Shown here in pieces: positions 1 through 42,079 of a stretch of DNA of 42,079 bases. The notes under the pieces are model-generated. The model worked only from the letters and a program-made list of their open reading frames with translations. It searched no databases and was not told the DNA's origin. Numbering within the stretch: the stretch's first letter is position 1; each line of letters opens with the position of its first letter. Origin of the DNA: Candidatus Gastranaerophilales bacterium (lineage in GTDB: Bacteria > Cyanobacteriota > Vampirovibrionia > Gastranaerophilales > Gastranaerophilaceae); contig CALUTK010000013.1 of NCBI GenBank assembly GCA_944323675.1, forward strand, positions 1 through 42,079. The letters are read 5' to 3'. Position numbers and translations under genes: made by a program.

Positions 1-191
1 AATTCATCTTCAATCTCCTTAATGGAATCCAAGGCTATATTATATCTTTTGCCTTGTTTATCAACACAGGTTGCAAAGTCAACTTCATCATCAGCAAATT
101 TGTTCTTCCAAATGCAAATTAATAAACCAATTTCCTTAGTTTTTAAATTTAAAATTTTTGTTCCATACAATAGATAATCTTTTTCTGTCAA
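1..191 (-). CDS. Partial hypothetical protein (N-terminal 63 residues)
   Basis: An open frame on the minus strand runs off the left edge of the window. No ATG is available: an in-frame stop lies just upstream. A TTG at 191-189 is preceded by AAAAGGA about 5 nt away, which is a good Shine-Dalgarno, so I place the start there. The visible residues begin MTEKDYLLYGTKILNLKTK and continue through a charged stretch rich in K, D and E. There is no signal peptide or membrane segment in the visible part. I do not recognise the family. The codon use and the RBS support a real gene, but only the N-terminus is visible. It reads away from the tRNA genes to its right. Confidence 0.45.
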   Translation of the reverse strand, partial: MTEKDYLLYGTKILNLKTKEIGLLICIWKNKFADDEVDFATCVDKQGKRYNIALDSIKEIEDE

Positions 192-230
192 AGCTTGTTC
201 CTTTTGTTTGCATTGACATTAATCGCTCGT

Positions 231-785
231 TTTTAGAGAAACATCAAGTCCTAAATCTCAATCTCAGAGACATTTCGACACATATCAAACCAGAAGCAAT
301 TCAAACCGGACAATTCTTGCACTAAAAGTATCATGGCTAAAACTCAAATGCCATGCAAGATAGATGCTAAACTAAATTTAAGATAATAGAATATCAGTGA
401 AATTTAGTGCAAAAATTGAGACAAAAGTGCAAGAAAAGACCATCAAATCTTAACACTATAAATTGGCCTCAAATCCCTAACAAATCGGCATTTTGGCAAA
501 AAACTCTTATCTTAAATGTCCTGATAAACTATACAGAAAATAATCAAACCATTCGTACAAGTTTAAATATGTCCTAAACTTCCGCCACATAAGGGTTATA
601 ACCAAAAGTCGATGGGGTGGACTTCAACGGACACTTCGTGGACTTTTCAAGTAATTTGATTTGTATTTTCGGACACTTCCGGCAGGTTAAAACCTAAACA
701 CAAAGCCCCTTTATGGGGTAAAATCATTTTAACCGTACAGGATTAAAATGTCTGGTTTAATACACACGCGACGTCCGACAAATAT
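231..785. other. Long intergenic region with short repeats, no gene seen
   Basis: No convincing reading frame is present on either strand. The longest stop-to-stop stretch of note is about 39 codons on the minus strand (around 583-702) and lacks a usable start. The region contains an inverted pair TTGCACTAAA (317-326) / TTTAGTGCAA (403-412). It also has two interleaved direct repeats: GTGGACTT at 617 and 638, and CGGACACTTC at 628 and 670. A weak CCCC/GGGG hairpin lies near 707-720. The pattern could be the decayed end of an integrated element next to tRNA genes, but no integrase is visible. Confidence 0.5.
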
Positions 786-786
786 T

Positions 787-818
787 AAAGGCGGATGAAA
801 TATTTCACCCGCCTTTTT
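787..818 (-). terminator. Terminator hairpin downstream of the tRNA-Gln gene
   Basis: GGCGG (790-794) pairs with CCGCC (809-813), and TGAA/TTCA continue the stem towards the loop across one mismatch, with short A and T runs on both sides. It lies about 20 nt beyond the 3' end of tRNA-Gln on the minus strand, so it probably ends the tRNA transcript. The longer T-run is on the plus side, so it may work in both directions. Confidence 0.6.
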
Positions 819-832
819 AAACTTTTTTAAAA

Positions 833-903
833 TTCCCGGAGATGGATTCGAACCACCGTTGGAAGAGCCAGAATCTTCAGTCCTGCCACTAGACGATCCG
901 GGA
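833..903 (-). tRNA. tRNA-Gln (anticodon CUG)
   Basis: A full cloverleaf can be drawn. The acceptor arms are TCCCGGA/TCCGGGA with discriminator A. The D stem is GTC/GAC. The anticodon stem is GAAGA/TCTTC around the loop TTCTGGC, giving anticodon CTG, and the T-loop is TTCGAAT. CCA is not encoded. It lies 17 nt downstream of tRNA-Ser on the same strand and is probably co-transcribed with it. GatC, encoded further right, implies that glutamine may be loaded by transamidation of Glu-tRNA(Gln); this is inference. Confidence 0.9.
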
Positions 904-920
904 TTATTCTTTTTTCAATT

Positions 921-1007
921 CAGAGAGGGTGGGATTCGAACCCACGGTGGAGTTGCCCCCACACAACCTTTCCAAGATTGCACCTTAAACCTCTCGGACA
1001 CCTCTCC
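921..1007 (-). tRNA. tRNA-Ser (anticodon GGA)
   Basis: A class II tRNA of 87 nt with a long variable arm. The acceptor GGAGAGG pairs with CCTCTCT, using one G-U pair at the end, and the discriminator is G as usual for serine. The anticodon stem is CAATC/GGTTG around TTGGAAA, giving anticodon GGA (codon UCC). The T-arm is GTGGG-TTCGAAT-CCCAC. CCA is not encoded. It is the first gene after the promoter at 1032-1060. Confidence 0.92.
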
Positions 1008-1031
1008 TCGGTTTTTCATGCGTTCCTCTTT

Positions 1032-1060
1032 ATTCTACTAAAAGCATATTCAATTGTAAA
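1032..1060 (-). promoter_or_regulatory. Sigma-70-type promoter for the tRNA-Ser/tRNA-Gln unit
   Basis: On the minus strand, -35 TTTACA (1060-1055), a 17-nt spacer and -10 TAGAAT (1037-1032). The predicted transcript start is near 1025, about 18 nt before the mature tRNA-Ser. The same -35 hexamer recurs upstream of gdhA and of the gene at 22677. Confidence 0.6.
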
Positions 1061-1092
1061 TACTTTTTTTAAAACTTTTATAAATTTTGTTC

Positions 1093-1098
1093 TATGAT
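1093..1098 (+). promoter_or_regulatory. -10 box of aroA, likely leaderless transcript
   Basis: TATGAT ends 11 nt before the aroA ATG and no Shine-Dalgarno lies between them. The predicted transcript would start about 5 nt upstream of the start codon. No clear -35 is visible. Confidence 0.4.
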
Positions 1099-1109
1099 AA
1101 AATTATTAT

Positions 1110-2384
1110 ATGAGAAATGTCATTCCTCCAAACGATAAAAAATTACGCGGGACAATCACTATTCCGTCCGATAAATCTATATCTCACAGAGCCGTAATGT
1201 TTGCATCTTTAGCGAACGGAAAATCTGTTATTAATAATTTTTCTAACGGCAAAGACCCTTTATCAACTGTTTCTGTCTGTAAAAACCTTGGCGTTGATAT
1301 TGAGTTACACGACGAAAAAACAGTTATAGTAAAATCAAACGGAAAATTCCGCGCTCCTGCAGAGGTTCTTGACTGCGGCAATTCCGGCACAACCATGAGG
1401 ATGATGGCAGGTTTACTTGCCGGACAAAGTTTCAATTCAATCTTGACCGGTGACGAAAGTCTACAAAAACGCCCGATGAAAAGAATTATTGAGCCGTTAT
1501 CTTTAATGGGTGCCAATATTTCCGCTATAGGCTATAAAGCCCCGATCAATATTACAGGCGCCAACTTACACGGAATTCAGTATTCTTCAAAAATTTCCTC
1601 CGCTCAGGTTAAATCCTGCATGCTGCTTGCCGGACTCTTTGCCGATGGAGAAACAATTTATACAGAACCATACCTTTCACGAAACCATACGGAATTAATG
1701 CTCAAATATATGAATGCAGATATTACCACGGAAGGAACAACAACCAGAATTAACAAATCAGTACTGACACCATTTAAAATTAATGTTGTCGGGGATATAT
1801 CTTCTGCTGCATTTTTTATGGCGGCAGCCTCAATTGTTCCGGATTCAGATATTATCTTACAAAATGTGGGATTGAACCCGACTCGTACTGGAATTTTGGA
1901 GGTTCTAAAAAAAATGGGCGGCAATATTGAAATTCTTAATAAACGTGAAGAAGCCGGAGAACCGGTCGGAGATATCAGAATTAAATATTCGGATTTAAAA
2001 TCTTGCACAATAGACGGAGATATTATTCCGCGGCTTATTGACGAACTTCCTGTAATAGCGGTTCTTGCCACTCAGGCAGAAGGGACTACTACTGTCAAAA
2101 ATGCAGAAGATTTAAGAAACAAAGAAACCGATAGGATTTTTGCTATCGTTAACGAACTTAAAAAACTGGGGGCTGATATTATTGATACACCTGACGGATT
2201 TATTGTTAACGGCAAAACATCTCTAAATGGCCGGATTGAGGTAGAAACTTACCACGACCACAGACTTGCAATGAGTCTTTTTACTGCGGGTTTAGTATGC
2301 AAAAAACCTATTATTATTAAAGATTTTGACTGGGTGGATATCTCATTTCCGGAATTTGAAGAACTTATGAACAATTTAATGTAA
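1110..2384 (+). CDS. aroA: 3-phosphoshikimate 1-carboxyvinyltransferase (EPSP synthase)
   Basis: This enzyme transfers enolpyruvyl from PEP to shikimate-3-phosphate, the sixth step of the shikimate pathway, in the cytosol. The protein is 424 residues, the normal family length. PSDKSISHR at 19-27 contains the conserved Lys and Arg that bind the substrates. LDCGNSGTTMR (about 87-97) is the GNSGT phosphate-binding motif. GDESLQKRPM, IDELP and the near C-terminal YHDHRLAMS are also present. The GNSGT form rather than GNAGT suggests the glyphosate-tolerant class II group, which is inference. It stands alone without other aro genes. The start has no Shine-Dalgarno but a -10 box close by, suggesting leaderless translation. 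A 78-bp gap separates it from the next gene, which has its own RBS. Confidence 0.96.
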   Translation: MRNVIPPNDKKLRGTITIPSDKSISHRAVMFASLANGKSVINNFSNGKDPLSTVSVCKNLGVDIELHDEKTVIVKSNGKFRAPAEVLDCGNSGTTMRMMAGLLAGQSFNSILTGDESLQKRPMKRIIEPLSLMGANISAIGYKAPINITGANLHGIQYSSKISSAQVKSCMLLAGLFADGETIYTEPYLSRNHTELMLKYMNADITTEGTTTRINKSVLTPFKINVVGDISSAAFFMAAASIVPDSDIILQNVGLNPTRTGILEVLKKMGGNIEILNKREEAGEPVGDIRIKYSDLKSCTIDGDIIPRLIDELPVIAVLATQAEGTTTVKNAEDLRNKETDRIFAIVNELKKLGADIIDTPDGFIVNGKTSLNGRIEVETYHDHRLAMSLFTAGLVCKKPIIIKDFDWVDISFPEFEELMNNLM

Positions 2385-2462
2385 CAAATTTTTACTTTTT
2401 GGGCAATTTTTTTATACAAAATTTGTTTATATTATTGTAGGTTAAAATAGAAAGGTTATGCT

Positions 2463-3419
2463 ATGGTAGATAGTATCTCTAACGCCGCTTATAGTGCGTA
2501 TAATCCGTATGGTTACACGCAAAAATACAACGATGATTTTATGGCTCAATCCTTTAATTACGGAAATACTACAGAAAGTTCCGATGAAAAAGCTGAAACT
2601 GACACAGTTTCTTTTACAGGCAGCGGGGAAAAAGAGGCTGAGACTGCTGAAGCAGAAAAAGGCTCTTCCAATCATACAATTTTATGGACTGCAGCACTTG
2701 TCGGAGGGGCATTCTTAGCAGGCAAATATTTTAATAAAATTAAAGGGTTATTTAAGAGTAATGCGGTAAAAGAAGCTGCAAGCAAAGCTGAACAAACAGT
2801 AAGCAAAAGCCAGAAAACCATTGATAAAGGGAAGAATAAAGTTCCCGGAATGGTGACGCCAAGCAAAAAACAAAAAATAAAAAATACATCTGTCACAGGA
2901 GCCTCTAAGCCTATTACAAACGAAATGGAAGCAGCAGCTGTCCAAAATATAAATACAGGACATACAAACGGCAATACCAGAAGATTTGTGGATAATGCAG
3001 CCCAAGGGGTTGTTTCGCCTCAGGCGCAACAAGCATATGACGCCGAAATCGCATATAAAGAAATGACACGACAGCAAAATAAAATCAATCACAAAAATAA
3101 CGCAAAAAACGCCGCACAAAGAGCCGAACAGAATTCTGTTAAAAATAATTCAAAAGGCGGCGAGAAGCTGGAAGATGTAGCTCAAAATATCGCGAAAACC
3201 CAAAAGGCAGCCGAAAAAATTGCAGACGGAGCGCATATACATCCACTTAATAAAAACATCTATTATACCAAAAACGGCAAAGTAACAAGAATTATTTTAG
3301 CAAACGGGAATCCGGAAGTAACAGATCCGAAGAAAATCGCTAAACATCTCGCAAAACATAATATAGAAATAGAAACTTTTGCGATTGATCAAAATAAACG
3401 ACTCAACGTAGCCGCATAA
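2463..3419 (+). CDS. Hypothetical membrane-anchored, helix-rich protein
   Basis: A 318-residue protein of unknown function. The start is supported by AAAGG about 8 nt upstream. Residues 1-70 are polar and acidic, containing DTVSFTGSG around 57. A single hydrophobic segment, ILWTAALVGGAFLAG (about 74-88), follows and could span a membrane. The remainder is rich in Lys, Ala, Asn and Gln and is probably extended or coiled-coil (stretches such as KEAASKAEQTVSKSQ). The last 70 residues look like a small folded domain ending IDQNKRLNVAA. There is no signal peptide. It lies between aroA and a bidirectional terminator and appears to be a single-gene unit. I do not recognise a characterised homologue. 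Confidence 0.8.
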   Translation: MVDSISNAAYSAYNPYGYTQKYNDDFMAQSFNYGNTTESSDEKAETDTVSFTGSGEKEAETAEAEKGSSNHTILWTAALVGGAFLAGKYFNKIKGLFKSNAVKEAASKAEQTVSKSQKTIDKGKNKVPGMVTPSKKQKIKNTSVTGASKPITNEMEAAAVQNINTGHTNGNTRRFVDNAAQGVVSPQAQQAYDAEIAYKEMTRQQNKINHKNNAKNAAQRAEQNSVKNNSKGGEKLEDVAQNIAKTQKAAEKIADGAHIHPLNKNIYYTKNGKVTRIILANGNPEVTDPKKIAKHLAKHNIEIETFAIDQNKRLNVAA

Positions 3420-3423
3420 AATT

Positions 3424-3451
3424 AAAAAGACCTTCATAAGAAGGTCTTTTT
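3424..3451. terminator. Bidirectional rho-independent terminator
   Basis: A perfect 12-bp stem AAAAAGACCTTC / GAAGGTCTTTTT with loop ATAA (3436-3439). It starts 5 nt after the stop of the gene at 2463-3419 and also faces the 3' end of the minus-strand tRNA-Met, so it can serve both. Confidence 0.9.
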
Positions 3452-3461
3452 AAATAAAAAT

Positions 3462-3533
<72 letters not shown>

Positions 3534-3599
3534 GCAGCAAAATTAATTAACTTTTCAAATTTTTAGAGCGGCTTGCGACAGTTACACTGCCGTCCTATT

Positions 3600-3622
3600 A
3601 AAAACGATACTTAATCGTTTTT
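3600..3622 (-). terminator. Hairpin downstream of the nucleotidyltransferase gene
   Basis: AAAAACGAT (3600-3608) and ATCGTTTTT (3614-3622) form a 9-bp stem with loop ACTTA. It lies about 80 nt past the stop of the minus-strand gene ending at 3704 and reads as a T-ending hairpin on that strand. It also lies upstream of tRNA-Met, so it may insulate the tRNA. The rest of 3534-3703 shows no gene. Confidence 0.5.
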
Positions 3623-3703
3623 GGGTCAGAGTGTCATAGCTCCAAATATTGTTATCAGAACTCTCACTCTTAACAGTCACTTTTAAAATTTAGCATTAAA
3701 AAG

Positions 3704-4750
3704 CTAAAAAATCAAGAGTTTTTCTGAAGATGATTTTATCGGTTTTTGCAAAACCTGTCCTGCACCGATAATTTCAAAAGACAAATCACGATTTATCAAT
3801 GAACCTGAAGCTACAACGCTGTCTTCAATTACAACATTATCACCGATAATAACATTATCCCATATGATACTGTCTTTTATTGTAACGTTTTTACCAATAC
3901 GGCAGTTTGCCCCGATTGTATTATTACCAATGAACTTCACTTCATTTCTCAATATAGAAGCAGAAATATATGCACCCTCAGATGTTTTGATAATTCCGGC
4001 ATGCTCAAAATGGCATCTATCCTCAAACAAATCATGCATAGACTGCTTATACTGCTCAAGAGTGCCGATATCAGTCCAGTAATCGTTTATTTCAAATGTA
4101 TTTATTTTATGAGACTTAAGCAGCTCCGGAAACACATTTTTTGCAAAGTCATAGAATGTATTTTCCGGAATAAAGTTAAAAATCTCATAGTTAAAAATAT
4201 AGATACCGGTGTTAATAAAATTACTTTTAGCTGCAGAAACAGGCGGTTTTTCTTGAAATTCAGAAATAAATCCATCCTTATCAGTAACTACAACACCGAA
4301 ATGAGAGACTTCTTCTATAGGAATCTGTTTAATTCCGATAGTGGCAATAGCGCCGGAATTTTTGTGAATTTCAAGACCAGCCTTCAAGTCGGCATCGGAA
4401 AGCCCGTCCGCAGAGAGAACGAGAAAATCTTCACCTTTATTAAAGAAATACTGGCATTTTTTCAATCCCCCGGCAGTACCGGAAAGAGTCTTTTCTTTAA
4501 CATAATCAAAACTAATACCGTATTTATTATTTTTACAAAAATCAATAATTTTATCAGCCAGATAGTAGGTATTAGCAACGACATTCTTAACGCCGACATT
4601 AGCAAGTTTATCCAGCAGAATATCAATAACAGGCCTGTTACAAACCGGAACAAGCGGTTTTGGAAGAAACTGTGTAAGCGGGTCGAGCCTGCTGCCGACA
4701 CCTGCAGCCATAATCATAGCTTTTAAATTTTTATTAGACATATCCATCAT
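3704..4750 (-). CDS. Nucleotidyltransferase (sugar-1-phosphate nucleotidyl/guanylyltransferase type) with left-handed beta-helix tail
   Basis: This family makes NDP-sugars (for example GDP-mannose or dTDP-glucose type) from NTP and sugar-1-phosphate for surface polysaccharide synthesis. The signature KAMIMAAGVGSRLDP followed by FLPKPLVPVCNRPV sits at the N-terminus. It gives the nucleotide-binding GxGxRL motif and the KPLVP substrate motif. SADGL (about 119-123) fits the metal-binding Asp region. The last 90 residues (IGNNTIGANCRIGKNVTI...) are hexapeptide repeats of a left-handed beta-helix. Three in-frame ATGs at 4750, 4747 and 4741 lie just after a TATAAT box. None has a Shine-Dalgarno, and an upstream extension to 4786 would precede the promoter. 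I use 4750, but 4747 or 4741 is as likely. The exact sugar cannot be told. Confidence 0.9.
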   Translation of the reverse strand: MMDMSNKNLKAMIMAAGVGSRLDPLTQFLPKPLVPVCNRPVIDILLDKLANVGVKNVVANTYYLADKIIDFCKNNKYGISFDYVKEKTLSGTAGGLKKCQYFFNKGEDFLVLSADGLSDADLKAGLEIHKNSGAIATIGIKQIPIEEVSHFGVVVTDKDGFISEFQEKPPVSAAKSNFINTGIYIFNYEIFNFIPENTFYDFAKNVFPELLKSHKINTFEINDYWTDIGTLEQYKQSMHDLFEDRCHFEHAGIIKTSEGAYISASILRNEVKFIGNNTIGANCRIGKNVTIKDSIIWDNVIIGDNVVIEDSVVASGSLINRDLSFEIIGAGQVLQKPIKSSSEKLLIF

Positions 4751-4754
4751 TCTG

Positions 4755-4760
4755 ATTATA
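4755..4760 (-). promoter_or_regulatory. -10 box of the nucleotidyltransferase gene
   Basis: TATAAT on the minus strand, 4 and 7 nt upstream of consecutive ATG codons, with no Shine-Dalgarno between. This fits a leaderless mRNA starting at the ATG beginning at 4747. Confidence 0.45.
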
Positions 4761-4815
4761 ATTACACAAAAACAGATTTTTTGCAATTATATTAAGGAAT
4801 TTTGCATGAAACAGA

Positions 4816-4844
4816 TTGACAAGAGGGAGAGTTTTTGCTAAATT
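4816..4844 (+). promoter_or_regulatory. Promoter of the tRNA-Lys array
   Basis: TTGACA (4816-4821), 17-nt spacer, TAAATT (4839-4844), with TGC directly before the -10 as an extended element. The predicted start is near 4851. The transcript would carry both tRNA-like inverted repeats before tRNA-Lys. Confidence 0.6.
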
Positions 4845-4887
4845 TTACTGGAGGCAAAACAATAAGTTCTGCCGCCTGTTAAAAGTT

Positions 4888-4966
4888 CGGGCTTATAGTT
4901 CAGTTGCCCAGCGGAGTCTAGACGCAGCGATTTCCATAATAGGCTCTACCAACTGAGAATAACCCG
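4888..4966 (+). repeat. tRNA-Lys-derived inverted repeat, copy 1
   Basis: The left arm GGGCTTATAGTTCAGTTG copies the first 18 nt of tRNA-Lys with one change. The right arm GGCTCTACCAACTGAG is the reverse complement of the tRNA D-arm. The ends CGGG/CCCG close the hairpin. The interior CCCAGCGGAGTC...ACGCAGCG is not found in the tRNA. Copy 2 starts about 99 nt further on. It cannot fold as a tRNA because the anticodon and T arms are missing. Confidence 0.75.
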
Positions 4967-4987
4967 ACAAACTTAATAGATATTCTT

Positions 4988-5062
4988 GGGCTTATAGCTC
5001 AGTTGCCCAGCGGAGTAGAGACGCAGCGCTTTTCATAATAGGCTCTACCAACTGAGGATAAG
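4988..5062 (+). repeat. tRNA-Lys-derived inverted repeat, copy 2
   Basis: The left arm GGGCTTATAGCTCAGTTG is identical to the 5' end of the tRNA-Lys gene 97 nt downstream. After a 9-nt insert CCCAGCGGA comes GTAGAG, which completes the D-arm sequence. A 20-odd-nt loop and the complementary arm CTCTACCAACTGAG then close a bulged hairpin ending ATAAG. Copies 1 and 2 are nearly identical in the middle (ACGCAGCG..TT..CATAATAGG). Confidence 0.8.
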
Positions 5063-5084
5063 TATTGAAAATAAAATAAAATTT

Positions 5085-5157
<73 letters not shown>

Positions 5158-5212
5158 AGTTTTTATTTTCAGATGGAACCAGATAAAGCATTTTCAATTT
5201 CCCGAAAATTAC

Positions 5213-5280
5213 AAAGGGCTTACAAACCCGTGGGGGGCGGGGTAAACTCGCGCTGGTGAGCCGCTTTTATGGGGTTGGGC
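5213..5280. other. GC-rich segment between tRNA-Lys and the autotransporter promoter
   Basis: A stretch with G-runs (GGGGGG, GGGG twice) and GCGG...CCGC ahead of TTTTAT is clearly richer in GC than its surroundings. It may hold a weak terminator for the tRNA transcript, but the pairing is short. I see no gene in it. Confidence 0.3.
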
Positions 5281-5325
5281 AGATATCTTTTTGATATACA
5301 TTTTTTAATCTTTTCTACTCAAGTG

Positions 5326-5353
5326 TTGAAATTTGTAAAACATGTGGTATAAT
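5326..5353 (+). promoter_or_regulatory. Strong promoter of the giant autotransporter gene
   Basis: TTGAAA (5326-5331), 16-nt spacer, TATAAT (5348-5353) preceded by TGG, an extended -10. The predicted start near 5360 gives a leader of about 50 nt to the first ATG (5411) and about 98 nt to the second (5458). Transcription therefore does not limit the gene; control is more likely at the G-tract. Confidence 0.8.
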
Positions 5354-5410
5354 GTTTATATAAATATATAAAGTTGGATTTATTTTATTATCATTTTTGT
5401 ATTGTAAATT

Positions 5411-8400
5411 ATGGAAAAACTCGATTCTAAAAATTTTAATGCCTCAGGAGGCGATAAATGCGAAACCCGTTCTGTGACAGCAATCTTACAGGGGGGGGGG
5501 GGCAAAACACTATTAGCAGCCCTCTTCGCCGGATGTCTGGTCCTTTCTTCCGCATCTGCCGCGTATTCTGCTGATGGAAACCCTTCTCCTATTCTAGATA
5601 AACTTAATACCGCCGGAACTCTTGTTCCTGATTCTAACAGCGTATATCCTCCGAGTGAATATACGCTTACTCAGGTTGTGCCGGTGGATATTCATAATTT
5701 AGAGCCTAATGTTATTAAGATTTACGACCCTAATAATTTTGGTGAGGAGGTGCGTTATTTTGAAATAGGGTTTAAGAAACCTGTTTATGGTGAGGGCTCT
5801 GCTGTCAAATATTACGTCTGGGATAAGGACGATAACGGAGTTAAGCTTATTGAGACTGACAATCCTGAAGGCGCTGTGTTGACTTTGAAGTTTGATCCGG
5901 ATAATCCGGTGCTTCCGTTTAAAAATATTTCAGGTAACACGGTTGAATCTCTTAATGAAATTTTTATTGAGCAGGACATTAAGAACATTATTTCGGTTGG
6001 AGGAACTGTTAACAATCTTTCTTCTGTTTTCAAGGGTAACAACCTTGTTGTGACCAATGAGGATGAGTACAATTATTCTGCCATCATTGCCGAATACAAC
6101 GGAGACATTAAGAACATTAATTCCAGTTTTATTGGAAATTCTGTGGATGTGGTGACTGACAATAAGGTTGTTTACGGGCCGTTTATTAAGGATTTATCTA
6201 ACGTCAATAACATTTATTCTGAATTCATTGCCAACACGGTTAAAGCTAATTCTGCTACTGTTAACGGGGGGATGATTGAGGTTTCTGATGCGGGTGTGTT
6301 AGGGAAGCTTTCGTCTGATTTCTTACTTAACAGTGTTATTTCTCAGACAGGGGATATTGAGGGCGTTATTTTTGCTAATGACGGCAAGGTTTCGGCGATT
6401 GACGGGGCTATGTTTTTGGGCAACTACGGGGTATCTCAGGCAGGAGATGTTTCCGGAGGGGCTATTTTCAACAACCGCGGGGTGATTGAGAAGGTTACAG
6501 GTTCTTTATTTGAGGGTAACTATGTTTCTTCGGGCTCAGGTGAGGCTGCCGGAGGGGCTATTTACAATGTTAACAGGATTGACAGCATTGAGAATTCTAT
6601 TTTCACGGATAACTTTGCCTCTTCTGCAAGCGGAGAAGCGGTTGGCGGGGCTATTTACACTGATTCCAATTTAAAGATTGCGGCGAATGACGGGAAGGTT
6701 TCGGAATTTACCGGAAACTATGTTTTGAATAACGGGGTTAGAGAGGATCAGGCAATATATGTTGACGGGGCTGTATTGACGCTTGAGGCGACGGATGGCG
6801 GGCGGATTTTACTGAACGACATTATTAACGGTACGCAGGGCTACGATGTTCTTTTAACCGGTGACGGCAGCGGGAAGATATCCATTTACAATCAGATTTT
6901 GAACGCGGACATTGAGGCGCGGGCAGGGGCTGTTGTTGATTTTGCGGACGGGAAGAATTTTGATTATGACATTCGGTCGTTGAAGGCTGATAACGGGGCT
7001 GTCTTTAGTATTGATGCTAATTTTGCTGACGGGACTTCGGACACATTGACAATCGGGAGCGGGTCGGGTGTTATCTATATTGATGACATTAACCTTTCGG
7101 GGGATCTGGCTGCTGAGGGTATTGTGCAGGTATTGACGTCGCCTGACACTATTTCTATAGGGTTAACGGATAAGCTTATTGCGCAGTTTAACAAGAGGGT
7201 TGAAGACGGCGAGGCTTATGAGGTTGTTGACGAGGTTAAGGCTGACTCCGGCTGGGGGGATGAGTATGAGGCTCACACCTATCAGGATTACATTGAGGAA
7301 GGCATAAGGACTGCTATAACTGATGAGAGCAGGGGGACGGCGGACAGCATTGAGTATTACATTGAGGAACAGACGGATGAGGTGCTCACAGAAACGCTCG
7401 GGGACACGTTGAAGCTTCTGGCGGAGGATTCGAGGGCGGCGAGGAGTTTCACGGCGGCGACTGCGGATGATGTTTATACCCTCTCGGATGATGGCGGGGT
7501 TATGACGTCAGGGAGTTACACTATTTCTGGTGTAAGGAATTCGCAGACAGGGAAGTTATCTACTATTGATGCGGACGGGCACAGTTTGGTTGAGGTGCAA
7601 GGCGGGACGCTTACTTACAAGGATGTAAATATTACGAACACTGCGCTTGATGACGGTGCTGTGATGAACATTTCGGGCGCTGATGCGGTCGGGAGATTCT
7701 CAGGTAATGTTGTTATTGATACGATTGACGGCACGAATGGCATTGTGAACAACGGTACGCTTTCGATTATGGCGGGGGCGGATGTTACGTCCGACACGAG
7801 CATAATCGGGACGGGAAGTCTTACGACAGAGGCTAATTCTGTATTTAATCTCATAAATGGGGCGTCGATTAATGCGGGCAGTGTTAATATTGCGGGCGGG
7901 ACGGTTATGCTTGGCGCGGACAGCACGCTTGCGGCTGATTCTATTGAGGTTACGCAAGGTACACTTGACATTACGGCGGCGGACAATCTGCTTTCAGATG
8001 TTACTATTGCGAATTCCGTGGGCAAAGTATATCTCGGCTCGGGGACTTTAGGGTCTGCTATTGCTGGCGGCAGGGGCGATTTATACATTAAGGGCAATGT
8101 TATTAATAACGCTATTCTTGAGGTTTCGAGGATTAATTTAAACGAAGCCGGTGTTTCTTTGACCACCAATGCGGACAATCTGAAGTCTGTGGTGAATATG
8201 ACGGCGGCGGCGAGCAGCGGCGGCAGTTTTGTTGCTCTTACGGGCGGAACCGTTACGAAAAACATTAACGCAAAGACCAATGTTACGGGCGATGTGACGC
8301 TGAAGGCTGCTGCGAGCGGGGCATGGTCGGTTGCGGAGGGTGCTTCCTTAACCACGGATGCAGGCTATATTAACTGGGATATTAACATGGCAAACAGCGG

Positions 8401-11400
8401 CACCGTGAACCTCACCGGCGGAACCCTCGCCGTCTCTCATGACATCTCCGGCGGTACCATTAACATACTTGGAGATGTTACCACAAATTCCGTACTCAAA
8501 GGCGAAATAATGAATGTTGCTGAGGGAGCTAAGATTACGTCCAGCGGCGGTTATTTGTATTCTGAAACTATACACAATGACGGTATAATTAGTCTCACTG
8601 GCGGAGCATTAAACGGAACTTATATTAAGAACCCGATAGAGGGCGCGGGCACTGTTGAATTTAAAAGCAACACGACAACATTAAGCAACGTCACTATTAA
8701 TCAGGCAATGCATGTACTGGAAGGCGCTACATTAACCACAAACAGCGCGGAGAATCTCGGGGGTGATGTGACAGTTGACGGAACAATCACCTTCACCGGA
8801 GGAAATTCCAACCTCAACCACAATATTACAGGCAGCGGTCAGGCTCAAATACAGGGAATCGTTACCAATAACGCACAGATTAATCTGGATAACAGGATAT
8901 ATTTCAACAGCGGGACACTTTATACAAACGCGAGCGACATAAGCGCGTCACATATTGATGGGTCTGGACACTTATATTTAAGCGGCGGAACACTTAATAC
9001 GGAGATAATTGGCAATGGCAGCATTAATACACACATTCAGGAGAATGCGGATGTAATCAGCAATGCCATAATTGGCGGAGGGAGTATAGATCTGCTGGCG
9101 GGTTCTTCCCTTACAATAGAGGCGGATAATATCGGAGACAACAATACTGTCACCTTACAAGAGGCATCCAACCTTATTCTCGGGGACGGGATTATTGATT
9201 TTCAGATACTCGGGCAGGCGAACGACCGCACAGTCACGATTGCCGGCGATGTCGGGACTGACAAATTCATAATCTATCCGGCAGTATATATAAAAGACGG
9301 CGGCAGCCTGACAACAGATATAGCGCTTATAAATCAGCAGATAACAAATGACGGCTCCTTATACCTGACGGGTAATCTGCAAAAAAAAGTTGCCGGTTCA
9401 GGTACAACTTATATTGATAAAGAACTCCAGATAGGGAGCAGCAACGCCTCATTTGACGGCACCCTTAATCTGAATGACGGGGTTTTGAGGAACTACTATT
9501 ATCTCGGCAAGCCGGATGAGACACTAAAGACTATTAATATAAACAAAGCGACAGGCGAAGGTGATTTAAAGCTCAATATAAATTTTGGCAGTCTAAAGGC
9601 TGACAAAATCAACCTTACAGACGTTCTTTCCGATGCGATATTCAGAATTTCAGCAGATGATATCAATTTTATGGGTGTAAATTCAAGAACGCCGGATACC
9701 GTGACGGATTATGACCCGATACAAATTCTCGACGGCGGCACAGGCGCTCAGCTGCAGATTATAGGGGACGGCAGTTTCAGCGAACATGTGTATAAAGATT
9801 ACTATGACCCGATTAGGGCGGATGTGTATTTTGATGACCAGTACAACCGCTATTACACAAACGGCACAGTTTCAGGAAAAATCGAACTTGCCCAGACGGA
9901 TTCTGTGAACGACAGCCTGAAGTTCACAGGCGTCATAACAGAGTGGGACGAAGAACAAATAGACAGAGGGAACCTTCTGAGAGATTTAAACATGTTCAAA
10001 ACTGATGAAGAACGTTTCTTCAGATTCAGAACCGCAGATGATGAGTATCTTGCGCCAGTGACATCTGACGGTGCCGTCAGCAAGCATTTCGGCACGACCG
10101 CCGCAGGGGTTTTAAACATAGTGGGCGTGAGCGAAACCCTGACTGACGGAACTGTCAAACGCGCCACTATTGATATGAACTACGGAAGCGGCTTCTATGC
10201 GGCAATCGCAAATACAAAACTCAATTTCTCCGATGTCCAATTCAAAAAAGGCAGATATTTTGTAGTAAATATGACCAACAACAACTCAATCGGAACAATT
10301 GATGAAAACGGTCATGTTTCAGGCGGAATCATTAATACATCATTTATAAATACAGATAGCGGCGGAACTTACACTGAGTCATCCAGTCAGAATTACGCTG
10401 CAGTGAGAGTGTATGATAGTACCATCTCCCAGATAGTTGATTCGGAATTCAAAGACAACACCTCCACCCTCACCAATACCGGCAGCACTGCACCATACAA
10501 GGTAGGCAGCGCACTATTACTTGACAGCTCTCAGGTAGGCTCCTCGCTCACAGGGGAAGGCGGAATTATCAATACTGTCTTTGAAAACAACTCCGCAGCC
10601 CTCTATGGCTCGGGTAAAAATCAATATGTATATGGCGCAGCTATCTACATGAATAATTCAGATATTACCACAATAAAAGATTCGGTATTCAAAAACAACA
10701 CCATAACCTCGGATATCAGCACAGCTCAAGGCGGCGCTATTTATATGAACGGCAGCTCAACCATCGGAAGCATTGAAAACACCCAATTCATAAACAACCA
10801 CGCAGTTACAGGATCTTCCAGCAACAACGGCGGCGCTATTTATAGTAGCGGAACTATCGGGACTATCAAGGATTCGCTCTTTGAAGGTAATACCGTGGAT
10901 AACTATGGCGGCGGCGCAATAGCCTCCTATAGAACTATAGGAGACATAATAAACACTGAATTCAAAAACAACTCCGCAAGATATGGCGGCGCGATATGGG
11001 GTGTAACCGGAACTATAAACAGTATCACGGATTCTCTTTTCTCAGGCAACACTTCAACCCAATCCGGAGGGGCAATCAGCGCTTATTACGCCGAAATCGG
11101 AACTATCACAGGCACTGATTTTATAGGGAATTCATCAGTGTCTACAGGCGGGGGGCTCAATATCTATGCAAATTCCACACTTGATACAATATCGGATTCC
11201 AACTTTGAAAACAACAGCCTGATAAATAACGCGGTCGGCAGCAGCCCCGAGGGCGCGGGCTTATATCTAGGCAATGTCACATTAAATAACCTGACAGATA
11301 CGACTTTCCTGAATAACCATATTGAAGCCAATACCAGCGGCTACGGCTACGGCGGCGGGCTGCGTTTCTACAATGTCACGGCTAACACAGGTGAAATCTC

Positions 11401-14400
11401 CGGCCTCACCTTCGACGGGAATAATATCAAGGCAACAACTGCCTCCGGCGGTGGTGCGAGTATATCATACAGCGCCATAAGCACGCTCAAAGATTCCGTA
11501 TTTAAAAATAATATTATTGAAGGAACCGGCTCTGCCTCAGGCGGTGGCATGACTTTGGGTTCTACCAATATCATAAACATCGAAAACCTGACTTTCGAAA
11601 ATAACGGCGCATTGGGCAGAAATGGTGCCTCTGGAGGTGCGCTCTACCTCTCAACGGCAAGGCTTACCAACGGAATCGTGAACTCGACCTTCCGCAATAA
11701 CTACGTAATAAATACAAACGACCAAATCGCTCAAACCTACGGAGGTGCAATTTGGACAAATGATAACCTCAAAATCATCGCGAATAACGACGGGGTTACG
11801 GAGTTCACAGGAAACTACAGGATGGTCGAAGGCGACGAATCCTCCAAAATCTACGAAGCTATCTATCTTTCAGGCAACAACAAAGTCCTCACTCTCAACG
11901 CCAATACCGGCGGTACTATCATTATGAATGACAGCATCAGAGGAGGCTCCAATACCTCCACCGTCGCGCTCACCGGCGATAATTCCGGCACCATTGAACT
12001 TTATAACAATATTAACAACCTCCGCGTCACTGCTGACAGCGTTAATATTAAAACTGCCAACAATCAAATTTTTGACTACAATTTCAACAGGTTAACCGCA
12101 GATAACAGCGCTAAATTTAATATAGATATTGATGCCGAAAATGCCGCCGCCGACAATTTTACAGTAGGCGCTAATTCCCTCGGCACAATCTATCTCGATA
12201 ACATTAATCTCATTAATTCCGCTGACGAAAATAAAATTATTCAAATTATACACGCTAAAGATGATTCCATTCAGCTTGCGCTTAACAGCCAGAATATTAA
12301 CCTCAGCGACGACCTCGTTCAGAATTTGAGCGACACTGTCTACAACAACGTCATCTACCATCAGGAAGAAGGCTTCAAGCTCGCAACCACTGATACAAAA
12401 AATGACAGCTTAATGTATTTCGCAGATATTACCTTTGACGGGCTGGATTTGATTTCCGCCTCAACTCTCAACGAGGTCAGAAACTTCGTCTTTGACGATA
12501 ACTCCATCTACCTCGCATCACAAGATATCTCGGATGTCGCCGCCGGAACCCTCAATATCTCAGGGCTTAAAGGGTCAGATAACATCTCCACAATCGATTT
12601 CGACAGCCATAAAGCTTTCAATCTCGTGAATGAAAGTGTTTTGAATATTAACGACACTAAACTCTCAAACTCTAATGGCGACGTCATTAATCTCGTGCAC
12701 GAAAATGCTGTCGTTAATCTCAACAACGCCGTAATCGACGGCTCTGTCACCGCTTCCGCTTCGCAAAATATTAATATTCTCGGTGATGCTGAATTTAAAG
12801 GAGCTATCAATGGCGCGGTTGTTAATCTCACAGCCGGAACCCTCTCTATGGCTCAAAATACTTTCCAAAATGCAGGGCTTCTCAATGCTACGGCAGGGCG
12901 CGTCTCTCTTGCTAACAGCATCACAGGCGAAAATTACATCTTCTCTAATCTCAATTCCGGCGAAGATACCAGATACGTTCTTGATTTAGATTTAGCCAAC
13001 GCCGCCTCTGATACTATAACCGTCCAAAAGGGGTCAGGTGTTATTACTATCGGGGAAGTCAACTTCTTTAACGAAGTCGGGGATAAAGATGAGTTCACTC
13101 TACAAATTCTCAACGCACAGGATGACTCTATTCAACTCGCGCTCGCTGACGACCTTGAAAACTTCACCTTCAAAGAACTCTCTCGTATAGAATCCGATGA
13201 GATTAAAAACGAAACGTCTTTCTCCGATATCTACTATGACAGAGAAAGATTAGGCAAAGTTCAGAGTCAGTTAACGCTTGAAACAACTTCCACTACTAAT
13301 GACAGTCTCCATTTTAGTATTGAAGAAGTCTGGGATGATTTTACAACCCAGCTTGATCCGACAGGGGACACCCTTAAACTCGTTGCGCAGGCTGAAAACC
13401 TTGATAACAAAACTTTCTCATCTTCTGACGCCTCGGAAATTTATCAGGTCTCGGACGATATAGGTAAAATTGCTTCCGGCAGCTTCACTATCTCCGGCAC
13501 AAGCAATGACGGTAATATGTCCACTATTAACTTTAACGAATTCAACGCCTTTGAGGTCGGCGAAAATTCCGGCCTTACTGTCACTGACACAAGGTTAACC
13601 GGCGCTGAGGATATTATTCACGTCACGGATTCCACTGGCACCGTGAAGCTTGACGGTGCTGTTATTGACGGCAATATTACCGGCGATGAAAAGTTCAATC
13701 TCGCGATTGACAGCACAAAGGAGACCACTCTTAACGGTACTGTTCATAATGCAAACACGACCTTCTCCAAAGGCTCGCTTATCTTTGCTGAAAACACCTT
13801 TGCTGATGCTGATACCTCACTCAATGTGACAGGAGGGCAGGTTGCTCTGGATAACGGAAAGCTTGACAATTTTGTTATTAATGATCTCCAGTCTTCTCTC
13901 AATGCTGTTTATTCGCTGGATGTTGATTTAAGTCAGGGCAAGGCGGACACTATCTCTGTCGGTGAAAATTCCACAGGTCCGATTGTTCTTTCAGAATTCA
14001 ATATGACAGGTGTCCTTGACGGTATTAAGCCAGAGGATACTTACACCATTAAAATCCTTGATGCGCAAAATAACAATACATATCTTGATTTATCTGAAAG
14101 TATTAAATCTCAGCTTGCGACAAGTGATATTCATCTCGGGTATGAAAGGGTGCTTGACAGCACTGATCCTATTAATGCGCACAGTTCCTGGGATGATGTT
14201 TACAACATTAACTACAGGGATAATGAAATCAGGGGAAGACTTGATCTTTACACTCAAAATACTACAAACGACAGTCTCTACCTCTATGATATTACCATTC
14301 ACATCGGAGATATTGCGGAAAGTCAGGGTGACACATTAATGCTTGTCAACCAGCTTAATGACGCGGACAGGAGCTTTACAACCAATGATCCGAAGAAGAC

Positions 14401-17400
14401 TTACAAACTTTCGGACGATATTGGTTCTACTGCTTCAGGAACCTTTACGGTTGCGGGGGCGGCGGATGATGCTGGTAATATTTCTACCATTGATATGAAT
14501 CGTTATACTGGGTTTATCTTGGATAATGAAGGGACTACTTTAAATATTTCTAACATTAAATTCCAGAATTTGAATTTTGCGGACGGTTCTTTAATCAATA
14601 TTACGGAAAAGGGCGGGATTGCTAATCTGAACAATGTTATTATTGAAGTTTCGAACAGTTTGAATGCTATTACCAATGCCGGGAGTCTTAATATGACGGG
14701 CGGTAAGGTTATTTTGAACAGCGGCATTGCCGGAGAGGGAATAACGTCTGTTACGGGAGGGGCGGATGTACTTCTTTCCAATGGGGCCCACATTGAGCAA
14801 TCTAACATTTTTGTGACAGACGGGTCGCTTACAGTTGATGACAGGAGCGTACTTGAGAGCGTGCTTGCTATAGGTGAAAAAGGTTCTGTGACCACTGCTG
14901 TTGACGGTATAACCTCGGATGTTGAAAACGACGGTAATATTACCTTTACGGAAGGCGATTTAGTTTATAACGTTTCGGGTGAAGGTACAACGAATATTGC
15001 GGGAGAAGTTATTAACAGTGCCTTGATTGATAACGATGTTAACGTTAAATCCGGGAAATTGACATCTTCTGCGGAAGCGATTACGGGGGCAATCAACAAC
15101 GAGGCTGAACTGCTTTTGAGCGGCAATCTTACAAAAGGCATAACCGGTTCAGGTACGACCATTGCGAATGAAAGTTTAAATCTTGCAAAAGGGGCGACGA
15201 TAGAAGGTGTTCTTGATTTGAATAATGCTGTTATTTCTACTGCTGACGAGGAGATCAGTGATTATGTAATCGGAGCAATGGTTAATGAGGGGGATTTCTC
15301 TATTAATGTTGATTTAACAAACAAGACTGCGGATAAATTCATTGTCGGCGAAAATTCTCAAGGTACTGTAACACTTACTGATTTGAATATTTTAGGTGAC
15401 ATTAATATTGAGGACATTCCGGAAAATCCTGAGGATTACAAGATTCAGATTTTGCAGACGCCGACGGATGCTATACAGCTTGCGTTATCTACACAGCTTG
15501 AGCAGGATTTGAACAATGACGAATTCTTTATTAAGGAGGAGCATGTTTTAGCGAACACTGACATTCAGGCTAAGAACAAATGGACTGACACTTATTCTGC
15601 CAATGATTTCATTAGGAAATACTATGGCAAACTTGGGCTTACGACTACTGACACTAAAAATGACAGTATTGGTATAACAGGTATCAGGTGGGAGGATAGT
15701 GAAGATGTTGTTAGCCTCGGGGATACTCTTGCACTTGTTAACAAGCTGGAGACAGAGGAAGATCGTACATTTGAAGCTAATTATGCATCAGAAGAATACA
15801 CTGTTAAAGAGGATCTCGGCAAAACTGCTCAAGGTTCCATTTCTGTAATCGGCATTCAATCTGAAGACGGGAACAGGAAGTCTACTATTGATTTTAACAC
15901 GCATTCAGGTTTTGAAACGGGTGACGGGGTTGAATTAAACATTTCTAATACGGAGATTAAGAATGCTGCGGCGGCTCAGGGTTCTGTAATTAATTCTACG
16001 GAAAAGGGTGCGCAAATAACATTAACCAACACTAATCTTACAGATAATATTGCAACGGGAGAACATGGCGGAGCTATATATTCTGCCTCGGATATTACGA
16101 TTGCTGCGGACGGCGGGAACTCTGTCATTGAAGGCAACAAGACTGCCAATGATGATGAAGCTATTTATTTAACAGGGGCTAAGCTTACACTCAACACCGT
16201 AAACAACGGTAATGCGTACATTAACGACAAAATTAACGGTGATAACGGATATCTTGTGGCATTTTCAGGTGACAAATCAGGTAATGTTTATCTGAATAAT
16301 GAAGTTAAAAACGCGAAAGCGTCGTTAGATAATGTTACCTTGAATCTTTCAGGGAACAATCATTTTGAATCTTCTGACTTTTCTATTAATTCAGGCACCT
16401 TGAATCTTGTCAATGATAAGACTCAGGAGCAGATTGCTAAATCTTTAACCATTAATGGTTCTTTCAACTTAAATGCGGATGTTGACCTTGAAAACGCTGT
16501 TATGGACAGGCTGCCGGAAAACACTGTTATTGCTAATGCTGATGCCTTTATTAACGTTGATAAGCTTAATCTTATTTCTGACACTAAAGCGCAGACTGTG
16601 GAAATCCCGTTTGCTTATGCCGGATTTAAGGATAACGTTCAATACACGGGTCCTGCGGAATTATCCAGAGATACGCAGGTTACCACCCTTTTTGCGCCGA
16701 TTTACAAATATTCTCTTGAATACGAAAACAGAGATGATTTAGGGTACTTTGTTTTTACCAGAGGGGCAGGATATTCGCCGTCTTCGCCGGAGGCTTTTAA
16801 CCCGTCTGTTTTGACCAGTCCGGTTGCGGCTCAGGCAGGTGCTTTTGCTGCTATGAATGAAACCTTCAACTATGCATTCAGGCATTCTGATGCTTTCTCT
16901 ATGCTGCCGGCGTCCGAAAGGCTTGCGGTTCATCTTGCTGACAGGTATGCTATTAATGACTCTGATGCTGTTTTGAAACGGTCGCTTATGAAAGATAACG
17001 GGTTCTGGGTTCAGCCTTATGCTAATTTTGAATCTATAGGATTAAAAAACGGGCCGTCAGTTGATGTTATCTCGTACGGTACTCTTATTGGCGGCGACAG
17101 CGAGTATATTACGCTCGATAACGGCTGGGGTACTGTTACTACAGCTTACGTCGGCTATAACGGCTCTACTCAAGACTTCTCAGGTGTCTCCACTACGCAA
17201 AACGGAGGCCTCTTAGGTGCCACTCAAACCTTCTACAAAGATAACTTCTTTACGGCGTTAACTGCCTCTGCAGGTGCTTCCGTCGGGGATTCCTCCACTA
17301 TGTACGGCTCTGAAACCTTCGCTATGCTCTTATCCGGTATTGCCTCTAAATCTGGATTCAACTTTGAATTTAAAGATGGTAAATATATTATTCAGCCGTC

Positions 17401-17887
17401 TATGCTTTTGTCGTACACCTTCGTCAATACTTTTGACTACACTAATGCTGCTGGCGTCAAAATTAGCAGCGATCCTCTACACACTATTCAGCTTCACCCG
17501 TCTGTTAAATTCGCTGCTAACCTCGATAACGGCTGGCAGCCTTACGCCTTCGCAGGGATGGTCTGGAATATCTTGAATGATACTAAGTTCACTGCTAACA
17601 ACATTGTACTCCCGGATATGAGTATTAAACCTTATGTAGAATACGGCCTCGGTATACAAAAATCCTGGAATGACTCCCTCTCCGGATTCTTCCAAACTAT
17701 GATTAGAAACGGCGGCAGAAACGGAGTAGCACTCTCCTTCGGCTTTAAGTGGATTCTTGGAAAGGAAAATAAGCCTGAACAAATCCTTTTCGATAATAAC
17801 GGAAACAAAATTGTCAACTCTACTAAACAACGCAAAGTAATTAAACAACTCAATCCCCGGCAGAAAACCGCCTTCGGTAATCATTAA
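5411..17887 (+). CDS. Giant Pmp-like autotransporter adhesin, 4,158 codons
   Basis: A type V secretion protein. The N-terminal signal KTLLAALFAGCLVLSSASA (from about residue 32) should send it to the periplasm. A C-terminal barrel of about 270 residues (roughly 3850-4118) should insert in the outer membrane and present the passenger. The passenger is a predicted beta-helix rich in G, T, N and D. Between about residues 1660 and 2130, and in two smaller places, it carries alternating GGAIY/GGAIW and FxxN motifs (FEGNT, FKNNS, FINNH), the hallmark of chlamydial polymorphic membrane proteins. A larger module starting GDTLxLV recurs six times. The barrel ends GFKWILG and is followed by about 40 charged residues, unlike most autotransporters, which end at the final strand. 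The ATG at 5411 has no Shine-Dalgarno; the ATG at 5458 has a perfect one but is out of frame because of the G12 tract. An adhesive role is inference. Confidence 0.93.
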   Translation: MEKLDSKNFNASGGDKCETRSVTAILQGGGGKTLLAALFAGCLVLSSASAAYSADGNPSPILDKLNTAGTLVPDSNSVYPPSEYTLTQVVPVDIHNLEPNVIKIYDPNNFGEEVRYFEIGFKKPVYGEGSAVKYYVWDKDDNGVKLIETDNPEGAVLTLKFDPDNPVLPFKNISGNTVESLNEIFIEQDIKNIISVGGTVNNLSSVFKGNNLVVTNEDEYNYSAIIAEYNGDIKNINSSFIGNSVDVVTDNKVVYGPFIKDLSNVNNIYSEFIANTVKANSATVNGGMIEVSDAGVLGKLSSDFLLNSVISQTGDIEGVIFANDGKVSAIDGAMFLGNYGVSQAGDVSGGAIFNNRGVIEKVTGSLFEGNYVSSGSGEAAGGAIYNVNRIDSIENSIFTDNFASSASGEAVGGAIYTDSNLKIAANDGKVSEFTGNYVLNNGVREDQAIYVDGAVLTLEATDGGRILLNDIINGTQGYDVLLTGDGSGKISIYNQILNADIEARAGAVVDFADGKNFDYDIRSLKADNGAVFSIDANFADGTSDTLTIGSGSGVIYIDDINLSGDLAAEGIVQVLTSPDTISIGLTDKLIAQFNKRVEDGEAYEVVDEVKADSGWGDEYEAHTYQDYIEEGIRTAITDESRGTADSIEYYIEEQTDEVLTETLGDTLKLLAEDSRAARSFTAATADDVYTLSDDGGVMTSGSYTISGVRNSQTGKLSTIDADGHSLVEVQGGTLTYKDVNITNTALDDGAVMNISGADAVGRFSGNVVIDTIDGTNGIVNNGTLSIMAGADVTSDTSIIGTGSLTTEANSVFNLINGASINAGSVNIAGGTVMLGADSTLAADSIEVTQGTLDITAADNLLSDVTIANSVGKVYLGSGTLGSAIAGGRGDLYIKGNVINNAILEVSRINLNEAGVSLTTNADNLKSVVNMTAAASSGGSFVALTGGTVTKNINAKTNVTGDVTLKAAASGAWSVAEGASLTTDAGYINWDINMANSGTVNLTGGTLAVSHDISGGTINILGDVTTNSVLKGEIMNVAEGAKITSSGGYLYSETIHNDGIISLTGGALNGTYIKNPIEGAGTVEFKSNTTTLSNVTINQAMHVLEGATLTTNSAENLGGDVTVDGTITFTGGNSNLNHNITGSGQAQIQGIVTNNAQINLDNRIYFNSGTLYTNASDISASHIDGSGHLYLSGGTLNTEIIGNGSINTHIQENADVISNAIIGGGSIDLLAGSSLTIEADNIGDNNTVTLQEASNLILGDGIIDFQILGQANDRTVTIAGDVGTDKFIIYPAVYIKDGGSLTTDIALINQQITNDGSLYLTGNLQKKVAGSGTTYIDKELQIGSSNASFDGTLNLNDGVLRNYYYLGKPDETLKTININKATGEGDLKLNINFGSLKADKINLTDVLSDAIFRISADDINFMGVNSRTPDTVTDYDPIQILDGGTGAQLQIIGDGSFSEHVYKDYYDPIRADVYFDDQYNRYYTNGTVSGKIELAQTDSVNDSLKFTGVITEWDEEQIDRGNLLRDLNMFKTDEERFFRFRTADDEYLAPVTSDGAVSKHFGTTAAGVLNIVGVSETLTDGTVKRATIDMNYGSGFYAAIANTKLNFSDVQFKKGRYFVVNMTNNNSIGTIDENGHVSGGIINTSFINTDSGGTYTESSSQNYAAVRVYDSTISQIVDSEFKDNTSTLTNTGSTAPYKVGSALLLDSSQVGSSLTGEGGIINTVFENNSAALYGSGKNQYVYGAAIYMNNSDITTIKDSVFKNNTITSDISTAQGGAIYMNGSSTIGSIENTQFINNHAVTGSSSNNGGAIYSSGTIGTIKDSLFEGNTVDNYGGGAIASYRTIGDIINTEFKNNSARYGGAIWGVTGTINSITDSLFSGNTSTQSGGAISAYYAEIGTITGTDFIGNSSVSTGGGLNIYANSTLDTISDSNFENNSLINNAVGSSPEGAGLYLGNVTLNNLTDTTFLNNHIEANTSGYGYGGGLRFYNVTANTGEISGLTFDGNNIKATTASGGGASISYSAISTLKDSVFKNNIIEGTGSASGGGMTLGSTNIINIENLTFENNGALGRNGASGGALYLSTARLTNGIVNSTFRNNYVINTNDQIAQTYGGAIWTNDNLKIIANNDGVTEFTGNYRMVEGDESSKIYEAIYLSGNNKVLTLNANTGGTIIMNDSIRGGSNTSTVALTGDNSGTIELYNNINNLRVTADSVNIKTANNQIFDYNFNRLTADNSAKFNIDIDAENAAADNFTVGANSLGTIYLDNINLINSADENKIIQIIHAKDDSIQLALNSQNINLSDDLVQNLSDTVYNNVIYHQEEGFKLATTDTKNDSLMYFADITFDGLDLISASTLNEVRNFVFDDNSIYLASQDISDVAAGTLNISGLKGSDNISTIDFDSHKAFNLVNESVLNINDTKLSNSNGDVINLVHENAVVNLNNAVIDGSVTASASQNINILGDAEFKGAINGAVVNLTAGTLSMAQNTFQNAGLLNATAGRVSLANSITGENYIFSNLNSGEDTRYVLDLDLANAASDTITVQKGSGVITIGEVNFFNEVGDKDEFTLQILNAQDDSIQLALADDLENFTFKELSRIESDEIKNETSFSDIYYDRERLGKVQSQLTLETTSTTNDSLHFSIEEVWDDFTTQLDPTGDTLKLVAQAENLDNKTFSSSDASEIYQVSDDIGKIASGSFTISGTSNDGNMSTINFNEFNAFEVGENSGLTVTDTRLTGAEDIIHVTDSTGTVKLDGAVIDGNITGDEKFNLAIDSTKETTLNGTVHNANTTFSKGSLIFAENTFADADTSLNVTGGQVALDNGKLDNFVINDLQSSLNAVYSLDVDLSQGKADTISVGENSTGPIVLSEFNMTGVLDGIKPEDTYTIKILDAQNNNTYLDLSESIKSQLATSDIHLGYERVLDSTDPINAHSSWDDVYNINYRDNEIRGRLDLYTQNTTNDSLYLYDITIHIGDIAESQGDTLMLVNQLNDADRSFTTNDPKKTYKLSDDIGSTASGTFTVAGAADDAGNISTIDMNRYTGFILDNEGTTLNISNIKFQNLNFADGSLINITEKGGIANLNNVIIEVSNSLNAITNAGSLNMTGGKVILNSGIAGEGITSVTGGADVLLSNGAHIEQSNIFVTDGSLTVDDRSVLESVLAIGEKGSVTTAVDGITSDVENDGNITFTEGDLVYNVSGEGTTNIAGEVINSALIDNDVNVKSGKLTSSAEAITGAINNEAELLLSGNLTKGITGSGTTIANESLNLAKGATIEGVLDLNNAVISTADEEISDYVIGAMVNEGDFSINVDLTNKTADKFIVGENSQGTVTLTDLNILGDINIEDIPENPEDYKIQILQTPTDAIQLALSTQLEQDLNNDEFFIKEEHVLANTDIQAKNKWTDTYSANDFIRKYYGKLGLTTTDTKNDSIGITGIRWEDSEDVVSLGDTLALVNKLETEEDRTFEANYASEEYTVKEDLGKTAQGSISVIGIQSEDGNRKSTIDFNTHSGFETGDGVELNISNTEIKNAAAAQGSVINSTEKGAQITLTNTNLTDNIATGEHGGAIYSASDITIAADGGNSVIEGNKTANDDEAIYLTGAKLTLNTVNNGNAYINDKINGDNGYLVAFSGDKSGNVYLNNEVKNAKASLDNVTLNLSGNNHFESSDFSINSGTLNLVNDKTQEQIAKSLTINGSFNLNADVDLENAVMDRLPENTVIANADAFINVDKLNLISDTKAQTVEIPFAYAGFKDNVQYTGPAELSRDTQVTTLFAPIYKYSLEYENRDDLGYFVFTRGAGYSPSSPEAFNPSVLTSPVAAQAGAFAAMNETFNYAFRHSDAFSMLPASERLAVHLADRYAINDSDAVLKRSLMKDNGFWVQPYANFESIGLKNGPSVDVISYGTLIGGDSEYITLDNGWGTVTTAYVGYNGSTQDFSGVSTTQNGGLLGATQTFYKDNFFTALTASAGASVGDSSTMYGSETFAMLLSGIASKSGFNFEFKDGKYIIQPSMLLSYTFVNTFDYTNAAGVKISSDPLHTIQLHPSVKFAANLDNGWQPYAFAGMVWNILNDTKFTANNIVLPDMSIKPYVEYGLGIQKSWNDSLSGFFQTMIRNGGRNGVALSFGFKWILGKENKPEQILFDNNGNKIVNSTKQRKVIKQLNPRQKTAFGNH
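5446..5460 (+). promoter_or_regulatory. Shine-Dalgarno and alternative start codon in a second frame
   Basis: AGGAGG (5446-5451), six spacer bases and ATG (5458-5460), the best ribosome site near this gene. The frame reads MRNPFCDSNLTGGGG and then, with 12 Gs, leaves the autotransporter frame and stops at TGA 5572-5574 after 38 codons. With 11 or 14 Gs it would read straight into the signal peptide KTLLAALFAG. Confidence 0.75.
5491..5502 (+). repeat. G12 homopolymer tract, putative phase-variation switch
   Basis: Twelve consecutive Gs lie 30 codons into the gene, just before the signal peptide and downstream of both candidate starts. It is the only such run in the window. Slipped-strand changes of one base would move the upstream starts in or out of frame with the 4,100-codon remainder. 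A third ATG (5439) stops at 5475-5477, before the tract. Confidence 0.85.
7401..16000 (+). repeat. Six diverged large modules inside the autotransporter passenger
   Basis: Each module opens with GDTL-like residues and continues with a block resembling (R/K)(S/T)F...YxLSDDxG..ASGxFTISG...STIDF...F, followed by LNISNTxI. Openings lie near nt 7401, 9967 (diverged, GNLLRDL), 12438 (diverged), 13369, 14328 and 15720. Four of the six are preceded by a second shared block: ..SLxADxxxxFxIDxDLxxxxADxxxVGxxSxGxIxLxxxN, then IQILxAxDDSIQLAL, then TxxxTNDSLxF. The copies are too diverged for DNA-level recombination now, so this is old internal duplication. Confidence 0.75.
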
Positions 17888-17937
17888 AACTCCGCATTCC
17901 TTGGCAAAATTTTTTCCCGCTCCGATTTATTATTAAT

Positions 17938-18570
17938 ATGAAAAACAAGTCTATTACTTTTACCTCAAAAATACGATTTGTCGACCGAAACATTTACAAT
18001 AAAATGGTCAAAAATAATAAAATCGGATATTTCCATAACACGCCGAATATATTAAAAGCCGACGAATTTTACTCCGAAGAAATCAGAACCTGCACGGGCG
18101 GCGGACTGGTAAATCCACATCTGGAAGCGGAAGGGTTCCATTTTTGGGATGATAAGCCGAATATTAAAAATTTTCCTGATAATATTAATAAGCTCTTTCG
18201 CTTTGTAAAAAATCCTGAAAGAGGAATTCTAATCGGAAGCAAACAAAGAGAGGAGAATCCGTATTCACTTGAGATGTTTACAAAATTCAAAAAAGTTTTC
18301 TTTGAACGCGTCAAAAACATTTCGTTATTTGAAAAACATAAGTTTGAGATATCAGAAAGCAACTATCATTATTCATTGAAAGATGACACATGGACGATTT
18401 ATTCAGCCTTCCGCCGCGATAACAATTCAGCACTTAAGCCTGTAAAAAATTTAGACGACTTGCTGGAATGTTTTGAAAATGTTTTAATTGCAGACGGGGA
18501 TAGGCTGTTTATCGGCAAAAAGGAAATTCTGCCGCAGGACTGTCCGGGAATTTTCGCACATAAAGATTAG
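17938..18570 (+). CDS. Hypothetical protein, 210 residues
   Basis: No family recognised. It is soluble and basic, with no signal peptide or membrane segment. It begins MKNKSITFTSKIRFVDRN and has aromatic-rich patches (EGFHFWDDKP, KLFRFVKNPERG). The gene starts 50 nt after the autotransporter stop. No Shine-Dalgarno is visible; a TATTAT lies 4 nt from the ATG, so expression could be leaderless or depend on readthrough. Its stop overlaps the stop of the convergent gene by four bases (18567-18570). Confidence 0.75.
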   Translation: MKNKSITFTSKIRFVDRNIYNKMVKNNKIGYFHNTPNILKADEFYSEEIRTCTGGGLVNPHLEAEGFHFWDDKPNIKNFPDNINKLFRFVKNPERGILIGSKQREENPYSLEMFTKFKKVFFERVKNISLFEKHKFEISESNYHYSLKDDTWTIYSAFRRDNNSALKPVKNLDDLLECFENVLIADGDRLFIGKKEILPQDCPGIFAHKD

Positions 18571-19178
18571 AAATACCGCTGGTATGAAATTTTATATAAA
18601 ATATTTTTTGCAGGAGATTTAAAATTCATATTTGCAGGATTTTTTCCGCTTATAAAATTGTAATCAGCTTCAATTAACAATTTATCTTTAGACGAGACAG
18701 AATAAGAAGCATTAAAAATTGCGCTGATGCCGGCAGTTGATTTTTTGTGCATAAAGTCTCTCATAAAACTCAGAGCAGGAGCAAATGACACATCCCATTT
18801 TTTAGCCGGGAGATTAAATCTGACAGGCGCGAATTCAACGGCGGCCGACTTAATCCTTTTAGAATACGCAACAATTCCGCGTCCCCAAGTGCTCAGATTC
18901 GGATGCTTATTCCATTCAAAATTATTAGTAACAATTCCGACAAATGTGCCTTTTTTCTGCGGGGTTACGGCTGCACCAAGAAAGGTTGAGAACTGATTTT
19001 TATCTGTTTTAAGTTCAAGATTGCCTCCCCTTAATAAAACAAATTCATCTTTCATAGGTGCTGCCACACCTACCTCCGAAAATATTTTTAGACCCTCGGG
19101 GAGTTTTATTTGAGCCTTTAAAGGGGCGTGTAAACAGGCAAACCCGAGCATGCCGGATAATATATTTTTTACTTTCAT
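18567..19178 (-). CDS. Secreted, probable outer-membrane beta-barrel protein
   Basis: A 203-residue protein starting MKVKNILSGMLGFACLHAPLKA, a signal peptide with cleavage expected after LKA. The mature part alternates polar and hydrophobic residues and ends ISYQRYF, the C-terminal aromatic typical of outer-membrane barrels assembled by BamA. I do not recognise a family. The start at 19178 lies exactly 7 nt after a TATAAT box. The alternative ATG at 19187 overlaps that box and would precede the transcript start. Function unknown. Confidence 0.75.
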   Translation of the reverse strand: MKVKNILSGMLGFACLHAPLKAQIKLPEGLKIFSEVGVAAPMKDEFVLLRGGNLELKTDKNQFSTFLGAAVTPQKKGTFVGIVTNNFEWNKHPNLSTWGRGIVAYSKRIKSAAVEFAPVRFNLPAKKWDVSFAPALSFMRDFMHKKSTAGISAIFNASYSVSSKDKLLIEADYNFISGKNPANMNFKSPAKNILYKISYQRYF

Positions 19179-19185
19179 AATCTTC

Positions 19186-19191
19186 ATTATA
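19186..19191 (-). promoter_or_regulatory. -10 box placing transcription at the start codon
   Basis: TATAAT on the minus strand, then GAAGATT, then ATG (19178-19176). Seven spacer bases put the expected first transcribed base at the start codon. No Shine-Dalgarno exists. It is the clearest leaderless candidate in the window. Confidence 0.55.
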
Positions 19192-19308
19192 GTAAATAAA
19201 ACCTTTGACGTATATAAGATATTTGTTATAAAATAAAAACAATTAAAATACCGCGCACATTCGAATTTAGAATTACGGATTCAGGCGGGGAACATATCGG
19301 AGAAAATT

Positions 19309-19791
19309 ATGAGAGAAGAATTACTTGCAATATTGGAAAAAAACAGCAGAATTGATTTTAAGGAACTTGCAGTGCTGCTTGGAGTTGAAGAAATAGCCGT
19401 GCTGGAGGAGCTTGAAAAATTAGAAAAAGAAGGGATAATATGCGGCTATCATACGCTTATCAACTGGGAAAAAACTTCTATTGAAAAAGTTACAGCCCTC
19501 ATTGAAGTAAAAGTAACTCCGCAAAGAGGACAGGGATTTGACAGGATTGCGGAGCGGATTTACAATTATCCGGAAGTAAAGGCTGTCTATTTAATCTCTG
19601 GCGGCTACGACCTTCTTGTAACTCTGGAAGAAAAAACATTAAAAGAAATTGCAAATTTTGTCTCCGATAAATTATCTACACTGGATAGCGTCCTGAGTAC
19701 GGCAACTCACTTTATCCTGAAAAAATATAAAGACCACGGAACAATTATCAATAAAAAATCCTCTGATGAAAGAGAGGTTATAACGCCATGA
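19309..19791 (+). CDS. Lrp/AsnC-family transcriptional regulator
   Basis: A 160-residue regulator. An N-terminal winged helix-turn-helix (about 1-50; IDFKELAVLLGVEEIAVLEE) is followed by an RAM/AsnC ligand-binding domain (about 65-145) with the characteristic GGYDLLVTLE. Members bind DNA as dimers or octamers and respond to amino acids. GGAG about 7 nt upstream supports the start. Its last four bases (ATGA) overlap the start of the aminotransferase gene, so the two are translationally coupled. The arrangement resembles Bacillus alaR-alaT, suggesting control of amino-acid transamination; that assignment is inference. Confidence 0.92.
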   Translation: MREELLAILEKNSRIDFKELAVLLGVEEIAVLEELEKLEKEGIICGYHTLINWEKTSIEKVTALIEVKVTPQRGQGFDRIAERIYNYPEVKAVYLISGGYDLLVTLEEKTLKEIANFVSDKLSTLDSVLSTATHFILKKYKDHGTIINKKSSDEREVITP

Positions 19792-20954
19792 GGAATTTTC
19801 TCTCCGACAAAGTAACAGCTCTAAAGCCATCCGGCATAAGGAAATTTTTTGATATTGTAAATGAAATGAAAGACGCAATCTCGCTCGGGGTGGGAGAACC
19901 GGACTTTGATACGCCGTGGCATATCAGGGATGAAGGAATTTACGCGCTTGAACGCGGCAGAACTTTTTACACATCAAATGCCGGCTTAAAGGATTTAAGA
20001 GAAGAAATTGCAAATTACCTAAAAAGAACTCAGGGGATACACTACAACCCTGACAATGAAATCCTTGTAACTGTCGGAGGTTCTGAAGCCATTGATATAG
20101 GTCTGCGCGCAATAATTAATCCCGGAGATGAAGTTATTATCCCACAGCCTTCATATGTTTCTTATGAGCCCTGCGCAATCCTTGCAGGCGCAAAACCGGT
20201 TATTATAGAGTTGAAAGCTGAGAATGAATTCCGCCTAAAACCGGACGAATTATTAAATGCAATAACTGATAAAACAAAAATTCTTATTCTCCCGTATCCA
20301 AATAATCCAACGGGTGCTATTATGGAAAAGGAAGATTTAGAGGCTGTCGCAAGGATTATAAAAGAAAAAGATATCCTTGTAATGTCTGATGAAATATATG
20401 CGGCACTGACATATAAAGGAAAACACGTATCAATAGCATCACTCGACGGGATGAAAGAGCGCACTATTTTGATAAACGGGTTTTCAAAGGCATATGCTAT
20501 GACCGGATGGAGACTTGGGTTTGCCTGTGCACCGAAAGAGATTACGGCACAGATGACAAAAATCCATCAGTATGCAATTATGTGCGCGCCGACAACAAGC
20601 CAGTATGCAGCAGTAAGCGCCTTAAGAAACGGCGATAATGACGTTGAGATGATGAGACAATCATATAATCAGCGCAGGAGGTTCCTCCTTAATGCATTCA
20701 AAGAAATGGGGCTTGAATGCTTTGAACCGTACGGAGCATTTTATGTATTCCCTTGCATAAAAGAATTCAATATGACAAGTGAAGAATTTGCGACAAAATT
20801 ATTGATGGAAGAAAAAGTCGCGGTGGTTCCGGGGACTGCATTCGGCGAATGCGGGGAAGGGTTTGTTAGAATTTCATACGCGTATTCACTTGAAAACCTC
20901 AAAGAAGCCCTCTCCAGAATAGAAAACTTTATCAAAAAGCACCGGAAAGAATAG
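19788..20954 (+). CDS. Class I/II PLP-dependent aminotransferase
   Basis: A 388-residue fold-type I aminotransferase. SKAYAMTGWRLGF (233-245) contains the PLP-binding Lys234 and the phosphate-contacting Arg242. PYPNNPTG (169-176) carries the Asn that contacts the cofactor ring region, and SDEIYA holds Asp201. The C-terminal FVRISYA holds the carboxylate-binding Arg. It transfers an amino group between an amino acid and a 2-oxo acid in the cytosol. Sequence type and the coupled AsnC regulator suggest an alanine or aromatic/aspartate-type enzyme (AlaT/PatA-like). Substrate cannot be fixed. It ends 8 nt from the convergent VWA gene. Confidence 0.92.
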   Translation: MRNFLSDKVTALKPSGIRKFFDIVNEMKDAISLGVGEPDFDTPWHIRDEGIYALERGRTFYTSNAGLKDLREEIANYLKRTQGIHYNPDNEILVTVGGSEAIDIGLRAIINPGDEVIIPQPSYVSYEPCAILAGAKPVIIELKAENEFRLKPDELLNAITDKTKILILPYPNNPTGAIMEKEDLEAVARIIKEKDILVMSDEIYAALTYKGKHVSIASLDGMKERTILINGFSKAYAMTGWRLGFACAPKEITAQMTKIHQYAIMCAPTTSQYAAVSALRNGDNDVEMMRQSYNQRRRFLLNAFKEMGLECFEPYGAFYVFPCIKEFNMTSEEFATKLLMEEKVAVVPGTAFGECGEGFVRISYAYSLENLKEALSRIENFIKKHRKE

Positions 20955-20962
20955 ATATCCAA

Positions 20963-21802
20963 TTAGTCATACTCATACTTCTGCTCCAGCGGCACAAATC
21001 TGTAATGGATTTGTTTATTTTTCGGTTTTGTATTTGTTTTTGGAGGAGCTTCTATACTTTTTATAAGCGACTTTGAAAAAATTTTCGGATCTCTGGAGTT
21101 AATATAGTAAAAATCTCCTTTTGTGGCTTCAGAAAGACAGCGCAAATTGGAATTCCCGCCTATAGCAATCACATCAATAACAATATCTCTACGGCTTGCC
21201 ACAAGCGATTTTATATACGCACAAGGATCACCGTCACATGTATCAAAGCCATCGGTGACAAGAATTATTTTCTTTTTCGACTTTTTATAAAAATTTGACA
21301 AATCTTTATTAACAGTCTCTTTTAACGCATAAGTAAGAGGTGTAAGATTACCGATTTTAGCGGAATCAAGACCGGCAATGATTGATGAATTATTATAACG
21401 TCTCGGAAAAACTGCAAGTTTTGTGGATTTACAAAGCTCTTCCCTGGCATATTTGGATGTAAAATAGGGGCCAGATACGTACACTCTGTATTTTTTACTA
21501 TAAATTTTTGTATTTTGGGGTACACCCTGCCCGAAAACCCGTAAGCCTACTTTTGTATTTGAAGGGATCTCGGGAACTACAGTCTTTAAAACATCTTTAG
21601 CAAGATTTATCCAATTAACCATACTTGAGGAATAATCCACCAGAAGCATAATAACAACATATTCGTTTGCTTGTATGTAATCATTTTCTTTGTATTCATC
21701 AGGTGTATATACCTGATAATATTTTGTAGCAGCAAAAGCTACAGGTGACATAGTAAACATCAATATAAAAAATATAATAATAGCTTTTTTCATGACATCC
21801 AT
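20963..21802 (-). CDS. Exported VWA-domain protein, paralogue 2
   Basis: A 279-residue protein with a signal peptide or N-terminal anchor (KKAIIIFFILMFTMSPVAFA). A von Willebrand factor A domain (about 48-235) follows. Its metal site is visible: DYSSSM, then TPLTYAL, then VTDGFDTCDGDPC, with paired cysteines in the last motif. The tail is short and basic. It starts directly after the stop of its neighbour (TAG-ATG), so the two are co-translated. The second methionine (21793) could be the true start. The proteins match through most of their length (SKxAxFPxxxNSSxIxxGLxSAKIGxxTPLTYAL), showing a tandem duplication. The role is probably metal-dependent adhesion or envelope assembly; no partner is proven. 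Confidence 0.88.
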   Translation of the reverse strand: MDVMKKAIIIFFILMFTMSPVAFAATKYYQVYTPDEYKENDYIQANEYVVIMLLVDYSSSMVNWINLAKDVLKTVVPEIPSNTKVGLRVFGQGVPQNTKIYSKKYRVYVSGPYFTSKYAREELCKSTKLAVFPRRYNNSSIIAGLDSAKIGNLTPLTYALKETVNKDLSNFYKKSKKKIILVTDGFDTCDGDPCAYIKSLVASRRDIVIDVIAIGGNSNLRCLSEATKGDFYYINSRDPKIFSKSLIKSIEAPPKTNTKPKNKQIHYRFVPLEQKYEYD

Positions 21803-22591
21803 CTACTTAATATACTGATAATGAACCTGACCGCCCTGCTGGCGTCCTTGAACCCCCTGCTGCGGTTTAAATGAACTTTCAGGCTGAGTGCCGAAGGTAA
21901 CGCCCATAGCATTTCCAAAATCCGTGTCCGTTCCGATTTTATAGTATTTCCCGTTAGTTGAATCAGAAAGGCACCTTAAAGTATCAGAACCGTTTACGAT
22001 AATTACATCAATCACGATATCAGAGCGTGTCACCGCAAGTTTTTTCACAAAAGAACACGGGTCGCCGTGGCAGGTTTCGCCGCCGTCTGTTACTAGGATT
22101 ATTTTCTTTTTAACTTTCAGCGGAAACGATGAAAAATCCTGATAAACAGTTTTTTCTAAAGCATACGTAAGCGGAGTGGCAGAACCTATTCTTGCAGAAT
22201 TTAAACCGGAAACGATTGCGGAACTGTTTGATTTTTGAGGGAAAGTAACCAGTCTTGAAGCCTTACATGCCTGAAACATATCAGCAAGAAAAAAATCATT
22301 TGAACTCTGACCGAAAACCCTTAAACCCACATTTGTCCCTGCCGGAACTTTCGGTAATATTGAAACAAGTGTCGATTTCGCAAGATTAATCCAGTGCTCC
22401 ATACTTGATGAATAATCCACAACCAGTTCAATTACATCTCCTGACTGATTAAGATTTGACCTTACAAGATTACTCTGCTTATAAACGGTCGGAGTATAAA
22501 CATTGTAATTTTTCGACTTTGCAAGCACTGCCGAAAAAATACCTAAAGCCAGACTCAAAGTTATTACAGCTATTTTCTTTATTTGACGCAT
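21803..22591 (-). CDS. Exported VWA-domain protein, paralogue 1
   Basis: A 262-residue paralogue of the next gene downstream. The signal peptide is KKIAVITLSLALGIFSAVLA. The VWA domain has the metal-binding set DYSSSM, TPLTYAL and VTDGGETCHGDPC. That last motif is typical of Ca-activated-chloride-channel-like bacterial VWA proteins. The C-terminal 30 residues are Gln/Gly-rich (QQGVQGRQQGGQ). The start at 22591 has no Shine-Dalgarno but a TATAAT 11 nt upstream, so it may be leaderless. It diverges from the envelope cluster that starts at 22677. Confidence 0.88.
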   Translation of the reverse strand: MRQIKKIAVITLSLALGIFSAVLAKSKNYNVYTPTVYKQSNLVRSNLNQSGDVIELVVDYSSSMEHWINLAKSTLVSILPKVPAGTNVGLRVFGQSSNDFFLADMFQACKASRLVTFPQKSNSSAIVSGLNSARIGSATPLTYALEKTVYQDFSSFPLKVKKKIILVTDGGETCHGDPCSFVKKLAVTRSDIVIDVIIVNGSDTLRCLSDSTNGKYYKIGTDTDFGNAMGVTFGTQPESSFKPQQGVQGRQQGGQVHYQYIK

Positions 22592-22602
22592 AATTCACTA
22601 TC

Positions 22603-22608
22603 ATTATA
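22603..22608 (-). promoter_or_regulatory. -10 box of the VWA gene pair
   Basis: TATAAT on the minus strand, 11 nt from the ATG at 22591, with no Shine-Dalgarno between. It is back-to-back with the promoter at 22639-22668. Confidence 0.4.
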
Positions 22609-22638
22609 TATTTATTAGTTAATAAATGCAAATTTTTA

Positions 22639-22668
22639 TTTACAAAGAGCTATCGCATAAAGTATAAT
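22639..22668 (+). promoter_or_regulatory. Promoter of the envelope gene cluster
   Basis: TTTACA (22639-22644), 18-nt spacer, TATAAT (22663-22668). The ATG at 22677 is only 8 nt beyond the -10, again without a Shine-Dalgarno. The 85-bp gap to the divergent VWA genes contains both promoters. Confidence 0.6.
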
Positions 22669-22676
22669 AAATAATA

Positions 22677-23813
22677 ATGAGTATGAAAAAAATAATAAGC
22701 TTATTTTTAATATTTTTACTGACAGCAAACAGCGTTCTGGCGGAAGAAGTCGCAAGGCTTTATAACGTGAAAGATACCGACACATCAAAAGCCGCAAAAG
22801 TAATCCGCCCGCTTTTTAATATGACGGGATTCAGAACAATTGCGGAGGACAATTTTTATATAATTGAAAATCCGTCTTTAAATATCTATCACGTAATTAT
22901 ACTGAAACCTAACGGCACGGACTGTTATTACTATTACCTCTCAAATGACGACACGGATTTGAATAAAAGAATTCTTGATAACTTTGACAGCTATGATATT
23001 GATACAAAAAGAATACGTAATTCAGCGTTTTTGCTTCTTTTCCATAGCGAAGCGTCAGAATTTCTTGCCAATAGTTCATCCGGGATAAAGGCTGTATCGA
23101 ATGTTCAGGAGGTAATTACACTCCAGCCTGCAGAACAGGATTACGATTTCAGCGATGAGGCACAGGCAAGGTTTGACAACAGAACCTCTGCGATAACCCC
23201 TCAGGCTCCTGTAACATTACCAAAAGAACCTGTCATTCAGCCTGAAAGACAAAATGTTTTAAAAGGTTCCGTTGTAAGAGTTGATGCGGGGCAGCAGTTC
23301 AATGCGGTTTTATCTTCTACAATAAGTTCCGACAGCATAACCAATAACGATAAAATATCTGCACTACTTGAATCCGACTGGGTTGTAAACGGCACTCTCA
23401 TAGCTCCTGCCGGAAGCATTGTGAGCGGAAGTGTAGTAGATTCACGCGCCGCAACATTTGCAATGGGGGATGGCAAAATAGGATTAAACTTTAATCAGAT
23501 AATGACTCCTGACGGGAAAGTTATTCAGCTTACGACAAATGAAGTTTACATTGTCGGAGATTCACCGCGCGCGAAAAGAATTGCAGGAAGAGTTGCCGGC
23601 GGCGCACTCGGCGGACTTTTACTCGGAGCATTGTTCCTCTTGGGCGGAGCTGATCCGACAGGAGCACTCGTAAGCGGTGCGGCTATCGGAGGTGCCTTTG
23701 GAGCAGCCTCTGCCGTTGCACAAAAAGGGGAAGAAGTTTATGTTCCGGAAGGCACGGTTCTGCAGATTATGCTCGCCGAACCTATGACCGCCCAGCCTTA
23801 CTATAGAATATAA
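22677..23813 (+). CDS. Secreted protein with C-terminal TrbI/VirB10-like barrel domain (tentative)
   Basis: A 378-residue protein with a signal peptide (KKIISLFLIFLLTANSVLAEE). Residues 25-145 form an unknown domain, and a proline-rich linker follows (about 150-195). The C-terminal part starts LKGSVVRVDAGQQFNAVL and has GTLIAPAGSIVSGSV and a glycine-zipper hydrophobic stretch (RVAGGALGGLLLGALFLLGG, about 308-327). Its pattern of apparent beta strands around a glycine-rich helix recalls the TrbI/VirB10 outer-membrane ring domain. I offer this only as a structural guess. It is first in a cluster; the next gene begins 10 nt after its stop. Confidence 0.75.
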   Translation: MSMKKIISLFLIFLLTANSVLAEEVARLYNVKDTDTSKAAKVIRPLFNMTGFRTIAEDNFYIIENPSLNIYHVIILKPNGTDCYYYYLSNDDTDLNKRILDNFDSYDIDTKRIRNSAFLLLFHSEASEFLANSSSGIKAVSNVQEVITLQPAEQDYDFSDEAQARFDNRTSAITPQAPVTLPKEPVIQPERQNVLKGSVVRVDAGQQFNAVLSSTISSDSITNNDKISALLESDWVVNGTLIAPAGSIVSGSVVDSRAATFAMGDGKIGLNFNQIMTPDGKVIQLTTNEVYIVGDSPRAKRIAGRVAGGALGGLLLGALFLLGGADPTGALVSGAAIGGAFGAASAVAQKGEEVYVPEGTVLQIMLAEPMTAQPYYRI

Positions 23814-23823
23814 AAGGATTAAT

Positions 23824-25392
23824 ATGGCTTTAACTATACATTCACTAAAACAGGAAAAAACTTTTGACAACAAAGATTTTATAACAATCGGCTCAAACCC
23901 TCAGTGCGATTTTCATATTGATTTAGGGGAAGATTGTATGCTCACCGTGCATTTTGATAAAACAGGAACAAAGTGCGTTGTGACAAATAATTTCCCGAAT
24001 AATAAAATCCTCTTTAAAGGACAGCCGATAAAAGAAAGAATTGTCTTTGACAACGTCTGCAAGCTTCTTGTGGCAGACAGCGACGAATTTATCAGCATGA
24101 AACTTTCTCCTGATAAACGCACCGCAACAACATCCCCGCAGCAGGCACAGCCGCAGGTGAAAATGGTTGAAAACCCTGTTCTTACAAAACTCGAAAAAAA
24201 TAAATCAGAACTTGAAAAATACCGTATTGCAATCACAAAACAGATTGCATTTTCCGTAAGCGATATAAAAAAACGGCTTTCTGTAAGCACTAAAACAGGA
24301 ATATTTTTGAATATCGCCCTATTTGTAAGTTCAGTCGTGACAGCATTCGGGATAACAAACTACCTTATGGGGCTTCCGATTGAAATGAGCGCTAATTTCA
24401 CAAATATGCCGACTAATATAAAAGTTCTGTTTCTTTTCTCAATAGTTGTCTACGGGGTTTCTCTTATTTTAAAACAGGGGATTTATCTGGCACTGCAGAA
24501 TATTGAAAGAAGAGAATCAAAATTCGCGCAGAATATAATGCTGACACTTTCAGGAATTTTTATGACAGCATTTTACGCCGTTAATATGATTTATTACATG
24601 AACCCTGACCACAGGTTTGTATTTGCGGCGCTGATATCTTTATTCTTTATCGGATTGAATATAACGATTGCAATCGGGTCAGGATACTTCAAATTCAACA
24701 ACCGCACGCTTTCTATGGAACTTGATAAATTTGAATTCCGTGAGGATTTTGAAAGAGTTCTAAATGAATACCAGAACTGGATTTCGCGATATGTGAACAG
24801 CCTTGGCGATACAAAATTAAACTATATAAAAGATAAAATGTTTATGCTGCAATTAAAAGGACTCGGAGAAACTATCGTCGGAATTTTGACTGCACCATTT
24901 CTTGCGTACGGGGTATCTAATACACTTGCGATATGTTTTCCGGAAGCAGCCGGCTGGGTCAGGATTTCAGGTTTAAGATTCAGTCCCGTATTTCTCGTAC
25001 TTGCGACAATGCTTATAATTTTTGCGTTCTTCTCCTTCGTAAACAGTTTCCTCTGCGGAAGAAAAATTTCAGGGTCAGACGTTATAAAACTCGACGGATT
25101 CAGAGATTACCTCTCTCACGGAACTGATATTTACGGGTTGGAAAACACACGAAAAATTAACCTTGAAAAAAATCGTTCGCTGATTATCGGGATTGCGATT
25201 ATATTTATTGAATTTTCAATGAACGTTTCATATTTTATGACAGAAATCGGCTCCGATATGCAGGGAATGCTGTTGAGCCTTGTGTCAGCACTTGTTCCGA
25301 CAGCGCTGCTGATTGCGGAAACTTATATGCTCGGCAAAACAAAATACGATATTGAAGTAAGCGACAGCCTGCTTGCTAAACTGGATAAATAA
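23824..25392 (+). CDS. FHA-like domain fused to a polytopic membrane protein
   Basis: A 522-residue protein. Residues 1-100 look like a forkhead-associated fold (FITIGSNPQCDFHIDLGED), but the usual GR and SxxH phosphothreonine-binding residues are degenerate. A linker and coiled-coil (about 105-160) precede roughly eight hydrophobic segments between 165 and 505. No transporter signature is seen. The start is 10 nt after the previous stop, preceded by AAAGGA. The last base of its stop codon is the first base of the next ATG (TAATG at 25390-25394), so the genes are coupled. It may be the inner-membrane scaffold of the complex implied by this cluster (inference). Confidence 0.78.
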   Translation: MALTIHSLKQEKTFDNKDFITIGSNPQCDFHIDLGEDCMLTVHFDKTGTKCVVTNNFPNNKILFKGQPIKERIVFDNVCKLLVADSDEFISMKLSPDKRTATTSPQQAQPQVKMVENPVLTKLEKNKSELEKYRIAITKQIAFSVSDIKKRLSVSTKTGIFLNIALFVSSVVTAFGITNYLMGLPIEMSANFTNMPTNIKVLFLFSIVVYGVSLILKQGIYLALQNIERRESKFAQNIMLTLSGIFMTAFYAVNMIYYMNPDHRFVFAALISLFFIGLNITIAIGSGYFKFNNRTLSMELDKFEFREDFERVLNEYQNWISRYVNSLGDTKLNYIKDKMFMLQLKGLGETIVGILTAPFLAYGVSNTLAICFPEAAGWVRISGLRFSPVFLVLATMLIIFAFFSFVNSFLCGRKISGSDVIKLDGFRDYLSHGTDIYGLENTRKINLEKNRSLIIGIAIIFIEFSMNVSYFMTEIGSDMQGMLLSLVSALVPTALLIAETYMLGKTKYDIEVSDSLLAKLDK

Positions 25393-26333
25393 TGAACAGA
25401 ATTATAATCTTATTTTTAATATCATTTGTAACGGTGACGGGGCTAATCGCGGCACTTAACCCTGAAATGCAAAAACCAGTACGCTTTGCCGCGGCAAATA
25501 TGGGGATTGAAAACGTAACAGAAGAAGTTGCAGTAACGAAATCTCCGATTATTGAAGATACAGGGATTGAAATTCAGGAAGTTGAAATAAAACCGCAGCT
25601 TCAAAAAACAGAAATTACAGAGAAAAAAGTTAAAGTCCAGCCTCAAAAGAATAAAGTTTCAACGCAGAGCGTAAAAATACAGCCGCAAAAAACACAAATC
25701 AAAGAAAAACAGGTAAAAGTAACCCCTCAAAAAACCCAAACAACAAAAACTCCTGTAAAAACGCAATCCACAAAAGCTTCCCAAACAGTAAAGAATGTCA
25801 AAACACCTGTGGAACTTCCGAAATCCATTCAGGAAATCGTTAAAAACGAAACGCCTAAAACTATTCAACCACAGCCGCAAAAACAAACAACAGTTGCACA
25901 AAAAACGACTCCTGCGGTCACATTACCCAAACAGCAGGAAGAACCAAAAACCGTTTTAACAGAGGAAGAAGAAGTTATCCTCTGGAACAAATGGCGGAGC
26001 GACCTACAAAATCAGGTTATGAAAGATTCCCGTATTGCCGCCCCGATGGGAACCCGTTTCAGATTTTCGTTCACGGTGGATAAGTTCGGCAATATCTCAA
26101 ACCTCAGAGTTTGGTCTGATACGCCTTACTTTACGCCGATGGCTGTCAGCAGCATAAAACCGGTAATTTTAAGTTATCAGGGTAAAAATATTCTGAAATT
26201 TCCAAAAGGCACAAAACGTATTCAAACCAATGTTGTCGGCGGATTTGTGATTGCAACGTACGAAAAATACAGCAAACCCGACGATTACGCGGATGTAGAA
26301 AAGATAAGAAGGTTAAAAAATGTTCAGATGTAG
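25392..26333 (+). CDS. TonB/TolA-like envelope protein with KPQ-rich linker
   Basis: A 313-residue protein. One N-terminal hydrophobic segment (about 3-22) anchors it. A long linker (about 60-190) holds imperfect 15-20-residue repeats around KVKVQPQK and KVTPQKTQ, suited to crossing the periplasm. The C-terminal 115 residues contain WNKWRSDLQNQVMKDS, FTVDKFGNISNLRVW and a final strand-rich region. This matches the layout of TonB or TolA C-terminal domains. No ExbB/ExbD is visible here. It overlaps the next gene by 14 bp. Base composition in the linker is A-rich because of Lys and Gln codons. Confidence 0.78.
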   Translation: MNRIIILFLISFVTVTGLIAALNPEMQKPVRFAAANMGIENVTEEVAVTKSPIIEDTGIEIQEVEIKPQLQKTEITEKKVKVQPQKNKVSTQSVKIQPQKTQIKEKQVKVTPQKTQTTKTPVKTQSTKASQTVKNVKTPVELPKSIQEIVKNETPKTIQPQPQKQTTVAQKTTPAVTLPKQQEEPKTVLTEEEEVILWNKWRSDLQNQVMKDSRIAAPMGTRFRFSFTVDKFGNISNLRVWSDTPYFTPMAVSSIKPVILSYQGKNILKFPKGTKRIQTNVVGGFVIATYEKYSKPDDYADVEKIRRLKNVQM

Positions 26334-27270
26334 AGAATGCGGATGCGAATTCAAAGAAAAACCCGACTACTGCGATTGCGGCAATAATACCTTTGACGAA
26401 ATTCTGCCGCAAAAATCCGCAATTGACATTCCGGATATAAGACAGATTGTCTCGTTTTTGATATTTGTCCTCTGCCTTATCTTAGCGATAATTCCGTGGA
26501 CAATCCCTGATAAGCCGCAGACTCAGGAGAAAATCGTAAAAAAAGCACAGCCGGCAGCACAGAAAATTCCTGATATAGAAGATATCTGGAATGATAAACT
26601 GCCAAAAGCCGCCGCTCCTGTACAGAAACCGGCACCGGCACCTGTAAAAGTTCAGCCTGAACCCGCAGCACCAAAACCGGTACAAAAACAAACTACGGTT
26701 GTGAAAAAACAAACACCTGCGAAAAAAACTACTGCACCAAAAAAGGTTACAACTAAAAAAACTACCCCTGTCAAAACCCAAACCTCAAAACCTGCTGCAA
26801 AACCAACAGCTTCTCAAAAGCAAACAAAACCAGCACAACAAGCTAAAACAACGCAAAACAAGCCGCCAAAGGTTGTTGAAAAAGTTGCACAGCAGGTTTC
26901 TCAGCCTAAACAAACTAAAAAAACAGTACAGCCGAAAAAAACACAAGAGGCAAAACCAAAACCTGTTGATAAAACACCTTTAATTAATTATAAAAATGAA
27001 TTAAGGATAGCGCTCCTTGCAAAATTAAATGTTCCGAATGTCACAGGAACAGGAGATTGCGCCGTAAGTTTTTCAATAGATACCGCAACAGGAAAACTCC
27101 TCAACAGAAACTTTATATATAAATCAAGCAACAAATCCGTCAATGATGAGGTTTACTATATGCTTATGCGGCTTCCGTACTTCAAAAAACCGCCTTCTCT
27201 CTATAAAGGCGAAACAATAAAAATGAAATTCTATTTTAACAACGGTTACTATGAAATTAGTTTTTTATAG
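26320..27270 (+). CDS. Zinc-ribbon plus TonB-like envelope protein
   Basis: A 316-residue protein. The first 25 residues carry Cys4, Cys7, Cys18 and Cys20 (CxxC...CDCGNN), a small zinc-ribbon pattern that should face the cytoplasm. A hydrophobic segment (about 42-62, IVSFLIFVLCLILAIIPW) follows. Next comes a long linker rich in Lys, Pro, Thr, Ala and Gln (about 75-225). The last 90 residues resemble a TonB/TolA C-terminal domain (LRIALLAKLNVP, CAVSFSIDTATGKLLN, YYMLMRLPYF). It is a second TonB-like protein directly after the first. A metal-ribbon head on a TonB-like protein is unusual. The start is supported by GAAGGTTAAAAA upstream and by the coupling overlap. Confidence 0.8.
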   Translation: MFRCRECGCEFKEKPDYCDCGNNTFDEILPQKSAIDIPDIRQIVSFLIFVLCLILAIIPWTIPDKPQTQEKIVKKAQPAAQKIPDIEDIWNDKLPKAAAPVQKPAPAPVKVQPEPAAPKPVQKQTTVVKKQTPAKKTTAPKKVTTKKTTPVKTQTSKPAAKPTASQKQTKPAQQAKTTQNKPPKVVEKVAQQVSQPKQTKKTVQPKKTQEAKPKPVDKTPLINYKNELRIALLAKLNVPNVTGTGDCAVSFSIDTATGKLLNRNFIYKSSNKSVNDEVYYMLMRLPYFKKPPSLYKGETIKMKFYFNNGYYEISFL

Positions 27271-27322
27271 AGTTGCCCGGTTGTAGAATGTAATTTTTGA
27301 ACAGGTCTGAAATCATTCATAT

Positions 27323-28198
27323 ATGAAAAAATTACTTGTTCAAATATTATCACTTATTCTATTAATATTAATTTTAGCGGGTATTATATGGCTTGTAATC
27401 TATATTGACAGAGCCGCTCATTATACACGTATAAAAGCTGAATTTACTGAATTGGAACCTTTTCCATCCAATATGCCGGTATTTTTTAAAGGCTTCCGCA
27501 TAGGTAAAATTACTAAAATCGCACCGAAAGACGACTATACTGCAACCCAGATGTCAATCACGCTTTTCCCGCGGGATTTGAATTTTCCGAAAAATGTTTA
27601 TGTAAGAGTAAAAAGCTACAAAGATGATTACGATTATGTTGAGGTGGAACTTCCTGAACTTGCAAGCGAAAAACTCCTCAAAAGCGGCGACATCATTGAA
27701 GGTAAATCAAACGTAACCTTTGAATCCTTAATTAAAAAACACGCCGAAAGCGGTTCTCTTGATTTAATAATTGAAGGCCTGGGCGAAATTACAGACAGCG
27801 TTAATAAAGCCGTACAGCAGGCAGACGGCTTGCTGGCAGATGTCAGGGCAACTCTTAAATCTAATCAGAATTACATTACACTTACGACAAAGAATCTTTC
27901 CGAGACTACAGGTTCTTTATATAAAACGAGCCTAAAAATTGACGGTTCAGTCGATCAAAAGACTCTCGACAATACTATGAAAAACCTTGAACAAACCACA
28001 CAAAATATGCAGCAGATTACGAGAAACATAGATTGCGCGACCCGTAACCTCACTGATACTATGAATCAGGTTAATGAAATTTCCGAAAACATTAACGGAA
28101 TTACAAACGGAGTTAATTGCACAATGAAAAAACGTTTTGGCGGGTTCCGTCTGATATTCGGAAAACCTGACCGGTGCTGTGACAAATGTAAACGTTAA
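27323..28198 (+). CDS. MCE/MlaD-family lipid-transport substrate-binding protein
   Basis: A 291-residue protein. A single N-terminal membrane helix (about 6-28) is followed by an MCE domain (about 36-125) with FFKGFRIGKITKI and VRVKSYKDDYDYVEV, the expected beta-barrel core. A long helical part (about 130-265) rich in Thr, Asn and Gln follows, typical of MCE proteins that build periplasmic tunnels. The C-terminus is unusual: CCDKCKR, a cysteine cluster. MlaD-type proteins move phospholipids between inner and outer membranes with an MlaEF transporter, none of which is in this window. It lies 52 nt after the previous gene and ends the plus-strand cluster at a long inverted repeat. Confidence 0.88.
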   Translation: MKKLLVQILSLILLILILAGIIWLVIYIDRAAHYTRIKAEFTELEPFPSNMPVFFKGFRIGKITKIAPKDDYTATQMSITLFPRDLNFPKNVYVRVKSYKDDYDYVEVELPELASEKLLKSGDIIEGKSNVTFESLIKKHAESGSLDLIIEGLGEITDSVNKAVQQADGLLADVRATLKSNQNYITLTTKNLSETTGSLYKTSLKIDGSVDQKTLDNTMKNLEQTTQNMQQITRNIDCATRNLTDTMNQVNEISENINGITNGVNCTMKKRFGGFRLIFGKPDRCCDKCKR

Positions 28199-28220
28199 TT
28201 GAATAGTGCCTGTATTATAG

Positions 28221-28297
28221 AAAGGATTTATTTATTTTCTTACCACGTTTCCGCACCTGCTCACACTATCGTTTCGAAAATAAATAAATCCTTTTTT
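28221..28297. terminator. Long perfect inverted repeat between convergent genes
   Basis: AAAGGATTTATTTATTTTC (28221-28239) and its exact reverse complement (28276-28294), 19 bp without mismatch, flank a 36-nt C-rich loop. T6 follows on the plus strand. Position between the MCE gene and gdhA suggests a bidirectional terminator, but the stem is longer and its loop larger than the other terminators here. Confidence 0.65.
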
Positions 28298-28321
28298 AAG
28301 TCTTTTGTACTTATAAAAAAA

Positions 28322-29677
28322 TTAAACAACGCCCTGCTCAATCATTGCCTGCGAAAGTTTCAGGAAAGAGGCAATATTTGCACCCGCAACGTAGTTATTT
28401 TTTAAGCCGTATTTTTCAGCGGACTCTTTGCAGGAATAGAAAATATTTTTCATAATATTTTCTAACTTTTTATCAACTTCCTCAAACGTATAATAAAATC
28501 TCATACTGTTCTGGCTCATTTCGATTGCGGATGTTGCAACCCCGCCGGCGTTGGCAGCCTTAGCAGGAGCAAGGAGAACGCCGTTTGAGTGAAAATATTC
28601 AATAGCCTCCAGTGCTGTCGGCATATTCGCGCCTTCCCCGATTGCAATAACGCCGTTTGCAACAAGTTTTTTCGCTGCCTCAAGCGTAATTTCATTCTGG
28701 GTTGCACAAGGGAGAGCAATATCCGTTTTTATTGACCAGATAGGGAACGGATTTTCTGCCGTGGCTTCGGTATAAACAGCCTCTTTGTGGTTGTTCAGAT
28801 AATCTTTTATTCTTCCCCTCTTAACTTCTTTGATAGTTTTAATATCCTGCAGTTCAATGCCGTATTTATCATAAATACAACCGTTTGAATCGCTCATTGC
28901 AACAACTTTTGCACCGAGTTGGAGAGCTTTTTCACACGCATAAATTGCAACATTGCCGGAACCTGAAATAGTTACGGTTTTACCCTCAAAGGAGTTGCTG
29001 CCGTTATTTTTCAGCATTTCGCGCATAAAGTAAATCAATCCGTAACCGGTGGCTTCCGTTCTTACAAGAGAACCTCCGTAAGATAATCCTTTACCTGTCA
29101 GCACTCCGCCTTCATAGGCATCTCTGATTCTTTTATACTGTCCGAAAAGGTAGCCGACTTCTCTTGCGCCGACACCGATATCGCCCGCCGGAACATCAAC
29201 ATCCTGACCTATGTGCCTGTAAAGTTCTGTCATAAAACTCTGGCAAAAACGCATAACTTCATTATCAGATTTCCCTTTAGGGTCAAAATCGCTTCCGCCT
29301 TTTGCCCCGCCTATCGGAAGCCCTGTCAGTGCATTTTTAAATATCTGTTCAAAACCTAAAAATTTAATAATACTCTGATTTACAGTCGGGTGAAATCTTA
29401 ATCCGCCCTTATATGGTCCTATAAGACTGCTAAATTGAACTCTATAGCCGCGGTTTACATTAATTTTTCCGTTGTCATCCACCCACGGAACCCTGAAACT
29501 TATCAATCTTTCAGGCTCGCTCATTCTTTCTAATATCGCATTCTTTTCCAGTTCCGGATGACTTGAAATTACCGGTTCAAGCGCTGTATAAACTTCTCTC
29601 ACTGCTTGCAAAAATTCTTTTTCAGACCCGTCTTTTTTTTCAATTTCCTTTAAAACTTTTTCAATATATTCGTTCAT
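28322..29677 (-). CDS. gdhA: Glutamate dehydrogenase (NADP-type, GdhA family)
   Basis: Catalyses 2-oxoglutarate + ammonia + NADPH to glutamate, a major route of ammonia assimilation in anaerobic gut bacteria. Length is 451 residues, typical of the hexameric class. GPYKGGLRFHP contains substrate-binding Lys90, and PIGGAKGGSDFDPKGKSD contains the catalytic Lys126 region. VPAGDIGVGAREVG and the Rossmann motif SGSGNVAIYA are also present. AAGGG 8 nt upstream gives the start. It has its own TTTACA/TATAAT promoter with a palindrome over the transcript start. It converges with the MCE gene and diverges from the SIMPL gene. Confidence 0.97.
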   Translation of the reverse strand: MNEYIEKVLKEIEKKDGSEKEFLQAVREVYTALEPVISSHPELEKNAILERMSEPERLISFRVPWVDDNGKINVNRGYRVQFSSLIGPYKGGLRFHPTVNQSIIKFLGFEQIFKNALTGLPIGGAKGGSDFDPKGKSDNEVMRFCQSFMTELYRHIGQDVDVPAGDIGVGAREVGYLFGQYKRIRDAYEGGVLTGKGLSYGGSLVRTEATGYGLIYFMREMLKNNGSNSFEGKTVTISGSGNVAIYACEKALQLGAKVVAMSDSNGCIYDKYGIELQDIKTIKEVKRGRIKDYLNNHKEAVYTEATAENPFPIWSIKTDIALPCATQNEITLEAAKKLVANGVIAIGEGANMPTALEAIEYFHSNGVLLAPAKAANAGGVATSAIEMSQNSMRFYYTFEEVDKKLENIMKNIFYSCKESAEKYGLKNNYVAGANIASFLKLSQAMIEQGVV

Positions 29678-29709
29678 AATTAACCCTTCTGCACCCGTAC
29701 GGTCAACAT

Positions 29710-29723
29710 AACTTAGTTAAGTT
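29710..29723 (-). promoter_or_regulatory. Probable operator at the gdhA transcription start
   Basis: AACTTA-GT-TAAGTT, a perfect 6-bp inverted repeat with 2-nt centre. It begins 1 nt after the gdhA -10 box and covers the predicted start site near 29718. A bound repressor would block initiation. The regulator is not identified. Confidence 0.5.
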
Positions 29724-29724
29724 T

Positions 29725-29753
29725 ATTATACACTTATTTTGTTTTTTTGTAAA
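29725..29753 (-). promoter_or_regulatory. gdhA promoter
   Basis: On the minus strand, -35 TTTACA (29753-29748), 17-nt spacer, -10 TATAAT (29730-29725). Its -35 overlaps the -35 of the divergent promoter at 29747-29775, so the two polymerase sites probably compete. Confidence 0.7.
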
Positions 29754-29775
29754 TTATAAAAATATATGTTAAAAT
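29747..29775 (+). promoter_or_regulatory. Promoter of the SIMPL gene
   Basis: TTGTAA (29747-29752), 17-nt spacer, TAAAAT (29770-29775). The transcript would start near 29782 and carry a 130-nt leader that includes the structured element at 29788-29881. Confidence 0.5.
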
Positions 29776-29787
29776 AATAAAGAAGTA

Positions 29788-29881
29788 AAAAGTCATTGCG
29801 GGCTACGACCCGCAATCGCAAAATCGGATTATTGTGAAATAATCTAAATCCGCAATTTCGGTTTTCCGGAATGACTGCTTT
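29788..29881 (+). repeat. Cloverleaf-like inverted-repeat element in the leader of the SIMPL gene
   Basis: The outer arms AAAAAGTCATT (29787-29797) and AATGACT-GC-TTTT (29870-29882) pair with a two-base bulge. Inside are three hairpins: GCGGG-CTACGA-CCCGC (29798-29813), GATTATT-GTGA-AATAATC (29826-29843) and CGG-TTTT-CCG near 29859-29868. The GTCATTGCG end resembles dispersed palindromic repeats seen in many bacterial genomes. It may be a mobile miniature repeat or an RNA regulator. No second copy was noticed here. Confidence 0.6.
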
Positions 29882-29914
29882 TAAATTTGTAACTGAAAGA
29901 CAAGGAGAATTTAT

Positions 29915-30640
29915 ATGTTAGAAAAAATGGAAAAATATCAACTGGTAATACTTTCCGTAGTGCTTGCTGCAGGATTAATCTTTTCGACAACACTTGCCAC
30001 AAAGAATTTATCAAAAGATGTAATTTCAGTAACAGGTTCCTCCTACAAAATCGTAACTTCAGACAGCGGGAGACTTGAATTCAGAATTATGTCGCGGAAA
30101 CCGACAAAAGCACTCGCTTATGACGCTATTACAAAACAAATTCCGCAGGTAAAAGAATTTATTAAATCCAAAGGATTTCAGGATGATGAAATTGAAATAA
30201 AAGCTCCAAACGGCTATTACACATATAAAACACTCCCGAACGGCAATACCTCAAGCGAGATTGAATATTACAATATTTCGCAGCCTATGTATGTGACATC
30301 TAAGGATGTTCAAAAAATTAAAGATTTATCAACAGAATTACAAACTCTGATTAATAAGGGAATTGATATTGACGCATATAACCCTCAGTACTTCTATTCA
30401 AAACTTGCGGATGACAAAGTTGAAATGCTTGGAAAGGCAACAAAAGATGCCAAAGACAGAGCTGCTTCTATGCTAAAAGCAACAAATAACCACGTTGGAA
30501 AAATCCAATCCGTACAAATGGGTGTTTTTCAAATTACACCTGTTGATTCAACGAATGTTTCCGATATGGGAATTAGCGATACATCCACTATCGAAAAGAA
30601 AATCACATCAGTTGCAAATGTAACTTTCCGCATTAAATAA
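29915..30640 (+). CDS. SIMPL-domain (DUF541) periplasmic protein
   Basis: A 241-residue protein with an N-terminal hydrophobic anchor or signal (about 9-27, LVILSVVLAAGLIFSTTLA). A SIMPL domain (about 38-240) follows: ISVTGSS..., a paired-helix region QIPQVKEFIKSKGFQDDEIE, and the C-terminal ITSVANVTFRIK strand. Family members are periplasmic or outer-membrane oligomers of poorly known role. AAGGAG 7 nt upstream gives the start. The 130-nt leader contains a multi-hairpin element. The next gene (30709) follows after 68 nt with its own strong RBS. Confidence 0.9.
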   Translation: MLEKMEKYQLVILSVVLAAGLIFSTTLATKNLSKDVISVTGSSYKIVTSDSGRLEFRIMSRKPTKALAYDAITKQIPQVKEFIKSKGFQDDEIEIKAPNGYYTYKTLPNGNTSSEIEYYNISQPMYVTSKDVQKIKDLSTELQTLINKGIDIDAYNPQYFYSKLADDKVEMLGKATKDAKDRAASMLKATNNHVGKIQSVQMGVFQITPVDSTNVSDMGISDTSTIEKKITSVANVTFRIK

Positions 30641-30708
30641 TCATGCGTAAGGGCTGGTACAAGACGCAGCTGTGAAATTCCCACTTGATTTCAGAAAGGA
30701 GAATTGTG

Positions 30709-31035
30709 ATGAAAAAAGTTTTATTATTATCTTCCATAGTTTTTTTAAGCACACTGACAGCCGGTGCAGAACCGATGCTTCCGCCTCAAATGATGGGTGA
30801 ATTTCAATCATTTCAAGGACAGGCTGTTCACGATATGAAGTATATTCAACAGCAACGGTTTAAGCAGGAAGAAATTAACGAAATGCGTGATATTGCAGAA
30901 CAAAAAGCCGAGAAAAACCGCGAACTTGAGGAACAGGAACCTGCAATAAAAAGAATATTCGGGAAAAAACCTGCCGGACAAAATGTTCAATTTACAGAAG
31001 AAAACGGGGAAATAAAAATTAAAAGTTCCGACTAG
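30709..31035 (+). CDS. Small secreted protein, charged coiled-coil
   Basis: A 108-residue protein. The start at 30709 is chosen because AAAGGAG lies 7 nt upstream and it gives a clean signal peptide (MKKVLLLSSIVFLSTLTAGA). An upstream in-frame ATG at 30685 has no RBS. After cleavage the protein has a methionine/proline-rich start (EPMLPPQMMGEF) and a highly charged helix (about 50-88). No family recognised. It may share a transcript with the SIMPL gene. Confidence 0.72.
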   Translation: MKKVLLLSSIVFLSTLTAGAEPMLPPQMMGEFQSFQGQAVHDMKYIQQQRFKQEEINEMRDIAEQKAEKNRELEEQEPAIKRIFGKKPAGQNVQFTEENGEIKIKSSD

Positions 31036-31073
31036 TTTTGCAACTTTAAAAGAGCAGCTTAAGAACTTTTTTA

Positions 31074-31775
31074 TTACTTGCTTACCCCGGCTCTGTAGCC
31101 GCACCATGCGGTGACTGCAGGCAGCAATCTTTCTGCGCCTAATTTCTCTATGAATTTAAACTTCGCAAGTACTAATGCACCCAGAACATCATCAAAATTC
31201 GCTAAAGCATCCTGTATTGTTAATTTTCTATCCGGATAAAGATCTTTCGGATCATTAATTTTATTTGAAAGTTCTGCTGCCAGATACATTCCGCCGCCAA
31301 CGCCGACTATTGTAGCCAGAATTTTGCAAGGAATATTGTTTAAAGGTTTTACATTTTCTCCAATCTTAAAAAGCCCTGCAATTATAACCGGCGGAACAGA
31401 ACAATTCATAAACTGAAAGACGCCTTCATGCAACTTATTTTTTCGCGATTCTTTCGACTCTCCTATCATGCCGGCAGCAACTCCGCCAAAAATTGACCCC
31501 GCTCCTATTGCAATAAATTCTTTTAATCCGTATTTTATACCAAGTAAATTGTTTAAAGTTTTTATCTTACCGTTTTGTTTTTTTGCAAAATATACAAGAG
31601 GTATCACTGATCCAATTACAGAACCTGCTGCTGCGCGCACTTTAGTAAAGGTATCAGCCTCCTCAAAATTATGATACCTTCTGCTAATGTATGGTTTACC
31701 GGTTCCGTTTTCATTCCGAATTGATGCAGACGAATTTACAGGGGTTTTTTCAGTTGTTTGAATTTTACTAATCAT
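31074..31775 (-). CDS. Hypothetical membrane protein with glycine-rich helices
   Basis: A 233-residue protein. Residues 1-45 are polar. Hydrophobic, glycine-rich segments follow: AAAGSVIGSVIPLVYFA (about 50-66), FIAIGAGSIFGGVAAGMIG (about 88-106), CSVPPVIIAGLF (about 126-137) and ILATIVGVGGGMYLAA (about 153-168). The C-terminal part contains DVLGALVLAKFKFIEKLGAERLLPA. It is possibly an inner-membrane or membrane-associated lineage-specific protein; no family recognised. No Shine-Dalgarno is visible, but a TATAAT lies 11 nt before the ATG. It follows the HlyD-like gene on the same strand after 86 nt. Confidence 0.75.
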   Translation of the reverse strand: MISKIQTTEKTPVNSSASIRNENGTGKPYISRRYHNFEEADTFTKVRAAAGSVIGSVIPLVYFAKKQNGKIKTLNNLLGIKYGLKEFIAIGAGSIFGGVAAGMIGESKESRKNKLHEGVFQFMNCSVPPVIIAGLFKIGENVKPLNNIPCKILATIVGVGGGMYLAAELSNKINDPKDLYPDRKLTIQDALANFDDVLGALVLAKFKFIEKLGAERLLPAVTAWCGYRAGVSK

Positions 31776-31786
31776 AAAATCACATC

Positions 31787-31792
31787 ATTATA
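31787..31792 (-). promoter_or_regulatory. -10 box of the membrane-protein gene at 31074-31775
   Basis: TATAAT on the minus strand exactly 11 nt before the ATG with no Shine-Dalgarno, the same spacing as for aroA and the first VWA gene. Confidence 0.4.
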
Positions 31793-31861
31793 CTACACCT
31801 GTAATTATAAACAAAACAAAATTTTTTTTAAAGTACAATCTTTACAAAATTATACAAAAAG

Positions 31862-32710
31862 TTAGAACACAAAACGTCTGTTGTTTAGGAAATAAACAGA
31901 ACCGCTATCTGAAGGTTTAATAACAGAACTGTTTATATTTGAATCAAAACTTATATATACAGCATAAACGGGTTTTTCATAACCTTCAATATCAGCAGCA
32001 TTTTCACTTATATAATCAATTGAACCATTGAAAGCTTTATCCTGATATTCCGGCACCTTAATAAGCACACCTTGACCGGCTTCAAGCTTTGACGAAGTTC
32101 TTTTATCAACGTATACCGCCACTTTTTTACTATCAGAAAGCAATTGTAAAATTTCATCTCCGGTTTTAGTTTGAGCCCCTTTTAAAAGCAGTTTTCCATT
32201 TACTGTTCCGTCTGTCCGGGCGTATATTTTAGTTATCTCAACCTGATTTTTCGCAGCCGCCTGTGCTTTTGCTATATTTTGGGCTTTTATTACAGCACTA
32301 TTATAAGCGTTTTGTGCAGTTTTCAAATCAGCAAGGATATCATCATATTTTTCCTGAGATATTACACCGTCTTTATACATAATTGCGGCATTTTCATACT
32401 TTTCTTCAGCATTCTTTAGTCTTGCTTTTGCCCCTGCAACATCAACCCGTGGTGAATTAACCTCTGATGTTTTTTCTTTTGAAGGAACTTCAATTTCGGC
32501 AATTAGTTGTCCGCGTTTTACCTGCTGCTGAGGTTTTACATAAATTTCTTTTATGGTTCCGTCTGCCGGAGACTTTATACTTGAAGATTCCGAATAAATT
32601 ATAGCAGTATATGACTTTTTCTGGTTTTGCTTAATACAAAAAACACCTGCACATACCAAACAAAGTATGACTATTATTACAGATATACCTGCCCATTTAT
32701 TCTTAATCAT
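31862..32710 (-). CDS. HlyD/EmrA-like periplasmic adaptor (membrane fusion protein)
   Basis: A 282-residue protein. The N-terminal membrane helix is about 7-27 (WAGISVIIVILCLVCAGVFC). A split biotinyl-lipoyl domain is visible as IKSPADGTIKEIYVKPQQQVKRGQLIAEI and later ITKIYARTDGTVNGKLLLKGAQTKTGDEIL. Between them lies a helical hairpin (about 90-160). A beta-barrel region ends the protein. Such adaptors bridge an inner-membrane transporter and an outer-membrane channel. No ABC, MFS or TolC partner is next to it, so its pump is unknown. AGAGG 8-9 nt upstream supports the start. Confidence 0.88.
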   Translation of the reverse strand: MIKNKWAGISVIIVILCLVCAGVFCIKQNQKKSYTAIIYSESSSIKSPADGTIKEIYVKPQQQVKRGQLIAEIEVPSKEKTSEVNSPRVDVAGAKARLKNAEEKYENAAIMYKDGVISQEKYDDILADLKTAQNAYNSAVIKAQNIAKAQAAAKNQVEITKIYARTDGTVNGKLLLKGAQTKTGDEILQLLSDSKKVAVYVDKRTSSKLEAGQGVLIKVPEYQDKAFNGSIDYISENAADIEGYEKPVYAVYISFDSNINSSVIKPSDSGSVYFLNNRRFVF

Positions 32711-32891
32711 ATTTATAACCTCTGCTTCTTACAATAAAAAATTAGCATAAATTAAAAAAAATGACAACTTATTAAATCGTCCGGAAAAAATTTTTAGTCA
32801 AAATAAAACATAAGCAAGCCGCACCTAACGGTCTTTCCTTTAATGGCAGAGGTCAAAAAGCCTTGAAAATCAACAATGTTATTTACTAGTA

Positions 32892-33272
32892 CTACCACTC
32901 CACAGTTTGAAAGACTAAATTACCGTTAAAGAACATGAAATATAAATAATAAGAAATTATAACAAGTGTATAACCGTAAAGATATTTCTTATCTTTAACT
33001 AAGCCATAACCGCCTGCCACAACAACAGAAAGCCAGAAAAGCTTCAGCCATACCAGACAAAATGTTAAAAACGGATTACCTGCAAGCCAGAAAAGTGGTA
33101 TAACCAAAACAATAAAATCAATAACAGCTGCAAAAAGCAGCATAGCAATCAAAACTATATTCGGAATATTCAAAATAATAAACCAAATTTCCGGAAGCCC
33201 TAATTTAAGTTTTTCCTTTGGCCGGGTATAATTTGAAACCTGAGAGTTTTTAGGAAATCCGTTGTCTGCCAT
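32892..33272 (-). CDS. Small integral membrane protein
   Basis: A 126-residue protein with about three to four hydrophobic segments: about 28-59, 66-88 and 98-115. A polar N-terminus comes first. The start has GAGGA 5 nt upstream. It begins 10 nt after the pyrG stop and is almost certainly in the same transcript. No family recognised. The 181-bp gap after its stop to the HlyD-like gene shows no terminator that I can defend. Confidence 0.72.
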   Translation of the reverse strand: MADNGFPKNSQVSNYTRPKEKLKLGLPEIWFIILNIPNIVLIAMLLFAAVIDFIVLVIPLFWLAGNPFLTFCLVWLKLFWLSVVVAGGYGLVKDKKYLYGYTLVIISYYLYFMFFNGNLVFQTVEW

Positions 33273-33282
33273 TAAATCCTCA

Positions 33283-34923
<1,641 letters not shown>

Positions 34924-34934
34924 TTAATGAATAA

Positions 34935-34956
34935 CTCCCGCCGATTTTAGCGGGAG
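34935..34956 (-). terminator. Hairpin between gatC and pyrG (terminator or attenuator)
   Basis: CTCCCGC (34935-34941) and GCGGGAG (34950-34956), a perfect 7-bp GC-rich stem with 8-nt loop. It starts 10 nt after the gatC stop on the minus strand and is followed by TTATTCATT, a broken U-tract. It may end gatC transcripts or control readthrough into pyrG. Confidence 0.55.
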
Positions 34957-34965
34957 CAAAAATTT

Positions 34966-35247
34966 TTAGTTAATCTTCGGAACCTTAAAGAAACCGTTTT
35001 CTTCTTCCGGCGCATTCGCCATAAGTTCCTCTTTTGTATGTTCATAAACGACTTTATCGTCGCGCATAACATTAACAAAATCTATAACCTGACACATTGG
35101 CTTAACATTAGATGTATCAACCTCATTCATCTGGTCAACGTATTTTAAAACATCGCCTAATTGCTTTGTGTAAAGTTCTTTTTCATCCTCCGTTAATTCC
35201 AAACGGGCAAGCTTTGCTACGTGTTCTACATCTTTTATGGTAATCAT
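34966..35247 (-). CDS. gatC: Asp-tRNA(Asn)/Glu-tRNA(Gln) amidotransferase subunit C
   Basis: A 93-residue subunit. VEHVAKLARLELTEDEKELY near the N-terminus and PMCQV...MRDDKV in the middle are the family hallmarks. The C-terminal ENGFFKVPKIN is also typical. GatC stabilises GatA and wraps around GatB in the GatCAB complex that amidates misacylated Glu-tRNA(Gln) or Asp-tRNA(Asn). GatA and GatB are not nearby. GGAGT 5 nt upstream supports the start. A hairpin follows the stop, so it may be transcribed apart from pyrG. Confidence 0.95.
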   Translation of the reverse strand: MITIKDVEHVAKLARLELTEDEKELYTKQLGDVLKYVDQMNEVDTSNVKPMCQVIDFVNVMRDDKVVYEHTKEELMANAPEEENGFFKVPKIN

Positions 35248-35356
35248 AACTTACTCCAAATATCTCAATACTATTTTTAAACTATAGCATAAAATAAAAT
35301 CATGAGAAAGTTATATTAATTATATTTAAATATTTTTACATATAAAAGAATTATGC

Positions 35357-35373
35357 TATAATACCTTTATAAT
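35357..35373 (+). promoter_or_regulatory. Promoter region of the sigma-factor gene
   Basis: Two TATAAT boxes, 35357-35362 (with TGC before it, extended -10) and 35368-35373. The TTG start is at 35388 with GGAGAG upstream, so the first box leaves room for the RBS and is more likely. Confidence 0.5.
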
Positions 35374-35387
35374 CGGAGAGTATTTTT

Positions 35388-36164
35388 TTGAAAAGCAAAT
35401 CTAAAACAAATGAGTCTCTGGAAGAATTACTCGTGCAATTTAAAAACTGCACTGATTCTAAAAAAAAGAGAATGCTTCATATCGGAATAGTCGAACGTAC
35501 AATGGAACTTGTAAAAAATATTGCCATTTCTATTGCTATGCAATCAGGCATTCCCACTGAAGATCTAATTCAGGTCGGTGCGCTCGGACTTATTAAAGCC
35601 ATTGAATTTTATAACCCTGATATGAATACCAAATTTACAACTTACGCACAGTATTTTATCAAAGGCGAAATTCGCCACTATTTACGCGATAAAGCTTCTT
35701 TAATAAAAACCCCGCGTGAAATTCAGGAATTGCTTTTAAAAATTAATACAGCAAAGAAAAAACTGGCAGAATCCGGCTATCCCGATCCTTCAAATGAACA
35801 GATTGCGGAATTTTTAAAAATTCCGGTTTCCAAAGTTGCTGAAGTATGCACTATTGATTCTTACAGAAATACATTATCGCTCGACCAGTCAATTATGACG
35901 GATAATGAAGAATCCTCTCTTCTTGATAAAATACCATCAGAAGACTATCAGGAATTCCAAACCTCATACGAAAATAAAATCATGCTTGCAGAAACGATTG
36001 AAAAACTCCCGCCTGATTTAAAAGAAGTTATTGAACTAAGTTACTATAAAGATTTGAACCAGCGCGAAATTTCAGAAATTTTACATATGTCTCAAATGCA
36101 AGTTTCCAGAAAATTAAAAAAAGCTTTAAACCAAATGTACGAACTCATTAAACATCACGAATAA
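35388..36164 (+). CDS. Alternative sigma-70-family RNA polymerase sigma factor
   Basis: A 258-residue sigma factor. Region 2 (about 45-115) includes GIPTEDLIQVGALGLIKAIEFY and TYAQYFIKGEIRHYLRD, the core-binding and -10 recognition helices. Region 3 (about 120-165) follows. Region 4 (about 205-255) ends with the helix-turn-helix LNQREISEILHMSQMQVSRKLKKAL for -35 recognition. Lack of regions 1.1 and 1.2 makes it a group 3 factor, like SigF/SigB or FliA types. Flagellar genes lie 4 kb away, but no direct evidence links them. The start is TTG with GGAG about 12 nt upstream. It is followed after 23 nt by the prepilin peptidase, probably one transcript. Confidence 0.93.
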   Translation: MKSKSKTNESLEELLVQFKNCTDSKKKRMLHIGIVERTMELVKNIAISIAMQSGIPTEDLIQVGALGLIKAIEFYNPDMNTKFTTYAQYFIKGEIRHYLRDKASLIKTPREIQELLLKINTAKKKLAESGYPDPSNEQIAEFLKIPVSKVAEVCTIDSYRNTLSLDQSIMTDNEESSLLDKIPSEDYQEFQTSYENKIMLAETIEKLPPDLKEVIELSYYKDLNQREISEILHMSQMQVSRKLKKALNQMYELIKHHE

Positions 36165-36187
36165 ATTACAGTAAGCGAGGGATATCA

Positions 36188-37174
36188 ATGTTATTTTTTA
36201 TAATTTTTCTTCTGTTTATCTTCTGTATCGGAACAGTAATAGGCAGTTTTTTGAATGTCGTTATTTTAAGAGCATTCAGCGGAGAATCAATTATACTGCC
36301 GCCATCAAAATGTCCGAAATGCAAAAATAAATTAAAATGGTGGCATAATATACCGATACTTTCTTACATTTTATTGCGAGGGAAATGTTATTTCTGCAAA
36401 GAAAAAATCAGTATTCAATACCCGATTGTAGAATTTATAACAGGCGTGATTTTTGTACTTGTATTTTTAAAATACGGAATTTCAGTTGAGACATTTTTCG
36501 GATTTATAATTGCAAGTTTATTTATTGTAATTTCAGTGACCGATATAAAAGAACGCGTTGTTTTTGACGGACACACATACGCACTTATCGGAACAGGACT
36601 TTTCTATGCAATATATCTTACGATAATGCAGATTGTAAATGTCAATTCCTCATCAACAACTTTCCAGATATCAACCGAATGGGTTTTAAATAATCCGCTG
36701 ACAATTTCTGTTGCCGGAGTGATAGCAGGCGTTCTTATAATGGAAATTGCAGCGAAAATAGGAAATTTAATCGCAGGCGAAAGAGCGTTCGGAGAAGGTG
36801 ATACATATATTGCTGCCGGATTAGGCGCTGTTTTCGGCTGGAAAAATGTTCTTATCATACTCGTTTTGAGCGTTATTATCCAGCTTATATTCACAATGCC
36901 TCTATTTCTCAAAAAACTTATCACAAGAAAAGCCTGGAATATTTTAATTCCGGTTGCTCTGTTTTTTGTTTACGCAATAGGATATTTTTTCCTACAGAAA
37001 CAACCCGTATTTAATAACATTTACATAGTTTTATTTTCAATCCTGCTAATGCTTATACTGGGTGTGTGGGCGTGTGTCGAAATTATTAGAGGACTAAAAA
37101 ATCCGGACAATTTGACATACCTTCCATTCGGGCCGGCAATGGCAATCGCAGGATTAATTGTATTATTGTTTTAA
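36188..37174 (+). CDS. Prepilin peptidase (type IV leader peptidase/methyltransferase)
   Basis: A 328-residue polytopic inner-membrane aspartyl protease that cleaves and N-methylates type IV pilin-like precursors. The N-terminal helix is followed by the cytosolic methyltransferase domain with a zinc site: Cys42, Cys45, Cys67 and Cys70 (CPKC...CYFC). The catalytic pair is Asp119 (VTDIKERVV) and Asp205 in GEGDTYIA. Eight or so membrane helices are visible. The RBS GAGGG lies 6 nt upstream. It implies pili, competence or type II-like secretion elsewhere in the genome. It is longer than the usual 250-290 residues because of extra C-terminal helices. Confidence 0.93.
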   Translation: MLFFIIFLLFIFCIGTVIGSFLNVVILRAFSGESIILPPSKCPKCKNKLKWWHNIPILSYILLRGKCYFCKEKISIQYPIVEFITGVIFVLVFLKYGISVETFFGFIIASLFIVISVTDIKERVVFDGHTYALIGTGLFYAIYLTIMQIVNVNSSSTTFQISTEWVLNNPLTISVAGVIAGVLIMEIAAKIGNLIAGERAFGEGDTYIAAGLGAVFGWKNVLIILVLSVIIQLIFTMPLFLKKLITRKAWNILIPVALFFVYAIGYFFLQKQPVFNNIYIVLFSILLMLILGVWACVEIIRGLKNPDNLTYLPFGPAMAIAGLIVLLF

Positions 37175-37187
37175 AATTTAGACTAAC

Positions 37188-37219
37188 AAAAAAGTCCTTA
37201 TTTTCATAAGGACTTTTTT
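37188..37219. terminator. Bidirectional rho-independent terminator
   Basis: AAAAAAGTCCTTAT (37188-37201) pairs with ATAAGGACTTTTTT (37206-37219), a perfect 14-bp stem with loop TTTC. It lies between the convergent prepilin peptidase and solenoid-protein genes. Confidence 0.92.
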
Positions 37220-37239
37220 AATTTAATTTTGAATTTTCT

Positions 37240-37788
37240 TTAAACAGCTGCGCACATGCATTCTGATTCAGAACTTACAAAATTGTAATCGCTTGAACGC
37301 TGTTCAGAGAATGTAACACCGTCAATCTGAATAGATTCGCATTGTCTCAAAGAAGTTAACGGCAAGCTTTTTGCTGTTTTAGAATCAACAACCAATCTTG
37401 AAACTCTTAAATCTTTTGGCAGCTGATCAACTTTAGAACTTCTGATATTGAGATAGCTTGTTTTAATATCGGAATTTGATTTAAAAAGAACACTGCTTTT
37501 TTCCATATTCAAACTTTCAGTCCAAATGTGAGCAGGTAATTTTTTAATTTTTGCACCGGACATATCAACGCTCTGAGCATCAATTGGTCTGTCAATACTT
37601 TTAATATCAGCACCTGACATGTTCAAAGTACCGCTGACCCATCCGATAGAAAGTTTGTCGATTGAACATTTAGAAATGTTCAAGTTGCCTTCTACATGGT
37701 CTAATTCCAATTTTTTCATTGTGCAGCCGGACAAATCCAAATCTCCGCCGCTGTAGCTGCTAATCAATTGTTCAAAATCCTTTTTCAT
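37240..37788 (-). CDS. LRR-like solenoid protein of about 19-residue repeats
   Basis: A 182-residue cytosolic-looking protein. The start at 37788 has AAGGAGG 6 nt upstream, the best RBS on this strand; a longer frame to 37845 lacks one. After a short head come about eight tandem repeats of 19-20 residues with pattern xxLNISxxxIxxL, for example LDLSGCTMKKLEL, LNISKCSIDKLSI and VDMSGAKIKKLPA. The pattern is between leucine-rich and pentapeptide-type repeats and predicts a small curved solenoid for protein binding. The C-terminus is ESECMCAAV. I do not recognise a characterised homologue. Three phased palindromes lie 100-130 bp upstream. Confidence 0.8.
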   Translation of the reverse strand: MKKDFEQLISSYSGGDLDLSGCTMKKLELDHVEGNLNISKCSIDKLSIGWVSGTLNMSGADIKSIDRPIDAQSVDMSGAKIKKLPAHIWTESLNMEKSSVLFKSNSDIKTSYLNIRSSKVDQLPKDLRVSRLVVDSKTAKSLPLTSLRQCESIQIDGVTFSEQRSSDYNFVSSESECMCAAV

Positions 37789-37886
37789 AAAAATCCTCCT
37801 TGATTTGTATAGAAAAAATATATACGAATATTTTTTTCTCAACATCCACCAAATATATGTTTTTTTCTAAAAAATTTTTATTCAAA

Positions 37887-37918
37887 TTTTCATGAAAAAT
37901 TCATGAAATTTTCGAAAA
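37887..37918 (-). promoter_or_regulatory. Array of three phased palindromes
   Basis: TTTTCATGAAAA (37887-37898), TTCATGAA (37900-37907) and TTTTCGAAAA (37909-37918). Their centres are 11 and 10 bp apart, one helical turn each, so bound dimers would sit on one face of the DNA. They lie between ruvA and the solenoid gene in an AT-rich stretch (37846-37942). Probably an operator of the solenoid gene. Confidence 0.5.
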
Positions 37919-37942
37919 ATTTTTATCAAAATTTATTATAAA

Positions 37943-38560
37943 TTATATTGATAAAATTTTCAATGTTTCTTTCAAAATTTCTTCAGCAGAGGCGTCATCT
38001 TTCAGAACAGCAGCGGCTTTTGACATTGCAGATTTTATTTCATTTCGTTCATATCCGAGTGATAAAAGTACGGTTTGTGCATCGTCAACTGCCTGAGAAT
38101 TTTGATGAGTTGATGTTTTAATTTCTATCGGTTCATTTTGTTTAAAATTCATCAATTTATCTTTTAATTCCAGAATAATTTTTTGTGCTAATTTCGGACC
38201 AACACCTTTTGCTCTCGTGAGTTCTTTATAGTCGCCCTGTATTACAAAACCGATAAGCTCCGACGATTGAAATTCATCAATCAAAGTGAGCGCCATTTTG
38301 CTGCCGACACCTGAAACGGATGTTAAAATATTAAAAATATCACGCTCTTCTTTATGCAAAAATCCGCACAAACTCATTTTATCTTCTCTGTGCAATAAAA
38401 CTGTATAAAATTTTACATCATTTTCTACATTATTTAACGAAGAAAAATCTCTTGTCGTAATCTCCAGAAGATAGCCGATACCGCCGGTTTCGACTGTTGC
38501 ATAAGTACCTTTTGAAGTGTTATTTTTTCCGGCAAGAATTCCTTTTATATAATCATACAT
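37943..38560 (-). CDS. ruvA: Holliday junction branch migration complex subunit RuvA
   Basis: A 205-residue protein. RuvA tetramers bind Holliday junctions and load the RuvB helicase. Domain I (about 1-65) begins MYDYIKGILAGK. Domain II has two helix-hairpin-helix motifs, LTSVSGVGSKMALTLI and RAKGVGPKLAQKIILELK. The flexible linker and C-terminal domain III that contacts RuvB (LLSLGYERNEIKSAM) complete it. I choose ATG 38560, since GAGG is 8 nt upstream; a GTG at 38566 overlaps the dnaA stop (TAGTG) but sits too close to it. It is directly downstream of dnaA and translationally coupled. No ruvB or ruvC is present. Confidence 0.95.
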   Translation of the reverse strand: MYDYIKGILAGKNNTSKGTYATVETGGIGYLLEITTRDFSSLNNVENDVKFYTVLLHREDKMSLCGFLHKEERDIFNILTSVSGVGSKMALTLIDEFQSSELIGFVIQGDYKELTRAKGVGPKLAQKIILELKDKLMNFKQNEPIEIKTSTHQNSQAVDDAQTVLLSLGYERNEIKSAMSKAAAVLKDDASAEEILKETLKILSI

Positions 38561-38565
38561 TTTCA

Positions 38566-39981
38566 CTACCTCTTTAGAGAATCTTTTATTTCAGAAATTG
38601 ATTTTTCAAGTTCTTTATTTACCTTTAAATCATCGCGTATTTTTTCATAAGAATATAACATTGTTGTATGTTTTTTATTAAAAAATTTCGCAATACTTTC
38701 AAAACTTTTTTGAGTAATTTCTCTTGATAAATAAACAGCCACATGCCGCGCCGCTGATATCTTTTGACTCCTTGACGAACTCAAAAAATCATCAACTGAA
38801 ACGCCATAAAAATCTGCAGTTTTTTTAGAAATTTCTTCAAGAGAAATTCCTTTTTTCATGCTCTCGCAATTCAAAACTTTTTTTGCAAATTCTAATGTAA
38901 CATCTGTCTGTTCAATTGATGCATATGCCGTCACTTTATTAAAAGCACCTTCAAGTTCTCTGACATTATTCACAAAATTATTTGCAATATATTCGTAAAC
39001 AGAAAAATCTGCATTTAAAGAAATCTGATTTCCGAGGTTTTGGAGAATCGCAACTCTTGTTTCAAAATCCGGCGGTGTTATATCTGTTACAATTCCCATT
39101 TCAAATCGTGTACGTAATCTGTCAGGCAAAGTCGGAATATCTTTTGGCAATCTGTCAGATGTAATTACAATTTGTTTATTTCTGTTCAGTAAATCATCAA
39201 AGGTGTGAAAAACAGCATTCATTGTCTGAGTTTTAGATTCCAAAAACTGAATATCATCCATCAAAAGAACATCAATATTTCGGTATTTTTCTCTGAATTC
39301 AGCATCGGCAGATTTTTTACCTTTTGCTTTCTGCATAGGATTAATTGAATTAATAAAATCTGTCACATATTCTTCAGTTTTTACATATCGGACTTTCAAA
39401 TTCGGTTTATTAAAAATAATATAATGCCCGATGGCCTGCATAAGGTGAGTTTTGCCTAAACCGGAACCGCCGTAGATAAAAAGCGGATTATATTTTTTTG
39501 CAGGATTTTGAGCAACAGAATACGCGAGCGCATGGGCAAAACGGCTGTTTTCTCCGACTACAAAATTCTCAAACTTAAACTTTAAATTCAGATTAGCAAA
39601 AGACTGCATCTGGGCAAGATTTTCCATAGCCTTGCTTTCAGGCGTTTCTTCCTGAATTATTGACCGGGGTCTTTTATTTTCCCTTATGCGTTCTTTTCTT
39701 TTTTCCTGTTCATATTTTTGTGCGAGTTCATCGTCATATGTGATAGTAAAATCGGCTTCTTTACCGAGAACTTTTTTAAAAGCATCGCTTATCTGCGAAA
39801 AATAAGTCTGGCGGACAATCTGGACAGCCAGAGCATGAACGGTAATGAGAGAAAAAGTATTATTCTCACATCCTGCGGCTTCCATTGTATCAATCCAGTT
39901 ATAAAATGCGTGATCCGGGATTGTCTTACGTAATTCAGCTTTAACTTCACTCCAGATTTTTTTAGCTTCCAAAATATCCAT
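38566..39981 (-). CDS. dnaA: Chromosomal replication initiator protein DnaA
   Basis: A 471-residue initiator ATPase that binds oriC and opens the duplex. Domain I (about 1-85) starts MDILEAKKIWSEVKAEL. A charged linker (about 86-130) follows. The AAA+ domain has Walker A GGSGLGKTH (171-179), Walker B LLMDDIQF (about 239-246) and the sensor region SDRLPKDIPTLPDRLRTRF. Domain IV ends with SFESIAKFFNKKHTTMLYSYEKI, the DnaA-box-binding helix-turn-helix. Unlike many bacteria, it is followed by ruvA, not dnaN. No cluster of DnaA boxes is visible upstream. The start lacks a Shine-Dalgarno; TATAGT and TAAAAT boxes lie 11 and 6 nt before the ATG. Confidence 0.97.
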   Translation of the reverse strand: MDILEAKKIWSEVKAELRKTIPDHAFYNWIDTMEAAGCENNTFSLITVHALAVQIVRQTYFSQISDAFKKVLGKEADFTITYDDELAQKYEQEKRKERIRENKRPRSIIQEETPESKAMENLAQMQSFANLNLKFKFENFVVGENSRFAHALAYSVAQNPAKKYNPLFIYGGSGLGKTHLMQAIGHYIIFNKPNLKVRYVKTEEYVTDFINSINPMQKAKGKKSADAEFREKYRNIDVLLMDDIQFLESKTQTMNAVFHTFDDLLNRNKQIVITSDRLPKDIPTLPDRLRTRFEMGIVTDITPPDFETRVAILQNLGNQISLNADFSVYEYIANNFVNNVRELEGAFNKVTAYASIEQTDVTLEFAKKVLNCESMKKGISLEEISKKTADFYGVSVDDFLSSSRSQKISAARHVAVYLSREITQKSFESIAKFFNKKHTTMLYSYEKIRDDLKVNKELEKSISEIKDSLKR

Positions 39982-39987
39982 ACAACT

Positions 39988-39998
39988 ATTTTACTATA
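39988..39998 (-). promoter_or_regulatory. -10 region of dnaA
   Basis: Overlapping TATAGT (39998-39993) and TAAAAT (39993-39988) on the minus strand, 11 and 6 nt upstream of the ATG. Either would give a near-leaderless dnaA mRNA. Confidence 0.4.
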
Positions 39999-40154
39999 AA
40001 AATACATTTATACATTATTATGTTGACAAATAAAAAAAAATCATTATGACTATAACAAACTCATATAAACGGACGATTTATATAAAAAAAATTAAGCCAT
40101 CATGATAATAAATACGTCTATATTATATGAATAAGGTTAAATAGAGGTAGTAAA

Positions 40155-40853
40155 ATGATAATAAACGGCAGAGTTTCGTATCTGGAATCAGGTATAAGAA
40201 CTTCAATAAGGGCAATGCAGGTTCAGAGTGAACTTCTCGCAATGTCTAACGAAAATGTCAACGGGTTTGACAAAATCGGCTATCAAAGACGAGAACCTGT
40301 CGTTTCGTCGTTTACTGAATTTCTTGGAGTAAACGGACTTTCGCAGACAACAGACGATAAAGTCGGGCGTATTGCAATGTCATCAAACCCTTTAGATCTT
40401 GCGATTGCAACAAAAGGCTACTTCCAGACCAGAAGTCCTGAAGGGGTAAAATTAACCCGTGACGGAAGATTTAAAATTGACAGAGAAGGAAATCTTCTGA
40501 CGCTCGAAGATCATCAGGTATTATCAAATGCGGGCGTTCCGATACAACTTCATCTTGTACCGGACGATTTGAAAAAGATAAAAGTCGACGATTCCGGACT
40601 CTTGAGCGTATATAACGAAAAAACAAGAAAACTTGAACCTGTTGCAACAATAGGTGTTGTCGACGCAAACGGTCTTCTTGTTATGGAGCCGAAAGTTAAA
40701 CAGGGCTACAACGAATATTCTAACGTTTCGCTTCAAAATGAATTTATTGCAATGATGCCTGTTATCAGAAATTTTGAAGCAAACAGACAGGTATTTATGA
40801 TTCAGAACCAGAACCTCCAGAAAGTAATCAACCAGCTCGGATCAGCATCATAA
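40155..40853 (+). CDS. Flagellar hook-basal body rod protein (FlgF/FlgG-like), first copy
   Basis: A 232-residue rod protein. The N-terminal helix SGIRTSIRAMQVQSELLAMSNENVNGFD matches the flagellar rod family motif, in which ANxxTxGF is usual; here the motif is altered (SNENVNGFDK). The middle contains NPLDLAIATKGYFQTRSPEGVKLTRDGRFKID, a strong FlgF/FlgG signature. The C-terminal helix EFIAMMPVIRNFEANRQVFMIQNQNLQKVINQLG completes the coiled-coil of the rod. The RBS is GAGGT 6 nt upstream. It is first in a run of four rod genes, 16 nt from the second. FlgF and FlgG cannot be told apart safely. Confidence 0.9.
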   Translation: MIINGRVSYLESGIRTSIRAMQVQSELLAMSNENVNGFDKIGYQRREPVVSSFTEFLGVNGLSQTTDDKVGRIAMSSNPLDLAIATKGYFQTRSPEGVKLTRDGRFKIDREGNLLTLEDHQVLSNAGVPIQLHLVPDDLKKIKVDDSGLLSVYNEKTRKLEPVATIGVVDANGLLVMEPKVKQGYNEYSNVSLQNEFIAMMPVIRNFEANRQVFMIQNQNLQKVINQLGSAS

Positions 40854-40869
40854 TTAAAGGAATGAAAAT

Positions 40870-41583
40870 ATGAACAACTTACAGGGAATTATCAGAAAAA
40901 GCACCAATAACGTAACAAACCAGTGGGAAAAACTGGGTTACGTTGCAAATGCTCTTGCAAACTACAACACCAGAGGCTATAAGGCAGTAAGGTTTGAACA
41001 AATGCTGCAGGAGGACGGATATCTAACAGGCGCAATCAGAACTGACTATAAACAGGGGTCCGTTCAAATAACAAGCAATCCTTATGATGTTGCCGTTATA
41101 GGGGCAGGATTTATTCCGGTATTTTCCCCGCACGGAGAAGTTGCCTACACACGTGACGGAGCCTTTAAGCAGGGCAAAGACGGTTATCTTATGACAAGCG
41201 ACGACTGGATTGTCGGAAACGGTATTAAAATTCCTTCAAACTGCTATAAGTTTGAGATAAAACCTAACGGAGATGTCTTAACCTATGATAAAGGACAGGG
41301 CAACGGTAAAAAAATCGGGACCATTCCGCTTGTAAGATTTGCAAATCCGGAAGGCCTTGAACAGGGTGATATGAATAAAATGCGCCCGACAGAAGAATCC
41401 GGAGAAGCAATGCTTGTAAAAGACCATGAATGCTTTGCCCAGAATAATCTGGAAAATTCCAACATAAATATATATGATGCGGTAAGCGATATGCTGAGAC
41501 TTAACGCCTCAATGCTTGCCAGCACAAGAATGATGAAAGTTGTAGATGATATGTACAACAAAGCAATCAACATCAGAGAATAA
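40870..41583 (+). CDS. Flagellar hook-basal body rod protein (FlgF/FlgG-like), second copy
   Basis: A 237-residue protein homologous to the previous one. The N-terminal helix is TNQWEKLGYVANALANYNTRGYKAVRF, with the rod motif kept as LANYNTRGYK. NPYDVAVIGAGFIPVFSPHGEVAYTRDGAFK gives the FlgF/FlgG core. The C-terminal helix is LENSNINIYDAVSDMLRLNASMLASTRMMKVVDDMYNKA. The proximal and distal rod in other bacteria use one FlgF and one FlgG, so this pair could fill both roles. AAAGGA lies 7 nt upstream. It is followed after 19 nt by flgB. Confidence 0.9.
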   Translation: MNNLQGIIRKSTNNVTNQWEKLGYVANALANYNTRGYKAVRFEQMLQEDGYLTGAIRTDYKQGSVQITSNPYDVAVIGAGFIPVFSPHGEVAYTRDGAFKQGKDGYLMTSDDWIVGNGIKIPSNCYKFEIKPNGDVLTYDKGQGNGKKIGTIPLVRFANPEGLEQGDMNKMRPTEESGEAMLVKDHECFAQNNLENSNINIYDAVSDMLRLNASMLASTRMMKVVDDMYNKAINIRE

Positions 41584-41602
41584 TAACGAAAGGAAATAAA
41601 AA

Positions 41603-41950
41603 ATGTTTTCACCATCGTCAGGTGTCGGAAAAATTGAATTAATGATGGATTTAATCTCCCAGAGACAGGTCGCTCTGGGTTCTAACCTTGCGAATATGCA
41701 TACACCGGGTTATGTAAGACGGGATATTGATTTTCAGGAATATCTCGGCTCAATGGACAGCCCTCTTGAAACAAAATTATCACAAAGGCTTGGACCTTCC
41801 GCAATAATCTCAAAACGCTACGGAGAAGAAATCAGGCCTGATAAAGAATTACTTGAAATCCAAAACAACGCAATTCTTTACACAATGGCAACAAGAAGAA
41901 TGTCAAATATAATTACGGAAATGAAAACCGCAATAAACGTAGGTAAATAA
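41603..41950 (+). CDS. flgB: Flagellar basal-body rod protein FlgB
   Basis: A 115-residue protein, somewhat short for FlgB (about 130). It has the N-terminal rod motif RQVALGSNLANMHTPGYVRRDIDF and the C-terminal helix LEIQNNAILYTMATRRMSNIITEMKTAIN. FlgB forms the first layer of the rod next to the MS ring and is exported by the flagellar type III system. AAAGGA 8-9 nt upstream. The flgF/G-flgB-flgC order is unusual, since flgB-flgC usually lead with fliE. Confidence 0.95.
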   Translation: MFSPSSGVGKIELMMDLISQRQVALGSNLANMHTPGYVRRDIDFQEYLGSMDSPLETKLSQRLGPSAIISKRYGEEIRPDKELLEIQNNAILYTMATRRMSNIITEMKTAINVGK

Positions 41951-41973
41951 GTAAATTAACAGGAGCAATAATT

Positions 41974-42079
41974 ATGGGCATACTGGAATCAATGAACATA
42001 GGCGGCAGAGCCCTCAGAACCCACGGGTTAAGGCTTGACGTCCACTCAAAAAACATTGCAAACGTCGATACGCCGAATT
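41974..42079 (+). CDS. flgC: Flagellar basal-body rod protein FlgC (partial, N-terminus)
   Basis: The first 35 codons only; the gene leaves the window. MGILESMNIGGRALRTHGL and the rod motif SKNIANVDTPN identify it as FlgC. AGGAGC 7 nt upstream gives the start. It is 23 nt after flgB, in the same operon. Confidence 0.92.
   Translation, partial: MGILESMNIGGRALRTHGLRLDVHSKNIANVDTPN

Follow-up and report, generated by a model that had tools for sequence, protein, structure and literature searches.

How is a giant autotransporter gene expressed when a run of twelve Gs lies in its 5' coding region, between two start codons of different frame and the signal peptide? The question is raised by a stretch of 42,079 nucleotides from Candidatus Gastranaerophilales bacterium (contig CALUTK010000013.1), here called the window, to which all plain coordinates below refer. 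A first-pass annotation, made from the letters of this stretch, had read the region as a graded switch, where slippage by one base would choose between strong, weak and no expression. We consider it probable that the tract is a slippage switch, that translation starts at ATG 5458, that the gene is ON at 11 or 14 Gs and that the assembled copy is OFF.

The tract and its upstream region

The G12 tract is found at 5491-5502 on the forward strand, where it encodes a run of glycines in the n-region of the signal peptide. A scan of the whole window finds no second G-run of at least 8. Upstream of the tract a sigma-70 promoter, TTGAAA-N16-TATAAT, is predicted at 5326-5353 (+); it matches 11 of 12 consensus positions and has a TG preceding the -10 element, on a scale where chance alone gives one promoter-like site per region of such size. 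At the same location the ortholog (G019/G092) has a similar TTGAAA-N17-TATGAT, as read from the alignment. Since the predicted promoter lies upstream of both ATG 5411 and ATG 5458, both would be on the transcript.

The first of these codons, ATG 5411 (5411-5413, +), lies 80 nt 5' of the tract and has no Shine-Dalgarno sequence. With 12 Gs (80+12), or with 9 or 15, it is in the frame of a 4,158-aa protein, and the same frame is shared by GTG 5474 (5474-5476, +), also without a Shine-Dalgarno sequence. The second, ATG 5458 (5458-5460, +), lies 33 nt 5' of the tract and is preceded, with a 6-nt spacer, by AGGAGG (5446-5451, +), itself within a small hairpin GCCT-CAGG-AGGC (5441-5452). ATG 5458 is in the giant frame at 11 or 14 Gs; with 12 (33+12) its frame stops 23 codons past the tract, which gives a peptide of 38 codons in total. 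With 10 or 13 Gs neither ATG connects to the giant frame. The first-pass annotation had given the position of the tract, the two starts with their signals and the outcome at each length in the same way, and our recalculation agrees with it in all these points.

The region 5458-5560 (+) codes for the signal peptide, with a short n-region, the glycine run, a hydrophobic core KTLLAALFAGCLVLSSASA and a probable cleavage site. The tract is a candidate slippage site: as in poly-G contingency loci, a homopolymer of at least 8 is located in the 5' coding region, and a change of one base shifts the frame.

Further upstream, window positions 4889-4962 and 4988-5061 hold two degenerate copies that are 92% alike and start like the tRNA-Lys at 5084-5158; they contain the 5' part of the tRNA-Lys inverted (GCTCTACCAACTGAG). 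In Rfam no family was found for these copies, and the tRNA was the sole significant match upstream of the gene.

The product is a giant autotransporter

With 12 Gs the giant frame extends over 5411-17887 and encodes 4,158 aa, and 3' of the tract it is intact over 4,127 codons. The passenger (5561-16807, +) has about 3,750 aa, is repetitive and is probably beta-helix-like; a Pfam search with the full-length protein gave no match, passenger included. The remainder (16808-17884, +) corresponds to a C-terminal autotransporter beta-barrel translocator. The last 359 residues of the protein match NCBIfam TIGR01414 with 44.8 bits (cut-off 16), the AlphaFold model of the barrel (11 homologs, pLDDT 75) shows an N-terminal helix and then barrel strands, and the best Foldseek matches are EspP, EstA, BrkA, AIDA-I and NalP. 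By these three lines of evidence the protein has what defines a classical (type Va) autotransporter, a C-terminal 12-stranded barrel preceded by an alpha-helix. A signal-peptide-like sequence is in frame with passenger and barrel, from the Shine-Dalgarno start only at G11 or G14. Judged by its modelled fold, the gene product is a giant type Va-like autotransporter, as had been suggested from its sequence, and it would be displayed on the surface.

In named genomes, relatives of the barrel are nearly all labelled Candidatus Gastranaerophilales or Melainabacteria, which puts the window organism among the Candidatus Gastranaerophilales as well. A contig search with the N-terminal 578 aa gave no match, and the same kind of search with the barrel gave matches. 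On one contig labelled uncultured Elusimicrobium (L127, RUG11187) there is a barrel 47% identical to that of the window protein, for which either a wrong label or gene transfer could account.

Which start codon is used

Pairing with the anti-Shine-Dalgarno sequence is -10.3 kcal/mol at ATG 5458 versus +0.9 kcal/mol at ATG 5411, and for the first-listed starts of 27 other ORFs in the window the values range from +0.7 to -8.3 kcal/mol. The candidate N-terminal peptides of the alternative starts begin with MRNPFCDSNLTGGG and MEKLDSKNFNAS. From 5458 the n-region before the glycine run has 11 residues; the corresponding length is about 9 in the ortholog of genome G065, 17 in that of G092 and about 15-16 in the paralogs. 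A start at 5411 gives a leader of 27 residues before the glycines, several of them acidic, and no paralog has a leader of this kind. Further, a main-frame ATG that stays open through the tract occurs in 14% of dinucleotide-shuffled leaders.

The orthologs and paralogs offer no counterpart of 5411. In the ortholog alignment G065 has no main-frame ATG upstream of the tract, and paralogs C27 and C46 have no main-frame upstream ATG either. G092 does have a similarly placed ATG-GAA leader; it ends at a TAA directly before the next ATG and is therefore not a main-frame start. The main frame of the same ortholog contains a TAG just 5' of the tract. A point against our own reading is that no clear Shine-Dalgarno sequence precedes the nearest ATG that is open in this ortholog. 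Start codons in two frames are present upstream of the tract, as in two-start genes of the lic2A type; initiation signals or conservation of the second start, compared with G092 and G065, are not.

We also considered 5411 as the start of a conserved leader ORF, which was rejected given the stop of the ATG-GAA leader in G092.

In paralog C11 the tract is interrupted (GGGGGTGGT), and the frame is open from the equivalent ATG, preceded by a Shine-Dalgarno sequence. As read from its sequence, C11 is a natural "locked" control for the start used by the autotransporter family. Most likely ATG 5458 is the true start and ATG 5411 lies upstream of it by chance, from where it would allow no more than a weak leak at G12.

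The tract in orthologs and paralogs

Tract lengths were compared as assembled, in a sample of one genome per species. Orthologs of the N-terminus come from other genera of the family (G085, G092 and G065) and are 59-65% identical to it. In G092 and G065 the position of the tract is matched by a G11 directly 5' of the same hydrophobic signal-peptide core. The G085 contig begins inside an artefactual G28 run exactly at the tract position; such a break is expected, as assemblers fail at homopolymers, and 22 of 31 meningococcal tracts of this kind are found at contig ends (PMC4235727).

Autotransporter paralogs of the same genome have the tract at the same place after a Shine-Dalgarno start, with G10 in C27, G10 in C46 and G11 in C53, and the G006 ortholog of C27 has G17. 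Counted across relatives, the lengths differ and the position is kept, as at contingency loci.

Another autotransporter paralog, at G000:C1 4561-8678 (L042), has a G12 tract; a TAG follows its signal peptide closely, and further on the frame changes. From these disruptions it is apparently a decaying copy.

Poly-G tracts across the genome and the lineage

The genome of the window (1.81 Mb) contains 15 G-runs of at least 9, where about 1 would be expected from base composition by our own estimate at about 38% GC. Several of them are at gene starts and the rest are intragenic or intergenic; their lengths spread from 9 to 13. The genes with tracts include Stealth, RgpF, formyltransferase-like proteins and a TIGR04325 methyltransferase, which are classic contingency targets.

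Runs of at least 10 Gs are found in all 13 genomes of the genus. The density of tracts of exactly G10 is 8.55 per Mb for the family and 0.42 per Mb for the 109 remaining genomes of the phylum sample, a difference of about 20 times, with a maximum of 169 in one 2.2-Mb genome of the family. In the sampled loci the lengths of G-runs are bimodal: 7-9 is nearly absent and the peak is at 10 or 11. Loss of mismatch repair was considered as the cause of the many tracts and rejected, as MutS and MutL are present. For the same reason slippage rates may be modest.

The lengths are very uniform in some relatives, which is unexpected and unlike fast unbiased slippage. In 400 kb sampled from G063, a genome of a second genus (L288-L307), each of the 29 G-runs of at least 8 has a length of exactly 10 and no run of 7-9 occurs, and in G006 and G009 the tracts are mostly G11. 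Either the tracts of G063 are truly fixed at G10 or the assembler set a technical limit to their length; A/T runs of at least 9 are too rare to decide on such a limit.

Two tracts are found at the other end of genes, a G13 near the 3' end of a formyltransferase-like gene (L044, G000:C6) and a G10 near the 3' end of a weakly GT-D-like gene (L047, G000:C26). Slippage at these two loci would alter the C-terminus and not switch the gene.

An open-access literature search found no paper naming both Gastranaerophilales and phase variation. Dense poly-G tracts in these uncultured, non-photosynthetic gut relatives of cyanobacteria would point to a repertoire of surface antigens under immune or phage pressure. 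They are also a warning for annotation, as many surface genes of the group will appear frameshifted or mis-started in metagenome-assembled genomes.

Most tract genes are out of frame as assembled

The assembled state can be read for 54 tract genes from four genomes of the same genus, namely those in which a Shine-Dalgarno start is present and the frame past the tract is clear. As assembled, 50 of the 54 are out of frame, or OFF; the binomial P against one third ON is 7e-6, and since many of the 54 genes are paralogous pilins this test overstates their independence. Most of the genes in G006 need one G fewer, and almost all in G063, the genome of the second genus, need one more. The window gene fits the pattern, as its Shine-Dalgarno start is ON at G11 and the assembled tract is G12. 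Our preferred inference is a mutational attractor length combined with selection for a silent default.

In G006 (L190-L233) there are about 40 pilin-like genes (FTLAEVLITLGIIG) with a Shine-Dalgarno-preceded ATG 27-34 nt before a mostly G11 tract, and nearly all of them are one G out of frame. The start-frame stop of these genes is conserved one or two codons past the tract, and the encoded residues vary. About 35 pilin genes in G009 (e.g. L170, L173, L182, L240) have a common leader of roughly 200 nt, in which a Shine-Dalgarno-preceded ATG is followed after 29 nt by G11, then by a terminator-like hairpin (GCCGTG..CACGGT with a T-rich tail, at +71..90) and finally by the ATG of the pilin, with its own Shine-Dalgarno sequence, at about +145. 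When the tract has 10 or 11 Gs, the stop of the leader ORF is in most cases at +11 or +18; a G12 tract mostly extends the ORF to +61..100, as far as the hairpin or into it. The arrangement looks like a putative attenuation controlled by slippage of the tract. If that is true, the reading length of the leader ORF decides whether the ribosome reaches the terminator-like hairpin before the pilin gene.

A leader ORF is also found at L050 (G000:C33), with an ATG 29 nt before a G11 tract (21544-21554), and then a CTCCAT..ATGGAG hairpin that is predicted to hide the Shine-Dalgarno sequence of the TIGR04325 methyltransferase. For this leader to cross the hairpin and overlap the methyltransferase start, the tract must be G10 or G13.

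We suggest, as a tentative generalisation, that there is a Gastranaerophilales-wide poly-G "phasevariome" whose modal length is one base off frame, together with leader attenuation in one species. In that case autotransporters, glycan enzymes and dozens of pilins would be silent by default and switched on singly.

A slippage switch and its alternatives

Anatomy and conservation strongly support phase variation at the G12 tract as the probable mode of control. In the mechanism we propose, the giant autotransporter gene would carry, with the tract in its 5' coding region, a contingency element of the simple-sequence type, and translation would initiate at ATG 5458 with its AGGAGG. Strand slippage during replication in living cells would add or remove single Gs. 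With 11 or 14 Gs, ATG 5458 would be in frame with signal peptide, passenger and barrel (ON), and with 12, 10 or 13 its translation would end soon past the tract (OFF). If 5458 is the real start and the tract has 12 Gs, it follows that the assembled copy is OFF; it should be noted that homopolymer lengths in assemblies can be wrong, this G12 included. The first-pass proposal of a weak or off state finds support both in this frame and in the OFF majority of tract genes.

The part of that proposal which does not hold up well is the design with two selected starts, in which 5458 would give strong expression at G11/G14 and 5411 weak expression at G12, with none at G10/G13. The frames of both starts are indeed as such a design requires, 5411 is downstream of a good predicted promoter, and designs of this type exist in H. 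influenzae lic2A (PMC3116884, PMC4235727). However, 5411 has no Shine-Dalgarno sequence, an ATG of its kind is expected by chance at the rate seen in the shuffled leaders, and it has no main-frame counterpart in G092, G065, C27 or C46. Just 2 of the 42 OFF genes in G006 and G009, the best-sampled relatives, have a main-frame ATG. Second ATGs are found in paralog C53, 5 nt past the Shine-Dalgarno start and in frame at the assembled G11, and in the Stealth gene on C23, in frame and without a Shine-Dalgarno sequence. As these ATGs exist and some weak initiation at 5411 is conceivable, we regard the graded design as unlikely rather than disproved.

Another explanation is that the length of the tract is fixed and that full-length protein is made at a low, constant level through programmed frameshifting or slippage of RNA polymerase. 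We find this quite improbable, as the relatives are not off frame in the same direction (minus one G in most of G006, plus one in most of G063), the tracts of the window genome do not have one length, and paralog C11, no longer bound to an intact tract, is in frame. Such a mechanism would fit the strikingly uniform lengths in some relatives, nearly always one base off frame, and the pilins of G006, whose start-frame stop is kept 1-2 codons past the tract despite varying residues. Very improbable, finally, is that G12 is an error of assembly or sequencing, or that the gene is a decayed pseudogene, so that the locus is constitutive or dead. Homopolymers are error-prone, as the artefactual start of the G085 contig illustrates, and in paralog C1 an in-frame stop does follow the signal peptide, with a change of frame further on. 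Against this, the 4,127-codon frame past the window tract is intact, the tract recurs at this position in independent assemblies from other genera, and the bimodal lengths of G-runs have no error tail.

Comparison with known systems

Most known cases of poly-G phase variation come from epsilonproteobacteria, Neisseria and Chlamydia. In Campylobacter jejuni, capA encodes an autotransporter. Like capA and the other poly-G genes of C. jejuni, the window gene has poly-G in the 5' coding region of a surface gene, which single-base slippage would turn ON and OFF. Strain NCTC11168 of C. jejuni contains 29 poly-G/C loci with a length of at least 7 (PMC4965091), and the species is without mismatch repair (PMC4235727). 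In contrast, the window organism belongs to a different phylum and has MutS and MutL, and its switch is deduced from sequence.

The concept of two starts in a phase-variable gene is already known from lic2A and lic1A of H. influenzae. Multiple initiation codons in different frames before a repeat can give differential translation (PMC4235727), and two frames contain initiation codons in lic2A (PMC3116884); the functional initiation codons of lic2A and lic1A were studied by Dixon et al. 2007, as cited in PMC3116884 and PMC4235727. What these genes share with the window gene is a repeat tract preceded by start codons in more than one frame. The repeat of lic2A and lic1A is CAAT and their starts are functional, whereas the window gene has poly-G and a second start that is unconserved and has no Shine-Dalgarno sequence.

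According to PMC9022572, Haemophilus Lav is a phase-variable autotransporter with a GCAA repeat that is predominantly OFF in collections. The window gene resembles Lav as a putative phase-variable autotransporter that would be mostly OFF, and differs from it in that Lav has a tetranucleotide repeat, is a different protein and belongs to a different phylum. Neisseria NalP and Chlamydia Pmp are autotransporters with a 5' poly-C or poly-G tract and a C-terminal barrel. The window protein has the same combination of C-terminal barrel and 5' G/C tract, and the NalP translocator is among its fold matches; it differs from both in its passenger of about 3,750 aa, which is unrelated in sequence, and in its host, which is of cyanobacterial lineage.
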